A DNA stretch of 64,000 nt, from positions 3,259,001-3,323,000 of the forward strand of contig NZ_CP015136.1 in NCBI RefSeq assembly GCF_001618865.1, in the 5' to 3' direction. The stretch is from Luteitalea pratensis (GTDB lineage: Bacteria; Acidobacteriota; Vicinamibacteria; Vicinamibacterales; Vicinamibacteraceae). Numbering within the stretch: the stretch's first letter is position 1; every line of letters starts with the position of its first letter. Below are positions 1 to 64,000 of this stretch, in pieces. Both the position numbers and the translations under genes were made by a program. The notes under the pieces were generated by a model. That model worked only from the letters and a program-made list of their open reading frames with translations, searched no databases and had not been told where the DNA came from.

Positions 1-60
1 GTCGGTGACGTGCCGGGGTTGGGCGAAGAGCGCGCCCAGTGTGAGCCATGCACCAACGCC
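1..60 (+). mobile_element. Right-end remnant of an IS903-type IS
   Basis: The first 60 bases match the last ~60 bases of the IS5-family element seen intact at 3886-4970, including the terminal motif ATGCACCAACGCC that ends at base 60. The rest of this copy lies outside the window or is lost. Confidence 0.7.
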
Positions 61-149
61 CTTCGACGAAATGACGGGCACGCAGGCTCGACCCTACCGT
101 GAGTTCCAACACTCTGACGGAATTGTGTTGGCTGTCGGCTGGCCCGATC

Positions 150-265
150 TGGTTGACACCTTCGGACAGGTGGAGACGATGGCCCGCTTGGCCGCGGTCT
201 TTCCGCAGTGGGCGCGCTTGTAAGAAGTACCCGTTCGAGGGAGTTCCACAAGTACGAGTCGTTCT
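150..265. repeat. Mobile-element border repeat, copy 1
   Basis: This segment carries GACACCTTCG, a purine-rich stretch, then CTTGTAAGAAGTACCCGTTC. It is clearly similar to 61425-61540, and a shorter inverted copy lies at 52838-52905. In both long copies it sits directly upstream of the four-site TACCCCCA cluster of a complete att-like module. I see no convincing reading frame in it. I take it to be the left shoulder of the integrating element. Confidence 0.55.
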
Positions 266-316
266 CGTACGCTTGATCGTGAGGAAGGACGGGACCGTAC
301 GGACGACGGGCACCGA

Positions 317-614
317 TACCCCCAGGGTATCGATACCCCCAGATTGGAACGTACCCCCAGAAATACCCCCACGCATTCATCAATGGGGGCGCGGGGCAGG
401 CGAGTGGAGTAGCGCCGCGCACGGCTGACAGGAGGAGTTGGCGAGTGTTTCGGCGCGAATCGGCTGGACGCCCATGGATGACCATGGACGCCTGTGGACC
501 ACTGTGGACGATTAGTGGAGGCGGCGGGAGTCGAACGGCAATACCGTAAACAATTGACATCGAAAGACTTACGTAGTTTTGCTGCTGAGATCCGTACCGC
601 CAGATGTACCCCCA
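317..614 (-). repeat. Complete att-like module (copy a)
   Basis: Four TACCCCCA sites start at 317, 334, 352 and 364 (steps 17, 18, 12). A tRNA-3'-end-like core lies at 515-537; it reads GTGGAGGCGGCGGG on the plus strand, which is the complement of a tRNA T-loop and acceptor end. Two more sites start at 595 and 607 (step 12). Just before the core are spaced copies of TGGAC. The same geometry recurs at 61594-61878. The layout resembles a phage attP, with arm sites on both sides of a crossover core. The full tRNA is absent, so this is not a tRNA gene. Confidence 0.65.
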
Positions 615-810
615 CACTGGGCTCGATACCTTTTGTCAGCGCGCACTTGCCGGCAATGCCTTGACGCGCAAGGAAATTTCCACGTCAATCGATGGGCACC
701 TTGGCTGGGCTGCGGGCCAGCAGGCGCGCTCCCCATGTCGACTCTTGATTCCGCTCGCGGCTGATCCCGCGCCACGGAATGCTCGCGATAGTCCTCCCTC
801 CGGTCTTGGC

Positions 811-860
811 TGACGAGACCTCGCGCGCGAGAGGTCGGAATGTCCGTGGACACAGCCCGC
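811..860 (+). repeat. Dispersed 45-bp repeat, copy 1
   Basis: Matches the consensus TGACGAGAACTCGCGC followed by GGAATGTCCGTGGACACAGCCC. It lies ~200 bp to the right of the att-like arm pair, as does the copy at 18342-18390. At 861-873 it is followed by the terminal motif of the IS903-type element (CATGCACCAACGC). Confidence 0.6.
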
Positions 861-884
861 CATGCACCAACGCCCCGCGGAGAC

Positions 885-1064
885 ATAGGAGTTCAGCAAC
901 CCCATGGTCTCCACGAACTTTCCGGGCACGGAGAAGTCGTGTCCGTACCCGTGAACGACCTGCCATTCAGCCAGCATCCCCCGATGTACGCGATCTCCCG
1001 GCCGCCGCTGGTCCACCGAGGCGAGATTCCGCCGCTGGTGGATACCCGGGTCTTGAGGCGCTGA
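885..1064 (-). pseudogene. TolB/PD40 propeller tail fragment
   Basis: On the minus strand this reads ISPRWTSGGREIAYI and GRSFTGTDTT. It closely matches the C-terminal propeller blades of the kinase tail at 19844-20566 (SPQWTSGGKEIAYI, VRSFTGTDTT). Nothing else of that gene is present and the frame shifts near its end. It now forms the out-of-family last ~35 codons of the TIR gene that runs over it. Confidence 0.7.
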
Positions 1065-2175
1065 GGTCCGCAGCGTGGCGGCCCGCATGTGTGATCGCCA
1101 GATAGGAGAACTGGATGCCTTTCAGGCTGCGCGGCGGCGCCGGCATCGGCCGCTCCCAGTAAGTCGGACGGATGAAAGGCTTCGGCCGGCGTTGTGCGAG
1201 TGCATGCGTCAGCTCGTGCCTCACATATCTCGACCGCTTGGCCGCGTGTGACCAGCACAGCTGGAAGACGTCAGCCCGCTCGATCAACTCCAGGAGGGCT
1301 GGACCCCACGGTTCGCCCGCCCTGAGCGTCCGCACGTCGCGCAAGTAGACGTCACCTAGCGCCTCGGCGGCGGCCTCGAGTGCCTCGACGATCTGGGCGT
1401 CGTCGTGCGAGTACGAGACGAAGATCTTCCGGTACGGAGTTGCCGTGACAGATGTTGCTGCCGCGGTTGCGGCGTCTCCCGAGACTGGCACGAGGTGCGC
1501 CTGGATCTCCATCTCGCCGACCAGCACCGGCCCGACGTAGAAGGCCACGCGACCATTCACCGCGCCGTTCTTGCGCGGTAGCTCGGGATCCGCCTGCACG
1601 TCGAATTCTACGCGGTGCCAGTCCTTGAGCCACAGGAAAGTGGCGCGCGGCGGATTGAAGCGGCATCCCGTCAGTTCCGGAACGACGGCAATCGCGGCTC
1701 CGCGCCGGATTACAGAGGTCGCCTTGGCATGTGCAGGCGCATGTAACGCGGTGTCGGCACCGAACCGGAGGTTTCGGTCCCTCTCGACCGCCTCGGCCGC
1801 GCTCGGCACGTGTGCGTAGACGAGGACGCTCGACCATGACGTAACGGGGATCTCCTTCGGGTGGTAGGCCGTGAAGTGGACGTCAGTCGGTGCTTCGCCG
1901 CCAAGCAGCAAGGGCTCGTCGGCGGCAGGTTGCGCGCGCGCACGCCGCGTCGCCGCGAAGGATGCGCGAAAGATAATCGATTCCTCTCGAGGTCCCGGGA
2001 CGGGGTTCGGGCGCAATGTGCCGAAACCGGCCATGGTCACCGTATCGCCTGCACGAAGTGCGCTGGCGATGATGCCCGTGCGGGCACCGAACAGTGCGGC
2101 GACGATCCGACGCGCCCGCTGCTTGGTGATCCCGCACCGTGCCGCGAGACGATCCACCAGTTCCGACCTGTTCAC
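967..2175 (-). CDS. HU-like DNA-binding domain fused to TIR domain
   Basis: A 402-residue protein. Residues 1-80 look like an HU/IHF-type fold (MNRSELVDRLAARCGITK start, then DTVTMAGFGTLRP), with the DNA-binding arm shortened. Residues 95-245 form a beta-rich middle domain (FTAYHPKEIP, FNPPRATFLW, YVGPVLVGEM) of a kind I associate with bacterial TIR proteins. Residues ~249-359 are a TIR domain: IFVSYSHDD, LRAGEPW, and SRYVRHEL, with Glu321 in the place of the catalytic NADase glutamate. There is no signal peptide, so it should be cytoplasmic. The ATG overlaps the stop of the upstream peptidase gene by 4 bp, which implies translational coupling. The last ~35 residues come from antisense reading through a propeller-gene remnant, so the native end was probably near residue 360. 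A role in NAD-depleting immunity is inference; the domain calls are good. Confidence 0.8.
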   Translation of the reverse strand: MNRSELVDRLAARCGITKQRARRIVAALFGARTGIIASALRAGDTVTMAGFGTLRPNPVPGPREESIIFRASFAATRRARAQPAADEPLLLGGEAPTDVHFTAYHPKEIPVTSWSSVLVYAHVPSAAEAVERDRNLRFGADTALHAPAHAKATSVIRRGAAIAVVPELTGCRFNPPRATFLWLKDWHRVEFDVQADPELPRKNGAVNGRVAFYVGPVLVGEMEIQAHLVPVSGDAATAAATSVTATPYRKIFVSYSHDDAQIVEALEAAAEALGDVYLRDVRTLRAGEPWGPALLELIERADVFQLCWSHAAKRSRYVRHELTHALAQRRPKPFIRPTYWERPMPAPPRSLKGIQFSYLAITHAGRHAADLSASRPGYPPAAESRLGGPAAAGRSRTSGDAG

Positions 2176-3695
2176 CGCCCACGCTCGCTAGCTTGGGCCG
2201 GTAACACACCCTCCAGACGCAGGCTGATCGAATACGACCAGGCGCCGGTGAAGACGTCGCCGAGCGTCTCCTCTCCGGTCAGAAATCTTGACAGCAATGT
2301 GGGAATGGGCCTCGCGTCGATCGGCCCAGGAGGCGCGATGACGTTGGCGGCGACCCGACTCGCCAGAAGGATTTCGCCGACGCCCGCCGTTGCGCCGTTC
2401 ACAGTTCCCGTGTCGCACGAGAACAGGACGAAAGCGCGCGGAGGAGCACCCGGCCGCTGGATCTCCGCCAGCTCCTTAGGGGTGATCCACTCTCCGCCCG
2501 GCAGCCGGATGTTGCCGTCCTGCGAGTGCGCGACTAGGACGATCGTGTCATTGCTGCCGTTTTGCAGCTCTTCGAGAATGGCGGACTTCTCGGCGACGTC
2601 CAAGGGCCGTTGCGCCGCCGTCTCGACATCGTGAATCTGCTGAGCGAGTTGCCGGAAGGCTGGCTCCTGATCGAGACGCAGGCCGAGCGCGACGATCTGA
2701 TCGACGAGCGAACGCTCTGAATCGATGCGGGGCAGTCCGTTGAAGATGCGCGTTCTCTCCGGGTCGTAGCGATGTTCCAACGCTCTTGCGGCAGCGACGT
2801 GCTCCTTGAGTGTGCGCTTCGGCGAGCGTTCGCTGATGTAGACGTCAGACACACCACGCCGCTTGACGGCATGTTGCCAGTCGGACGGCAGCCGGTCGCC
2901 GCGCCTGACTAGAGTGTCTTTCGCCTGCAGCAACGCCTCGAGCTGGTCGCTCGAGTTGAGGCGCACGACGTCTGTCCGTGTTGGCTCGAGAGGGCCGGGT
3001 GCCCAGCCCGCGACAGGTGCACGCCAGGCGAGTACTTCTGGAGCCGCGCCGTTCATCCGCACGTCGATAAAGAGCGTGCGGTCCAATGCCACTGCGTCGT
3101 CATTCAGCAGGACCGGCTTGGTGCCCTTTTCAAGAAGCTTCAGCGCTTGCTCCGCCGTGCCGTTCACGGCGCCCGGGAACCGGAAATTCTGCCCGAACGT
3201 CGGGGGCACCTCGCCCGCGGCCGCCGCCAGGGCGTCCTCGGTCATCATTCCGATCTCGCCGTTCGGATCGAGCCCCTTCTTCCTCTGAAACTCCTTGATC
3301 TTCTTGACTGTCTCCGGCCCGCGCCGGCCGTCGACGACGAGGCTGGCGCGGAGGACCGTGTTAAGGGAGCGCTGCAGCCAGCGGTTGTAGGTCGCCGGAT
3401 CCGGCCCGAAGGTTGAAAGCGGCACCACAATCGGCGGGAGCCGCTCGTCAGTCCGAGCCCGGTCAAACGGAGTGGCGGTTCGTGGTGGGCGAGAGGCCGC
3501 CTTGGGCGATCCGCGCCCATTAAGCTTCCCTTGGGCCTCTTCTGTCGCCTTATCAGCTTTCCGGTCCGTTTTCGGGCCGCTGCGTTTCCGAGGCTCCTTC
3601 GAGCGCTCCACGGCCACTCGGCCCTGAGCGGTAATCGGCGGTGGTAAGACGCTGGCGACGATAGAAACGGTGAGAATGCACGCAGCGACGCTCAC
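2172..3695 (-). CDS. Exported PG-binding protein with CHAT-like peptidase end
   Basis: About 507 residues. The start is chosen at GTG 3695 (or TTG 3701) because AAGGAGG lies just upstream and a clean signal sequence or anchor follows (residues 3-24); an ATG 60 bases further up is also open. Next come a charged linker, then a peptidoglycan-binding-type repeat at ~100-160 (YNRWLQRSL, VVDGRRGPETV, FQRKKGLDPNG). The C-terminal part has IVLVAHSQDG (His390), ITPKELAEI and FVLFSCDTG (Cys427), the spacing and hydrophobic pattern of the His-Cys dyad of CHAT/caspase-like peptidases. The gene precedes and overlaps the HU-TIR gene. Odd point: an export signal on a CHAT-like protein. The CHAT assignment rests on motif pattern alone; a non-catalytic caspase-fold relative is possible. 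Confidence 0.65.
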   Translation of the reverse strand: MSVAACILTVSIVASVLPPPITAQGRVAVERSKEPRKRSGPKTDRKADKATEEAQGKLNGRGSPKAASRPPRTATPFDRARTDERLPPIVVPLSTFGPDPATYNRWLQRSLNTVLRASLVVDGRRGPETVKKIKEFQRKKGLDPNGEIGMMTEDALAAAAGEVPPTFGQNFRFPGAVNGTAEQALKLLEKGTKPVLLNDDAVALDRTLFIDVRMNGAAPEVLAWRAPVAGWAPGPLEPTRTDVVRLNSSDQLEALLQAKDTLVRRGDRLPSDWQHAVKRRGVSDVYISERSPKRTLKEHVAAARALEHRYDPERTRIFNGLPRIDSERSLVDQIVALGLRLDQEPAFRQLAQQIHDVETAAQRPLDVAEKSAILEELQNGSNDTIVLVAHSQDGNIRLPGGEWITPKELAEIQRPGAPPRAFVLFSCDTGTVNGATAGVGEILLASRVAANVIAPPGPIDARPIPTLLSRFLTGEETLGDVFTGAWSYSISLRLEGVLPAQASERGR

Positions 3696-3819
3696 GCTCA
3701 AAGCTCCTCCTTCACGCCGGTGCCGTGTCGTCCATCCTCGAGGGAGATGCGCCACGATGCGCGGCAGATCGGCGGGTCCCTCAAGGCGGAATCATTTCAC
3801 CGGCCGGTCCTCGTTTCAA

Positions 3820-3885
3820 GTGGGCGAACCACCACTCCGCGTCGGCGCCGTCCGGCCGACCTGGCGGGCAGCCGCGGTTCTCGGA
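3820..3885 (+). mobile_element. Internal IS903-type remnant
   Basis: CCGTCCGGCCGACCTGGCGG and the following bases match an internal segment of the same transposase family (reading PSGRPGGQ). The intact element at 3886 begins immediately afterwards, so it appears to have landed in an older copy of itself. Confidence 0.6.
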
Positions 3886-4970
3886 GACGTTGGTGCATGG
3901 CTTCCGCCCTGCTCAGGGCGGCCACAGTTTGAGTCGGTGGCATGTCGACCGCCCCACGGCGCATGATGGTTCGATGAAGTCGCGCGTGCATCCGACGTAC
4001 AAGACGCACTATCAGGTGAGAAATTGGCGGGTGTACGAGCGCGCTCTCGTCAGTCGGGGCGACGTGACGCTGTGGCTGTCCCCAGACGCTCGGGTTGCCT
4101 GGGGAGTTCCGCCGTCCGGTCGACCAGGCGGACAGCAGCGCTTCTCGAATCTGGCCATCGAGGCGGCCCTGACCCTCCGACTCGTGTTTCGGTTGCCCTT
4201 GCGGCAGACGGGGGGTTTCCTCCGGTCGATCCTGACCGTGATGCGCGCCAATCTCGACGCCCCCGACCACACGACGCTCTCGAGGCGGGGGCAGGTGCTG
4301 AACGTGGCGGTACACAAGATCCTCGCTGGAGGATCGCTGCATCTGATCGTGGACAGCACGGGTCTCTCAGTGGTGGGTGAAGGGGAGTGGGCGGCGGCAA
4401 AACACGGCGGACGTGGTACGCGAGGCTGGAAGAAGCTCCATCTGGGGGTCGATCGATCCGGCGTGATCGTTGCGCACGCGCTCACCGAGGCGACGGCTGA
4501 TGACGCCATCGTGGGTATTGATCTGATCGGTGCGGCGGCCGGCCGCGTCGCCAGCGTCACGGCAGACGCGGCCTACGACACGGTCGCCTTCTATGAGGCC
4601 GCGGGCGCGCGACACGCGAGGGTGGTGGTGCCGCCGACCAGGACGGCGAAGGTGTCGCGCCGCGGCCCGCGCTCAAGGGCGCGCGATCGCACGATCAGCG
4701 ACGTGGAAGCGCTCGGGCGGCGCGCATGGCAGAAGGCCTCGGGCTACCATCGGCAGGCCCGCGTCGAGAATGCCTTCTTCCGCTACAAGTCCATCATTGG
4801 CGGTGGCCTTCGGGCCCGTAGTGGTGGTGGCCGGAAAGTCGAGGCGAGCCTTGCCTGTGGTGTCCTGAATCGGATGATCGAGCTTGGCAGGCCCGAATCG
4901 TCTGCGATCACTCGGTGACGAGCCGTGGGTTGGAGAAGTGCCTCTCCAGATCGAGCGATGCACCAACGCC
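3886..4970 (+). mobile_element. Intact IS5-family (IS903-type) insertion sequence
   Basis: A 1085-bp element bounded by imperfect inverted repeats: GACGTTGGTGCATGGCT on the left, and on the right the complement of GGCGTTGGTGCATCGCT. It holds one undamaged transposase gene. It is the reference copy for at least eight degraded copies or fragments in the window. I could not find a clear target duplication. Confidence 0.85.
3974..4918 (+). CDS. IS5-family transposase (IS903-type)
   Basis: A 314-residue DDE transposase starting MKSRVHPTYKTHYQVRNW. Family signatures are in order: ALVSRGDVTLWLS, TLRLVFRLPLRQTGGF, APDHTTLSRR, LHLIVDSTGLSV with the first catalytic Asp, HLGVDRSG, TADAAYD with the second Asp, and RVENAFFRYKSIIGG with the catalytic Glu. 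The frame is open throughout and both element ends are present, so this copy may still be active and may have supplied the other copies. The ATG at 3974 is used because every related copy in the window begins at the same point relative to the left end. Confidence 0.92.
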   Translation: MKSRVHPTYKTHYQVRNWRVYERALVSRGDVTLWLSPDARVAWGVPPSGRPGGQQRFSNLAIEAALTLRLVFRLPLRQTGGFLRSILTVMRANLDAPDHTTLSRRGQVLNVAVHKILAGGSLHLIVDSTGLSVVGEGEWAAAKHGGRGTRGWKKLHLGVDRSGVIVAHALTEATADDAIVGIDLIGAAAGRVASVTADAAYDTVAFYEAAGARHARVVVPPTRTAKVSRRGPRSRARDRTISDVEALGRRAWQKASGYHRQARVENAFFRYKSIIGGGLRARSGGGRKVEASLACGVLNRMIELGRPESSAITR

Positions 4971-5546
4971 CCAGAACAGCGTCAGGGCGGTGTTGAAGGC
5001 CAGGGCGCCCCGGAAGACGCGGCGAGCCGTGACCACGCGCGGGTCATCGGCGGAGGGGACGGCCCTCGGCACGGCGGTGCCGGCGATACCGGCCGGCGAT
5101 GGTCTGGTTCATGGCAGTCAGGCGTCCGAACGGCTCGAGTGTAACGACAATGTGTCACGCGCACGCCGGCGCTTCAACGTTTGGTCGTAAGCGAAACGTA
5201 AAGGAGGGTCCATTTCGACAGCGCGGCCCCAGGAGTCGTGCTGTGCGCCAGGGAATTGGCACGCCGCAGCGCGAGTTGTCGCCAAGTTGGCAGAGGCCCC
5301 CCGTCCCTTGCGCATTGAGCGCGCAGCGATGATCGGGTGGCAATGAGGCGCGTGCCCGGGTCACAGGTACGAGCCGGATGAGCGCGAGGCTCCCCGTCAA
5401 CTTAGGCAGCAGCACGCCTGGCACAACTGTTCAGCAGGGCCAGCACGCACCTATTGAGCCGCTCGCGTGCCAGTGGACGCGCGTCGTCCGGACTCTCAAG
5501 GCGAAACGGACAGCCGACGGCGCTACCTTCATCGCTCGGACGCGCT
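4971..5546. other. Gene-poor stretch, no recognised gene
   Basis: This 576-bp stretch lies between the IS and the convergent esterase gene. The short open frames on both strands show no family motif or ribosome site. GCACGCCGCAGCGCGAGTTG near 5260 weakly resembles sequence near 25370, suggesting old repeat debris. Confidence 0.4.
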
Positions 5547-6476
5547 TCATCGAGACCGGAGATGAGAGTCGAACCAACGAATCATCTCGGCAGTGAAATC
5601 AATGTTTTCTGGATTCGGTGCCATTCTATGTCCGGCTCCCGGGACACGAACCAGCTTGGTCGCAACGCTCGCCGCCTTGAGCGCGACCTCCATCTTCTCC
5701 GAGTGCTCAAGCGGCACCGTTGTGTCCTTGTCCCCATGTATCAACAGAACTGGCGCATCATCGGCGGTGACGCTGTTGACAGGCGAAGCGTCCCGATATA
5801 ACCGCCACTCCGGACTCTTGGGATCTGGCAGTCTCGCGTTGCCGATATACGCCGCTGTCGCTGAGAGACCGAACTCGTCAAATGGGCCGGTCAAGTCTGT
5901 TGGGGGACAGAACGCCACAACCGCCTGAACTCGCGCCTCGTCGCGATTCGCCTCGTCCGGGTCCGCGGCATCTCCGGTTCCGGCTCGCACGCCGAGCATC
6001 GCCGCGAGATACCCACCCGATGAGGCGCCGACCGCGCCAATCCGCAGCGCCGCGATCCCAAATCGTGCCGCGTTGTGGCGCACGAATCGGACAGCCCGCT
6101 CTGCATCCTGGAGTGCGGCGGGATGGCGGAAGATTGGCATCCCCCGGTGGTTGATCACGAACACGGTGTAGCCCGAGGCCACGAGGGGCTGAACAAAAAT
6201 GCCCAGCTGGGCCGGATGATCCTTCATCGGCGGCGAGTTGTAGGCGGTGCCCGCGTGAAACCCCGTGCCGACTATGGCGACAATTCCGATCCCGTTGGGC
6301 CGGGCCGGTCGGTGAACGTCCATCAGCAGGGCCAGACCGCTGAACATCCCGTACACGACATTGCGTTCGACGGACGGACTCGGAGCTTGCGCGCCGAGGC
6401 TGAGAGTCCGGGCGGCGACCATGATCAGCATCACCGCGACACCTATCGTAAGTCGGAATCGTCCGCCCGAAATCAT
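5547..6476 (-). CDS. Secreted alpha/beta-hydrolase (esterase/lipase type)
   Basis: 309 residues with an N-terminal signal or anchor (residues 9-29, ending SLGAQA). The core matches the carboxylesterase/BD-FAE-like alpha/beta hydrolase group: nucleophile elbow GASSGG (Ser152), FVINHRG strand-turn near residue 106 and LLIHGDKDTTVP (Asp251). The catalytic His283 lies in PGAGH. It probably hydrolyses small carboxylic esters outside the cytoplasm; the substrate cannot be read from the sequence. It stands alone between an IS and a gene-poor region. Confidence 0.85.
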   Translation of the reverse strand: MISGGRFRLTIGVAVMLIMVAARTLSLGAQAPSPSVERNVVYGMFSGLALLMDVHRPARPNGIGIVAIVGTGFHAGTAYNSPPMKDHPAQLGIFVQPLVASGYTVFVINHRGMPIFRHPAALQDAERAVRFVRHNAARFGIAALRIGAVGASSGGYLAAMLGVRAGTGDAADPDEANRDEARVQAVVAFCPPTDLTGPFDEFGLSATAAYIGNARLPDPKSPEWRLYRDASPVNSVTADDAPVLLIHGDKDTTVPLEHSEKMEVALKAASVATKLVRVPGAGHRMAPNPENIDFTAEMIRWFDSHLRSR

Positions 6477-6972
6477 AGCCTCGCGCCTTCGGTCCTCGTG
6501 CCAGCCATCTGAGACCTCCTGAACGTGTGAGCCAGGATGGTAGTCGATCGAAAGCGGCGGTCAGTTGCGGTCGTCGAGGTGAGGAGACAATACATCGGCA
6601 TCCCCGATGCGCCAGTTCTGGGCGATGTCGGTGAGTTCGCCACTGCCGGTGATAGCCTCAAGCGCATGTAGGGGGCGCTCGCACGAACTAGGGTGGAGGT
6701 CCAATCAGTCCGGCGCTTTGGTTGCACTGGCCGCGGCTTGGCTAAAGCCGCCCCGCCCCCACGCCTGAGCGGCTCCGCGCGTGGCCTGGCCGGCCAATGC
6801 CCGCTTGCACTCGATGAGCGCGATAAGCCCTCTTCCCGTCTGTTTAGCTGCAGGTACGGGCTGAGCAGTGCAGTGTCCGCAGGCACCCCTCGGCGAAATG
6901 CGCTGACGCTGGACTCGTGGAGAGCCGGATGCTGCCGTTCGCAACAGCACCCGCAGCCCAGTACGACGTCCG
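6477..6972. other. Gene-poor stretch, no recognised gene
   Basis: About 500 bp upstream of the esterase and downstream of a broken gene. It contains TTGGCTAAAGCCGCCCC and other GC-rich repeats but no open frame with recognisable motifs. The esterase promoter must lie at its left edge; I see no consensus I would defend. Confidence 0.4.
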
Positions 6973-7637
6973 CTAACGAATCTTGGCTAGCGAGTTTGTC
7001 CCCGCTGCCCACACCACGCCGTTGGTGTTCGAGTACATGGCCCGTTCGACGACGATCTGCGCGGGCAAGGGGCCGACGCTGTCCACGATCATGCCGATCC
7101 GCTTGCCCGCGGCTTCGGGGAAATCCACCAATGCGTTGACGTTGGTGCGGCTCCTGGCCGGCAAAGTGAAGCTGCGCGTCACCGGCGCTGTTCCGGGCTC
7201 GAAGATTGCGGTGACACGCGCGGTACCCTCCAAGGAGGACGTGTTCGGGATGAGCACGTGGGTCTCGGTCGCGGCCGATCCCCCGACCTCGCCCTCCGCA
7301 ACCGCCCACTTTGTGCCCGTCGTCGTCTCGCCAGGGCTATTGTGCGCTTCCGTCCACGTGGCGGAGGTCGGTCGGGGCCACCACATCGCCCGTTCGACGA
7401 CGAGCGGCAGGCCGTTGGTCGAAGTGATGGTGGTCGACACCGCGGTGTTCGCGAGCTCGGGCGCTGCCAGGTCGACCCAGACATTGAACCGGCTGTTGGC
7501 GGCGACCACGTGTCCAGGCCGACGATGTCACCTGAGGGCAGCAGGTAGTCGGCGCGCGGACGGTGGCATGCGTACCGGTCGCATTCGCGATCAGGATGAA
7601 CATGTCGAAGAAGTCGCCCGTCGCGCCTTCGGCCAGG
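6973..7637 (-). pseudogene. Secreted-protein C-terminal domain, frameshifted remnant
   Basis: The minus strand reads, in three successive frames, LAEGATGDFFDMFILIANAT, then YLLPSGDIVGLDTW, then VAANSRFNVWVDL and PAQIVVERAMYSN to a stop at 6973. These pieces match the repeated C-terminal module of the large propeller protein at 13036-15306 (WYLAEGATHNN, SRFNIWVN, ILVERAMYLT). Two frameshifts and a missing N-terminus make it a pseudogene. Its 5' side ends at a solo IS903-type terminal motif at 7640-7658. Confidence 0.8.
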
Positions 7638-7639
7638 GG

Positions 7640-7658
7640 TGAGCCATGCACCAACGCC
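7640..7658 (+). mobile_element. Solo IS903-type terminal repeat
   Basis: GTGAGCCATGCACCAACGCC matches the right terminal repeat of the 3886-4970 element, with no transposase beside it. It marks the point where the propeller-domain pseudogene was cut. Confidence 0.65.
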
Positions 7659-7690
7659 CCTCTGAGTGAAGAGAACCTTGGAACGATTCT

Positions 7691-9433
7691 TCAAAGAGGA
7701 CGGAGGGTGGCAGCGGGCAGGCGAAGCTGGCGGGCAAGTGCGACGAACCGGGGTTCGCGCCGGAGGTCGTCGAACTCAGGGTCACCCAGGCTGATGATCC
7801 TCATGACTCGATCGCGGTACGCGTGCTCCAGGTACCTCAATGCGGCATCCGTGTGGCCCAACCCGGCATAAATCACCGCGAAGTCGTAAGGCGACACGTA
7901 CGAGGTTCGTGCACGCTCCGACAGCTCTGCCAGGATAGCCTGCGCGCCCGCCGTATCCCCGGCGCGCGCACGGGCGAAGCCCAGTACCGCCAGGAACATC
8001 GGCATCCTGCCCCCGACGGCGACCGTGGCGTTCAGCATGTCCAGGGCGCGCGGCTCATTGCCGGCGAACAGGCACGCACGCCCCAACTGCCAGTGCGCGG
8101 CCGGTGAGTGTGGATCCAACTGTACGGCGGCTTCCCCCTCGCTCACGGCACGTGCGTACTGGCGCGCTGCCAGGAAAATGTATGGCACATACGCGTTGAT
8201 GGCAGGAGAGAGCGGGTCGACGCTGCGCGCCGCTTCCATCGATGCAATCGCTTCATCGTGCCGGCCCAGGCTGGTGAGCAACTGCGCCAGAAAGTGATGA
8301 GCCGTCGAGTAGCTCGGGTTCAACGTCAGGGCGTGCCGGTAGGCGAGCTCGGCGCGTTCCCATTCGTAATCGTAGTCTTTCAGCACTTCGCCTATGCACG
8401 TATGTGCCTCGGCAAGGCCGTCGTTCAATGCCAGTGCCCGCTCGGCCGCGTGCCGGGCCATCCGGAACGCCGTGTGCGAGGGCAGAAGTCCCCAGATGCC
8501 GAGGAGGATGTTCGCGGCGGCTACTCCCGTGTGGCCCAGCGCGAAGTCCGGCTCGAGCGCGAGCGCTCGCCGAAATTCCTCCAGGCTGGCGAGCAAGTCC
8601 GATTCTGACCTGCGATTCCACAGGTAGCGCCCCTTGAGGTAGGCGAGTTGAGCTGCCGTCGTGGCCGCCCCATTCAGCCGGCGGCCTCCCGGCGCGCCGT
8701 CGTCCGAACCTTGCAGCTTTGCGCCGACGTCGGCAACGATGCGCTCGCAGAGGGTGAACACCTGATCCTTGCCAGATTCATACTTGCGCTGCCAGAGGAT
8801 CCGCTCGGAGACGGTGTCCACGATTCGCACCGTCAGGCACGTTCCGGCATCGAGCTGCACCACGGCCCCTTCGATAGCCAGGCTCACCAGCAGCTCCCTC
8901 CCGACGGCCGCAATTCCCTTGTCGGCAGCGGCGCACGCGCGTGCCGACGTCCGTGCGATGACGCGCAGCGCCCCGGCTTCTCCAAGGGCCGTGGTGATCA
9001 GGTCGGTCACCCCCTCGGCCACGAAGCTCCAGGTCGCGTCGCCGGTCAGGTTCTCGAAAGGCAGGACGACGACGCCTGACGTTCGTGGCGTCGAGGGCTC
9101 GACATGAACGGGTGCGACGAACCGGTAACCCCGCTTGGGCAGGGTCTCGATGAAGCGCGATGCCGCTCCCGTGTCACCGAGCAGCGAGCGTACCTGGCTG
9201 ACGCACTTGTTGATGCCCGTCTCGAATTCGACGAAGGTACGGTCGGGCCAGACTCGGAGCTGCAACTCGCCACGCGAGACGACCTCTCCGGGACGTTCCA
9301 CCAACGCGTGCAGGACGCGGAACGCCTGCTGCGGCAGATTGACCTTCACCCCGCGCTTCCGCAACTCGCCCGACGTGGTGTCGAGCTCGAACGCTCCAAA
9401 GCGGATGGGGCCACCGCCGACGTGCGACGCCAT
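7691..9433 (-). CDS. Winged-helix regulator with TPR sensor domain
   Basis: 580 residues. Residues ~8-108 form an OmpR/CadC-type winged helix (FGAFELDTTSGELRK, QAFRVLHALVERPGEVV, LPKRGYRFVAPV). There follows a middle domain (VVVLPFENLTGD, RVIARTSAR) of the kind found in CadC/adenylate-cyclase-like TPR proteins, then tetratricopeptide repeats to the end (AELAYRHALTLNPSYSTAHH, EGEAAVQLDPHSPAAHWQLG). No membrane segment is evident, so it may be a cytoplasmic protein-responsive regulator. A truncated relative lies at 24096-25096. It is divergent from the isochorismatase-type gene across 173 bp, which makes that gene a plausible target; this is inference. Confidence 0.88.
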   Translation of the reverse strand: MASHVGGGPIRFGAFELDTTSGELRKRGVKVNLPQQAFRVLHALVERPGEVVSRGELQLRVWPDRTFVEFETGINKCVSQVRSLLGDTGAASRFIETLPKRGYRFVAPVHVEPSTPRTSGVVVLPFENLTGDATWSFVAEGVTDLITTALGEAGALRVIARTSARACAAADKGIAAVGRELLVSLAIEGAVVQLDAGTCLTVRIVDTVSERILWQRKYESGKDQVFTLCERIVADVGAKLQGSDDGAPGGRRLNGAATTAAQLAYLKGRYLWNRRSESDLLASLEEFRRALALEPDFALGHTGVAAANILLGIWGLLPSHTAFRMARHAAERALALNDGLAEAHTCIGEVLKDYDYEWERAELAYRHALTLNPSYSTAHHFLAQLLTSLGRHDEAIASMEAARSVDPLSPAINAYVPYIFLAARQYARAVSEGEAAVQLDPHSPAAHWQLGRACLFAGNEPRALDMLNATVAVGGRMPMFLAVLGFARARAGDTAGAQAILAELSERARTSYVSPYDFAVIYAGLGHTDAALRYLEHAYRDRVMRIISLGDPEFDDLRREPRFVALARQLRLPAATLRPL

Positions 9434-9606
9434 GAGGGCGCCACGATACCACGGCCCGTGTAGGGATCACCGAGGGTAAGGCCCCATGCTAAGTCCCTAC
9501 CGATGTTGAGTTTACAAAGTAAGACGGACCGGAGATACTCGCAAGCCTCTGGCGGCGGCATCTCTCGGTATAGTGCGGTTGTCGAACAGAACGGAGGGGG
9601 CGAACA
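9434..9606. promoter_or_regulatory. Divergent intergenic promoter region
   Basis: This 173-bp gap separates two divergent genes and must hold both promoters. A TATAGT box at 9569-9574 is a possible -10 for the plus-strand gene, followed by the ribosome site GGAGGGGG just before 9607. No convincing -35 was found. The AT-rich TTGAGTTTACAAAGT near 9505 could serve the regulator gene. Confidence 0.35.
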
Positions 9607-10407
9607 ATGAACATCTCCACGTCCACCGGCGGGGCATCGGCAACAACGCTCAATCTCCACGCGCGTCCGCAGTGCCTCGCGCTGGATCTTCGCAGGACAG
9701 CGGTGCTCGTCATCGACATGCAGAACGACTACGGTACGGAGGGGGGCCTGTTCCACCGCGCCGGCATCGACCTGACATCGATTCGTGCGACGGTCGCCCC
9801 GACGGCTCGCGTCCTGCAGACCGCTCGTTCGGTCGGCGTTCCCATTGTGTACATCAAGGCGGGAATTCGCCCGGACCTGTCAGACCTCGGTGCGCCAGGC
9901 ACGCCTCATGGTGATCGCTGGCGGTGGTATGGCGTGGGCGAGAGGGTGACGGCTCCCGACGGCTCGGAGAGCAGGATTCTCATCAGAGACACTTGGAACA
10001 CGGAGATCATCCCCGAACTCTTGCCTCGCGCTGGCGACCGAGTCGTTTACAAGCACCTATACAGCGCCTTCCACAACACCGAACTGGATGCCGTGCTGAA
10101 GGAACTGGGAGCGTCGCACCTGATCGTGACAGGGTGCACGACCAGCGTGTGCGTGGAATCGACGATCCGTGACGCCTACTCGCGGGACTATTCGTGCGTT
10201 CTGCTGGAGGATTGCACCGCGGAACCTCTCGGCGAGGGTGCGGGCGGGTACACAGGGGTCCCCGGGGCGACGCCGGGGCGGGGTGGCACGAACTACGATG
10301 CCAGCCTCGTTCTGATCCAGACGCTGTTCGGATGGATTTCGACGTCCGAAGCTTTCGCTGAGGCTGTCGCACGCCACGAGCAGCAGGTCAGCGCCATGGA
10401 AGCCTGA
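9607..10407 (+). CDS. Isochorismatase-family cysteine hydrolase
   Basis: 266 residues of the isochorismatase-like superfamily. The triad is visible: Asp37 in LVIDMQNDYG, Lys149 in VVYKHLYSAF, and Cys182 in TGCTTSVCVEST. Length and the RDTWNTEIIPEL region resemble RutB-type ureidoacrylate/peroxyureidoacrylate amidases more than nicotinamidases, but no other pyrimidine-degradation gene is nearby, so the substrate is open. Cytoplasmic: there is no signal peptide. A strong GGAGGGGG site precedes the ATG. It is divergent from a winged-helix/TPR regulator. Confidence 0.88.
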   Translation: MNISTSTGGASATTLNLHARPQCLALDLRRTAVLVIDMQNDYGTEGGLFHRAGIDLTSIRATVAPTARVLQTARSVGVPIVYIKAGIRPDLSDLGAPGTPHGDRWRWYGVGERVTAPDGSESRILIRDTWNTEIIPELLPRAGDRVVYKHLYSAFHNTELDAVLKELGASHLIVTGCTTSVCVESTIRDAYSRDYSCVLLEDCTAEPLGEGAGGYTGVPGATPGRGGTNYDASLVLIQTLFGWISTSEAFAEAVARHEQQVSAMEA

Positions 10408-10595
10408 TCTCTGTAGTGCTCGCCATACAGTCGGCACGAGAGCCATGTCGCGTGTTCGATTCTCCACCTCGGCTTGCCTTCCGGCCTATCGTCACGAAGC
10501 AGGCGGTAGTACTCAAATATCTCCGGCTTTCAATCAACTGACTGCACAGTGCGGCCCCTCACGGAACTCTCCGGGCCATAAGGAGGAAGTCGTAC

Positions 10596-11381
10596 ATGGC
10601 GCGCACCTCGACAGTGTCATCGACCGGCCACGTCCGGACGGGCCGCTCACCGTCGCAAGATTGGACGCGGCTGTTCTACGTTGGAGCCGCATGCGTCATG
10701 CTGATCCTGGTCCTGATTGGATTTCGGCACTTCTTCCTTCACGGCAGCGCGCATCCAGGTCGGGAACTCACGCCGAACATACGCACATTGATTATCGTGC
10801 ATGGCATCTCCATGACGGGATGGGTACTGGCATTTCTCATCCAGTCGCTGTTGATTGCGACCAGGAGACGCCGCGTCCATATGAAGCTGGGCCCGGTGGC
10901 GGTCGTACTTGCAGCGTTCATCCTCGTTTCAGGTCTCTGGTTCAATGTGGCATCTTTCCGCCTGGTGCCGCCGGACTTCATTCTATGGACCCTGACCATG
11001 AAACAGTTCATGGTCCTGGGCTTCTACACCCTTTTCATGTTTGCGGTGTTTGTCGCTGTGGGTATCTGGTACCGAAGACAACCGGAGATCCATCGCCCGA
11101 TGATGCTGCTCGCTACTTTGAGCACAATGGCGCCGGCCATAGCTCGCATTGATGTCCTGAACGCGCTGTATCAGGGAACGGTGATGGAAAGGCTGTTCGG
11201 CCCATCCCTGGGCATGCTGATCCTCGGGGCGGCCTTTCTTGTCGTGAAGTGGTACGTCACCAGAACCATCGATGGATGGTATGCGATTGGCTATGGTGTC
11301 CTTGCTTCCACCCAACTCTTGACGATCCAGTTTGCCCGTACGAGAGTGTGGGACGAAATTGCGAGGGTCCTGCTCCGTTGA
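10596..11381 (+). CDS. Polytopic membrane protein of unknown function
   Basis: 261 residues with about seven hydrophobic segments (for example AACVMLILVLIGF, GISMTGWVLAFLIQSLL, VVLAAFILVSGLWF, VLGFYTLFMFAVFVAVGIW). Conserved-looking histidines occur in FRHFFLH, IVHG and VHMKLG, reminiscent of small membrane proteins of the DUF2306/ferric-reductase-like kind, but I cannot assign a family firmly. The start is fixed by AAGGAGG 9 bases before ATG 10596. It stands alone in the plus orientation. Confidence 0.75.
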   Translation: MARTSTVSSTGHVRTGRSPSQDWTRLFYVGAACVMLILVLIGFRHFFLHGSAHPGRELTPNIRTLIIVHGISMTGWVLAFLIQSLLIATRRRRVHMKLGPVAVVLAAFILVSGLWFNVASFRLVPPDFILWTLTMKQFMVLGFYTLFMFAVFVAVGIWYRRQPEIHRPMMLLATLSTMAPAIARIDVLNALYQGTVMERLFGPSLGMLILGAAFLVVKWYVTRTIDGWYAIGYGVLASTQLLTIQFARTRVWDEIARVLLR

Positions 11382-11454
11382 GATCGCGATCTGATGGACG
11401 CCGATCCCGGATCAGTGGATCGGTCCGCGCCAGAGAAGCGCCGCTCAACGGGCC

Positions 11455-11488
11455 GTGCAGCACGGGCCCAGGCATGCTCGAGGCATGC
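11455..11488 (+). terminator. Two small hairpins, possible terminator
   Basis: GTGCAGCAC at 11455-11463 and GCATGC-TCGAG-GCATGC at 11472-11488 form adjacent stems ~75 bp after the membrane-protein gene. No U-run follows, so an intrinsic terminator is only possible. Confidence 0.3.
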
Positions 11489-11566
11489 GAGAGCGCGGCT
11501 TCTTCCCTGTTGAGCCCCTAGGGACGGGCCGCTGTATTGAGTGAGCCGTATCGACCAGGAGGTACG

Positions 11567-12163
11567 ATGTTGGAGAGGCGCATGTCTTCCATGGTGCTGG
11601 ATGTCGCTCGCCGAATCCGAGTGTGCATCCTGATGTCCGCGGTCAGCACTTGCCTGGTGGTGGTCCCCTCGCGAGTCTCTGCGCAGGACACGCCGGTCTC
11701 TGCACCGGACACTAAGGCACCCGCGCGTGCCAACGCGGTCTACTTCGAACTGCTCGGCAATGGTGGGCTGTTCTCAGTCAACTATGAACGCGCGCTGACG
11801 CCGGCCCTGCGTGTGCGGATTGGCGCGGCGTCGTGGACAGCCGAAGATCTCTTTGGGGGCACGGCGACCCACATCTCCACATTCCCGATGATGTTGCATG
11901 TTGTTCCGGGCGATGGCGCGCATCACGTCGAGGCGGGACTGGGCGTGCTGCCTGGGCAGCGCGGTCCGGATCGGTCTGCCGGCGGATCAGGTGCGTTCGT
12001 GAGCCTGATCGGTGTGGTCGGCTATCGCTACGAGCCGCGAGGCAGCCGGTTTCTCTTCCGAGCAGGGGTGACCCCGTTCTATGGGTTCGGCGACGCGTCG
12101 ATTGCCTACCCGGACGAAGGATTCATGCCGTCCGTAGGTGTAAGCTTTGGCGCACGCTTTTGA
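11567..12163 (+). CDS. Predicted small outer-membrane beta-barrel protein
   Basis: About 198 residues from ATG 11567, chosen because CAGGAGGT lies immediately upstream. A signal peptide ends near VSAQDTP. The mature part alternates hydrophobic and polar residues with glycine turns (GNGGLFSVNYERAL, LIGVVGYRYEP, FRAGVTPFYGFG) and ends in VGVSFGARF, a terminal aromatic typical of outer-membrane barrels. Specific function unknown. The next gene follows 77 bp downstream in the same direction with an envelope-protein look, so the two may be co-transcribed. Confidence 0.75.
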   Translation: MLERRMSSMVLDVARRIRVCILMSAVSTCLVVVPSRVSAQDTPVSAPDTKAPARANAVYFELLGNGGLFSVNYERALTPALRVRIGAASWTAEDLFGGTATHISTFPMMLHVVPGDGAHHVEAGLGVLPGQRGPDRSAGGSGAFVSLIGVVGYRYEPRGSRFLFRAGVTPFYGFGDASIAYPDEGFMPSVGVSFGARF

Positions 12164-12240
12164 CAAGGCGATTCGCCCCAGGCAGTCGTGCCGGTGCCAG
12201 CCGTGGGCGAACAGGTTCCCGCACCTTGTGGAGGTTCATG

Positions 12241-12795
12241 ATGAACGCAATGGCTCATTGGCGGTCATGGCTGACATCGGTCATCGTCGTCGCGGTCGTG
12301 ATCCTCTCGACCATGAGCGCGCAGGCGCAGCCTGTCGGGCCGCTGACCGATGTGGGAACGCAGGTTGAGGTCGGCGAGAAGGTGCGGGTCCTTCGCCTCG
12401 ACGGCAGCGAGGTCCGAGGGGAACTCAGCGCGGTCGAGCCGACGTCCCTCGATGTCGAGGTGGACGGGCGTGTGGTGCGCATCGACGCAGCGGATGTGCG
12501 CGAAGTCGGGGTGAAGGACGGCGTGTACAACGGCATTCTGATCGGCATGGGTGCAGGGTTAGCCGGCGGACTCGTGGCCGGACAGCTCGCCACGAGCCCG
12601 GATGACGGCAACCTCCGCGGCCTTGTCGTCATGGTCACCGGCGCGGCTGGCCTTGGCGTGGGGATCGGCCTCGGTGCGGCTCTCGACGCGGCGGCGGGAC
12701 ACTTCAAACTGGTGTACCGCGCCGCTGCGACGGTACGCGTCGCGCCCTTTGCCGCAACTGGCGGGTACGGAGCGGTCGTCGCCGTGGCCTGGTGA
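12241..12795 (+). CDS. Exported protein with glycine-rich membrane segments
   Basis: About 184 residues. GGAGG lies just before two adjacent ATG codons; the second is taken. The signal peptide ends near MSAQAQP. Residues ~35-80 form a small beta domain (EVGEKVRVLRLDGSEVRGEL, DVEVDGRVVRIDAADV), like the short SH3/Sm-type domain that precedes glycine-zipper segments in secreted bacterial proteins. Two glycine-rich hydrophobic stretches follow (ILIGMGAGLAGGLVAGQLA, VTGAAGLGVGIGLGAAL). Probably envelope-located; no known activity. Confidence 0.7.
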   Translation: MNAMAHWRSWLTSVIVVAVVILSTMSAQAQPVGPLTDVGTQVEVGEKVRVLRLDGSEVRGELSAVEPTSLDVEVDGRVVRIDAADVREVGVKDGVYNGILIGMGAGLAGGLVAGQLATSPDDGNLRGLVVMVTGAAGLGVGIGLGAALDAAAGHFKLVYRAAATVRVAPFAATGGYGAVVAVAW

Positions 12796-13035
12796 AACGG
12801 CGAGGAGAGCGTCCCGCAGCTCCGCCGCCAACGGTGCGACCGACGACGGGCAGACGGTTGCTATCGGCGCTCCACCGGCGGGTGCGTGTACGCGGCGGTG
12901 GTCACGTGTGCGAGGCAGGCAGCGGCCCGGGCCGACGCCGGCATAGGGGAGCATTGTGCAAGACATGGATCGCGGTTCACGCAGCGGCACCCTTGCCCAG
13001 ACGGCCAGGCACTCGAGTGGTCGATTGGAGTGCCT

Positions 13036-15306
13036 ATGGCGCACCTGCTGATTGCTGTCGTTGCGGTGGGCCTATTGGCCATCCCGCAACATCTGGAGGC
13101 GCAGACCACCACGAAGGTGAGCATCGCGACGGGTGGCACGCCGGGTCAGGGTGACGTGGTCGGGTACAAGCCGGCGGTGAGTGCCGACGGCCGCGTGGTC
13201 GCGTTCGCGTCGTATGCGGCCAACCTGGTCGCCGGCGACACCAACAACACGATCGACGTGTTCGTGCACGACCGGCAATCCGGCGTGACGACGCGTGTGA
13301 GCGTCGGCAGCGATGGCGCACAGGGCAACGACATCTCTGAAGCGCCCGCGTTGAGTGCGGACGGCAGGTACGTCGCGTTCGAGTCTGCCGCGTCCACGCT
13401 CGTCTCCGGTGATACAAATGGGGCGATCGACGTGTTCGTGCACGACCGGGTGACGGGCACGACGTCGCGTGAGAGCGTCGCCACCAATGGCGCGCAGGCG
13501 ATTGGTTTTAGCAGCAGAGCTAATCCCTCGCTCAGTGCGGACGGCCGTCTCGTGGCGTTCTCGTCGTTGTCAAACACGCTGGTCGTAGGTGACACGAACA
13601 ACACGACTGACATCTTTGTCCGCGACCGCGGCACGGGCGTCACCACACGCGTCAGTGCCACGCCCGAGGGCTCCGAAGCATCATCGCCCAGCAGCGGCGC
13701 GCTCCTCAGTGCTAACGGCCGGCTGGTGCTGTACCAGTCCTCGGGCACAGGCGTCTTCCTGCACGACAGGCAATCGGGCACCACGACGCGCGTGATTGAC
13801 ACGAACGGACCACTCGCGTTCAGTGCCGATGGCCGGTATGCCGCGATCAGCTCCTATGCGGCGGACGTGGTCGCTGGTGACACGAACGGGACCAGCGATG
13901 TGTTCCTGCTGGACCTGGCGCGCGGGACGCGCACGCGCGTGAGTGTCGGCATGGGCGGGGCCGAAGCCAACAGCTACAGCGAGGCGCCGTCGCTCAGTGC
14001 CGATGGCCGTTTCATCGGGTTCGAGTCGAACGCCTCCAATCTGGTCGCTGGCGATACGAACGCCAACACCGACGCGTTCGTCCTCGATCGCCACACCGGC
14101 GTGACGACGCGTGTCAGTGTCGCGGCGACTGTGCCCGAGGCACCTGGCGGCAGCCGGGCCGCCGCGCTCAGCGGAGACGGGAGAGTGATTGCATTCTTCT
14201 CTGGTGTCGCCAATCTCGTGGCGGGTGCCACGTCTTCAGGGCTCGGCGCCTTTGTGCGGGATTACGACGTCGATGGCGACGGGCTTGTGGCGCCGTGGGA
14301 ATCGGCCTTTGGGTTGAACCCGCTGGAGGCTGTCGGCGCCGATGGGGCGCTCGGCGACCCCGACGGCGATGGCCGCTCGAATGTGCAGGAGTATGCCGAC
14401 GGGACACACCCCGCCGGATCATTCACGCGCTATCTTGCCGAAGGCGCGACGTCGGCGTTCTTCGATACACGATTGGCGTTGCTCAGTCCGGATGGGGCAA
14501 ACACGGTCCTGCTGCGCTTCCTGCTGGGAAACGGCGCGAGCGTGTCGCGCATCGTGACTTTCGATGGCCGCGGACGCGCCACCGTCGACGCGAAGTCCGT
14601 TGCGGGGCTGGCGGGGGCGGAGTTCTCCACCATCGTCGAATCGTCCGCGCTCGTGGTGGTGGACCGCCAGATGCGATGGGATGCCTCCGGGTACGGGTCG
14701 CACGCCGAAACAGCGCAAGCTGGGCCCAGTCCCACGTGGTATCTGGCCGAGGGCGCCACCCACAACAACTTCAGCCTGTTCTACCTGGTACAGAACCCGC
14801 ATGAGGCCAGCGTGCCCGTGACGGTGACCTATCTCCGCCCCGCGCCGGCGACGCCGATGATCAAGGTCTACACCGTTCCCAGCCGCAGTCGTTTCAACAT
14901 CTGGGTGAACGCCGAAGCCGCGTCCGATCCCGCACTTGCCGGGTTGGCCGCCACCGATGTGTCGGCTGTGCTGACGGCGCCGCAGCCCATTCTCGTCGAG
15001 CGCGCGATGTACCTGACGCAAGCTGGACCTGACGGTCAGTTTGCCACCGCGGACGACGTCGTCTTCGGCGCGGGACACGAGAGTGCGGGCGTGACCGTAC
15101 CAGCGCTGCAGTGGTTCCTCGCCGAAGGTGCGACCGGGCCGTACTTCGACCTGTTCTTCCTGCTCGCCAATCCAACTGACACTGCAGCGGACGTGGAGGT
15201 GCGCTACCTCCTCGTGGACGGCACCGTGCTGACCAAAGCGTATGCCGTGCCCCCCGTCAGTCGCTCCAACATCTGGGTGAACGAAGGCGCGCCGCGCTTA
15301 CGGTGA
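13036..15306 (+). CDS. Large secreted PD40/TolB-like propeller protein
   Basis: About 756 residues from ATG 13036, which begins a clear signal peptide (MAHLLIAVVAVGLLAIP, cleavage near LEAQ). Residues ~25-395 contain seven or more repeats of the form LSADGRYVAFESAASTLV / GDTNGAIDVFVHDR, a beta-propeller. Then come two calcium-binding-type loops (DVDGDGLVAP, DPDGDGRSNVQEY), and three copies of a C-terminal module marked by YLAEGAT, SRFNIWVN and ERAMY. The last module stops abruptly at NEGAPRLR, just before IS-like debris, so the C-terminus may be truncated. Extracellular; ligand unknown. A homologous module survives as a pseudogene at 6973-7637. Confidence 0.82.
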   Translation: MAHLLIAVVAVGLLAIPQHLEAQTTTKVSIATGGTPGQGDVVGYKPAVSADGRVVAFASYAANLVAGDTNNTIDVFVHDRQSGVTTRVSVGSDGAQGNDISEAPALSADGRYVAFESAASTLVSGDTNGAIDVFVHDRVTGTTSRESVATNGAQAIGFSSRANPSLSADGRLVAFSSLSNTLVVGDTNNTTDIFVRDRGTGVTTRVSATPEGSEASSPSSGALLSANGRLVLYQSSGTGVFLHDRQSGTTTRVIDTNGPLAFSADGRYAAISSYAADVVAGDTNGTSDVFLLDLARGTRTRVSVGMGGAEANSYSEAPSLSADGRFIGFESNASNLVAGDTNANTDAFVLDRHTGVTTRVSVAATVPEAPGGSRAAALSGDGRVIAFFSGVANLVAGATSSGLGAFVRDYDVDGDGLVAPWESAFGLNPLEAVGADGALGDPDGDGRSNVQEYADGTHPAGSFTRYLAEGATSAFFDTRLALLSPDGANTVLLRFLLGNGASVSRIVTFDGRGRATVDAKSVAGLAGAEFSTIVESSALVVVDRQMRWDASGYGSHAETAQAGPSPTWYLAEGATHNNFSLFYLVQNPHEASVPVTVTYLRPAPATPMIKVYTVPSRSRFNIWVNAEAASDPALAGLAATDVSAVLTAPQPILVERAMYLTQAGPDGQFATADDVVFGAGHESAGVTVPALQWFLAEGATGPYFDLFFLLANPTDTAADVEVRYLLVDGTVLTKAYAVPPVSRSNIWVNEGAPRLR

Positions 15307-15419
15307 TCTTGCCCGCAAGAGAGGTCCTTTCGAGTCGAGTGGTCCGATTCGGCTTGTGGACTGATGAACGACATGGTCTACAGCCGAGACCCGGCCATAT
15401 GCGACTTGAAGGATTTCGT

Positions 15420-16067
15420 CTGCGCACGTGGCACGAGCGCAAGGCCGTCGTCAGCCGCGACGCTGCAGACGTGGCTCGCGGCGACATGTGCCGCGAGCCG
15501 GACTGGTGGGTCGTTCCGCTGGACAGCAGTCCACCATTCAACACACGTGCTTCGTCCGGTCGATCCTGACCGTGATGGGCACGGGTCTCGACCCACCGGA
15601 CCACACGACACTCTCGCGACGGAGTCAAAACGCTAGACGTCGCGGCGCGCAGCCTTTCGGCGACGGGGCCTCTGCATGTGATCGTCGACAGCACCCCGCT
15701 TTCGGTGATGGGCGACGGCGAGTGGGCCGCCGCGAAACAGGCGGACGCGGTACGCGGGGGAGTGGAAAAGCTGCATCTGGGTGTCGACCGCTCCGTCGTG
15801 ATCGTCGCGCAGGTGCTGACCGAGGCGACGGTCGACGACGCGCCAGGCGGTATCGACCCGCGTGGAGAACGCCTTCTTCCCCTAGAAGTCCCTCATTGGC
15901 GATGACCTTCGTGCTCGGAGTCGAGGTGGTCGGGAGGCCGAGGCGAGTTTGCCTGCCGCATGCTGAACCAGATGCCGCGTTTGGCAGGCCCGAGTCGCAC
16001 GCGATCAGTCTTGACCAGTCCGCGCGTGTGAAGGACCTGCGAGCCCGGTGTGAGCCATGCGCCACGC
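15420..16067 (+). mobile_element. Degraded IS903-type copy
   Basis: Recognisable pieces of the transposase in several frames: RSILTVMGTGLDPPDHTTLS, IVDSTPLSVMGDGEWAAAK, KLHLGVDRSVVIVAQVLTEA. The second-Asp region is deleted, and the right terminal repeat is damaged (GTGAGCCATGCGCCACGCC at 16049-16067). The left end cannot be placed exactly. Clearly non-functional. Confidence 0.75.
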
Positions 16068-16125
16068 CTTGTTCGCGCTCTCGATGACATACGTGATTCG
16101 ACCGCCCACTCGCCGGCCAGCGAGT

Positions 16126-17706
16126 TCAGAAATCGGGATCGTTCGGTTGCGCAGGCGGCGAGAGTGCGGGTCTCGCGGCCGTATCGACGGTCTCGGCAAC
16201 GCACGCGAAGTTCTTTTCGTCGTCGGTGCTTCCCGAACCGTTCCAGCGCGCCACCTGACCGAACGGGCACAAGGGACGCGTCCGATCGACTTTTCCGTCG
16301 GTGACGTGCGACACGACAATGCGGGTAGGTTTACGGCCGTGTTCGACCCATCGCACGATATCCGCCATTCGATCGAAGCGATCGGGGCCAGGTCCGCCGC
16401 CGGCACAGTGATACACGCCCGGCATCATGAAGAGGGCGATTGCATTCTCGGCACTCCGGCCGAGGGTCTTCAGCACGCTGGTGAAGTAGATCGTGCTGGT
16501 CTGCGGCGTCACCGACGGATCGGCCCATCCGTGGAACATCAGCAGCTTGCCGCCGCGCTTGAAGAACGGTGTGAGGTCGGCGTTGCTCGCGTCGAGCAGC
16601 TCGCCGTCCGCCCGGTCGGCGCGTTCGATATCGGCGGCCGTGAACGTGCGTGGATCCCATTGTGCGTCGCCGCCGTTCAGGAGATTCTTCATGGCGGTGA
16701 CGGCGTTGGGGAACGGCCGCGGTCCGCCGAGCACATCCCATCGCAGCTCTGAGCCTGGCCAGAGATGTCCCTCCCACGCAGCGGCGCCGCTTCGAGCGTC
16801 GGTGACGGGCGACATCATGACGCGTGCCGATTCAATCTGGTCCGCGGTCAGGCATGCGCGAGTCTCCTCGCCGCCGCAGGCGAGCGTCTCGAAGTCCACG
16901 CGGCACTTCGTCGGGTTTTCGATGACCCCGTCCTCGACGCCGTCGAGCGCGTCGCACGCATTCAGCACGGCTTGGTGAACGATCGGGTACGTCTCCGCCG
17001 GAATGGCACTGCCCGCGGATCGGTTCATGACGTTGTTGAACACCAGCCGCATGCCATGGTTTCGCATTGCGTACGCCGCGCTGGCCACGGCCACGAGGCC
17101 GTCGAAGTCCTGCGGGTAGCGCTGGGCGCTCGTGAGCGCCTGCCGTCCGCCCGTCGAACAGCCCCTGAAGTACGAGAACGTCGGCGCGCGGCCGTAGTGC
17201 GCGGTGAGTAGCGCTTTGGCGGCGACCGTCGTTTCGTGAATCGCGCGGTACGCGAAGTCCACCAGCTTCTCCGGATGTCCGGGGACGAAGTCCGCGTTGT
17301 TTCCGACGTGTCCCGTGTCGGTACCGGCAGTCGCGTAGCCGGCGGCCAGGGCGCTCGCCATCCCTCCATAGGGCAGCACTCCCGCCCAGTCGCCGTTGCC
17401 GGCGACCTGCAGCTTGCCGTTCCAGTTGGCGACCGGCAGCCAGACTTCGGTCTTGATGTCGGAGTCGGCCGAGGGCCTGAGCGTGAGGCTGACACGACAG
17501 AACGCCGGCAGCGTCGGGAACAACTCCGCCAACAAGGGCGGTGTTCCAGCCGGTACGGGCAACGCGCCTGCCGCAACGACCTGTGCGCTTGTAATGCTGG
17601 CCGATGGCATCGCCAAGCGCGCGACCTCGTCGCACGGCTCGGCGGCGGCGTTCGTGCCAGTGAGGAAGGCCGCCACCAGGAGAATGCCGGGTGCGCAACG
17701 TTGCAT
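16126..17706 (-). CDS. Secreted tannase/feruloyl-esterase family protein
   Basis: 526 residues with a signal peptide (GILLVAAFLTGTNAAA). Family hallmarks are in order: WNGKLQVAGNGDWAG, YATAGTDTGHVG, the nucleophile motif FRGCSTGGRQAL, the long lid with paired cysteines (DGVEDGVIENP, CGGEETRACL), LLMFHGWADPSVTP with the acid, and MMPGVYHCAGGGPGPD with the catalytic His next to Cys (the CS-D-HC arrangement). It likely cleaves esters of aromatic acids from plant material in the periplasm or outside. It is single and divergent from the att-like module b region. Confidence 0.9.
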   Translation of the reverse strand: MQRCAPGILLVAAFLTGTNAAAEPCDEVARLAMPSASITSAQVVAAGALPVPAGTPPLLAELFPTLPAFCRVSLTLRPSADSDIKTEVWLPVANWNGKLQVAGNGDWAGVLPYGGMASALAAGYATAGTDTGHVGNNADFVPGHPEKLVDFAYRAIHETTVAAKALLTAHYGRAPTFSYFRGCSTGGRQALTSAQRYPQDFDGLVAVASAAYAMRNHGMRLVFNNVMNRSAGSAIPAETYPIVHQAVLNACDALDGVEDGVIENPTKCRVDFETLACGGEETRACLTADQIESARVMMSPVTDARSGAAAWEGHLWPGSELRWDVLGGPRPFPNAVTAMKNLLNGGDAQWDPRTFTAADIERADRADGELLDASNADLTPFFKRGGKLLMFHGWADPSVTPQTSTIYFTSVLKTLGRSAENAIALFMMPGVYHCAGGGPGPDRFDRMADIVRWVEHGRKPTRIVVSHVTDGKVDRTRPLCPFGQVARWNGSGSTDDEKNFACVAETVDTAARPALSPPAQPNDPDF

Positions 17707-18040
17707 GACGTGTTTCAGGTTATCGCACTACACTCCGTCGCCGCCTGCGCCTGAATCGCCGCGATGGGCTCGCATTGACCCTCGCGCACGCGACGCGTGG
17801 GGTGCTTCGAAGTTCTTGCTGTCGACACTCACGGGCACCGAGGCGGCGGGCGGTCCTTCGGCGGAGGCGGCGGGACCCGCGCCCGCGTCCGGCCTAGCGC
17901 GAGCATAAAAAGCTCAGAAAAACGTCAATGCCAAACGACCAGGCGGCACGATCTTGCCGCCGCGGTGGAGTATTGGCGGAGGGCGGCGGGAATCGGCGTT
18001 CTTCAGTCTTGGTAAGTCATTGTGAGTCAATGACTTAGAG

Positions 18041-18141
18041 TGGTGGAGGCGGCGGGAGTCGAACGGTCAATTGTAAGTCATTGGCCAACACTTGCTTACG
18101 CGGTTGTAATGTTGAGATTCATACCCGCAGATATACCCCCA
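18041..18141 (-). repeat. Att-like module (copy b)
   Basis: The core TGGTGGAGGCGGCGGG starts at 18041. The arm-type pair TACCCGCA (18122) and TACCCCCA (18134) is 12 bp apart and begins 81 bp from the core start, as in the other class-I copies. Left of the core, TAAGTCATTGTGAGTCAATG and a further TAAGTCATTG at 18073 flank it. There is no integrase beside it. Confidence 0.6.
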
Positions 18142-18341
18142 TGCTCCGCTCGATGCTTTTCCAAACTCGCGCTCGCCAGTAAAGCTCGAAGCGCAAAGAC
18201 TTCGAATTTCAATGGCCGACACCTTGGCTGGTCAAGGGCGTGCCGACGCATGAATCGTTGCTTGGCTGCGCGCCACGCCCGTGGCAGAACGATGGCGGGA
18301 TCGGCGGCAAGCTCGTCGGGAGTCGTCCCTCGACGTGTGGC

Positions 18342-18390
18342 TGACGAGAACTCACGCGCGAGAATTCGGAATGTCCGTGGAGACAGCCCC
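18342..18390 (+). repeat. Dispersed 45-bp repeat, copy 2
   Basis: CTGACGAGAACTCACGCGCG followed by AATGTCCGTGGAGACAGCCC. It lies about 200 bp right of att-like module b, the same relative place as copy 1, so repeat and module probably belong to one element. Confidence 0.6.
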
Positions 18391-18415
18391 TGTGAGTGCG
18401 GCGGTGGGCCGCCGT

Positions 18416-19258
18416 TTACCAGCCGAGGCGCCGTCGCCATTCCTCGCAGGGGATCGGCTGTTCACGCCGGGGGAACGGGCGCACGTCGTCCAGCTCCTTG
18501 GGACGGCCGAATCCGAACAGCTCGGACACGTCCGTGAAGCACGACAGGGGAGCGCTCGGCATCAGCCTCAGCTCGTAGCCCTCCACCCGGCCCTGCTGCG
18601 CCGGCACCAGTCCCATGGTGTTCATGGCGTCGAACACCTGAGAGAAGCGAAGGGGACCCGCGTCCCACGGATTCAAGCCAAGGTCGAAGATGAGCTGCGC
18701 CACTGCCTCCCGAGCGCGAGGGTCGTTGCCGGCGATCAGGACGGTGGGCGGCGTGCCGACCAGCAGCGGGTCCACGAAGAACGTCATCAAGGGCAAATTG
18801 ACCCTCACGACACGTGCGGTCGGGTGCCGAGACTGGATTCGCTCGCTGCCCGTCGGCCCTGGGACGAGTTCCAGATAGCCGTCCGTCGCGACCCTCTTCA
18901 GTCCACCACTCACGTCCACGACGATCTTGCCGTCCAACTCGCCCAGGTTGTCGGTGACGTCATCCAGCACCGTCCTTGGGACGGCTAGCACGACGATCTG
19001 AGCGCCCGCAGTCGCCTCGCGCTGACTAGCGGCCGCGGCTTTCGAGCCCGTCCTCGCCACGAGCGCGCGCACCGATTCGCGGGCCGGCTCCCGGCTGCCA
19101 TAGACCACGCGATACCCAGCGCGGGTGATTGCCGGGCCGAACGTGCCGGCTAGAGTGCCTGTGCCGATCATGGCCACGACCGGCTTGTCCTGGGCCGACA
19201 CAGGCGCAAGAAGACCAGCCAGCCCAACGAACACAAACAGGAGCACTGTCTTCGTCAT
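18416..19258 (-). CDS. Exported NAD(P)-binding reductase (F420-reductase-like)
   Basis: About 280 residues from ATG 19258, preceded by AGAGGTGAG. A signal peptide (MTKTVLLFVFVGLAGLLAPV, SAQ) is followed at once by a Rossmann loop, VAMIGTGTLAGTFGPAI, and YGSREPARES, QIVVLAVPRTVLDDV, VVDVSGGLKR. This is the pattern of the NADPH-dependent F420 reductase / pyrroline-carboxylate-reductase-like N-terminal domain. The C-terminal part (FGRPKELDDVRPFP) is family-atypical. An NAD(P) enzyme with a Sec signal is unusual, because free nucleotide is scarce outside the cytoplasm. It may be lipid-anchored inside or bind another ligand. Confidence 0.72.
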   Translation of the reverse strand: MTKTVLLFVFVGLAGLLAPVSAQDKPVVAMIGTGTLAGTFGPAITRAGYRVVYGSREPARESVRALVARTGSKAAAASQREATAGAQIVVLAVPRTVLDDVTDNLGELDGKIVVDVSGGLKRVATDGYLELVPGPTGSERIQSRHPTARVVRVNLPLMTFFVDPLLVGTPPTVLIAGNDPRAREAVAQLIFDLGLNPWDAGPLRFSQVFDAMNTMGLVPAQQGRVEGYELRLMPSAPLSCFTDVSELFGFGRPKELDDVRPFPRREQPIPCEEWRRRLGW

Positions 19259-19366
19259 GCACTCACCTCTGCGTGAAGTCATCTCCAGTACGCGTGGGGG
19301 CGCAACGGGCGACGCTCCCACGCACACTGCCACAACGTTGAGCATCGCGCCACTGGCGTCGTGAGC

Positions 19367-19540
19367 CTACGCCCTCGGCAGCCGGACGCGGGCGACGCAT
19401 CCTGCGCCGTCGCGGCGATCCTCCAGCGCGACGTGTCCGCCATGCGCGTCGGCGACTTGGCGACAGAGGGCGAGACCGAAGCCGACACCGCCTTTTTTCG
19501 TAAAGAACGGGCCGAACACGTCGGCCCCGCGGCGCCATGC
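19367..19540 (-). pseudogene. Histidine-kinase C-terminal fragment
   Basis: The minus strand reads VFGPFFTKKGGVGFGLALCR, VADAHGGHVALEDR and VARVRLPRA to a stop at 19367. These are the F and G2 boxes of a sensor-kinase ATPase domain. Everything N-terminal is replaced by an antisense IstB fragment starting at 19542. Only the last ~58 codons remain. Confidence 0.8.
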
Positions 19541-19541
19541 C

Positions 19542-19745
19542 AAGGCCCTCGTCGGTACAACCCAGGCGTCGATCGATGCGCGGCTGGTGCGCGAGTTGGC
19601 CACCGGGCGCTTCATCAGCCAGGCGGAAAACGTGCTGATCTTCGGCCCGCCGGGTGTCGGCAAGACGCACTTGGCCATCGGCTTCGGACGGACGGTCGTG
19701 GAAGCGGGCCACTCGGTGTTGTTCACGAGCGCGATTGAAGACTAA
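19542..19745 (+). pseudogene. IS21-family IstB helper fragment
   Basis: Reads KALVGTTQASIDARLVRELA, RFISQAENVLIFGPPGVGKT with the Walker A motif, HLAIGFGRTVVEAG and a premature stop after SAIED. This is the front half of the IstB/DnaA-like ATPase of IS21 elements. No IstA and no ends were found. It cuts the histidine-kinase fragment on its left. Confidence 0.85.
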
Positions 19746-19843
19746 GTGCAACTGCGTTGTCCGGCGGCTGAGTCCGAGCCACGCCTGCGGTAGAACCATC
19801 GTCACGAGCTTTACGCCCCCGACGGGACACCCGGGCTCGCCCG

Positions 19844-20566
19844 TCAAGACGGGCGCCACCGAGTCGGGCGGAACTGTTTCCGAGGGTCACAGGGAGACAT
19901 TGACGCCGACTCGCGTGGACCGTCATTTTCGGGGAGCAGGGCCCGCCAGTCGACGATCAGTTGTATAGGTGGCACTCGTGGATCGTTCATTCGAACAGCG
20001 GCAAGAAAGCGACGCGGACCAGCAGCGGAGACGTAGGAGTTGGCCGATGGTGTCAGCAACCCGGTGGTCTCCACGAACGTTCCGGCCGGGAAGAGTGGTC
20101 GCGGGCTCCCGAGCGTGACCGTGGTGTCCGTTCCCGTGAACGACCTGACAGTCAGCCAGCGTCCCTCGCTGATGTACGCGATCTCTTTTCCTCCGCTGGT
20201 CCACTGTGGCGAGACTCCGCCTCTGGTCGAGACCTGCTTTCTGACGCGGCCGGAAGGAAAGCTCGCCACCCAGACTTCGTCGCGGCCGGATGCATCGGTC
20301 ACGTAGGCGAGCCAGCGGTCGTCTGGCGACAGCACGCCCTGGTAGTCGTTGCCCGCGGTGTTGACGGGCAGCCGCTCCCCAGCGCCAGTGCGCAGGTGCT
20401 CGACGTAGAGGTCGTCGCGTGTGGCGGGATCGATACGGACGCTCACGACGCGCTCGCCGTCGCGGCACCAACTGGACGCGAACGTTGCGAGCGGGGAGGC
20501 GGTGATCTCGGCGTCAGCGCCCGCCTGGCTCAGATCCTTCACGAACAGCCTGGGCAGTGCCGGAGG
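19844..20566 (-). pseudogene. Propeller tail of the kinase, after an in-frame stop
   Basis: It continues in the same reading frame as the kinase at 20567-22831, directly after a TAA: LFVKDLSQAGADAEI, VSVRIDPATRDDLYVEHLRT, GVLSPDDRWLAYVTD, SPQWTSGGKEIAYI and VRSFTGTDTTVTL are TolB/PD40 blades that complete the C-terminal propeller. It has no ribosome site of its own. Unless the stop is read through or is a sequencing error, these ~230 codons are lost from the kinase. Confidence 0.8.
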
Positions 20567-22831
20567 TTAGGTTGCAGTGAACGCAAGACGACGCCCATCC
20601 GGAGACCACCGCGGGGCGAACGCGAAGCCGTGAAACGTCAACCGCGTCTCCGCCGATGTGCGGAGATCGCGTACCCACACGTCCGCCCCGCCATCGACGT
20701 TGCGCCTGGAGAAGGCGAGGCGCCGGCCGTCAGGCGCCAGGTCGAACCCGACATACCTCGCGGGCCCCTCGATGGCCGGCTCGGTGCGGCCATCCTCGAT
20801 CAACCATTGCAGCGTCGCGGGCGTCCCTCCGGCGTAGCGCCAGAATGCCAGTGGTCCGGCCGCTGAAATCGAGAAAGGCATGCGGCCGAGCTGCGTGATT
20901 GGAATGCCCGTCAGCAGCTCGATGGGCTCCCCGGAGACCTCGAGCGTGCGCTCGTCGAAGGCCCGCGCAAAGAGGCTCGCGTCCTGGCCGAAGAAGATGT
21001 ACCCGTGCGTGTAGCCCAACGATGAGATCCTGAGGGGCACCTTCATCAGCAGGCGTGATGGTTCGCCACTGACTGAACCGAGCCGAATTCCGTTCGTGCG
21101 GGCAGCCGCGTAAAGAAAGCGCCTGCCGTCGCCGATGAACTGCGGCCAGAAGTGACTGCCGTCGCCCGTGGTCGCCGCCGACATCGGGCCGCCATCTGCC
21201 GAGACTCGCGACAATCCCCCGGGCCCGGTTGGGAACAGGATGACTCCGTCTGCGCCCCATGTGGCGCCGGCCATCGACGCGGCGTGAGTGGCGACGATCT
21301 GAACGCGCGCATTCGACACGCGCACTTTGAGCAGCCGTTGTCGGCTGAAGAAACCCACCCACGCCCCGTCGGGCGACCAGAAGGGCGTGTTGGCGTCTTC
21401 GGCGCCCGCGATCTGCTGCGCCCGTTCACTCGCGCCATCGAAACGGCGAAGCCACAAGCGCCTGACGCCATCGGCGCCGACCGCCACGTAGGCCAGGCTG
21501 CGCCCGTCGGGCGCCAGCGCGAACGGCACGTCGAAGCTCGCGGCGAACGCCGTGTCGGCTTCCGGCCACACATCGAAGCGGAGGTCCGGTGCGTTCGGCG
21601 TCGCGCGGTCCGACCCGAGGCGCGATGCCGTGAACATCAGCGGCAGCAACACCGCCGCGGCCACCGCTGCGAGCCACCATGCGCGCTCGCGCCACGGTGA
21701 TTTCGGCGCTGCTCGCATCGCGACGCCTCCGTCCAGCGAGTTGTCGGCGGCGAGCGACCGCAACTCGAACAGGAGGTCGCTCGCAGTCTGCCAACGCTCG
21801 TCAGGGGCCTTCGCGAGGCACCGCGCCAGCGTTCGCGCCACGGCGTTCGGAACCGCCGGCGCCAGCTCGCGTATCGGAGACGGCTCCTCTTGCAGGACGC
21901 TGCGGATCACCACCGATCGCGTCTCACCCTCGAACGCAGCGCGACCAGTCACCATCTCGTACGCGGTGGCGCCGAACGAGAAGATGTCCGTACGGGCATC
22001 GACGCCTTTGCCTTCGAGCTGCTCGGGCGACGCGTACCGCGGCGTCGCCATTGCCGGCTCCTGCGCGATCGCACCATGCGAAGTCGGATCTGGCGCGTCA
22101 CCGAGGCGCGCAGTCGGTGCCGTCATGCGTGTGGCGATCCCGAAGTCGAGCAGCTTGATGCCGGCCGCGGTGATCATCACGTTGCCCGGCTTGAGATCGC
22201 GGTGCACGACACCGCGGCGATGCGCCTTGTCGAGCGCGTCGACGATCTGCACGGAATACTCGAGCGCGCGCGCCAGCGGGAGCGAGCCCCTCGCCAGACA
22301 CTGTTGCATCGTCTCGCCTTCGATGTACTCCATGACGATGTAGTCGACGCCGTCGTGGACACCGATGTCGTGAACAGTGCAGATGTGAGGATGGTTCAGG
22401 TTGGAGACGATCTCCGCTTCACGTCTGAAGCGCAGCTGCCGCTCGGGATCGCACCAGGGCTGCTGCGGCAGGACCTTCACCGCGACCGTGCGGTTCAGGC
22501 GCGTATCGACGGCACGATAGACGTCGCCCATACCGCCAGATGCCAGCCACGTGACGATGGTGTAGGGACCGAAGGTCTGTCCGACGTACTGACCGGGCGC
22601 CGATACGCGGTGGTCGAGGCGCGAGGCGATCGCCGCGCGGAGCTCGTCGGCAGGCGGCGACGCCAGGAAGTCGGATGCGGCAAGGCCGTGGGCGAGCAAC
22701 GACTCCACTTCGGCGCGCAATGCCTCGTCACCCTCACACGCGCTCGCCAGGAAGCGATCGCGCTGGTCCAGGCCGCACTCCAGGGCGGCGTGATAGAGCC
22801 GCTCTACCGCGTCCCACCGTTCAGGTGTCAT
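20567..22831 (-). CDS. Ser/Thr protein kinase with propeller sensor, truncated by TAA
   Basis: About 754 residues from ATG 22831. There is a short N-terminal helical region (MTPERWDAVERLYHAAL), then a kinase domain at ~90-345: GGMGDVYRAVD, AVKVL lysine, VVHRDLKPGNVM, LLDFGIAT, and TPRYASPEQLEGKG. A single membrane span follows (WWLAAVAAAVLLPLMFTA), then PD40 propeller blades outside (SLAYVAVGADGVRRLWLRRF, FWSPDGAWVGFFSR). The frame ends in TAA where the propeller should continue, and the missing part follows in the same frame. It overlaps the sigma-factor gene upstream by 11 bp, so the two are probably one operon in which the kinase responds to envelope conditions. Confidence 0.88.
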   Translation of the reverse strand: MTPERWDAVERLYHAALECGLDQRDRFLASACEGDEALRAEVESLLAHGLAASDFLASPPADELRAAIASRLDHRVSAPGQYVGQTFGPYTIVTWLASGGMGDVYRAVDTRLNRTVAVKVLPQQPWCDPERQLRFRREAEIVSNLNHPHICTVHDIGVHDGVDYIVMEYIEGETMQQCLARGSLPLARALEYSVQIVDALDKAHRRGVVHRDLKPGNVMITAAGIKLLDFGIATRMTAPTARLGDAPDPTSHGAIAQEPAMATPRYASPEQLEGKGVDARTDIFSFGATAYEMVTGRAAFEGETRSVVIRSVLQEEPSPIRELAPAVPNAVARTLARCLAKAPDERWQTASDLLFELRSLAADNSLDGGVAMRAAPKSPWRERAWWLAAVAAAVLLPLMFTASRLGSDRATPNAPDLRFDVWPEADTAFAASFDVPFALAPDGRSLAYVAVGADGVRRLWLRRFDGASERAQQIAGAEDANTPFWSPDGAWVGFFSRQRLLKVRVSNARVQIVATHAASMAGATWGADGVILFPTGPGGLSRVSADGGPMSAATTGDGSHFWPQFIGDGRRFLYAAARTNGIRLGSVSGEPSRLLMKVPLRISSLGYTHGYIFFGQDASLFARAFDERTLEVSGEPIELLTGIPITQLGRMPFSISAAGPLAFWRYAGGTPATLQWLIEDGRTEPAIEGPARYVGFDLAPDGRRLAFSRRNVDGGADVWVRDLRTSAETRLTFHGFAFAPRWSPDGRRLAFTAT

Positions 22832-23399
22832 GTCGGCGCAGTTCGCGCGCGAGCCAGGCTTTTGCGAGGCTCCAGTCGCGCATGATCGTAATCGGCGACA
22901 CATGCAAGACGGCGGCAGTCTCTTCCACGCTCAGGCCGCCGAAGTATCGGAGTTCTACCATACGGCTCTTGCGTTCATCGAACGCCGCGAGCGCGGACAA
23001 GGCATCGTCCAACTCCATCAGCTCGGCGCTGCGTGCTTCGGAGATGTCCGGCGCATCGTCGAGCGATATCCAGACGGCGTCGCCCCCGCGCTTCAACGTC
23101 TTGCGGGCCCGAGCCGAGTCGACCAGGATCCGCCGCATCAGCCGCGCTGACACGGCAAAGAAGTGTGCACGGTTCTGCCACTGGATCCGGCTGCCGTCGA
23201 TCAAACGGACGTACGCCTCGTTCACCAGTGCCGTCGTCTGCAGGGCGTGCGCCTTGGACTCTTCTGACATGTGGCGATGGGCCAGCCTGTGGAGCTCACT
23301 CTGCACGAGCGGGATCAGGCGATCGAGGGCCTCCTGATCGCCGTTGCTCCAGGCGAGCAACAGACCCGTCACGTCCGGCGCTTCATCCGTGCTCGGCAT
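22821..23399 (-). CDS. ECF-type sigma factor, TIGR02999-like
   Basis: About 192 residues from ATG 23399. Sigma region 2: LIPLVQSELHRLAHRHMS, TTALVNEAYVRLID, FFAVSARLMRRILVDSAR. Sigma region 4: MVELRYFGGLSVEETAAVL, HVSPITIMRDWSLAKAWLA. This is the Acidobacteria/Planctomycetes-rich ECF-like group that is typically paired with Ser/Thr kinases, and here it precedes and overlaps the kinase gene. There is no separate anti-sigma gene, so kinase phosphorylation may control it; that is inferred from known sigma-kinase pairs. Longer upstream in-frame starts lack sigma homology. Confidence 0.92.
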   Translation of the reverse strand: MPSTDEAPDVTGLLLAWSNGDQEALDRLIPLVQSELHRLAHRHMSEESKAHALQTTALVNEAYVRLIDGSRIQWQNRAHFFAVSARLMRRILVDSARARKTLKRGGDAVWISLDDAPDISEARSAELMELDDALSALAAFDERKSRMVELRYFGGLSVEETAAVLHVSPITIMRDWSLAKAWLARELRRHDT

Positions 23400-23579
23400 G
23401 TGCAGGTGGCGATTCTGCCACAGCGACGGCGACACCTCAGGTTCGGTGGGCGTCGAGGGCCTCGGACCCCAGACAGGCGAGGGCAATGATAGTTGGCGCC
23501 CGCGAATCACGCTGAATGTCAGTAAGGGTCGCCTGGCCATGCCGGCCTGCGGGGCCACGGGCAAGGGGAGGCGCTGCTC

Positions 23580-24077
23580 ATGAAATGGATTCTCGTCGCC
23601 CAGATGTTGTTTCTTGCCGCCGGGGCGAGTGCGGATGCGCAACCCGCCCAGGCAGACGAAGAAGTGGCGATCAGACGAGTGCTCGCGACGTTCTACGAGG
23701 GATGGAACGCGCACGCTCCCGACACGATGATCTCCACGTTTGCCGACGACGCCGATCACCTCAACGTCTTCGGCGAGTGGCGCAAGGGCAAGGCGTCGCT
23801 TCGCGAAGACATCGTCTTCATCCACACCGGCCCGCTGCGGACCAGCCAGAAGACGCACGTGGTCGAGAAGATCCGCCTCGTGACGCCTGAGGTTGCCGTG
23901 GTGCAGGTGTCGTCAATGAGCAAGAACGGCCCCAACCTGGGCACCTACGTGATGCAGAAGCAGGGCGGCAGGTGGCTGACCGTCAGCTTCACGAACGTCG
24001 CGCCGCAGGCGGTGCCCTGGGAGGAGGAACGAGCGAAGTGGAGGCAACAGCGCAAGCAGGGTCAAGAGCAGCCGTAG
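23580..24077 (+). CDS. Exported NTF2-like (DUF4440/SnoaL-type) protein
   Basis: 165 residues with a signal peptide ([20 protein letters not shown]). The mature part has the NTF2-like cone pattern: [65 protein letters not shown]. Members of this fold bind or modify small ligands or assist other enzymes; nothing here fixes which. GGGGAGG lies before the ATG. It is divergent from the sigma/kinase operon. Confidence 0.82.
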
Positions 24078-24095
24078 GCCGGCGCAGCATCGAAG

Positions 24096-25096
24096 CTAGC
24101 TGGGTGCGCTCGTTTGCAGCGGCAGCCGCAACAGCGCCAGCAGCCGACGATAGCGCTCGTCCGGGGCGAGTTCGGAGAAGAACGGATCGCCGATGACCAC
24201 GGTGCGCACGGCGCGAGCGCGGTAGGCCTCCTCGAGCGCCCTGACTGCGGCGTCCGTGTTCCCGAGTCCCAGTTCGACCTGCGCGAGATCCACGGGCGAC
24301 ACGTACTGACTGCGCTGACGCTCGCGCAGTTCCCTGAGGATCACCTGCGCTCGGGCATGTTCGCCGCTCCGTGCATAGACGAATCCGAGCGCTGCTTGCA
24401 CGGCAGGGAACCATCCGGCGAGACGTGCGGCGGTTTCGAGCGCGGCCACCGCCCGCCCTGATTCGCCCAGCTTCGCATAGGCGCGCCCGAGCATGTAGTG
24501 CGTCAGGGGCGCGTAACCATCGAGCTCGAGCGCTTCGTGTGCCGCCGCGACGGCGACCTCGTAGCGGCGCGCTTCGCATGCCGCGTACGAACGGAACGCG
24601 GAGATGACCGGCGAGAGCGGATCGCAACGATGCGCCGTCTCGATCTCGCGCCGTGCTTCGTCATGGCGCGCCTGGATCGGCAGAAGCTGGGCGTACCAGT
24701 GATGTGCGACAGGGTAGCCGGGGTCGAGCTCGATGGCCTTCAGGAACGAGCGCTCCGAGGCGGCCCAGTCCCATTCGTACAGCTTGTGAATTTCCGCCAG
24801 AGCGGTGTGCGCCGCCGCGAGCGAGCCGTCGAGTGCCAGCGCGCGCGACGCTGCGGCGCGAGCATCGGGCAGGACATCGTCGGGTTGCTGAAGTCCGAAG
24901 ATGCCGATGATCAAGTATGCGTGGGCCAGTCCCGCCCACGTCGGCGCGTAGTCCGGATCGGCCTCGACGGCCCTGCGGAAGTACTGGACGCTGCGTTGCA
25001 GATCGTCAGGAGTACGTTTGCCCCAGAAATATCGGCCTTTGACGAAGGCCTGCCGTGCGTCGCCCTCGATCGATGGTGACGCAGGAGCGCTCGTCA
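24096..25096 (-). pseudogene. TPR protein, 5' end removed by IS fragment
   Basis: About 330 codons of tetratricopeptide repeats (SVQYFRRAVEADPDYAPTWA, AASRALALDGSLAAAHTA, RSFLKAIELDPGYPVAHHWY) closely like the C-terminal half of the regulator at 7691-9433, ending LLALLRLPLQTSAPS. At its 5' side the frame runs straight into antisense IS903-type sequence (25101-25195), so the winged-helix and middle domains are gone. It could be expressed only from a fortuitous start. Confidence 0.85.
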
Positions 25097-25100
25097 CATA

Positions 25101-25195
25101 GTCGCGGGTGCATCGCACGTACAAGACGCACTATCGGGTGGGGAATTGGCGGGCATACGAGCGCGCCCTCTTCTGTCGGGGCGACGTGACGTTGT
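25101..25195 (+). mobile_element. IS903-type transposase 5' fragment
   Basis: GTGCATCGCACGTACAAGAC and the following bases match the first ~95 bases of the transposase gene (HRTYKTHYRVGNWRAYERAL). It ends at GACGTGACGTTGTC, the same internal point at which the fragment at 48474-48660 also ends. Confidence 0.8.
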
Positions 25196-25749
25196 CCCGA
25201 ATCTGGAGAAGCCCCATGATTTCAACCAGGCGGTTCTGGGGTTTCTGCAGGGACTCAACAAGCAATGATGCCGCCCCAGCCGCGACAACGCTGAGCGATG
25301 CTCGTTCACCCTGGCGCGGCGTGGTGGAGAGCGCTCGGGACCAGTGCCGTGGTCTGCGCCAACACATTCCGCACGCCGCAGTGCGACTTGTCGTCAGGTT
25401 GCCGGCGGCTCCGTCTGCCTATGCCCGTGAGCGGATCGTGTTGATGGCGGCATGACCACCGCCTCGATACGAGAACTCGCGCAAAAACGTGCAGAATGCA
25501 CCGGCGCCGGTGCGCTTGCCTCGTGGCTGCGAGGCGATCGCCCTGACTCCGGTACTGAGAGGGTGAGTGCCTTGCGTGTTACGACTGCCAGGCCTTGAAC
25601 GTGCGCCCCCCGGCTTAGAATGTTGCGGGACGTCCACTCGAGGCAGTGCACGCCGCTGCAGCCGCGCGGCGGCGCAAGCGGCTTCAACCCGAGACTACCT
25701 GGAGACAATCCGACGCAGCATCTCAGTCGAGCTCGCCGAACGTGACCGG
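25196..25749. other. Repeat debris, no gene
   Basis: About 550 bp without a supportable gene. It includes a diverged 45-bp repeat at 25469-25505 (GAGAACTCGCGC, then GTGCAGAATG) and sequence weakly shared with 5240-5290. The downstream regulator gene converges from the right. Confidence 0.45.
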
Positions 25750-28035
25750 TCATCGGACGAGGTCCACGACCATCAGGTTGCTGTTCAGGCTTTGCACCAC
25801 CGAGTACATGAACCATTGCTGGTCGGGACTGAGCGCTGCGCCATACCACCAGTGGCGGCCGCCGAGACCCGCAAGCCTGGTGCGGATCAGCGAGCTCAGG
25901 TCTAGATACTCCACGGCCGTGTCGTAGGGCGACTCGCCCCTCGACACAAAGTAGATGCCGCGGTCGCCCACCGCGAAGTTGATGGCGTGACTGAGCCCCT
26001 CGACGACAAGCGTTTCAGGTCCTCCCGCCACGGGCATGCGCCAGATGCTCGTCGGCGACGCGCCCGTCGCTTTCGCGTAGTACAGGAACCCATCGACGGC
26101 CTCGCTCGCGGCGGTGCCGCCGTTCCTGGTCCACTGGACGGCCGCACCGCCGACTGACGGCAGCCGCCACACCTCCCTGCGGCCCGTCCTCGCCGCCCCG
26201 ACATAGATCCACTTGCCGTCTCGCGACCACCGGGCCTCGCCGTACGCATGCTCCTCGCTCGTAAGTTGCTGCGTTGTAAGTGTTCCAAGATCCAGCATAT
26301 ACACGGCACTCCGTCCCTCACGTCGTGCCTGGAACAAGATTCGGTCGTCGTCGATGGGAGACCACTGCGGGTTCGTACACATCGGACCGCCCATGAAGGT
26401 CACCTGGCGCAGGTTCGTGCCATCAGTGTTCGAGACCCACAGTTCCTGGTCCCCGGTCCTCGTCGATATGAATGCGATGTGGCTGCCGTCGCGCGAATAG
26501 GCGGGCGTGGCTTCGTCGTAGGTCGACGGGCCCACCACGGACGCGAGAGGACTGCTTGCGCCCGCCGGCACGTGCATGCGCTCGAGGGCGGTGTCCCTGA
26601 AATTGACTTCATAGACCAGCCGCCCGCCCGGGCTCAAGCTCAGCGTCGTGGCCTGTTCACCAAACGGCAGCACGGACGAGGGACCCGAAGCGGCCAATCG
26701 ATCCGTCCGCAAGGGGAGACGTTGCAATCGTGACTGTCCAAAAATTGCCCCGGAGGAGAATACCAGCGCCGTATCGTCGCCTGCCCACGCGAGCCCGAGG
26801 TGAACTTCCACCGGCGTCGTGACCCGTACAGGGCTGCCGATCGGCTCGAACGCTGGCGACAGGGCAAGGATGTGGATCGCGTTCGCGCCGACCCCTGCAC
26901 CCCCAATGAACGCCATGTGACGCCCATCGGACGAAAACGCGGGGTTGGAGTCACCGTTGAACTCGTCGCGCGGCGTGGTGGTCAGGCGGCGCCTCTCGCG
27001 TCCGTCCTTTGACAGCAACCAGATGCCGCGACTCTCGGCGGGCTCATCGACACCGATGGCTATCCAGCGACCATCCGGCGTCCAGCTGAGTCGAGCCGGC
27101 GTCCAGCCGAGGCTGGAAGGCGGCACTGCAACGGTGCCGACGTGTCGCTCCGCCGCCTGTCCAAGCGCCGGAACAATCAGGACCTCAACCTTCGTGTCGC
27201 TGTGCGCCAACGACCGCAGGAACGCGATCTCCTGGCCATCCGGCGACCAGGCGGGGGCATCGTCCGCCGCCCGGTTGGTGGTGAGGCGAATGGGCTCGCC
27301 CGGCCCCACGAGCTTGATGTAGATGTCGTGATTGTCCTGCGATGCCCCGTTCCACGAGAATGCCACCTGGCTGCCATCTGGCGACAGGCTCGGTGTCCGT
27401 TCGAAGCCCGCATACGCGGTCAGTCGCCTGGCCTGACGTGGTCCGTCGCGCGGCTCACTCGGGTCGGGGGAGGGCCGGCCGGTGATCGCGTACGCCAAGG
27501 CTGCCAGCCCGCATGCGCCGAGCGCACCAGCGGCCCACCATCGGCGGGGGTTCGTTGCTCGACCGCGCGACGACGGGTCGACCGGTGCCTGATCGGTGGG
27601 TGCAACGGGCGGTGCGACCAGAGGGGCGCTGGCCTGGACGTCGGCCGCGAAACGATAGCCATGCTTGGGAACGGTCTCGATCCAGTGCCCTGCGCCATCG
27701 CCCAGCGCCTTGCGCAACGTGGACACCTGGAACGACAGGTTCGCTTCTTCGACGAACGTGTCCGGCCAGAGCGCCGTCATCAACTCCTGTCGCGAGAAGG
27801 CGTGTCTGGGCCGTCGTACGAGCAGCACGAGAAGGTCGAAGCCCTTCGGCGACAGCGCGATCGCCTCACCCGCGCGCAGCACTACGCGCTGGTCGACGTC
27901 CACGCGATACTCTCCGAAGTGGTACGACTCACTCGTCGACAAGGATGCCTGCCTCGCGACAACGACTGGTATTTCGTGGGTGGATTGCAAGCGTAGCAGT
28001 GTGCCCACGAGAACGCCAAGGGCCCCAGGCGACAC
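25750..28035 (-). CDS. Winged-helix regulator with membrane-anchored PD40 propeller
   Basis: 761 residues. Residues ~38-132 are an OmpR/CadC-type winged helix (YHFGEYRVDVDQRVVLRAGE, LSPKGFDLLVLLVRRP, VPKHGYRFAADV). A proline-rich linker and one membrane span follow (WWAAGALGACGLAALAYAI), then a long PD40/TolB propeller to the end (TPSLSPDGSQVAFSWNG, DDAPAWSPDGQEIAFLRSLA, RLSWTPDGRWIAIGVD). This is a one-component, ToxR/CadC-like architecture: cytoplasmic DNA binding and an outer sensor. The start is uncertain, because the first ~30 residues lack homology and abut an integrase remnant. Confidence 0.88.
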   Translation of the reverse strand: MSPGALGVLVGTLLRLQSTHEIPVVVARQASLSTSESYHFGEYRVDVDQRVVLRAGEAIALSPKGFDLLVLLVRRPRHAFSRQELMTALWPDTFVEEANLSFQVSTLRKALGDGAGHWIETVPKHGYRFAADVQASAPLVAPPVAPTDQAPVDPSSRGRATNPRRWWAAGALGACGLAALAYAITGRPSPDPSEPRDGPRQARRLTAYAGFERTPSLSPDGSQVAFSWNGASQDNHDIYIKLVGPGEPIRLTTNRAADDAPAWSPDGQEIAFLRSLAHSDTKVEVLIVPALGQAAERHVGTVAVPPSSLGWTPARLSWTPDGRWIAIGVDEPAESRGIWLLSKDGRERRRLTTTPRDEFNGDSNPAFSSDGRHMAFIGGAGVGANAIHILALSPAFEPIGSPVRVTTPVEVHLGLAWAGDDTALVFSSGAIFGQSRLQRLPLRTDRLAASGPSSVLPFGEQATTLSLSPGGRLVYEVNFRDTALERMHVPAGASSPLASVVGPSTYDEATPAYSRDGSHIAFISTRTGDQELWVSNTDGTNLRQVTFMGGPMCTNPQWSPIDDDRILFQARREGRSAVYMLDLGTLTTQQLTSEEHAYGEARWSRDGKWIYVGAARTGRREVWRLPSVGGAAVQWTRNGGTAASEAVDGFLYYAKATGASPTSIWRMPVAGGPETLVVEGLSHAINFAVGDRGIYFVSRGESPYDTAVEYLDLSSLIRTRLAGLGGRHWWYGAALSPDQQWFMYSVVQSLNSNLMVVDLVR

Positions 28036-28397
28036 CGGCGCTTACCCGGATTGCTGCTCCGCGCAACCCTGCTGCGGTACCGCGAGTCGTCGGGGCTGGT
28101 GCTTCACGGCAAGAACCGGAGCCTGACGCAGAACCAGGTGCCTGCGGCCGGTCGCCAAGAAGGCGGGCGTCCGGCACGGGTTCACATTCTTCGCCATACC
28201 TTCTGCTCGCACCTCGCGATGAAGGGCGTGAGTCCCCGGGATCATTCAGGGCGTCGCCGGTCACGAGAACCTGACCACTACCGAGCGGTACATGCACTTC
28301 GCGCCCGGACACGCGGCGCAGGCGTTCGCCCTGCTGGACTCGCCCTCGGTGGCACCGTCGGAGTCGAGCAACAGGCGTGCAACAGCTTCGGCTTGAC
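28036..28397 (+). pseudogene. Tyrosine recombinase (phage-type integrase) C-terminal remnant
   Basis: Reads LTQNQVP and RVHILRHTFCSHLAMKGV (catalytic Arg and His). After one frameshift it reads IQGVAGHENLTTTERYMHF (second His and nucleophile Tyr) and ends SNRRATASA. All C-terminal catalytic residues remain, but the frame is broken and the N-terminal domains are missing. The stop is 34 bp before att-like core c, the normal position of an integrase next to its attachment site. Confidence 0.85.
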
Positions 28398-28430
28398 GGC
28401 CGTAAGCTGTTGATGTACAAAGGGTTTGGG

Positions 28431-28529
28431 TGGTGGAGGCGGCGGGAGTCGAAGCGCTGACGGTAACTCGCTCGCTAACCAGCTTGAACGCTTAACTGCA
28501 CGAGCTCCATACCCCCGTTTGTACCCCCA
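28431..28529 (-). repeat. Att-like module (copy c)
   Basis: The core TGGTGGAGGCGGCGGG starts at 28431. The pair TACCCCCG (28510) and TACCCCCA (28522) is 12 bp apart, beginning 79 bp from the core start. It directly follows the integrase remnant. Confidence 0.65.
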
Positions 28530-28588
28530 CGCCCGGTTCGATGAAATCGCGCGTCGCTGGCGTCCTGCAGCGGCGAGCGTGCCATCCC

Positions 28589-28891
28589 TCAGGCCACGTC
28601 GACGAGCGCCCTTGGATTCTTCGCTGCGATGATGAGCAGCGTCCGGGCGCCGCCCGACCGGCGCGCGTCGTCCCTGCCCCTTTCGTGCAGCGTCCGGACC
28701 GACGGCCCCAGCAGCGCCGAGAACTGAGAGTGCGAAAGGCCAGTTCGCTGCACCATCTTACCAATCGCCGGCAGCGTCGTCTTGAGATGTTCCCCCAGCT
28801 TCGGTTCGGCGAGCCCATCTAGAATCGGTGGGACGGAGGCGACTTGCGATTGCTGCAAGGCGGCGTACTCACCGCACGCGTCCTGAACGAG
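28589..28891 (-). pseudogene. NadS/HigA-like antitoxin remnant
   Basis: The C-terminal ~60 codons read RTGLSHSQFSALLGPSVRTL, HERGR, SGGARTLLIIAAKNP. They resemble the helix-turn-helix of NadS/HigA-type antitoxins, where a tryptophan-containing EWEQGRR and PSGAAR are usual. The signature turn is altered and the N-terminal part is not recognisable. No toxin gene was found beside it. Confidence 0.55.
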
Positions 28892-29285
28892 CATGGCATT
28901 CGCCCACTCGGCCGACGTGTCGGCGGGCGAGGATGTCGAGACGTCGTCGTGCCCATCGGCTTCGGAAATCGCGGTCAGGGCAGCCTGCCGGCTGCCTGGA
29001 CGGATCGGGAGACGTGCCGGATCTACACAGCGCCGTCCGTCCCCGGTCTGCTCACGGGTTGAAGCTGGGTCTGACCAGGCAGGCTGCACGGCTTCCGCAG
29101 GAGCGCATGCCGGCGCGACCTCAGGTCCCTCGGTAGGCCAGGCAGGTGAAGAGACTTGATTGCGCAGTTTCGGCCCGGAATGCTTCCGTCCGGACTTGGC
29201 TCTCACCAAGATCTCACCTATTGCTGATGCACTCCTCACGACAGTGGCCGAACGGCGAACTGTGACCCTGCGTCCGAGTTGGTCT

Positions 29286-30175
<890 letters not shown>

Positions 30176-30179
<4 letters not shown>

Positions 30180-33100
30180 AGCTCCTCGCAATTTTCCTCT
30201 TCGAGTGCAGCTACCAGCTTCGCCGACCCTGGCTCCTGTTGATCTTCACGGCTCTCCTGGGCGTCACGGTGCTGTTCGTCAGGACGAACTATGTGGCCGA
30301 TCAGCTCTATGAAGACTATTTCGCGAACGCACCATTCCTGATCGCGAGCGCCACGGTATTTGGCGGGCTACTGTGGCTAGTGGCAGGGGGTGTCGTCGCA
30401 GGTGACGCCGGAGCCAGAGACGTCAGCACCGGTATGTATCCACTGACGTATACGATGCCGGTCAGCAAGACGGCATATCTAAGCGGACGATTCCTGGCTG
30501 CGCTCACGATGAACGCGCTGCTGCTCACAGCGGTGCAGATCGGCATCATCAGTGCCGTCTACATGCCGGGCGGCATCACCGTGTACCGCGCCCCGTTCCG
30601 ACTCGCCGCGTACCTGACGGCGTACCTCTTCATCTCGCTGGTGAACGCCCTGGTCGCCACGGCCATCCAGTTCGCGCTGGCCGTGCGATCGGGACGCCCG
30701 ATGGCCGCGTACTTCGGCAGCTTTCTCCTGTTCTTTACCGGCTTCTTCATCTCGGCGGCCCTGCTCTTCTGGCACACATGGGGCGCCCTGCTGGACCCGA
30801 TCGGCATCCGCTTCATTGTCGAAGACCTGGGACGGCAGTGGACACCCGTCGAGAAGAATGTTCGTCTGCTGTCCCTGGAAGGCGTCGTGCTCCAGAACCG
30901 GCTGCTCTGGGCTGCCGTCGCACTGATGACCCTTGTTCTGACGCACTTCCGATTCCGCTTCGCGCATCGGACCGGCAATGGCCTCTATGCCCGGCTTCGC
31001 GTCCTGCGCGCTCGCAGGAACAACCTGCTGGCGTCAAGGGATGCGGACGTGTACGCGACTGCGGGTGAATTGATCTCCACGCTATCTGTCCCCCGGACAT
31101 TCGGTGTTCGCGTCCAGACGAAGCAGGCGCTCGCCATCGCGTGGGCATCGTTCCGCTACATTGCCGCGAGTTGGGCGGGACTGGTGTTCTTCGTCGTCAT
31201 TCCGCTGTTATCGGTGCCGGTCGTTGTTGACCAGATGGAATCGGGCGGCGCGCGGCTCATCCCTGTGACTGCGTTGGTCATCGCTGAGCTGACCGGCTCG
31301 CTCTCTGACGAACTGAGCCGCTGGTTGATTGTCCCATTGCTGACCATCTACTTTGCCGGAGAACTGGTGTGGCGCGAGCGAGACGCCCGTCTGAGTGACA
31401 TCACCGATGCCCTGCCCGGCTCGGACTGGACACCGCTGGTCGGTAAGTATCTGGGACTTGCACTGGCACTCACCGCGTTCAACACGCTGCTGATGCTCTC
31501 GGGCATCGTGGCGCAGACGATGCTGGGGTATCGACATCATGAGATCGCGCTGTATCTGAAGACCCTGCTCGGGCTGCAGCTTGCCGAGTATCTGCTGTTC
31601 GCCGGCCTTGCACTTGTCGTGCACTCAGTTGTCCTCCAGAAGTATGGCGCCCACCTGGTATTGGTCGGCGCGTACGTGTTCATCGCGATGCCGGCGTTGT
31701 TCGGTGTCGAGCACCGTCTGCTGATCTACGGCGCGGGACCGACGTGGTCCTACACGGAGATGCGCGGCTTCGGACCCTCGCTGGTCCCGTGGCTTGCGTT
31801 CAAGCTGTACTGGGCGTCGTGGCTGATACTGCTAGCCGTGGCGGCGCGGCTGCTCTGGGTGCGTGGCCGAGAGACACGATGGACGCCGCGGCTTCGAGCG
31901 GTGCGCCAGCGCTTCACGGGCGCTACGACAACCGCGACCGCTGCCGGGATCGTGCTGGTCCTCACTCTGGGCGGATTCACCTTCTACAACACGAATGTGC
32001 TCAACACATACGTCAGCGTGTCGGCCGGCGCCACACGTCAGGCGGAGTACGAGCGCCGCTACGCCCGGTACGCACGCATCCCTCAGCCGCAGATCGTCGG
32101 CACTGAACTGCGCGTCGAGATTCATCCCGAACGGGGAGCGGCAGAGATCCGCGGCACCTACCGTGTGCTCAATGACACCCACGCCGCAATCGAGGCGATT
32201 CACATTGCTCCGGCGCCGGCCGTCGAGACTGCGGCCATCACGTTGAACCGTGCAGCCGTGATGACGCTGGCGGACGAGGAACTATTTCACCGCATCTTCG
32301 TGCTCGAGCGCCCGCTTGAGCCAGGAGACTCGTTGCAGCTCTCGTTCGACGTCCGCGTCGAGCGACGAGGCTTTCGGCACGACGGCATCAGTGACGCCGT
32401 CGTCCAGAACGGCACGCACCTCACGAACACGTGGTTGCCGACGATCGGGTATCAGCCGACTCGCGAGTTGATCAGCGCAAGCGACCGCCACGAGTACGGC
32501 CTGCCCTCGCGGCCACTGATCGCGCCGCTGGGCGACAAGGAGGCGCCAGGTGACCGCGGCAGTGGAACGACGTTGGACGTGCTGGTGGGCACCAGCGCAG
32601 ACCAGCTGGCTGTTGCGCCCGGCGCGCTGCGGCGCACGTGGGTGGACAACGGACGTCGTTACTTCCACTACGTGACCGATGCGCCTATCACCAACGAGTA
32701 CGGAATCTTCTCGGCCCGCTACGCAGTGCACGAAGCGACCTGGCAGAGCACATCCGACGAACGGGCCGTGACTGTCCGCGTTGTCCATCATCCCGGGCAT
32801 TCGGCCAGCCGGGAGAGCATCATGCAGGGGATTCAGGCCTCGCTCGACTACCACACCACGAACGTCGGCCCCTACGGATATGGTCACCTGACGTTCGTCG
32901 AGCGCGCCGGCAACGCCACCGGCATGCACGCCGATTCGAGCATGGTCACCTTCAACGAAGGCAGCGCGCTCTGGCAGGCGCCTGACGACGCGGGTGCTCT
33001 CGAGTTCCCATTCGCTATCGTCGCGCATGAGATGGCTCATCAGTGGACGGTGCCCTACGCGGCGGTGGAAGGGGCCCCTGTGATGTCTGAGGGCGTCGCC

Positions 33101-33796
33101 TGGTACTACGCCATGAAGACGGTCGAGCAGGCGAAGGGACGTGCGCAGCTCGATCAACTGCTGCAATTCATGCGTCAACCGCATCCGTTCCCGCCGGTTC
33201 GGCGGGGCGAGCCGCTGCTGCGCGGTGTCGACGGGTACGCGTCGTATCGCCGCGGTCCGTTTGCACTCCATGCGCTCAGCGAATACGGCGGCACCGATGC
33301 AGTCAACGGTGCGCTGCGGCGACTGCGCGAAGCACACCGACTGCCGGGGGCACCGCTGGCGACGATGCATGACCTCTATCGGCAATTGCAGACGGCGCTG
33401 CCCGCGTCACTGCACTCCCTGTTGCGAGACCTGTTCGAAGTCAACGCGTATTGGGACCTCAAGACGGAAGGGGTGTCGACGCACCAGACCTCAGGAGGCG
33501 CGTGGGAGGTGAGGCTTGACATCGACGCACGCAAGGTTGTCTACGACCTGGCGGGCGCTGAACTGGAGGTGCCGATGGACGACCTCGTGCAGGTCGGCGT
33601 GTTCGCTGGGAGCGACGAGCTCTACATGCAGACGCATCGCATTCCGGCAGGGAAGCAGACGATCACCGTGGTCGTGCCTCGCGAGCCAGATCGTGCTGGT
33701 GTGGATCCGAACCATCTACTGCTCGACGTGCAAAGAGGCGACAACGTCAGAGTGCTGGCTTCGCGAGACACTCGAGGAGCGCCTCGCAACGAATGA
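30176..33796 (+). CDS. ABC permease fused to M1-family aminopeptidase domain
   Basis: 1206 residues. The N-terminal half holds roughly twelve membrane spans in two blocks (for example YLTAYLFISLVNALVATAIQ, WAGLVFFVVIPLLSVPVVV). The second half, after residue ~620, is an M1-type peptidase: an Ig-like region, MHADSSMVTFNEGS in the GAMEN position, the zinc site AHEMAHQW near residue 950, and the third ligand in VMSEGVAWYY. The peptidase would face the periplasm. This permease-peptidase fusion occurs in Acidobacteria and Bacteroidetes with a paired ATPase, here the overlapping upstream gene. Substrate unknown. The zinc ligands look intact. Confidence 0.9.
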
Positions 33797-33946
33797 CAGC
33801 TGCAGAATCAGCAGGAACGCTCAAGTCCCTCGCCGAGCTGAGAGCGCAAGGGGGTGCAGGTGCAAAGTGCCCTGGGCTTGCGGACACTGGATCATTGGGG
33901 AGCGGCGCGCGCTCGCGCGACCTCGTGAGCGCCCCGGCCCTATCGA

Positions 33947-35029
33947 GGCGTTGGTGCATGGCTGCGGACGGTCAAGTATGGGTCGGCCGTTGGAGCCGCT
34001 GGCCCGTCGCCCGCCCGCGGCGGCATGGTCGTGGGATGAAGTCGCGGGTTCATTCCACGCACAAGACGCGCTATCGGGTGGGAAATTGGCGGGCGTACGA
34101 ACGCGCCCTCGTCAGTCGGGGCGACGGCTCTGGTTCTCGCCAGACGCCTGGGTCGCGTGGGGCGTGCCGCCCTCCGGTCGCCCTGGCGGGCAGCAACGTT
34201 TTTGGATGTGGCGATCGAGACCGCCCTGACACTCCGGCTCGTCTTCCACTTGCCCCTGCGCCAGATGGAGGGCTTCGTCCGGTCGATCCTGACCATGATG
34301 CACGCCCGTCTCGATGCCCCGGACCACACGGACGCTTTCGCGCCGGACTCGGAGGCTCGACGTGGTGGTGCACAACCTCCCAGTGAAGGGACCGCTGCAT
34401 CTGATCGTCGACAGCACGGGACTGTCAGTGGTCGGGAAGGGAGGGGGCGGCCGCGAAACACGGCGGGCGTGGTGCACGAGGCTGGAAGAAGCTTCATTTG
34501 GGTGTCAACCGCGCCGGCGTGATCGTCGCGCATGCCCTCACCGAAGCGACGGCCAACGACGGGACGGTGGGTATCGACCTGATTGGAGCGACAGCTGGCG
34601 AGGTCGCCAGCGTCACGGCGGACGCGGCCTACGACACGGTCGCCTTCTATGAGGCCGCGAGCGCGCGACACGCGCGGGTGATCGTGGCGCCGACCGTGAC
34701 GGCCAGGATCTCGCGACGTGGGCCTCGCTCCAGGGCGTGCGATCGCACGATCACCGACGTGGAAACGCTCGGGCGACGCCAGTGAAAGAAGGCCGCGGGC
34801 TACCATCGGCAGGCCCGTGTGGAGAACGCCTTCTTCCGCTACAAGTCCATCATTGGCGACGGACTTCGCGCCCGCAGTGTAGGTGGCCGGCAGGTCGAGG
34901 CGAGCCTCGCGTGCCGCGTCCTGAACCGGATGACAGAGCTTGGCAGGCCTCAGTCTTCGGCGACGAGTCGGTGACGAGTCCGCGCTTGGGGACAACTGCG
35001 AGCCGGGTGTCGAGCCATGCACCAACGCC
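33947..35029 (+). mobile_element. Full-length but inactive IS903-type copy
   Basis: Both ends are present (GGCGTTGGTGCATGGCT at 33947 and its complement ending at 35029; 1083 bp). The transposase, starting ATG 34036, has frameshifts near 34190 and 34440, and Trp-to-stop at 34783 (CAGTGAAAG where the intact copy has a Trp codon). All three catalytic acidic residues are still encoded in pieces: VDSTG, TADAAYD, RVENAFFRYK. Confidence 0.85.
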
Positions 35030-35116
35030 TCCTTGAGCCGTGAAGGCGCCGGGGTGCACTGCCTGTGGCGTTCTACGCCGACGGACACGACCTCGTGCTG
35101 CCGTACACACGGATTT

Positions 35117-35267
35117 CGCGGCCAGACACCAAGACGAGATGTACTTCGAGAACTGCGACGCGATCCGGCCGAACTCGCGATACGCGGCCGCCGCGCGCCG
35201 AGCCCGCCTGCAAGCCAACCCTTCAGTGACCTGCGGGACGTGTTCGGCACACAACGCAAGGGTGTGA
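35117..35267 (+). pseudogene. Possible DDE transposase C-terminal fragment
   Basis: Reads DEMYFENCDAIRPNSRYAAA, RARLQANPSVTCGTC and a stop. This resembles the tail of some integrase-core transposases (DEMYF motif and a terminal Cys pair), with no catalytic core left. The call is tentative. The 45-bp repeat starts 42 bp later. Confidence 0.35.
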
Positions 35268-35308
35268 ACACCGGACGGAATGCCACGGGTCGCGGTCTAG
35301 GGCGCAGA

Positions 35309-35358
35309 TGACGAGAACTCGCGCAGGAAAGTGCAGAATGTCCGGGCACGTAGCCCGC
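35309..35358 (+). repeat. Dispersed 45-bp repeat, copy 4
   Basis: ATGACGAGAACTCGCGCAGG followed by GTGCAGAATG and the hairpin CGGGC-ACGTA-GCCCG. With the next copy it brackets ~145 bp that has no recognisable gene. Confidence 0.65.
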
Positions 35359-35503
35359 GAAGTGCCGCTGGTCAAACACAGGGGCCTTGGTGCACGGGTG
35401 CCGCGCCGGTCACGCCGCCGCCGACCAGCCCGCGTCGCAGACCTAGACGCCCAGCTGGCCAGACTCGAAGTCCGTCGGCGCAGTCGTCCTGCCGCCGCGT
35501 GAA

Positions 35504-35553
35504 TGACGAGAACTCGCGCAGAAAAAGTCCGATGGTCCGGGCACGCAGCCGGG
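35504..35553 (+). repeat. Dispersed 45-bp repeat, copy 5
   Basis: ATGACGAGAACTCGCGCAG followed by GGTCCGGGCACGCAGCC, in direct orientation to copy 4, 195 bp away. From here to 35749 I see no gene. Confidence 0.65.
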
Positions 35554-35749
35554 CTCGAAGGCCAAGGTCGAGGAGCGCACGCGCCAGCTACTCCGTTCAC
35601 GGGCATGGCCAGACGCCGGCAGTTGCTTGGCGTTCAGCGAGGCAGTCGATGGAGGGCGTGTCTCCGGTCAGCAGGTGACCGACGCAAAAGGCGCCCTTGC
35701 GCTTGTCGCGAACTGATGACCTGAGGATTGACTAGCCCGGGATCGCCGC

Positions 35750-37234
35750 TCACGCGACACGGGGGGCGATGTTGGGGTTCAGATGAAACAGGTTCGTCGG
35801 GTCGTATTTTGTCTTGACCTCGATCAGCCGATCCAGGTTGTCGCCATAGGCCGACCGCGCCTTGACGTTGCTATCAGTGGCATTGAGGTTCGCGTACAGT
35901 CCGACCGAATAGGGCTCGAACCCTTTCCACGTCCGCTTTTGCCACGCCGTGCGCGCGGCCGCGTCCTTGGGATGCTCCCACGACGCGCGCACCACGAAGT
36001 TGTGGCTCGCGTCGCGCGAAGCGTAGGCCGTGGATGCGGCCGGACGACGCGCACTCGCTCCTCCCTGCTGCGTGAGGGAGATCTTGCCTAGCTCGGCGCC
36101 AGGTAGTGTGATGCTTTCGACTGCGTGGTCGAGCATGATGGGAACGAGTCTCGCAATCCGTCCACCCGACATGTAGTAACCATTGCCATGAGGTGAATCG
36201 CGATCGAACTCCGACTGCACCGCGGTCCACGGTTTTCGGGCGACGCTGTCGCGCACCGACTTGCCGAACTTTCGTATGGCGGCGACGTCTTTGCCGGCGC
36301 TCGCGTCATCGCCGCAGTGACAGAGAGTGAAATTGAGCTGCCGATGACCCGCGCCATCGCATTCGAGCACGGGGTCCATCCAGAGTTCGTCGCTGGCGGA
36401 ATCGCAGTAGTCGGCGAATGCGTCGAGCACGCGGCGTGCCTGGTCGATTGGAAAGACGATGCCACCGGCGACTGCAGTGCGGCCGAACTCGCACGCGCGG
36501 AATTCGAACGAAGTCACTACGCCGAAGTTGCCGCCGCCGCCCTGGAGTGCCCAGAGCAGATCGGGATTCTCATCACTGCCGGCCCGCACCAATCGGCCGT
36601 CCGCAGTAACCAGGTCCGCGCCGACCATGCAGTCGACGGTCAGGCCAAACTTTCGCTGCAGCCGACCGACGCCACCACCGAGCGTGAGGCCCGCGACGCC
36701 GGTATGCGAGACGGTGCCTGCGGGCACTACGAGCCCGAAGGCCTGGGTTTCACGGTCCAGCGCACCTAGCAAGACACCAGGTTCGGCGCGAACGACGCGT
36801 GTCTGCGGATCGACCCGAACGCCTTGCATGGGGGCGAGGTCGATCATGATCCCGCCTTCACACACCGAGTAGCCGGGGAGGCTGTGGCCTCCACCCCGCA
36901 CCGCGACCAGCAGGTCGTGGCGCGCGGCAAACTGCACCGCACCGATCACATCTGCGGCACCGGTGCAGCGCGCGATCACCGCCGGGTGACGATCGAATGC
37001 GCCGTTCCAGACGCGCCGCACAACGTCGTAACTGTCGCTGTCGCGGGTGAGCACGGGTCCGCGCTGCTGGGCCTGGAACGCGACGATGTCTGCTGCCCTG
37101 AGAATGACTGCACCGCCCGTCCGCGAGACGGCTGGCACGTCGGCGGATTGCGCCGCGCGTGCAAAACGCGAATGCGCAAGGCCGGATGCAACCATGAGCG
37201 CTACAGAACTGGAAAGGAAGTCTCGCCTTCTCAT
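35750..37234 (-). CDS. FAD-linked oxidase (berberine-bridge-like), Tat-exported
   Basis: About 494 residues from ATG 37234, chosen because GGAGAG precedes it and a twin-arginine signal follows (MRRRDFLSSSVALMVASG). The FAD-binding PCMH domain at ~55-230 shows AVRGGGHSLPGYSVCEGG with the flavin-linking His, GGGVGRLQRKFGLTVD and GGGGNFGVVTSFEF. The C-terminal berberine-bridge domain ends in ENLD-like DNLDRLIEVKTKYDPTNLFH. Related enzymes oxidise sugars, alkaloids or aromatic alcohols with oxygen. Substrate unknown. It is isolated between mobile debris regions. Confidence 0.9.
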   Translation of the reverse strand: MRRRDFLSSSVALMVASGLAHSRFARAAQSADVPAVSRTGGAVILRAADIVAFQAQQRGPVLTRDSDSYDVVRRVWNGAFDRHPAVIARCTGAADVIGAVQFAARHDLLVAVRGGGHSLPGYSVCEGGIMIDLAPMQGVRVDPQTRVVRAEPGVLLGALDRETQAFGLVVPAGTVSHTGVAGLTLGGGVGRLQRKFGLTVDCMVGADLVTADGRLVRAGSDENPDLLWALQGGGGNFGVVTSFEFRACEFGRTAVAGGIVFPIDQARRVLDAFADYCDSASDELWMDPVLECDGAGHRQLNFTLCHCGDDASAGKDVAAIRKFGKSVRDSVARKPWTAVQSEFDRDSPHGNGYYMSGGRIARLVPIMLDHAVESITLPGAELGKISLTQQGGASARRPAASTAYASRDASHNFVVRASWEHPKDAAARTAWQKRTWKGFEPYSVGLYANLNATDSNVKARSAYGDNLDRLIEVKTKYDPTNLFHLNPNIAPRVA

Positions 37235-38762
37235 ATCGCTCTCCATCGGTCACCGTCGATGCTGCGTAGTCCGCGCGTCGAAACGGTAAGAAACGATCCA
37301 CAGCATTAGCGGTGCGGAGGGACAGGAGGGGCGTAACCAGCGCTTCCCGGGCACCCGGCATTGACAAGGGGCAGATTGATTAGAACCCACCGCAGCGAGG
37401 ATGAAAACAAGAAAAGCTCTTCGAGAGCAGCGCGACACGCCGATACACGCTCAAGGCGCAGGCACACCTCAGGCGCTTGCGCGCGAGCGATGACGGTTCG
37501 CAGACGGCGCACGGGGCGCGTCGGTGCCGGCACGATGAACGTTCGATCCGGCGTTGACACGCCCGCCCCGAGGATCCCGGAACTCGGCGTAGATCCGATT
37601 GCGAGGGCACTTTAACGAAGACGCTGTATCGGTGATCGTCTTAAGCGGTGTTCCGGACGGGTACGGCGAGCGAGATGGCAGAGGGAGGCGGCGTGAACGG
37701 TCCCGTGCCCGGGTCGCCGGAGCACAGAAGACGCCGGAATCTTGCAAACGGGACTCCGCGCGTGGGCTGGAATTGGCCCACTCGGGGGAGAAACAGGGGA
37801 GGGGACGCGGGAACGGAGCTGGGCTGTATCAGCTAACTCACTGACAGTAAATAACTTAGAATGGTGGAGGCGGCGGGAGTCGAACCGGTTGACCCTCCAT
37901 CGTGCAACTCATTGCAGGCGCGCGACTTCTGGTGTTAACCCCTGCAATTGCCGCAGTTAAGCCATTCTCCCCGAGTTCACTGCCGTCCCCTGGAATCCTC
38001 TGGAAGCCTCCCCAGTCGTGGAGTATTGGCGGAGGCGGTGGGCACAGTGTCCCGCGTCCAGAATCCCTGGGACAGTTCGGCCGGCGTTGACAACTGAACC
38101 CCGGGTTGCCTGGATGGAGTCTTTGTCACGCTTGGCAACCGGCCGGGGGCGTCCAGGCAATCCCGCGACGAAGCGCCGGTGCCTAGGGCCGAATCACCTT
38201 CCCGACGAAGCACTCCGCCCGGAAGCGGAAGCCATCGTGACCGGCAAAACGTCCGAGGACGAAGGATCCTACCGGCCAGTGAGTGCGCCGCCCCCGACCG
38301 ATCGTCCGTTCGTAGGGATTTACGAGCCGTTACGCCAAACAGGCCCCACTTACGAGCGGCGTGCTTCTTGACAGGCCGCTGTAGCGTCCACCTGCGGCGC
38401 GCCGGATTCTAGCAGTGCCGCAGCTGCGCTGGCGATTTCGTCAACACCGGCATTTACTCTCCCGTTAGACCGATGGAGAATATCGGAAATCAAAAGCTCT
38501 GGTCCTACTTCGACGACGCTGCGAGGCGCGTCCTGCAGCCAATCTTGCGATCCGAAGCGCGGCCGGGCACTGCGTCACGACGTACTTCGAGCTTGCCAAG
38601 AAGGTCGATTACCGAACAACGAAGGGGAACGGCCTTCTCAAGGCGAGCGCATTCAGACTTGCGAAGGAAAATTGCCGACGGGAGGATTCTTGAGCGCAGG
38701 TTCCAGGTTCTCAAGCTTGCCGGACCGAGTAACCTGTGCGCGGCTTTCTGTCTGTTCACTTC
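37235..38762. other. 1.5-kb gene-free region with att-like sequence d
   Basis: No open frame here shows a known family or ribosome site. It holds the class-II att-like sequence at 37862-37960, a degenerate core-like TTGGCGGAGGCGGTGGG at 38025-38041, and an inverted repeat GGTTGCC/GGCAACC (38104-38110 and 38134-38140). The kinase promoter should lie within its last 200 bp. Confidence 0.5.
37862..37960 (-). repeat. Att-like sequence, class II (copy d)
   Basis: The core TGGTGGAGGCGGCGGG is followed by GAACCGGTT and, ~60 bp on, CGCGCGACTTCTGGTGTTAA then CCCCTGC. The copy at 51292-51390 has the same flank, whereas class-I copies have TACCCCCA sites instead. No integrase remnant is seen beside it. 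Confidence 0.6.
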
Positions 38763-41700
38763 ATGAGCGACGACGTCACACCTGAGACCCGCGTCTGCAT
38801 CGCTTGTGGCCGGCCGCTGCGACTGGACGCTCCGGAGGGGTTGTGCCCGGTCTGTTTGCTCAGCCTCGGCAGTGGCAGTGTCGGCGATCCCTCAATTCCG
38901 ACCCTCGCGCCAGGTCCGTCGTCGGACGAAACTGACGAGACGTCCACGCGACTCCATCCAGGAGACATCTGGGGCGACTACCGCATCGGGCGGCTGCTCG
39001 GCCGTGGCGGCATGGGCGAGGTGTACGAGGCCGAACAGTTGCAGACGGGCAGACGTCTGGCGCTGAAGGTTTTACGCAGCCGGTTGCACCGGCCCGACGA
39101 TCGCGCGCGCTTTCTCCGTGAGGGTCAGCTCGCCGCATCCGTCAGCCATCCACACACGGTGTACATCTTTGGGAGCGAGGAGATTGCCGGCACGCCGGTC
39201 ATCACCATGGAGCTCCTCACCGGGGGGACGCTGAAGGATAAGGTCGCCGTGGAGGGCCCGCTGGCCCCTGCGGACGCCGCCGCGGCGGTGCTCGATGTTG
39301 TTGGCGGGCTGGACGCCGCACACGCCGCGGGCATTCTGCATCGCGACGTGAAGCCTTCGAACTGCTTCATCGACCACGAGGGCCTGGTCAAGATCGGCGA
39401 CTTCGGGCTCTCGATCTCAACACTGAGTCGAGACGTGCGTTTCGAGCTGGAGGGAGGTGGATTTCAAGGCACGCCTCAATTCGCCGCACCGGAGCAGCTG
39501 CGCGGCGAGCCACTCGATCTGCGGGCCGACATCTACGCGGTCGGCGCCACGCTCTACTATCTCCTGACGGGGCGACCGCCCTTCGAAGCCACCGACCTGC
39601 GCGATCTGATCAGCCGCGTCGTCCAGGAACCGGCCCCGTCGCCGCGTGATGTCCGCCCGGAGATTCCGCCCGGCCTCGCCGGACTCGTCCTGCAATGCTT
39701 GAGCAAGTGGCCATCGGCTCGCCCGCAGTCGTACGCGGTGCTGGCCGAGGCGCTCCGTCCGTACGCGTGTTCCAGCGCTGTGGCACCACGCCTCGGCGCC
39801 CGCGCATTGGCTGGTGTGGTCGACACCCTGATCATTGGCTTCCCGCTTGGGGTCATTAGCCTCGGGCTCCGGGGTCTGGGCGCGCTTGATGCCGCAGAGG
39901 TCGTTCGCCCTCCTTCGTTGCTGGCCCTGGCCCCAATGGCCAGCCTTGTCTACTATCTGATGCTCGAGGGCACGGCGGGGGCCTCGCTGGGCAAGCGCTT
40001 GTTTGGCCTGCGGGTTGTCTCCGCGTCCGGTCCGCCGTCGTTTCGTCGCGTGTTGATGCGGACGCTGGTCTTCGTGCTGCCGGGCTTGACGCTGACCGCC
40101 GTTATCCTATGGCGAGGGACACCGCCCAACATCCCACCCAACCTCGTGCGACCCGCCAGCGCGCTACTGTTTGCGGCGCTCTTGTTCATCCCGGCCCGGC
40201 GCAAAAATGCATGGCGCGCGTTCCACGAACTCGCCAGTGGCACGCGAGTCGTGTCACGGCCGCGGCCGGATCGTCGGCGTGTGCGGGCGCCGCAACTCGC
40301 TGCGGCACTTCGCGAGCCTGAACGCCGCGCGCACCTTGGTCCATTCGTCGTCCTCGCCGATGTGGGCGCGACGGATCGTGGCACCCTGATGCTCGCGGTC
40401 GATCCGATCCTGCGTCGCAACGTCTGGATTCATCAGCGGCCACTCGGCGACCCGCCGACGAGCGCGAGGCGGCGCGATGTCTCGCGGATCGGGCGGCTGC
40501 ACTGGCTCGCTGCGCAACCCAGCCCCACTGACCACTGGGATGCTTTCGAAGCGCCGCCAGGACGACCGCTGGTCGCCGCTCGCGAGCCCGCCGACTGGCC
40601 GACGCTGAGAGGGTGGCTGATGGATCTGGCCAACGAGCTCGTCGCTGCGGAAGGCGACGGGACGCTACCGGAGGTCAGCCTCGCGCAAATCTGGCTGCGG
40701 GACGACGGCCATGTTGTGCTGCTCGATTTTCATCATCCTATGGTCCGCCACGCCGAGCACCACACCGGAACGATCGCGCCTGGGCCGGCCAGTCTCCTGG
40801 CCGCTCTCTCCGTCCACGCGATGTCGCTGACGCCAGGTGTCGGGGGGTTCCCGCTGTCCCTGCGAACCCTGACCGACGAGTGGCGGCACAGCACCGCGGC
40901 GGGCGCGGAAAAGGCGCGCGAGCAACTGGTCGCCCTCTCGGGCACGTTGGACCGCGTCACGCGCGCCCGTCGTGCACTGCCAATGGCCTTGTTCTTGGTG
41001 CCCCTCCTGGCCATGATGGGTGCCTGCGTGGTCGCCGTGCCGGCGATACACCGCATGCGGACGGCGGAACACGCGAATATGTTGCAGTGGTTGGACATGC
41101 TCATCACCCCGACGCCCGACAGCCGGCTGGTTGATCCGGACCTTTACCAAGAGGCCGAACACTACGTCGCCGACCGCTTCCGTTCGAGCTTGAGCGACGA
41201 AACGTTCTGGCGCACCTTCACGCCTCAACGGGAACGTCAGGCCCTTCGGCATGATGCCGCGCGGCGCCTCCTGGCGCGATACCCCGCCGACGCCAGCCAC
41301 GTCATCGCGCGCTCGGCACGACTGGCGCCGGAGATCGAACGAGCAGACCAGGCCAGCCGGCAGATCGCGGACGGGGCCGAGGGGTTCGTGTCGTTGGTGG
41401 TCAGTACTCTGGTGGCGCTTATCACGGCACTGGTAATGATCTTTCACATCGTCTCGTCGCTGGTGATCCCAGGCGGTGTCGTCACCCGATTCAACGGGTT
41501 GGCCGTCGTCACGGCCGATGGTCGTGGGGTGAGTCGGGCGCGCTCGCTGGCTCGCGCGCTCCTGGCGTGGTCGCCCGCCGCGCTCTGGTTTATCGGGCTG
41601 GCCGCGTCGCAGAGAAGCCCGGACAGCATCCCCCTCCCGTCCTCGCCGATGGTCGGCCTCGTGTTGACGTATCTGCTCCTGGCCGCCGGCGCCATCGCCA

Positions 41701-41765
41701 CCCTCGTGCACCCTCAGCAAGGACCCCACGATCGGCTGGCCAGGACCTGGGTCATTCCGCGGTAA
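38763..41765 (+). CDS. Ser/Thr kinase with zinc ribbon and RDD membrane domains
   Basis: 1000 residues from ATG 38763. Residues 10-32 form a zinc ribbon (CIACGRPLRLD, GLCPVC). The kinase domain spans ~75-335: LLGRGGMGEVYEAEQ, LALKVLRS lysine, ILHRDVKPSNCF, KIGDFGLSIS, GTPQFAAPEQL. Next comes an RDD-type membrane region (PRLGARALAGVVDTLIIG, GASLGKRLFGLRVV), then a soluble kinase-like or binding region, a span at MALFLVPLLAMMGACVVAVP, and further spans with a second RDD-like block near the end. It likely senses membrane state. The sigma-factor gene begins 6 bp downstream, the reverse order of the other two pairs. Confidence 0.9.
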   Translation: MSDDVTPETRVCIACGRPLRLDAPEGLCPVCLLSLGSGSVGDPSIPTLAPGPSSDETDETSTRLHPGDIWGDYRIGRLLGRGGMGEVYEAEQLQTGRRLALKVLRSRLHRPDDRARFLREGQLAASVSHPHTVYIFGSEEIAGTPVITMELLTGGTLKDKVAVEGPLAPADAAAAVLDVVGGLDAAHAAGILHRDVKPSNCFIDHEGLVKIGDFGLSISTLSRDVRFELEGGGFQGTPQFAAPEQLRGEPLDLRADIYAVGATLYYLLTGRPPFEATDLRDLISRVVQEPAPSPRDVRPEIPPGLAGLVLQCLSKWPSARPQSYAVLAEALRPYACSSAVAPRLGARALAGVVDTLIIGFPLGVISLGLRGLGALDAAEVVRPPSLLALAPMASLVYYLMLEGTAGASLGKRLFGLRVVSASGPPSFRRVLMRTLVFVLPGLTLTAVILWRGTPPNIPPNLVRPASALLFAALLFIPARRKNAWRAFHELASGTRVVSRPRPDRRRVRAPQLAAALREPERRAHLGPFVVLADVGATDRGTLMLAVDPILRRNVWIHQRPLGDPPTSARRRDVSRIGRLHWLAAQPSPTDHWDAFEAPPGRPLVAAREPADWPTLRGWLMDLANELVAAEGDGTLPEVSLAQIWLRDDGHVVLLDFHHPMVRHAEHHTGTIAPGPASLLAALSVHAMSLTPGVGGFPLSLRTLTDEWRHSTAAGAEKAREQLVALSGTLDRVTRARRALPMALFLVPLLAMMGACVVAVPAIHRMRTAEHANMLQWLDMLITPTPDSRLVDPDLYQEAEHYVADRFRSSLSDETFWRTFTPQRERQALRHDAARRLLARYPADASHVIARSARLAPEIERADQASRQIADGAEGFVSLVVSTLVALITALVMIFHIVSSLVIPGGVVTRFNGLAVVTADGRGVSRARSLARALLAWSPAALWFIGLAASQRSPDSIPLPSSPMVGLVLTYLLLAAGAIATLVHPQQGPHDRLARTWVIPR

Positions 41766-41771
41766 GTCGAC

Positions 41772-42485
41772 GTGGTGAGGTCCTTCCAGACCACGCGGTG
41801 GAGTCTCGTCCTCGCGGCGGGCGGCGACACGTCGCCGGCGGCGCGGGCCGCCCTCGCGAGCTTGTGTGAACTCTACTGGTATCCGCTGTATGCCTATGTC
41901 CGCCGGCGCGGCCGCAGTCCCGACGACGCCAGCGACGTGACCCAAGCGTTCTTTACCGCACTCCTAGAGCGGCACGACTTCGACCAGTTGAGCCCCGAGC
42001 GGGGGCGCTTTCGCGCGTTCCTGCTCGCGTCTCTCAAGCATTTCCTCGCGAACGATTTCGCCCGTCGTCGGGCGCAGAAGCGGGGCGGCGGCGCCGCGCC
42101 GGTCTCGTTGCCGCTTGATCATGCAGAAGAGCGCTATGCGCGAGAGCCGGCCGACGCGACGACGCCAGAGATGCTGTATGAGCGCCGCTGGGCGCTCATC
42201 GTGATCGAGCGAGTGCTGTCCACGCTTCGCCACGAATGGCGGCGGCAGCAGCGGGAACAGGAATTCGAGGCGCTCCGCAGTTGTCTGCTCGGCACGGCGC
42301 CGCCCGGTGGGTACGCCGCGACAGCCGCGGCACTGGCCATGTCGGAGGGGGCGGTGAAAACGGCGGTCCATCGGTTGCGGCGTCGGTTCCGGACGCAGCT
42401 GCGACAGAACATCGCGGAGACCGTCTCGGAACCCAGCGAGGTTGAGGAAGAGATCCGCTATCTCATTCGGACGCTGGCCCTGTAA
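41772..42485 (+). CDS. ECF RNA polymerase sigma factor
   Basis: 237 residues from GTG 41772 (a second GTG is adjacent). Region 2: FQTTRWSLVLAAGG, YWYPLYAYVRRRGRSPDDAS, DVTQAFFTALLER, GRFRAFLLASLKHFLAND. Region 4: LAMSEGAVKTAVHRLRRRFR. The C-terminal tail (IRYLIRTLAL) belongs to a group common in Planctomycetes and Acidobacteria. It follows the zinc-ribbon/RDD kinase with a 6-bp gap, so the two form an operon and the kinase is the likely controller. The last 79 bp are duplicated at 46072. Confidence 0.92.
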   Translation: MVRSFQTTRWSLVLAAGGDTSPAARAALASLCELYWYPLYAYVRRRGRSPDDASDVTQAFFTALLERHDFDQLSPERGRFRAFLLASLKHFLANDFARRRAQKRGGGAAPVSLPLDHAEERYAREPADATTPEMLYERRWALIVIERVLSTLRHEWRRQQREQEFEALRSCLLGTAPPGGYAATAAALAMSEGAVKTAVHRLRRRFRTQLRQNIAETVSEPSEVEEEIRYLIRTLAL

Positions 42486-42592
42486 CCTTTTTTGTCATTT
42501 CCGTCTGATCGGTGCATGAGCCACACCCAAGGCACCTTTCCCCCGCCATGGCAGCCCCTTTGTCAACGCAGGAGGAAGACCCCAGGGGCAGT
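42407..42592 (+). repeat. 186-bp duplicated block, left copy
   Basis: Contains the last 26 codons of the sigma gene, its stop, and ~107 bp of downstream sequence up to CCCCAGGGGCAGT. The second copy at 46072-46263 is near-identical (a few substitutions and ~6 extra bases). The two bracket 3.48 kb. Confidence 0.9.
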
Positions 42593-43496
42593 CGCATTCA
42601 TCGCCTTCTCCACGGTAACGCGGACGGGGACGAAGCAGGCGTTACGAACTTGTGAGCCGGCCAGTGACGGCGGGTCCGCTTCTGCCGCGAGGACAGGACG
42701 TAGCGCCACTACGGTCAAGGCCCGTATCGCGCTTGTAGCCGGACGTCTCTGTGCCGCCGCTGTGGTGATTCCCATGGCGGTTGAAGGCTCGAGCACCATC
42801 GCCTGCGCGGCGCCCGCGCCTCTCGCGGTCGCTACCTTCATCGCGAACGCCGGCATCCACGAGCGAATGCCTGCGCGCTCGCTGCTCTACATCCGGGAAC
42901 GCGCTTGTGCACAGCACGGTGGAAAGCAGGACCTCAGACCCGGTGTGCCGGTCATTCACGACAACACACTTGCGGCCGTCAACCCGTCCTCTCCGATCCT
43001 GCTCGTACCCGCCACAGATGCCAAGACGGCGCCGCCGTCGGGCGGCGTAGCGCTCGCTACGGGACGTGACCTGCCTTCCAATCTCGTTGCGCCGCACACT
43101 CTCGAGCCCCAGCTGGCGAGGATGTGGAAGCAATCGCGCACGTTCCGGCGACAGTGCGCCCGCATCAATGCCGCACCGGGCCTCGTGGTTCGGGTCCTCA
43201 CTGCTGCCGCGGTGAGCCAGTCCGGCGACCGAGCGGCGACGCACCTCCAGCGTAGTGCCACCGGGCTCGAAGCCGTCGTGAACATCACTGGCCGTGCGGC
43301 GGCGAGCGACTTCATCGAAATCATCGCCCACGAGTTCGAGCACATCGTCGAACAACTGGATGGGGTGGATCTGGCTCGATTCGCTCGCCTGGCGCCCGGT
43401 ACCGTCTGGGCGACCGGTACCCAGCAGTTCGAGACGGAACGTGCCACTCACACCGGCCGGTTGGTCGCGGCGGAGGTTGAAGGCCGCGCGCGTTAG
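42516..43496 (+). CDS. Putative exported zinc metalloprotease
   Basis: The recognisable part begins around residue 75 with a signal-like stretch (RIALVAGRLCAAAVVIPMAV) and carries FIEIIAHEFEHIVEQLDGVD, an HExxH zinc site with a following acidic region as in small gluzincin-like proteases. The rest is not assignable. ATG 42516 lies in the duplicated block and its first ~80 residues look non-coding, so the true start is probably between 42700 and 42774. The next gene starts 10 bp downstream, suggesting co-transcription with the propeller protein. Confidence 0.6.
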   Translation: MSHTQGTFPPPWQPLCQRRRKTPGAVAFIAFSTVTRTGTKQALRTCEPASDGGSASAARTGRSATTVKARIALVAGRLCAAAVVIPMAVEGSSTIACAAPAPLAVATFIANAGIHERMPARSLLYIRERACAQHGGKQDLRPGVPVIHDNTLAAVNPSSPILLVPATDAKTAPPSGGVALATGRDLPSNLVAPHTLEPQLARMWKQSRTFRRQCARINAAPGLVVRVLTAAAVSQSGDRAATHLQRSATGLEAVVNITGRAAASDFIEIIAHEFEHIVEQLDGVDLARFARLAPGTVWATGTQQFETERATHTGRLVAAEVEGRAR

Positions 43497-43505
43497 GGGA
43501 TTTCT

Positions 43506-44867
43506 ATGCGCACTTCCTGGACTCGCATGTTGGCAGGGGCCGCCTCCGGTCTGCTCCTCGCAGCTCCGGAGACGCAGGGAGCAGACTCGTGCCCACTCAC
43601 CGCGATTCCGCAAGGTTCCAGTGCCTCCGAGTTCGGCCCTCCCAGCATCAGCGCCGACGGACGCTTTTTGGCCTTCGCGTCGCGCACTCGCCTGGTCACG
43701 TTGGCGACGGGTACCGGAAGCGAGATCTACGTGCTCGATCTGATGACGCAGACGCTGACCGTAGAGAGCCCTCTGCCTAGCGATTCTCTTTTGAGCAGCG
43801 ACAGCCGCGCTCCTAGCATCAGCAGCGATGGCCGGTTCCTCGTGTTCGAATGGGTCGGAACGTCTCGTGGCGGAAGCGCTCCACCTGAGCATAAGCAAAT
43901 CATGCTGCGCGATCGTCGAGTCGGGACGATACGAATGCTCAGCGTGAACGGCAGCGCGGTGCCCGGCGACCAGTCCAGTAGTAATGCTGTCCTCAGCGCT
44001 GACGGGCGTGTCGTCGCCTTCGAATCGCTCGCGACGAATCTGGTGCCAGGCACCGACGTGAACGGGGCCGATCGCGACATCTACATTGCTGTTCTTGCCA
44101 CGGGCGCGATCACACGCGCGAGTCTCGATACCAGCGGTCTTCAGCGGGAGGGGCCGAGCTTCGCGCCGGCCGTCAGTGCTGACGGTCGGTACGTGGCGTT
44201 CACGTCCGATGCGAGGCTGGACGAGGCTTCTGCGCTGGGAGACGCGCGGACGGACCGGCCACACACCGGCAGGCATCACGTGTTCGTGCGCGATCTGGCG
44301 CGTGGGATCACGCGGCGAGTGAGTCGCCGACCGGATGGGAGCGAACCCAACGGAGCAAGCTTCCTCCCCTCGATCAACAGCGATGGCCGCTGGCTGGCAT
44401 TCGTATCGAACGCGACCGATCTCGCCGCTGGCGATACGAAAGACGTTTCGAATATCTTTCTCCATGACCTCGAGGCGTCCACGACGACGCTTGTCAGCCG
44501 CGGCGTCGACGGCGCCGCGAGCGATGGCGCAAGCACGCGGCCCGTGCTCTCGGGGAGCGGACACTTGGTGGCCTTCGAGTCCGTCGCGTCCAACTTGGTA
44601 TGCGGAAAGCGATGCCGCCCGCTCGACCTGGACATCAACCTCTTGACCGATGTGTTCGTCTTCGATCGAGATGAGCGGTCGATCGTACGCCTCAGTTCCG
44701 ACTCGCACAGCGGCTGGATGGAGGCGAGTGGGTCGCCAGCGCTCGACGCAAGCGGACGCGTTGCGGCGTTCTCATCGCGTCATCCGATAGCCGATCACGA
44801 TACCCGCAACGACTTCGACTTGTTCGTCGTGACGCCTTGTGGTGACGGCACGACAGTCCAACGGTGA
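43506..44867 (+). CDS. Secreted PD40/TolB-like propeller protein
   Basis: 453 residues with a signal peptide (MRTSWTRMLAGAASGLLLAA). Six or seven blades with the recurring pair SxDGRxxAFxS and DIYxxxL: PSISADGRFLAFASRTRL, NAVLSADGRVVAFESLATNL, PAVSADGRYVAFTSDARL, SGSGHLVAFESVASNL. It is smaller than, and lacks the C-terminal modules of, the protein at 13036-15306. Role unknown; it likely binds in the periplasm or outside. It directly follows the putative metalloprotease gene. Confidence 0.82.
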   Translation: MRTSWTRMLAGAASGLLLAAPETQGADSCPLTAIPQGSSASEFGPPSISADGRFLAFASRTRLVTLATGTGSEIYVLDLMTQTLTVESPLPSDSLLSSDSRAPSISSDGRFLVFEWVGTSRGGSAPPEHKQIMLRDRRVGTIRMLSVNGSAVPGDQSSSNAVLSADGRVVAFESLATNLVPGTDVNGADRDIYIAVLATGAITRASLDTSGLQREGPSFAPAVSADGRYVAFTSDARLDEASALGDARTDRPHTGRHHVFVRDLARGITRRVSRRPDGSEPNGASFLPSINSDGRWLAFVSNATDLAAGDTKDVSNIFLHDLEASTTTLVSRGVDGAASDGASTRPVLSGSGHLVAFESVASNLVCGKRCRPLDLDINLLTDVFVFDRDERSIVRLSSDSHSGWMEASGSPALDASGRVAAFSSRHPIADHDTRNDFDLFVVTPCGDGTTVQR

Positions 44868-44983
44868 CGTTTGTCATGACAAGCGGAGGGCGATCCGGAA
44901 GCGCCACTCTCCCGAACACGGTTGAACCTTGGATCGACAGCGGCGTTGGTGCATCGCGAGCCGTCTGCACGGGCGTTCAGAGC

Positions 44984-46071
44984 GGCGTTGGTGCATGGTT
45001 GCTGCGGCCCTCCCGTCAGTGGGTCGGCGAGTTGGAGCCGGTGGCGTGCCGACCGCCTACACCGCATGATCGTGCGATGAAGTCGCGCGTGCATCCCACG
45101 TACAAGACAACACTATCGTGTGGCGAACTGGCGGTTGTATGAACGCGCCCTCGTCATTCGAGGCGACGTGACGTTGTGGCTCTCCCCGGAGGCTATGGCC
45201 GCGTGGGGAGTTCCGCCGTGCGGTCGACCGGGCGGGCAGCGGCGGTTCTCAGATGTGGCGATTGAGACCGCCATGACCCTCCGGCTCGTGTTCCGTTTGC
45301 CACTGCGCAGACCGAGGGCTTCGTCCGGTCGATCCTGACGTGATGCGCGCGAGTCTCGATGCGCCGGACCACTCGGCGCTCTCGCGACGGGGTCAGTTGC
45401 TGGATGTCGCGCTGCACGACATCCCGACCACTGGACCACTGTATCTCATCGTCGACAGTACGGGACACTCTGTTGTTGGCGAAGGGGAGTGGGCGGCCGC
45501 GACAAACGGCGGACGTGGCACGCGAGGCTGGAAGAAACTCCATCTGGGTGTCGATCGCTTCGGCGCGATCGTCGGCCATGCACTGACGGACGCGACGGTC
45601 GATGACGCGACCGTGGGCATTGGCCTGATCGTAGCGGCTTCTGGTCACGTCGTCAGTGTCACGGCGGACTCGGCCTACGACACCGTCGCCTTCTATGAGG
45701 CCGTCGAGTGCGCGACGCGCGCGGTGCCGCCAACTAGGACGGCGAAAGTGTCGCGCCGCGGACCGCGCTCGAATGCGCGCGATCGCGTGATCACCGACGT
45801 GGAAAGGCTCGGACGGCGCGAGTGGAAGAAGGCCTCTGGCTACGATCGGCAGGCCCGTGTGGAGAATGCCTTCTTCCGCTACATGTCCGTCATTAGCGAT
45901 GGCGTTCGCGCCCGCAGTGTACGTGGCCGGGAGGTCGAGGCGAGGCTTGCGTGCCGCGTCCTGAACCGGATGACGGCGCTTGGCAGGCCGGGGAGTCGGC
46001 TGCGAGCAGTAGGTGACGAGCCCGCGCGTTGGGAGAACTGCGAGTCCGGTGTCGAGCCATGCACCAACGCC
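44984..46071 (+). mobile_element. Full-length inactive IS903-type copy
   Basis: The left end GGCGTTGGTGCATGG is at 44984 and the right end ATGCACCAACGCC finishes at 46071 (1088 bp). A solo left-end motif lies just before it at 44942. The transposase starts at ATG 45078. It has a frameshift near 45305-45340, where a base is lost in the LPLRQTEGF region; the second frame then runs past the right end into the duplicated block. Catalytic VDSTG, TADSAYD and RVENAFFRYM remain. The duplicated block begins on the very next base. Confidence 0.87.
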
Positions 46072-46263
46072 GAACATCGCGGAGACCGTCTCGGAACCCA
46101 GCGAGGTTGAGGAAGAGATCCGCTATCTCATTCGGACGCTGGCCCTGTAACCTTTCTTGTCATTTCCGTCTGATCGGTGCATGAGCCACACCCAAGGCAC
46201 CTTTCCCACCCATGCGCATGGCAGCCCCTTTTGTCGACGCGGGAGGAAGACCCCAGGGGCAGT
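46072..46263 (+). repeat. Duplicated block, right copy
   Basis: Near-identical to 42407-42592, including the sigma-factor tail, stop codon and downstream CCACACCCAAGGCACC. Its left edge coincides with the right terminal base of the IS at 44984-46071. Confidence 0.9.
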
Positions 46264-46427
46264 GGAATGGGGAGCGGGCGACTCGTGGCTATGTGCCCCT
46301 AGTCAATGAATCAGTTGTTGCGGCCTTTCGGTCGTGAGGTCGGAGGTTTCATAGGCGACGCGCGCTCACGAAGACCGCCAACAGTGGCGACTTCTTCGAA
46401 GGTTTGTTGCGTCCCCTGGAGGTTTCG

Positions 46428-47138
46428 ATGGAAAAGCGATTGCTGTTCTTCGCGTACCCGGTGTTGCTGATCGCGGCGTGCACGACCAGTACGACGCCCA
46501 CTGCACCGACATCGGCGCCAAATGCCGGAAGCGGAGCGCTCGCGCATGTGGGGCATGGCGGGACCGCCGCGGGCACGGCCAGCGCCGATGACCCCAATTC
46601 GGCCGCTCACGACGACAAGGGGTACATTGACGGCTGGTTCAATGGCGAGGACGTGCGGCTTTACTATACGAAGTCTTTTTTCTGTGACCCGCTGTCGGCG
46701 ACCACGACCGTCCCATGCGAGCTTGGGGGGCCGCCGGACACGGCGCCCCGCCCAGGGCCGATCCCGACAATCTACGCCATCGCTGCCGCACCGACGATCG
46801 CGAATCTGGTCGATCCGACAACTCTCGCCTGCCGCGCCGGCACACCGTGTCTCAATCACCCGTTGATGATCGATCTGTCGCGTATCGGCGGCAGTTCAAC
46901 CGCGGGACCCGCGGCACACAATCACATCCTGACCTCGCGCGGGGGTGGCTGGTTCCATACGGTGAACATCCGCGTGTTCTCGCTTGCCGCCTGGAACGAG
47001 ATCGCAGCGGCCAAGACATTGGCCAAAGTCCGTGAGCTGCAGGGTCATCCCAGCGTAGGCACGCCCGGGGTGATCAGCGCCGATACGCCGACCAACATCT
47101 TCTTCTTCATTGCCGGGCTGCGGCCTGAGGGGGAGTAA
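46428..47138 (+). CDS. Lipoprotein of unknown function
   Basis: 236 residues from ATG 46428 with CTGGAGG upstream. The signal ends in a lipobox (LLIAAC), then a Thr/Ser/Pro-rich spacer. The mature domain contains YIDGWFNGEDVRLYYTKSFF, a disulphide-like Cys pair (ACRAGTPCL) and histidine-rich NHPLMIDL / AAHNHIL. I do not recognise the family; Cys and His content would suit metal or small-ligand binding. It follows the right copy of the duplicated block, so it was probably the original neighbour of the sigma gene before the 3.5-kb insertion. Confidence 0.78.
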   Translation: MEKRLLFFAYPVLLIAACTTSTTPTAPTSAPNAGSGALAHVGHGGTAAGTASADDPNSAAHDDKGYIDGWFNGEDVRLYYTKSFFCDPLSATTTVPCELGGPPDTAPRPGPIPTIYAIAAAPTIANLVDPTTLACRAGTPCLNHPLMIDLSRIGGSSTAGPAAHNHILTSRGGGWFHTVNIRVFSLAAWNEIAAAKTLAKVRELQGHPSVGTPGVISADTPTNIFFFIAGLRPEGE

Positions 47139-47400
47139 GGGGCGCGTCCGTAAATATGGCCCCGTCACGGCGACCTACCTCCTGGACGAGCCCGTGCAGT
47201 CTGGGCGTCTGCGTCGTTATCAAGAGTGACTCGTTCTCTCGTACCGCCGTCGAACGCCGGCTCAACGCCTGTCCGCCCGTGTGGGCTGCTGGGGATCGTG
47301 CGTGCTCCTCCACGGGCCGCGTGCGACGCGCACAGACAGGAGCATCCCCGTGGTCAACAGCCAAGGGCCCGATCCTGACCGCTTGTGCGAAAGCGGCGCG

Positions 47401-48291
47401 ATGTTTCGACGCGCGGCGGTCACCTGCGTGCGCGTAACGGCACATGGTACCGGCATTCTCGCCACGTGCCTGTGCGCCCTCCTGGCGGCGAACTGCGACC
47501 GTTCACCGACCGCTCCGGATGGCTCCGGAGCCCAGGTCCGCGGTATCGTGATGGACAGAGTCGGCCGCCCGCTCGGGGGCGCGCTCATCGCCGCCCTCGA
47601 CGGTCCTCAAGCTGGGACGACACATCTCACGGACGAGACGGGCAAATTCGAGCTGACAGGAGGACCTGCAGGCTCGGTGACTGTTCGCGTGAGCCGAGAC
47701 GGTTTCACCGCCCGCACGCAGGTCATATCGTGGGAGCCGACCAACAGCAGCCAGCGCTCGTACATTCCCGTATGGCTGGATAGCCTCGAGTCACCTAAGG
47801 GGCTAGAGCCGGGCGAATACACACTCACCCTCACCATCGACCTTGCGGCGGCACGCGGCTTCAACTCGAAGGCCCCCTGCGCGGGGTTCCCCGAAGAGTT
47901 CGCATCGCGGAGCTATGCCGTGACCATTACGCCGACCCCATACTCCGCCGCGTACAACTGGTTGGTGCGTTCTGATTACCACGCGCTCCTGGGGCACGAC
48001 CTATTCGTGTTCGCGGTGGCGGGCCAGTTCGTCGGGTTGGGTTTCGAAGAGCCATTCACGGAGGAGCTGCCAGGCCTCCGCCACGTCAGGATTGGCGGGT
48101 CGGATCGAGGGACAGTGGCGGCCGCGACCACCATCGGCTCGACGGTGTCGGTCTCCTATGAAGGGAGCTTCGAGTACTGCCAGACCAAGTCGTACGGCAG
48201 CCGCAACTGCTGGCACGAACCGGCAGACCAGGTAGTGGCCTACCACGCATGCTGGTCGGACCGCGCCACGATGACATTTAAGAAGCGATGA
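47401..48291 (+). CDS. Lipoprotein with carboxypeptidase-regulatory-like domain
   Basis: 296 residues from ATG 47401. The signal region ends LCALLAANCDR (likely lipidated Cys). Residues ~45-125 form a beta-sandwich of the carboxypeptidase regulatory-like type: VRGIVMDRVGRPLGGALIAA, LTDETGKFELTGGPAGSVTV. The C-terminal half (EYTLTLTIDLAAARGFNS, VSVSYEGSFEYC) is unknown and has four cysteines. Probably an outer-membrane-attached binding protein. Confidence 0.78.
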   Translation: MFRRAAVTCVRVTAHGTGILATCLCALLAANCDRSPTAPDGSGAQVRGIVMDRVGRPLGGALIAALDGPQAGTTHLTDETGKFELTGGPAGSVTVRVSRDGFTARTQVISWEPTNSSQRSYIPVWLDSLESPKGLEPGEYTLTLTIDLAAARGFNSKAPCAGFPEEFASRSYAVTITPTPYSAAYNWLVRSDYHALLGHDLFVFAVAGQFVGLGFEEPFTEELPGLRHVRIGGSDRGTVAAATTIGSTVSVSYEGSFEYCQTKSYGSRNCWHEPADQVVAYHACWSDRATMTFKKR

Positions 48292-48473
48292 TGCTTGCAG
48301 TTGACCTAGGCGGCGCCGGCTGCCGCACGACGCCAAGCTGTGCCCATCGACATTCTGTACGTTTCCGCGCGAGTTGTCGTCGCGACCGGAGACGCCCATA
48401 GGTGTATGCGCGGCAATCGGCAGGGTAGCGGATGATGCGTCGCATGCCGACGAGGCGCTGCCCACAGCAACGC

Positions 48474-48660
48474 GGCGTTGGTGCATGGCTGCGGACCCTC
48501 CCGTAGTGGGGCGGCTGTTGGAACCGCTGGCAGGCCGGCGCTCCGCGGCGGCATGATCGTGCGATGAAGTCGCGCGTCCATCCCACGTACAAGACGCAAG
48601 ATCGGGTGGGGCATTGGCGGTTGTACGAACGCGCCCTGGTCAGTCGGGGCGACGTGACGC
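48474..48660 (+). mobile_element. IS903-type left-end fragment
   Basis: The left terminal repeat GGCGTTGGTGCATGGCT, the leader and the first ~32 transposase codons (from ATG 48564: MKSRVHPTYKT, RLYERALVSRGDVT) stop at GACGTGACGC. The frame is open into the peptidase gene that follows, but that gene has its own start. Confidence 0.85.
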
Positions 48661-48707
48661 ACGTAGCCGGGTTCACGAACATCGACATCCGTCGGAAGGA
48701 GGCGATT

Positions 48708-50009
48708 TTGATCCTCACACGTAGGCGACTCCTCACGCTCGCCGGCGGCATACCGACCAGCCAAGGGCTATCGGCGTTTGTTCCCACGGCGAGCGCTCGT
48801 CAGACCGTGAGCCCCGTGCCGCAAGACGATCCGTCGACCCTGCGGCGTATCGCTCGTGTCATCCAGGAGTATGACGACCAAGGTGATCACCGCACCGGCA
48901 CCGACACCGATTACCGTTCGGCCCAGTGGCTCGCGAAGCACGCGGCACTCGCGGGTCATCGCGCCACGCTCGAGTCATTCCGCCTTATGCGAGTGGACCC
49001 GGGACCGTCCTATGTCCAGGCCGGCGAGCGACGCGTCGACGGCTTGCCGATGTTCGACGGCGCATTCACGAGCGAGCGCGGCGTCGTGGGGCGCCTCGGC
49101 GTTGCCGGTGGTGCGACGGAGATTGGGCTGTTCGTGGCGAACCTCATGGCCATCGCGGCCGAAGCGGCGCCGATCGAAGAACTCCGCCGGTCCAACAGGC
49201 ACAAAGCGCTGATTGTCGTAACCAGGGCAGCACGGCCCGGGCTCTGCCCCATCAACGCGCGGTATTTTTCCCAACCCTTCGGGCCCCCCGTGTTGCAGGT
49301 CGGCAGCGAAGAAGAGGAGTGGTTGACCCAAGCCGCCAGCCGACAACAGGAGATCACACTGGTCGTGCAGGCGACCCGCACCGCGGCAGAAGCGTCGAAC
49401 GTCGTGGCGCAAGTCAAAGGAACCGAGGCGGACCTGCCGCCGCTCGTCGTCTTCACCCCTCGGAGCAGTTGGTGGAACAGCGCAGCAGAGCGCGGAGGCG
49501 GGCTCGCGTGCTGGCTCGAAGCGATGCGAGCCGTCAGAGTGGGCGGACAGACTCGCAGCGTACTCTTTCTGGCGACCAGTGGACACGAGTTGGGCCACCT
49601 CGGCTTGGAACAGTTCCTCGCCCGGAGGGCACGTATCGGGAAGCAGGCGTTTGCATGGATGCTGTTCGGCGCGAACATCGGTGCGGCGCACGGCGCCCAA
49701 CGGATGTCGCGGCTGCAGGCGTCGGATGATGAACTTGAGCGGCTGGCCGACGAAGCGATGACGCGTGCGGGTACCAAGGTCGACGGGAAGCTCCCGCGAG
49801 GCGCGGTGCCCAACGGCGAGGTGCGCAACATTCACGAACGGGGTGGACGCTATCTTTCCCTGGGTGGAACGAATCCCTACTTCCATAACCCAGGCGACCG
49901 TTGGCCGTTGACAGTGGACATCAAGGCGGTCGAGCGATACTCAAAGGCATTCGCCGATCTCATCACGGTGCTCGCGCAGCGGAAGCAACCATCGGCGGGT
50001 GCCGTTTGA
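48708..50009 (+). CDS. M28-like peptidase-family protein, Tat-type signal
   Basis: About 433 residues. The start is taken at TTG 48708 because GAAGGAGG precedes it and a twin-arginine-like signal follows (LTRRRLLTLAGG). The body shows DDPSTLRRIARVIQEYDDQG, GTDTDYRSAQWLAKHAALAG, SVLFLATSGHELGHLGLEQF and FHNPGDRWPLTVDIKAVERY. This is the layout of M28-type aminopeptidase relatives, but several zinc-ligand positions are not obvious, so activity is uncertain. It sits between an IS left-end fragment (48474-48660) and an internally deleted IS (50037-50327). Confidence 0.68.
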   Translation: MILTRRRLLTLAGGIPTSQGLSAFVPTASARQTVSPVPQDDPSTLRRIARVIQEYDDQGDHRTGTDTDYRSAQWLAKHAALAGHRATLESFRLMRVDPGPSYVQAGERRVDGLPMFDGAFTSERGVVGRLGVAGGATEIGLFVANLMAIAAEAAPIEELRRSNRHKALIVVTRAARPGLCPINARYFSQPFGPPVLQVGSEEEEWLTQAASRQQEITLVVQATRTAAEASNVVAQVKGTEADLPPLVVFTPRSSWWNSAAERGGGLACWLEAMRAVRVGGQTRSVLFLATSGHELGHLGLEQFLARRARIGKQAFAWMLFGANIGAAHGAQRMSRLQASDDELERLADEAMTRAGTKVDGKLPRGAVPNGEVRNIHERGGRYLSLGGTNPYFHNPGDRWPLTVDIKAVERYSKAFADLITVLAQRKQPSAGAV

Positions 50010-50036
50010 CGCTTGGCCGGAATCCTCGAGGCGGCT

Positions 50037-50327
50037 CACAAGACGCAGTATCGGGTGGGGAATTGGCGGGTGTACGAGCGCGCGCTCGTCGGTCGGGACG
50101 ACGTGACCCTGTGGCTCTCGCCACCCGCCAGGGCCGCGGGGGGCGTGCCGCCGTCAATGGCCTTCGCGCCCGCAGTCGAGGTGGTCGGGACGTCGAGGCG
50201 ACCCTCGCCTGTCGTGTTCTGAATCGGATGACCGCGCTTGGGAGGCCCGAGTCGTCGGTGATCACTCGTGACGAAATCCGGGAATTGGGCGAACTGCGAG
50301 TCCAGTGTTGAGCCACGCAACAACGCC
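50037..50327 (+). mobile_element. Internally deleted IS903-type remnant
   Basis: The transposase start region (RVGNWRVYERALVGRDDVTL) is joined directly to its end (AFAPAVEVVG, CRVLNRMTALGRPESSVITR) and a damaged right terminal repeat (AGCCACGCAACAACGCC, ending 50327). About 700 bp of the element is missing. Confidence 0.82.
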
Positions 50328-50424
50328 GACCATGACGTCGCCGACCGGGGATGCCAGCGGACAGCGGGCAGCGCGTGCGCTGACGGGCGCGCTATGCGAC
50401 GACCGGCGGACGAAGAGGTGGCCG

Positions 50425-50903
50425 ATGTATAGCCGACGTAATCTACTCCGTCTGACTGGTGGCGTCATCGTCGGCGCTGCAATGAAGCCGACGACCGTCG
50501 TGAACGCTCAGCAAACACCCACCGGTCAGGGACTCGTCATTGGACAGCCGGAAGCTGCACGGGTTGGGCAGGACGTGCTCGACGCTGGAGGCAATGCCGT
50601 GGATGCCGCCGTCGCGGCAGGGCTTGCGGCTGGCGTCGCCGCGATTGGCGCCTGCGGCATTGGCGGGTATGGCGGTCACGTGGTCATCGCGCTGGGCGGG
50701 AAAGTGACCGCCATCGACTTCGATACCGCGGCGCCGCACGCAGCTCGCCCCGACATGTTCCCACTTGATGAAAACGGCGCGGTTCGCGACGGCCGAAATG
50801 TGCGCGGATGGCTGTCGGCAGGCGTGCCGGGAACGCTGGCGGGATTGTACCTGGCCGCGGATCGTTACGCGACGCTACCGTTCAGCACGCTGCTAGAACC
50901 CCT
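50425..50903 (+). pseudogene. Gamma-glutamyltransferase, N-terminal fragment
   Basis: From ATG 50425 (GAAGAGG upstream), a twin-arginine-like signal (MYSRRNLLRLTGG) is followed by the start of a gamma-glutamyltranspeptidase: AARVGQDVLDAGGNAVDAAV, GIGGYGGHVVIALGG, PHAARPDMFP, VGVPGTLAGL-like AGVPGTLAGL. About 160 codons remain of the usual ~550. Homology ends at ~50900, where GAGATCCGTACCCCCAG, the arm-flank sequence of the class-I att modules, begins. The catalytic Thr and small subunit are gone. Confidence 0.85.
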
Positions 50904-51031
50904 GCTGAGATCCGTACCCCCAGTTGTCCGCCTGCAGGCCCACCGATCGGTGAGCTGCGACAGGTGTCCGGCACTCACGGCGACGGTGTGAACACCACGA
51001 CTCGATGCCCGCGTCGCCGCTGTCGCCTGAA

Positions 51032-51072
51032 TGACGAGAACTCGCGCGCAGAATGTCTGGGCACGTAGCCCC
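51032..51072 (+). repeat. Dispersed 45-bp repeat, copy 6
   Basis: TGACGAGAACTCGCGCGCAG followed by AATGTCTGGGCACGTAGCCC. It lies 19 bp before the integrase tail. Confidence 0.65.
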
Positions 51073-51090
51073 GTGGTGCGCCGGCGCGGG

Positions 51091-51284
51091 CCATTCAAGA
51101 GTTGGTGGGTCACCAGGACCTGTCGACCACCCAGCGCTACATGCACCTGAGCCCGGCGGCGCTCGACGCCGCCATCCGGCTCCTCGACGGCCCGGGGGGC
51201 GTCACTGGAGGGCCGGCCGTGTCCGCCATTCGAGTGTTGGCGGAGGCGGCGGAAAAAAGAAGGCTGAATTTGAGAAAAACCTAA
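51091..51284 (+). pseudogene. Tyrosine recombinase C-terminal tail
   Basis: Reads AIQELVGHQDLSTTQRYMHL (catalytic His and nucleophile Tyr), SPAALDAAIRLLDGP, and stops after RRLNLRKT. It is the same integrase family as the remnant at 28036-28397. The Arg-His box and everything upstream are replaced by the 45-bp repeat. The stop lies 8 bp before att-like core e. Confidence 0.85.
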
Positions 51285-51291
51285 GCAAAAG

Positions 51292-51390
51292 TGGTGGAGG
51301 CGGCGGGCGTCGAACCGGTTCACCCGCCATTCCGCAAGTCATTGTAGGCGCGCGACTTCTGGTGTTAACCCCTGCGTAGACAGCATTTAG
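51292..51390 (-). repeat. Att-like sequence, class II (copy e)
   Basis: The core TGGTGGAGGCGGCGGG (one base changed just after it) is followed by GAACCGGTT and CGCGCGACTTCTGGTGTTAA, matching copy d at 37862. It directly follows an integrase tail, as expected for an attachment site. Confidence 0.65.
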
Positions 51391-51811
51391 GCCCGTGCTC
51401 TCCCGTACACCCCAGTCCTCCGATTTCCGCCTGACTACTCCCGAGTCGTGGAGGAATACAAGAGGTGGCGCGACCGGGCTCCCGCCGCCGGTCGGCGGTC
51501 GTTCTTCTGCGGCGCTCCACGCTCGCACCGTCCAGTCCGGCAACGCACTCTTTGTCCAGTTCGGTGTGGAGAACGACAGGCCCCTCTCGGCCTGCTGACC
51601 CGTTGAGACACAGGCGTACACGAAACGGTTCGGCGGCATGGTCGCGGTAGTCGTTCCCGTGGATCTTCCCGTGCTGGTTGACGAGAACTCGCGCGAGTGC
51701 GGAATGTCCGTGGACACAGCCCTGCAGATTGTCCGTGCACGCAGCCAGGTCCGGAGTCCAACAGCCCCAACGGTATCATTCCGGTAGGATCAACCTTCGA
51801 ATGAGGACGTG
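51391..51811. other. Gene-free stretch with 45-bp repeat copy 7
   Basis: No gene is supported. A 45-bp repeat is at 51680-51723 (GACGAGAACTCGCGC, then GGAATGTCCGTGGACACAGC), with a partial second unit up to 51749 (TTGTCCGTGCACGCAGCC). Confidence 0.5.
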
Positions 51812-52231
51812 ATGCAGACACACTCAGTGGTCGCGCTCCTGGTGGTCGTCGTATTCTCGAAGGCCGCGGCACTTGCCACTTCAGTCCCCCATGTCGTCGC
51901 TAGTTCCATCCAGGCGGCCGCCGCCAAAGTGAAGGAAGACTTCTCGACTCCGCGCGCCGCTGTCGAGACGTTCTTCGCGGCAGCAGCTGCCCGCGATGTC
52001 GACTTGCTCAGCCGATGCTTCACCGACGGTCCGAAGGAGTTCGAGCCGCTGCGCAAGAAGCAGGTCCCCGAGCGCGAGCTCGAGGGCTTCTCCCAGGAGT
52101 TCGGCGTCGGCAAGGTCGTCAGCGTGGAGCAAGGCGAGCAGGCGGCGTACGTCATGGTGAAACTCAAGAGCCGCGACGAGAAGATCGAGATGAGGAAGGT
52201 GGGGAACGCCTGGAAGATCTCCGATTTCTGA
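51812..52231 (+). CDS. Small exported protein, DUF4878-like
   Basis: 139 residues with a signal peptide (VVALLVVVVFSKAAA). The mature part, STPRAAVETFFAAAAARDVDL, LSRCFTDGPKEFEPL, YVMVKLKSRDEKIEMRKVGN and AWKISDF, has the NTF2-like pattern of DUF4878-type lipoproteins, in which a helix-rich start is followed by strands ending in a W-K motif. No lipobox is visible. Function unknown. Confidence 0.7.
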   Translation: MQTHSVVALLVVVVFSKAAALATSVPHVVASSIQAAAAKVKEDFSTPRAAVETFFAAAAARDVDLLSRCFTDGPKEFEPLRKKQVPERELEGFSQEFGVGKVVSVEQGEQAAYVMVKLKSRDEKIEMRKVGNAWKISDF

Positions 52232-52394
52232 CGAGCCAGTCCCGATCGAGGCACGAGCACCCCCACCGCTACATCCACAGCGCGCACTAGGGCAACGACG
52301 TCGCGTTCGACCCGGCGAAGATCCACTGAGCGTCAGTCTCCAGTAACGATCGGTCCGAAAGTCGCCAAGCAGGTCAAGGAACCTGGAGGGTGCG

Positions 52395-52837
52395 ATGAGC
52401 AAGAAGAACATACCCTGCCGCGTATTGATCATTGTCGCGGTTTTGTTCATCTCCGCCCCGGCAACCGGCGCCGGTGTTCCCGCGAAGGGCACCGAAATTC
52501 TCTGGGACCACTACGGCATCCCGCACATCTTCGCGCCAGACCATCCCAGCCTCTTCTACGCCTATGGCTACGCCCAAATGGAAGCGCACTCCGAGTTGTT
52601 GTTGCGCCTGTACGCGCAGGCTCGCGGCCGCAGCGCGGAGTTCTATGGCGACCAACGGCCCCGCAACACTCGCGCCGGAGAATCGTTTCTCGAATCCGAC
52701 CGCTGGGTGCGCACGAATGGCATACCCGAACGAGCCAAAATATGGGCGTCCGAGCAGAGCCCGGAGTTTGCGCCGCTTCTGCGCGCGTTCGTGGCGGGAT
52801 TGAATGCCTGGGCGAGTGAGCATCCCGATCTCCGGCC
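52395..52837 (+). pseudogene. Penicillin-acylase-family N-terminal fragment
   Basis: From ATG 52395 (CTGGAGGG upstream), a signal peptide (VLIIVAVLFISAPATGAG) is followed by the penicillin-acylase start: ILWDHYGIPHIFAPD, FYAYGYAQMEAHSELLLRL, ESDRWVRTNGIPERA, FVAGLNAWASEHPD. The homology stops at ~52837 where mobile border sequence begins. The beta-chain with the catalytic N-terminal Ser is missing, so it is inactive. Confidence 0.88.
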
Positions 52838-52905
52838 ATGCGGGCCATCGTATCCACCTTTGCGAAGGTGTCCACGCGATCGGATCAAGCCCAGGCGCCA
52901 TCGCG
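52838..52905 (-). repeat. Mobile-element border repeat, inverted copy
   Basis: On the minus strand this reads ATCGCGTGGACACCTTCGCA and then GATACGATGGCCCGCATGGC, matching 61430-61480 and more weakly 150-200. Its edge coincides with the break in the penicillin-acylase gene. Confidence 0.7.
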
Positions 52906-52969
52906 GGAGTGGCGGCGCAGGAGCTTGTCCGGAACCGCCGACGCCGTCCTATACCCGCGAACCTTGGAT

Positions 52970-53015
52970 GGCGAGAACTCGCGCGCGAGATGGTGGAATG
53001 TCGTTGGAGACAGCA
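52970..53015 (+). repeat. Dispersed 45-bp repeat, copy 8
   Basis: GGCGAGAACTCGCGCGCGAG, then GGAATGTCGTTGGAGACAGC. It lies between the border repeat and an IS remnant. Confidence 0.6.
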
Positions 53016-53104
53016 GCGCTTCGTAGCAGTGCTCCGATCGACGGCCGTCCTGCGCCTACACGAATGCGCGTCAGTTGACCATGCCTACCGCAGCCGCGAG
53101 GCGA

Positions 53105-53252
53105 TGGCGCCCGGAGTGGAGGTGGCCGGGAGGGCGAGCGAACCTTGCGTGTCGCGTCCTGAACCGGATGGCGGATCGTGGCGGGCCCGAGTCGCGTGCG
53201 ATCAACACGGTGACGAGGCCCCGAGTCGGGAGAATACGAATACAGTGTCGGG
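53105..53252 (+). mobile_element. IS903-type right-end remnant
   Basis: Matches the last ~150 bp of the transposase region (GTGGAGGTGGCCGGGAGG, CGCGTCCTGAACCGGATGG, CCCGAGTCGCGTGCGATCA). The terminal repeat itself has decayed. Confidence 0.7.
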
Positions 53253-53350
53253 GATGATCCGAAGGCGCCGGACGGTTGGCAGAAAGCGATCGCGTTTTCT
53301 GAAGGCATGTTCGGGAAATGATCTTCTGGGACAGCCATGGTGAGGTATGG

Positions 53351-54805
53351 ATGGTACGCAAGCTGATCCTGCGTGTTGCCGTCACGTCAAGCGTCTGCGC
53401 GCTGGCGGCCACCGGCGCGATGACCCAGACGACGACGGACACAGTCGGACTTGTCGGAGTAAACGTCGTCGACGTCGAGTCCGGTGGTGTACGGCGCAAT
53501 CAGACCATTGTCGTTTCAGCGGCCACCGGTCGAATCGTTGAGATTGCCGCCGGCGCGGTGCCGAAGGTTCAACCCTCTCGGACCGTCGACGCCACCGGAA
53601 GGTTTGTCATTCCCGGCCTGTGGGACATGCACGTTCACACGCTCGAACCGAATCGCGAGAACTATCTGGCGAAGTTCATCGCCAATGGCGTTACGGGCGT
53701 GCGCGATATGGGCACACAACTGTCGAACCTGGCTCTCGCGAACGCGTGGCGGCGGGAAGCTGGCGAACGCAAACGTCTGGGACCACGCATCTACGCCAGC
53801 GGTCCCGCCCTTGGCACCCCAAGGCGGGAGAGAGCCTTGCCGGTTGGTTCCTCGGCCGAGGCTCGCGCTGCGGTCGTGACGTTGAAGAGTCACGGTGCCG
53901 ATTTCGTAAAGGTGTATTCGCTGCTGTCGCGTCCGGCATTCCTCAGCGTCGTCGATGAAGCGAAGAAGCAGGGGCTGGACGTGGTCGGCCATGTGCCGGT
54001 GTGGGTGACGGCGGCGGAAGCCTCCGATGCTGGTCAAAAGAGCATGGAGCACTTGTACGGACTCCTGGAATCCTGCTCCACGCGTGAAAGCGACGTTCGA
54101 AAGGAAGTTGAACGCGCGGCTGCGAATCCAGACACGTCGGAAGCGTGGGGTGCCGTCGTTCGCACCACCGATCGGCTGTATGGCACACAGGCACAGGACC
54201 AGACGTACAGCGCTGAGAAATGCCGAGCCTTGTTTGCCCGCTTCGTCCGAAATCGCACGTGGCACTGCCCGACGCTTGTGCTGCGCCGTGCCTTCGCTCT
54301 CCGAGACGATGCTGTCTTCACCGACGATCCACGAATGAAGTCGCTGCCGCCATCGGTGATAGAGGCTTGGCGGAACCCGCAGGCGGACGCGCGCAATCGC
54401 GGGCTCACCGCCGACGAACTGCGCGATCGACGTACTCGATTGGCCAAGGAGTCGGAATTGACCGGGTCGATGCATCGTGCTGGCGTCGGCATTCTCGCCG
54501 GGACTGACTTGGGAAATCCTTACCTCTATCCAGGTTCGAGCTTGCACGACGAACTGGTCCTGCTGGTCCGTGCTGGGCTCAGCACGCGTGACGCGCTGCG
54601 GACCGCAACGTTGAACCCGGCGCGATTCCTTGCGCTTTCCGATAGTTTTGGAACCGTGGTACAGGGAAAAGTCGCTGATCTCGTTGTGCTCGATGGCAAT
54701 CCACTTGATGACATCGCGAATACGCAACGGATTGTTGGCGTGGTCGCGAACGGTCGCTACCTGGCGCGTACGGAGTTGGATACCCTGCAGTTACCGGTCC
54801 GGTAA
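53351..54805 (+). CDS. Secreted amidohydrolase (imidazolonepropionase-like)
   Basis: 484 residues from ATG 53351. Signal peptide (VTSSVCALAATGAMTQ). The amidohydrolase TIM barrel shows VIPGLWDMHVHTLEP (first metal His pair), GVTGVRDMG, HGADFVKVYSLLSRP with the metal-site Lys region, DVVGHVPVW and KSMEHLYGLLE His ligands, and GILAGTDLGNPYLYPG with the catalytic Asp. The C-terminal strand set is VQGKVADLVVLDGNPLDDI. It probably hydrolyses amide or peptide-like bonds outside the cytoplasm; the substrate is unknown. It is intact despite mobile debris on both sides. Confidence 0.9.
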   Translation: MVRKLILRVAVTSSVCALAATGAMTQTTTDTVGLVGVNVVDVESGGVRRNQTIVVSAATGRIVEIAAGAVPKVQPSRTVDATGRFVIPGLWDMHVHTLEPNRENYLAKFIANGVTGVRDMGTQLSNLALANAWRREAGERKRLGPRIYASGPALGTPRRERALPVGSSAEARAAVVTLKSHGADFVKVYSLLSRPAFLSVVDEAKKQGLDVVGHVPVWVTAAEASDAGQKSMEHLYGLLESCSTRESDVRKEVERAAANPDTSEAWGAVVRTTDRLYGTQAQDQTYSAEKCRALFARFVRNRTWHCPTLVLRRAFALRDDAVFTDDPRMKSLPPSVIEAWRNPQADARNRGLTADELRDRRTRLAKESELTGSMHRAGVGILAGTDLGNPYLYPGSSLHDELVLLVRAGLSTRDALRTATLNPARFLALSDSFGTVVQGKVADLVVLDGNPLDDIANTQRIVGVVANGRYLARTELDTLQLPVR

Positions 54806-55209
54806 TCGAAGCGTGCCGCCAAGGGGGAAGCGAAGCATGACGTTCGTGTTCACTGTCGACACGTGGCTTCCGGCGACGTCGCAATCGTCAGGATGAACCG
54901 GCGATGAGCCGCGTGCTCGCGGTAGACCTCGGCGGTACGAGCGGACGCGTCCGGCGTGGAAAGTGCAGAATGTCCCGGGCACGTAGCCCGGCTGATAACG
55001 ACGCGTGGAATGCGCACCAATGCCGCGTTCCGCTCTTCCTCGCGCTGTCCCACAGCGAAGAGCCTTGCTGCAGAGCGGTGGATCGGCCGTCAAGACGCTG
55101 CGCACGCGCGTCGCGAGGGCCCCGGCCGGCCGCGATCGCTTGGGCCCCGCTCCGCGCGCGTCGAGCGGGGGTAGCTGCAGGCCCGCGCTGAGCCGTTTGA
55201 GTTAGGCCT
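54806..55209. other. Broken sugar-kinase start and 45-bp repeat copy 9
   Basis: At 54904 the plus strand reads MSRVLAVDLGGTSGRV, the phosphate-binding start of an FGGY carbohydrate kinase. It is cut at ~54950 by a 45-bp repeat copy (54956-54992) with the hairpin CCGGGC-ACGTA-GCCCGG. Nothing recognisable follows up to 55209. Confidence 0.55.
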
Positions 55210-56118
55210 TCAGAAGCCCTCGGACGACTTGACCTGCTCGATGAATCCGAGAGCGAACGCCGTATCGATCCGGTAGTGCTGCGCGACAGTCGAGACGGTG
55301 TTCATCAATCCGCCGACGGGGCCCACCACGATGGCTACCGCAGTCTCGCTGCCGCTGGCAGGGTCTACCCAGAAGATGGGACCGCCTGAATCGCCGAAAT
55401 AGGCGCCCGAACTTCCGGACGGGCCGTGCTGCTGAGCCATCACGAACTTCTCCCCGAGGTTGACAGGACGCGGGTACGCGACCTCCCGAACCCCGAAGAT
55501 GCGTACGCGTGTGTGTGGTGTCGGCTCCGTGATGTCGTCGCCGAAGCCGACGACCCGGAACTCCGACCCGCGAAAGCCACTGGCGCCGAGCGCGTCAAGC
55601 AAGCCCTGGTGAGGTAGCGTGATCGGATCCGGCAGATCCGCGGCATCGCCGGCGTGCAGGACGACAACCCCGATGTCGTCGAAACCGGGGAGGGCGCCGA
55701 GGGCAGTCGTAGGAAGCTGCCCGAGCTGCCAGTGGAGCGCACCCATGTCGACGGGGATGGCGATGCCAGGATCCTGGTGCAGGTTGCTGCTGAACGAGAC
55801 GACCGCCACAGGGTTGAGGCCCTCAGCGCCAAGGGCCGCGACCAGATTCATGAGCGGCTCGATACAGTGACCCGCGGTGAGGAAGAGCGCCCGGTTGCCG
55901 CTCTTCGCGATGACGCTGCCGGAACAGACTGGGAACACACCAGCAGGCACGGCCGGGCCAAGGGAGAACACCGGGTCGAACTTGACAAACAGCGCGCCGA
56001 CGTTGGGATGGTTGTTTCCGTCAGGGACGCCCCAGACGATCGCGTGAGACACCCCGACCCACAACGAGACGCAGACAGGAACGACGAGACGAACAACGGC
56101 AGTTTTCTTGATTCCCAT
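55210..56118 (-). CDS. Secreted trypsin-like serine protease
   Basis: 302 residues with a signal peptide (VVRLVVPVCVSLWVGVSHA). A chymotrypsin-fold triad is visible: FLTAGHCIEP (His), FDDIGVVVLHAGDA (Asp) and FGDSGGPIFWVD (Ser). Mature residues start IVWGVPDGNNHP, close to the IVGG-type start of S1 enzymes, which hints at processing. The Cys pair around CSGSVI and GHC is conserved. It is likely extracellular. It stands alone and converges with mobile debris downstream. Confidence 0.9.
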   Translation of the reverse strand: MGIKKTAVVRLVVPVCVSLWVGVSHAIVWGVPDGNNHPNVGALFVKFDPVFSLGPAVPAGVFPVCSGSVIAKSGNRALFLTAGHCIEPLMNLVAALGAEGLNPVAVVSFSSNLHQDPGIAIPVDMGALHWQLGQLPTTALGALPGFDDIGVVVLHAGDAADLPDPITLPHQGLLDALGASGFRGSEFRVVGFGDDITEPTPHTRVRIFGVREVAYPRPVNLGEKFVMAQQHGPSGSSGAYFGDSGGPIFWVDPASGSETAVAIVVGPVGGLMNTVSTVAQHYRIDTAFALGFIEQVKSSEGF

Positions 56119-56440
56119 GATCGGCTTTCCGTGGCTTCGGCACCACTATTGGTTACCTAGCTTGGCTAAGCTAGGGCTCGCCCGAGAAGACCGGCAGTAA
56201 CGTGATGACCCGGCGGACTGCCCGTCGGAGACGCAAGACCGCAGACATCTCGAGGAATCCGACCATGACCATCACGACCATCACCCGACCCGCGTGGCAG
56301 GTCGATGTGCTCCGGGTGCTCCTGGTACAGGCGATCACTCGCGGGTCTGGCGTGCGTCGAGAGGCCCTGCGCCGCGAGTCACGAACCTCGACGCTGATTC
56401 GCCCGGCACTCGTGCTGCGCTGAACAACGTCCTGTTCGTC
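56119..56440. other. Short gene-free stretch
   Basis: About 320 bp upstream of the protease gene. An open frame of ~70 codons (MTITTITRPAWQVDVLR) has no recognisable family. I see nothing further to support. Confidence 0.4.
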
Positions 56441-57034
56441 TCATCGATCCTGCACACACCAGACTGGAACGGCTGAGGTGCAGGAATTCAAATGCGCCAC
56501 CCACGGGTGTATCTCGGCCGGGTCAAGGCGATACAGAGTTGGGGGCGACTCGGAATCGTGTATGAGGCTCGGGAACCATGTATCCGTCAACGCGACCGTC
56601 GTTCCGGCGGCCATGAGGCCTGGGTCGAGGTCGGTAGTCCAAGCCGCGCAATTCGCCGGCCTGGTGCCAAAAACAAATGGCGTGCTCCCACCCCCCGTGC
56701 GAATCCAACCGCGCTGGCCCGCGGGAGGTCCCTCGCCAGAATCTGGGAGCGTCCGGCCGAGCTGGGTGTCGTATTTCAGGGTGGTGACATCGAAGATCTC
56801 CCACAGGCTCGCCATGTGAAATCCGGCTGTGCACGCATTCAGTGCGTGTTCACCCCGAAACGCATCCTGGGTGACATAGAAGCGGCGCGGTTGTACTTCG
56901 TTGCGAACTTGGGCGACCTCTGCGCGCAGCTGTTGCAGCAACTCGATCGCTCCTTGCGATTGGGCCAGGGTTGGCTCGGGCAGACCGACGATCGCAACGA
57001 TCAGCAACGCACGCCACGAGAGTTCCTTCGCCAT
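56441..57034 (-). CDS. Exported protein with coiled coil, unknown function
   Basis: 197 residues. Signal peptide (RALLIVAIVGLPEPTLAQ), a short coiled coil (GAIELLQQLRAEVAQVRNEV), then a domain with aromatic and cysteine-rich features: NACTAGFHMASLWEI, GQRGWIRTGG, NCAAWTTD and ending TSAVPVWCVQDR. CTAGFHMASLWEI and VWCV recall DUF1566/fibrinogen-type lectin-like secreted domains of Acidobacteria, but this is only a resemblance. CAGGAGG lies upstream of the ATG. It is divergent from the sigma/kinase operon. Confidence 0.72.
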   Translation of the reverse strand: MAKELSWRALLIVAIVGLPEPTLAQSQGAIELLQQLRAEVAQVRNEVQPRRFYVTQDAFRGEHALNACTAGFHMASLWEIFDVTTLKYDTQLGRTLPDSGEGPPAGQRGWIRTGGGSTPFVFGTRPANCAAWTTDLDPGLMAAGTTVALTDTWFPSLIHDSESPPTLYRLDPAEIHPWVAHLNSCTSAVPVWCVQDR

Positions 57035-57280
57035 TGCAGCCTCCTGCAGAGGGACCGACTCCTGTCCTGTGCCTTCTCACTTCGGGAAAACACCATTCAC
57101 GAAGAAACAGGACCATCGACAGGACCAGATGGTCCTTTCTGGTCGTACCCTGTAGCGACTACGTACGATCGACCACTTCAGGTCGACGTGCGGATTGAAC
57201 GAATGGCGCGCAGCGTCTTGCGCCCGACTCATCAGTCGTTGACGCGCCGCACAATGGAGGTCGAGATCGGGGATGGAGCC

Positions 57281-57877
57281 ATGAGCGACGACCGTTCCCG
57301 CACCGAGGTCACTCGCCTGCTGGCGGCGGTCCGCGCCGGCGACCGCTTGGCGCTCGACGAGTTGTATGCGCTCGTCTACCAGGAACTACGCCTGCTGGCG
57401 CACCGGCAACGGAAGCGTTGGGAGCAGACAGGCACGCTCAACACGACGGCGCTCGTGCACGAGGCGTACCTCAAACTGGTGCATCAGCCGCGCCTCGCCG
57501 TGTCGACGCCTGAACATTTCCTTGCGCTTGCCGCGACCGCGATTCGACACATCATCAGCAACCATGCGCGCGACCGCCGGACCCGGAAGCGTGGCGGCGA
57601 CGTATGCACCGTCGCGCTGACCACGCTTCGCGCAGAGCCTCGCGGCTTGCTGCCCGTTTCGGACGGTTCACTCGACCTCCTGATCGCGATTGACGACGCG
57701 CTCGACCGCCTGGACCGCATCAGTCCTCGTCAGCGGGGTATCGTCGAGTGCCGGTTCTACGGCGGCATGACGACCGAGGAGACAGCAGCGGCACTGGGCA
57801 TTTCAGCGACAACCGTGAAGCGCGACTGGGTGCTGGCGCAGACATGGCTGTACCGTGAACTCCGGGATCGTGTGTGA
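57281..57877 (+). CDS. ECF-type sigma factor, TIGR02999-like
   Basis: 198 residues from ATG 57281 (GGATGGAG upstream). Region 2: LYALVYQELRLLAHRQRK, NTTALVHEAYLKLV, FLALAATAIRHIISNHARD. Region 4: IVECRFYGGMTTEETAAAL, GISATTVKRDWVLAQTWLYR. It is closely similar in layout to 22821-23399 and again sits directly before a kinase gene (6-bp gap), so the pair is an operon. Longer upstream frames overlap the divergent gene and lack homology. Confidence 0.93.
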   Translation: MSDDRSRTEVTRLLAAVRAGDRLALDELYALVYQELRLLAHRQRKRWEQTGTLNTTALVHEAYLKLVHQPRLAVSTPEHFLALAATAIRHIISNHARDRRTRKRGGDVCTVALTTLRAEPRGLLPVSDGSLDLLIAIDDALDRLDRISPRQRGIVECRFYGGMTTEETAAALGISATTVKRDWVLAQTWLYRELRDRV

Positions 57878-57883
57878 GTCGCG

Positions 57884-60676
57884 ATGGATCAGGCCGATGC
57901 GGAGCGTCTCGCCGAGTTGTTCGGGCATGCGATAACCTTGCCCGAGGCCGATCGCCGACGGTATGCCGCGGAGGTGTGCCGCGACGACCCGGACGTCTGT
58001 GCCGAGCTGGTGTCGCTGCTGTCGGCGTACGAACACGCTCCTGACGACTATCTCGAGCACCTTGCACAAGCATTGCGGCTTGGTGATCCGTTGGATCTCG
58101 AACCGGGAACCCTGCTCGGCCCGTACCGCATCGAGTCGCTGATTGGCGCCGGCGGTATGGGGCGCGTCTACAGCGCGACGGACATCCGGCTGGGTCGCTC
58201 GGTAGCGGTCAAGGTCCTGTCCACGACGCTCGCCGACAATGCGCACTTTCATGCGCGCTTCTATCGCGAGGCGCAGACCATCGCCTCGCTGACCCATCCC
58301 AACATCTGCATCTTGCACGACATCGGTCAGCACGCCGGTCTGGATTTTCTCGTGATGGAGCGCCTGGAAGGCCCCACTCTCGCCACGCGACTCGAGAGTG
58401 GCTCGTTACCTCTCGGGCAGGCTCTTGCCATCGCCATCGAAATCGCAGACGCCCTCACCGCTGCACATCGCCTCCGGATCGTGCATCGAGATCTGAAGCC
58501 GGCCAACATCATGCTCACCAGGACCGGCTCGAAATTGCTCGACTTCGGCCTCGCCAAGGCCGCAGCACCGCGACTCGGAGCAACGACGCCGACCGAGGTG
58601 TCGAGTCTCACGACCGAAGGCGCCATCGTGGGGACCTTCCAGTACATGGCGCCCGAACAATTGGAAGGAAACGAAGCCGACCCGCGAACGGACATCTTTG
58701 CCCTTGGCGCGGTCCTCTACGAGATGCTGACCGGCAAGAAGACCTTCGAGGGGCAGAGTCACGCGAGCCTAATTGCCGCTATTCTCCATAGCGAACCCGC
58801 GGCGGTCTCTGCAAGTCAACCACTTGCGCCGCCGGCGTTGGACCGCATCGTTTCGCGGTGCCTTGCCAAGACTCCTGACAATCGGTGGCAGGACGCACGG
58901 GACCTCGTCCTCGAGCTGCAATGGATTGCCGATGCCCGATCCGCGCTCGTGCCGCCAGTTCCAGGGCGACCGGACGAGAGACTGTCGAGCCGTGTTGGGT
59001 CCCCACCGCGGGCACTGCTCGTTCTCGCGCTGTGTGCCGTGACAGGCATACTTGCCTTCCTGATTGGCTTGCGGCAGACGACGTTGCTCTCGCCGCATGT
59101 TACGCGGTTGACCTTCGACCGCGGCACGGTTCGCGAGGCGCGTTTCACGCCTGACGGAAAGACTGTGCTGTATGGCGCGGCATGGCGTGGCGAACCCATC
59201 CGGATCTTCCAGACGCGCATCGGCAGTATCGAATCCAGCACGCTTCAGGTCCCCGACGCCGAGGTGCTGGCGGTTTCATCCACCGGTGAGTTGGCGATCT
59301 CGATCGGGCACCGCTTTCGCAGTTGGATCGGTGAGGGCACGCTTGCCCGTGCACCACTCGTGGGTGGTACGTTTCGTGAGTTGGCCGAACACGTGAGGGC
59401 CGCCGACTGGTCTCCTGATGGCGCCGAACTGGCTATCGTGCGGAGAGTGAACGGCAGGGATCGGCTGGAGTATCCGATCGGCAACGCGCTTCACGAGACC
59501 ACGGGGTACATCAGCCACCTGCGCGTGTCACCGTCAGGCGATGCCGTGGCCTACCACGACCACCAGGTGTTCGGCGACAATCGCGGCCGCATCAGCATCG
59601 TGACGCGACGCGGCGAACGTCGGCACTTGACGCAGGAGTGGGCGGCGGAGGACGGCCTGGCGTGGTCGCGTGACGGTCGCGAGGTGTGGTTTGCTGCCAG
59701 CGACGCCGGACGGAACGTCCTGTTTGCAGTGACCCTCGACGGCCGCTTGCGGCGGACGTGGGCCGCTCCTGCCGACCTGACGATTCTCGACATCGGACCG
59801 GAAGGTCAGGTGCTCGCGACAGCGAACACGATTCGGACCGACATCAACTGGTGGGGTACGGCTCGAGACGAGGAGCGGGACATCTCCTGGTACGCCTGGT
59901 CGTACGCGAAAGACGTGACACCGGACGGCCGGATGATCCTGCTCACGCGGTTCGGCGAAGAGTCCGGCCACGATTACAAGATTGGAATCCGCCGTATCGA
60001 CACGCCGACTGCCGTGCTGCTCGGCAATGGGACCGGGAGTCTCTTCTCCCCTGATGCCAGGTGGGTCATCGGCATGACGCAGAGCGAGCCGAGCCTGTTC
60101 CTATTGCCCACCGGGGCGGGGGAGCGGCGGACGCTGACGGCTGCGGGATTCAGCTACATTACCGCCGGTTGGTTCCCTGACGGAAGACGTGTGATCTTTG
60201 CGGCCCGCCACAACGATTCGGCGCCCTCTGCGTACCTGCAGGACATCGACGGAAGTGCGCCGGTACGGCTGCCACAGCCGATTCCACAGTTGCGGAGCGA
60301 TTGGGCCATCCGCGTGTCACCCGACGGGTCGAAGTTCTTCGGAGCACAAACCTCGGGCCCGCCCGTCATTATCCCGACTGGCGCTGGCGGCCAGCCCCGC
60401 GTTCTGCACGAAGTGTCGGCTGAAGACCTGCCGGTGTCCTGGACGGCCGATGGCCGCGGCATTCTGCTGGTGAGGCAATCCACGGACCCGATGACCGCCG
60501 TGATCGCACGATTCGATCTCGCGTCCGGTGTGATCGAGAACCTGAGGGAGACAAGGATTGCTGATCGGAGTGGCGGCCGGAGTCTCAGTTGCATCGCAAC
60601 ACCCACGGCTGCGAACGTTGTCTGCAATGTCGGTCGGTATCTGACAGACCTGTACCTTGTCGAGCACCTGAAGTGA
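57884..60676 (+). CDS. Ser/Thr protein kinase with TolB/PD40 propeller
   Basis: 930 residues. N-terminal helical region (ERLAELFGHAITLPEADR) as in the other kinase of this type, kinase domain ~77-340 (IGAGGMGRVYSATD, AVKVLS, IVHRDLKPANIM, LLDFGLAKA, GTFQYMAPEQLEG), one membrane span near 380-400 (ALLVLALCAVTGILAFLIGL), then a propeller outside (LTFDRGTVREARFTPDGK, WSPDGAELAIVRRVNG, LFSPDARWVIGMTQ, FSYITAGWFPDGRRVIFAAR). All catalytic motifs are intact. It probably senses an envelope cue and controls the co-encoded sigma factor. Confidence 0.93.
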   Translation: MDQADAERLAELFGHAITLPEADRRRYAAEVCRDDPDVCAELVSLLSAYEHAPDDYLEHLAQALRLGDPLDLEPGTLLGPYRIESLIGAGGMGRVYSATDIRLGRSVAVKVLSTTLADNAHFHARFYREAQTIASLTHPNICILHDIGQHAGLDFLVMERLEGPTLATRLESGSLPLGQALAIAIEIADALTAAHRLRIVHRDLKPANIMLTRTGSKLLDFGLAKAAAPRLGATTPTEVSSLTTEGAIVGTFQYMAPEQLEGNEADPRTDIFALGAVLYEMLTGKKTFEGQSHASLIAAILHSEPAAVSASQPLAPPALDRIVSRCLAKTPDNRWQDARDLVLELQWIADARSALVPPVPGRPDERLSSRVGSPPRALLVLALCAVTGILAFLIGLRQTTLLSPHVTRLTFDRGTVREARFTPDGKTVLYGAAWRGEPIRIFQTRIGSIESSTLQVPDAEVLAVSSTGELAISIGHRFRSWIGEGTLARAPLVGGTFRELAEHVRAADWSPDGAELAIVRRVNGRDRLEYPIGNALHETTGYISHLRVSPSGDAVAYHDHQVFGDNRGRISIVTRRGERRHLTQEWAAEDGLAWSRDGREVWFAASDAGRNVLFAVTLDGRLRRTWAAPADLTILDIGPEGQVLATANTIRTDINWWGTARDEERDISWYAWSYAKDVTPDGRMILLTRFGEESGHDYKIGIRRIDTPTAVLLGNGTGSLFSPDARWVIGMTQSEPSLFLLPTGAGERRTLTAAGFSYITAGWFPDGRRVIFAARHNDSAPSAYLQDIDGSAPVRLPQPIPQLRSDWAIRVSPDGSKFFGAQTSGPPVIIPTGAGGQPRVLHEVSAEDLPVSWTADGRGILLVRQSTDPMTAVIARFDLASGVIENLRETRIADRSGGRSLSCIATPTAANVVCNVGRYLTDLYLVEHLK

Positions 60677-60689
60677 CGCCGTGCGGCGA

Positions 60690-60829
60690 CGCGACAGTCG
60701 ACGACCCGGCTTGGCCATCGATCTGGTCGGGTGCGGCGGCCGGCGACGTCGCCAGCGTCACCGGGGATGAGGCCTCTGACACGGTGGCGTTCTATGAGGC
60801 CGCGAGGGCGTGTGACGCGAGGGTGGTGG
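60690..60829 (+). mobile_element. Internal IS903-type remnant
   Basis: GTCGCCAGCGTCACCGGGGA and TTCTATGAGGCCGCGAGGGC match the second-Asp region of the transposase (ASVTADAAYDTVAFYEAA). The next IS copy begins on the adjacent base, so this is another self-nested insertion. Confidence 0.75.
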
Positions 60830-61363
60830 GGCGTTGGTGCATGGCTATGGACCGTCAGGTGTGGGTCCTTGGAGCCGCCGGCATGTCGGCGGCCCACGGC
60901 GGCATGATCGTGCGATGAGGTCACGCGTGCATCCCATGTACAAGACGCACTATCGGGTGGGGAATTGGCGGGTGTACGAGGGCGCCCTCGTCCGGCGGGG
61001 CGACGTGACGCTGTGGTTTTCCCCAAACGCCAGGGCCGCGTGGGGCGTTCGGCCCTCCGGCCGACCGGGCGGGCAGCAGCGGTTCTCGGATCTGGCGATC
61101 GAGACGGCCCTGACGCTCCGCGTGTTCCACTTCCCCTGCGTCAGACGGAGGGCTTTGTCCGGTCGATCCTGACCGTGATACACGCCAGTCTCGACGTCCC
61201 GGACCACACGACGCTCTCCCGCCGGAGTCGATGGCTGGACGTCGCGGTGCACAACCTCTCGGCGAAGGAACCCCTGCACCTCATCGTCGACAGTACCGGG
61301 CTTTCAGTGTTTGGCGAAGGGGAGTGGGCGGCTGCGAAACACGGCGGACGTGGCACGCGGGGC
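60830..61363 (+). mobile_element. IS903-type copy, right half missing
   Basis: Left end GGCGTTGGTGCATGGCT, transposase from ATG-like 60915 (RVHPMYKTHYRVGNWRVYEG) through LIVDSTGLSVFGEGEWAAAK with the first catalytic Asp. It has a frameshift near 61125 and ends at GGCACGCGGGGC. The element border repeat of att module f follows within ~65 bp. Confidence 0.82.
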
Positions 61364-61424
61364 GTAACCGTTCGACCAACACCGCCTTGACGACAGCCGC
61401 GGTCGGGCGCTTGACCCGATCGCG

Positions 61425-61540
61425 TGGACACCTTCGCAAAGGCGGATACGGTGGTCCGCATGGCCCGAGCCTCCGCCAACAGCTGTCGCGTCCTTGTAAG
61501 GAGTACGCGTTCGAGCGAGTTCTACAAGTAGCCGCGGTCC
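61425..61540. repeat. Mobile-element border repeat, copy 2
   Basis: GTGGACACCTTCGCAAAGGC through CTTGTAAGGAGTACGCGTTC matches 150-265, in the same position relative to the four-site TACCCCCA cluster. Confidence 0.6.
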
Positions 61541-61593
61541 TTCTCTTGCTGGATCAGGGTGAGGGCTTGGGTCGTGCTGATCGCGGGAGCCGA

Positions 61594-61878
61594 TACCCCC
61601 AGGGCGTCGATACCCCCAAATCGGACCGTACCCCCAGAAATACCCCCACGTTGTCGCAGATGACGGGAGGTCGACAGGGAAGGGAGGCCAGCGGAGCGCC
61701 GATCTGCTGGCGTTTGAGACAGAAGGCCCTGACGTCCATGGAGAACCATGGACGCCTATGGACAACTCTGGACGAATGGTGGAGGCGGCGGGAGTCGAAC
61801 GGAGCAATTGTAAACAACTGACGCACAACGACTTACACACCATTGCTGCCGAGATCCGTACGCCCAGATGTACCCCCA
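61594..61878 (-). repeat. Complete att-like module (copy f)
   Basis: TACCCCCA sites start at 61594, 61611, 61629 and 61641 (steps 17, 18, 12, identical to copy a). The core TGGTGGAGGCGGCGGG is at 61777. The pair TACGCCCA (61859) and TACCCCCA (61871) begins 82 bp from the core start, 12 bp apart. CCATGGA and TGGAC repeats precede the core, as in copy a. I see no gene between here and 62107. Confidence 0.7.
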
Positions 61879-62107
61879 CACTCGACTTGATGCTTCCCGC
61901 CAGCATGCGGGCAGCGACAACGCCCTGAGTCGCAAAGACTTCCACGACACCCGTTAGTTGATATGGGCGGGCTGAGTGCCAACGAACCCGCAACTGTTTC
62001 GCCACTTCGGGATCCCGCAGCGACGGAAATCCGAGGCGATGTCATCGGGTGTTCGCAGACCACCGCTCGTAATAGTCGCTCTATGAATTGGCGCCGGTCG
62101 CCACCAT

Positions 62108-63850
62108 TCAGTGGCTCTGAAAGATCTCTTGATAGGCGGCGACCCGCTTTCTGATCGCATCGAGTTCTTCGGGCGTGGGGTGCTCGATGTCTGCCGCGGC
62201 CGGAAGCGCCCCCAACTTCATGATGGCAGCTGTCAGAAGCAGACGCGCCTTGGTCGCGGTCAGGTTGTTGCCCTCGATGAATACGTTGCCTGGGTTCACT
62301 CGCACCAATCCGGTCGCGTTCCCTCGCGCCGCTTTCACGACGGGCACGCCGCGGTATACGGCTCGAAGGAGCTCCTGCTCCTGCGACGCCGACAGCGCCG
62401 CGTAAGGTGCGAGGCCTTCGGCCACGATGCCGGCGAGTGGGTACTTCGCCTGCAGTATGTCGACGCTGGCCGCAATGCCTCGTTCCGCCGAACGATCCGG
62501 CTGTCCACCATCGTCGTACCAGTGATCCCCTTTCACGAAGATCACTCTGGGAATGGCAGCAGCCACCAACTCTCCATCGGCCGTCTTCACGCGGACCGGG
62601 ACGAGCGTGACGACAGCATCGCGCCGCAGAAGACCCTCGACGATCATGGGCATCGCGGTCACCCGCACATCCGAACTCCACGTATGTTTGCGCGTCGGCA
62701 CATTCGTGATGAATGGACCCGCCGTCATCGATCCGAGGATGCCGCCATAGCCGCCGGTCGCGAGATATCCACCAGGATGTGCATCGCCTTTCTGCACCTC
62801 CCGTCCCGAGAACACGACTTCATCCTGCACCATCACGCTACCGAGCCGATCCCGGCCGCGATCATCGGCCCAGACCTTCGATAAGATGAAGTCGATCGCG
62901 TCGATGATGTTCCCGTCCCCATCCGCGCTGACCGTGCCACGATCCCGATGTGCGGCGCAGGCAACGATCGGCAGGGTGGTGTCCACCATCAGACTCAGCC
63001 AGTAGGCCGTGTCTTCGATCGTCGGGCTGCCTTCCAGCCACAGCGCGCCGGCGTAGTGGCCTGTCACCAGTGCTCGCTGCACCATGTTTGCGGCACGCGC
63101 CAGCTCCGGTCGGCCCGCGCGGGCGCTGTAGGGGCCGCTCCCGTACGCGAAGAAGTGGACGCCCATCTGCTCCGCGGGGATGTCGCCATCTCCGACGTCG
63201 GTCCGCTCCGCCTTCGCCAGACCCTTTGTATAGCCGCCGGCCGGCACCGCGCGATAGAAGTCGTAGTCTGCCTTGACGCGAATCTCCCCGCCGTTGCGTT
63301 CGATTTCCTCGAAGATGCGGGATGCGTCGGGGACGAATGTCTGGCGTGATTGGTCGACGCGAGCGCCCGCGCGTGTCGGACTTTCCCACGCCGCGCCATT
63401 CGCCCGACGTCCCATATACGGCAATGCGTAGAGACCGTCCTCCGGCCTCAACGTGACCACGTAGACGGGCTTGTCGTTCACATGCCTTCGCACCTGCGAG
63501 AACATTCCCTGCGTATCGACGTAGCCATCGGGTGGCGCGTAGAGGTCCCGCGCATCACTTTCGAGCGGGTGCGCCGTGAACATCTCGACATAGATGGTCA
63601 CCGGCGCGGCGAGCCGCTGGTAGCGAGGCCAGTCGACGAGCGGCTGGCCGGACGCATCCCTTCGCAAGGGGAGCCCGTACTGTTCCCGAGCCTTGTTGCT
63701 GGTGACCAGCGGCTTGTTGTTCTGGATGGTGGCGTTGGGTCCAGAAAACACGGCGATTCTGGGTCTCGTCGATTGAGCCTGGGCCGTCACCAGCGCACCG
63801 CTGACTGCCGCAGCGCACGTCATCAGCACCGCCCGAGCGCTTGCACTCAT
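62108..63850 (-). CDS. Exported asparaginase-like protein, catalytic motif altered
   Basis: 580 residues from ATG 63850 (GGAGGGAGG upstream). Signal peptide (VLMTCAAAVSGALVTAQAQ). The second half resembles L-asparaginase/glutaminase: GSPTIEDTAYWLSLMVDTTL, IVACAAHRDRGTVSADGDGN, IIDAIDFIL and a C-terminal KARLLLTAAIMKLG. The usual HGTDT nucleophile/relay motif reads EGSPT here, and the N-terminal TGGTI motif is not seen. The fold is plausible but classical asparaginase catalysis is doubtful. ATG overlaps the stop of the upstream gene (ATGA), so they are co-translated. Confidence 0.72.
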   Translation of the reverse strand: MSASARAVLMTCAAAVSGALVTAQAQSTRPRIAVFSGPNATIQNNKPLVTSNKAREQYGLPLRRDASGQPLVDWPRYQRLAAPVTIYVEMFTAHPLESDARDLYAPPDGYVDTQGMFSQVRRHVNDKPVYVVTLRPEDGLYALPYMGRRANGAAWESPTRAGARVDQSRQTFVPDASRIFEEIERNGGEIRVKADYDFYRAVPAGGYTKGLAKAERTDVGDGDIPAEQMGVHFFAYGSGPYSARAGRPELARAANMVQRALVTGHYAGALWLEGSPTIEDTAYWLSLMVDTTLPIVACAAHRDRGTVSADGDGNIIDAIDFILSKVWADDRGRDRLGSVMVQDEVVFSGREVQKGDAHPGGYLATGGYGGILGSMTAGPFITNVPTRKHTWSSDVRVTAMPMIVEGLLRRDAVVTLVPVRVKTADGELVAAAIPRVIFVKGDHWYDDGGQPDRSAERGIAASVDILQAKYPLAGIVAEGLAPYAALSASQEQELLRAVYRGVPVVKAARGNATGLVRVNPGNVFIEGNNLTATKARLLLTAAIMKLGALPAAADIEHPTPEELDAIRKRVAAYQEIFQSH

Positions 63851-63999
63851 CGCCTCCCTCCTCGGCCGTAGGGCGGCAAGACAGTTCCTGTCCCGTTCTC
63901 GAACTTGGGTGTCGCCATCGGTTCGACGACGTCGGGCGTCTCCAGATTCCCGCCACACGAGAAGTTCGCGGCGTCGGTGACGCTGCCCGCACCCTTGTA
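63847..63999 (-). CDS. C-terminal end of an upstream gene (partial)
   Basis: The last 50 codons of a minus-strand gene that enters from outside the window: AANFSCGGNLETPDVVEPMA, TVLPPYGRGGRR, stop TGA. The stop overlaps the ATG of the asparaginase-like gene by 4 bp, so it is the previous gene in the operon. Too little is left to name it. Confidence 0.65.
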   Translation of the reverse strand, partial: YKGAGSVTDAANFSCGGNLETPDVVEPMATPKFENGTGTVLPPYGRGGRR

Positions 64000-64000
64000 G

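Follow-up and report, generated by a model that had tools for sequence, protein, structure and literature searches.

The window analysed here is a stretch of 64,000 nucleotides that corresponds to positions 3259001-3323000 of a genome consisting of a single contig of 7,480,314 bases. Seven-digit coordinates refer to the genome and shorter ones to the window. Its central part carries the following features:

37862-37886, plus strand: tmRNA 3'-end repeat, left border of the island, 0 mismatches
38736-41765, plus strand: Ser/Thr protein kinase with an RDD domain (Pfam)
41772-42485, plus strand: ECF-type sigma factor gene (Sigma70_r2, sigma70-ECF)
42407-42592, plus strand: left copy of the repeated block, with the last 26 sigma codons (stop included), a promoter-like motif and a leader with GGAGGAA
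42484-42506, plus strand: putative ECF-sigma promoter 1, AACCTTTTTTGTCATTTCCGTCT, overlapping the sigma stop codon
42593-46071, plus strand: stretch between the copies (module and IS); left junction at 42593/42594, the place where the paralogue 3151952-3152829 also starts
42777-43496, plus strand: protease-like gene with HEFEH; frame open from 42492, start uncertain
43506-44867, plus strand: PD40 beta-propeller protein gene (PD40 match)
44942-44957, plus strand: solo left IS end, 42 nt ahead of the IS
44983-46072, plus strand: IS5-family element, 1090 bp, transposase in two frames (45120-45338 and 45340-46110)
46072-46263, plus strand: right copy of the block, its first base shared with the last base of the IS
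46149-46171, plus strand: putative ECF-sigma promoter 2, AACCTTTCTTGTCATTTCCGTCT, in the right block copy
46428-47138, plus strand: putative lipoprotein gene with no known relative
51292-51316, plus strand: tmRNA 3'-end repeat, right border of the island, 1 mismatch

The sigma gene matches Pfam Sigma70_r2 and NCBIfam sigma70-ECF, each slightly above the cut-off. An earlier note on this DNA had placed a metalloprotease-like gene and a propeller-protein gene between the block copies. The PD40 match bears out the latter; for the former, the HEFEH motif can be read by eye, while searches returned neither a Pfam or NCBIfam family nor a relative in the PDB. The same searches were negative for the lipoprotein ORF, in which a lipobox-like LLIAAC was read by eye, and no Rfam family was found in 37000-52500. 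Further downstream, left and right parts of the IS5-family element flank a peptidase-like gene at 48473-50328 (HELGH by eye), and a 70-bp IS segment lies on both of its sides, 87% identical. We set this gene aside as a second insert with a repeated target, since a repeat of 70 bp at 87% could stem from two IS fragments unrelated to each other.

When 42407-42593 and 46072-46264 are aligned with gaps allowed, 183 positions are identical and 4 mismatch, including the final base at the edge, while 4 gaps account for 6 columns. The start-to-start spacing is 3665 nt; beyond the block, on both sides, likeness does not exceed that of shuffled sequence. The duplication of 186 bp around an insert of about 3.5 kb, claimed earlier, is therefore real and its coordinates are exact in both the repeat finder and the gapped alignment, as is the claim that it comprises the sigma-gene tail and downstream sequence. 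Chance does not account for it (E 4.6e-80), and the block occurs at exactly two places in the 7.48-Mb genome, which rejects a repeat trailing every sigma gene. An assembly artefact is unlikely, given the 4 mismatches and 4 short gaps that separate the copies. The ungapped repeat finder split the block into 42407-42542 / 46072-46207 (136 nt, 99%) and 42555-42597 / 46226-46268 (43 nt, 88%), but the sharp divergence gap between the halves that this hinted at was weak on the gapped alignment (p = 0.066).

An array of decayed islands at ssrA

The ssrA gene lies on the minus strand at 3450224-3450579. From 3120046 to 3450224, the tmRNA 3' end recurs 20 times in the forward and 0 times in the reverse orientation (at most 6 mismatches, 15 of the 20 having at most 2; the gene itself is counted as one), against 0-1 in ten shuffles, and 13 of the 19 spacings measure 9-18 kb. 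Seven repeats fall in the window, at 513, 17859, 18041, 28431, 37862, 51292 and 61777, those at 17859 and some other places having up to 6 mismatches. When the region 3.08-3.46 Mb was compared with itself, direct matches numbered 1914 and inverted ones 116. The block thus sits in an island of about 13 kb, within a tandem array of about 330 kb of decayed islands at ssrA. An integron array was set aside by eye: the repeat ends do not fit the attC core, and the oriented short repeats are tmRNA ends.

Tandem genomic islands at ssrA are known, as in Dehalococcoides, where PMC3146451 describes a similar succession of many one-way direct tmRNA 3'-end repeats behind a single ssrA. The Dehalococcoides islands carry a serine recombinase, whereas the decayed islands studied here gave one weak match in a search that covered tyrosine integrases only: a short PF00589 hit, below cut-off, at 51072-51152, just before the repeat at 51292. 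Searched alone, the ORF at this position had no Pfam match.

The array is strewn with relatives of the IS5-family element at 44983-46072. Its transposase matches NF033579 in two frames (E 1.5e-14 and 2.6e-38, each below the whole-protein cut-off) and Pfam DDE_Tnp_1 above cut-off, and its terminal inverted repeats of 16 bp (44983-44998 / 46057-46072) are 100% complementary. The element shares with IS5-family insertion sequences the transposase model, the inverted ends and the length; it differs from them in having no consistent target duplication and in a strongly one-way orientation in the array. Flank identity is 0 nt at this copy, and 0 to 4 nt with no common length at the 14 two-ended copies examined. 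This does not put the IS5 family in doubt, because loss of the target duplication is expected after deletions; IS-adjacent deletions are a known cause of IS copies lacking one (PMC11708052). The IS ends are nearly invariant, and the bodies are about 80% identical among copies. Several copies keep both ends without the middle in a MITE-like manner, for instance 3162073-3162438 and 3111001-3111391. In a plasmid collection, two short matches were found, both to an IS5 transposase stretch; a phage collection returned no match.

In 3.08-3.46 Mb, 63 of 66 IS fragments are on the plus strand (38 of 40 once neighbours are merged), whereas the genes there run both ways, with 147 plus and 114 minus according to a crude caller. 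Outside the array, at least 12 matches occur among the 40 places scored out of 165 candidates; those listed comprise five near 1.0 Mb, all plus, and two clusters that are uniformly minus, with four matches at 4.86-4.89 Mb and three at 6.05-6.07 Mb. With a DnaA-like motif near base 470, the pattern fits replication-directed insertion, the alternative being a fixed orientation of the islands; the terminus could not be located from the GC skew, whose signal was too weak. Orientation by replication direction has been reported for several IS families (PMC5371812).

Junctions of the block and IS ends as edges of duplications

The terminal base of the IS is also where the right copy starts; at the corresponding point the left copy runs on into intact sigma sequence. 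Position 46072 is both the last base of the IS and the first base of the block, so the IS does abut the right copy as had been noted, and the ends of the IS are fixed by many other copies. The junction thus lies exactly at an IS end and shows no target-site duplication, which is what characterizes IS-adjacent deletion or IS-end joining.

A paralogue of the protease-propeller module, 150 kb away and without the middle part, starts at the right edge of the block: 3151952-3152482 aligns with the window from 42594 on (92%) and 3152481-3152829 with 44431-44779 (97%), the overall range being 92-97% identity. Because the paralogue also begins there, the left edge of the insert is a real junction, located at 42593/42594 to within about 2 nt by two separate comparisons, the block alignment and the module paralogue. 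The coincidence of the module's left edge with the block's right edge favours the module as the newcomer and the lipoprotein as the older neighbour. The earlier proposal that the lipoprotein was the original neighbour of the sigma gene gains from this separate module, and the lipoprotein is plausibly the older neighbour.

IS ends also form the edges of other duplications in the region. The 380 kb contain 18 non-IS duplicated segments with an identity of 88% or more and a length of 90 bp or more, and in four of them an edge lies no more than 2 nt from an outward IS end. When the positions of the IS ends were shifted circularly, the mean count was 0.022 and the maximum 1 in 1000 shifts, 0 of 1000 reaching 4. 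With looser identity, the counts were 6 of 51 at 80% (control 0.059) and 9 of 157 at 70% (control 0.211). The four pairs are:

42407-42592 and 46072-46263 (window): the two block copies
3263971-3264235: other copy at 3175309-3175570, 95%
3332079-3333020: other copy at 3383211-3384152, 95%
3228881-3228980: other copy at 3173281-3173380, 90%

These four cases are few and their far ends differ; in the list of duplicated segments, none of the pairs was seen to continue beyond the IS. Since 4 of 18 recent duplications have IS-end edges, the boundary at which the right block copy starts is best read as belonging to the region's class of IS-end junctions, and the IS-strewn array at ssrA shifts the interpretation of the repeat in the same direction.

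At 3332057-3333003, an intact, full-length copy of a PP2C phosphatase gene (312 aa) comes after 21 bp of an IS right end, and its ATG lies within that IS end, in frame; the other PP2C copy is the one at 3383211-3384152.

The promoter-like motif and relatives of the locus

ECF sigma factors recognize promoters with an AAC-type -35 and a CGTC-type -10 element. The motif of the block shares both and is a likely ECF promoter, which the local sigma factor may read. Its placement over the sigma stop codon sets it apart from ECF promoters at large. A literature search on the ECF promoter found no paper.

The pattern AACCTT-N10-TNCGTCT has four matches in the 7.48-Mb genome, all beside two related sigma loci, against one for the backward control: both copies of the block hold one, and the other two belong to a second sigma locus (3374691-3381131, minus strand; gene match 3380433-3381128). 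There, one motif overlaps the stop codon of that sigma gene and the other precedes the probable start of a HEVFH-containing ORF, which had no Pfam match. The genome holds four full-length relatives of the sigma gene, itself counted, and two of the four have the motif. In a wider set, 42 related sigma loci had a readable stop, although two or more of these are the same contig counted twice. The strict motif stands behind 2 of the 42, little above a background of 2.2% of 1754 windows, so that a promoter as a general feature behind related sigma genes is not borne out in this form. A relaxed motif, chosen post hoc after the sequences had been viewed, occurs at 4 of the 42 against a background of 0.4%. 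The promoter reading thus appears good for this genome, and not general.

Among 149 genomes of the class, this one included, the promoter and leader part of the block matches in its own genome only, and 62 nt of the coding part were matched at 73% in one other. The lipoprotein likewise was found in its own genome only among these 149, and a larger genome collection yielded no relative. Relatives of the sigma gene reach 57% identity in one search and, in the larger collection, 25 loci were found, the best with 54% over nearly the whole protein. Neither the junction of sigma gene and lipoprotein nor an empty site was found in the relatives searched.

Origin of the right copy

We consider, at about even odds (probability near 0.5), that the right copy is the tail, trimmed at an IS end, of another sigma-promoter unit, located ahead of the lipoprotein. 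Such a second copy would have stood before the lipoprotein gene, coming from a homologous island, a tandem copy or a sister chromosome. An end of the IS5-family element that lies behind the protease-propeller module would then have joined this copy inside its sigma tail, via an IS-adjacent deletion or an equivalent joining of the IS end, with removal of the sequence to its left. The right copy would be what was left: the end of the sigma gene, the promoter and the leader. We infer this order of events, as we do the role of the motif as a promoter read by the local sigma factor. Homologous second copies of the sigma-promoter unit are to be expected because the region is an array of related islands at ssrA. 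Against this explanation, the transposase is now in two frames and earlier action, or supply in trans, would be needed; the edge cases number only four; and the strict motif is found at 2 of 42 loci and at 2 of the 4 sigma relatives of the genome. Apart from the block at its two places, nothing was seen of a second kinase or sigma copy belonging to the same type.

A related rearrangement has been observed directly in Pseudomonas fluorescens, with an IS481 between the two copies of a duplicated stretch and no target duplication (PMC11708052). The cases in this paper share with ours the IS exactly at the junction, duplicated DNA on both sides and the absence of a target-site duplication; they differ in that the duplication there is 60 kb, fresh and laboratory-observed, whereas the present one is about 190 bp, old, and has foreign cargo between its copies.

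The strongest competitor to trimming at an IS end, which we hold to be distinctly less likely, is the integration of a circle. A circle carrying the IS, the block, the protease and the propeller, arising for example by recombination between two IS copies, would have entered by a single crossover in the block upstream of the lipoprotein and left the order block-module-IS-block. It would produce all three junctions at once, the module edge included, and direct IS repeats are plentiful in the region; yet it requires a donor with the IS in a sigma tail and the module behind the block, and none was found, and the homology available for the crossover is short (about 190 bp).

Tandem duplication of block and module with the IS at the join, followed by loss of the second module that brought the lipoprotein beside the second block, is unlikely. 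The IS481 case offers a precedent for such an arrangement, but the second block would end only by chance where the module paralogue begins.

The same coincidence of edges weighs on a templated patch, in which a break at the IS end would have been mended by copying about 190 bp of the nearby sigma tail, and which we regard as very improbable. Two other IS right ends do precede copies, 265 bp and 942 bp long, of segments that lie at distances of 88 kb and 51 kb and are intact at that other place as well; at about 95% identity, however, these copies may simply be homologous islands trimmed at an IS.

The earlier note was right that the duplication is too long for an ordinary IS target repeat: a giant target-site duplication is rejected, as only the right side is an IS end and a block of about 190 bp stands against 0 nt at this IS copy and 0-4 nt at others. 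Of the two explanations offered in its place, a transposon with long homology, having the block as its ends, fails because the block has no further copy in the genome and an IS end is found at its left edge alone; unequal recombination persists as a rival. Neither the promoter-like motif of the block nor the island array at ssrA figured in the earlier note.

Should the motif be a sigma-dependent promoter, a promoter of one and the same sigma factor would lie ahead of both the incoming protease-propeller pair and the lipoprotein. This would mirror the second sigma locus, with its two motif copies ahead of two genes in succession. A broader reading, speculative and rather improbable, is one of regulon expansion: IS ends would capture or trim neighbouring DNA, so that promoters and genes are re-used beside them, with the sigma promoter doubled, a foreign protease-propeller pair recruited, the lipoprotein not cut off, and the PP2C start codon taken from an IS end. 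Otherwise the rearrangement is basically an ordinary IS-associated one, a case of gene shuffling driven by mobile elements. The case shows, down to exact coordinates, how decayed islands are rebuilt: IS ends edge duplicated segments far above chance, and one such segment carries the apparent output promoter of the local sigma factor, a testable route for foreign genes into a regulon.

Two further repeats were recorded in the array. A 216-bp inverted duplication (3361366-3361581 / 3449857-3450072, one copy near ssrA) is 99.5% identical and far younger than the rest, and 3429479-3435499 holds local direct repeats of 120-360 bp, 90-94% identical, at three places within 6 kb.
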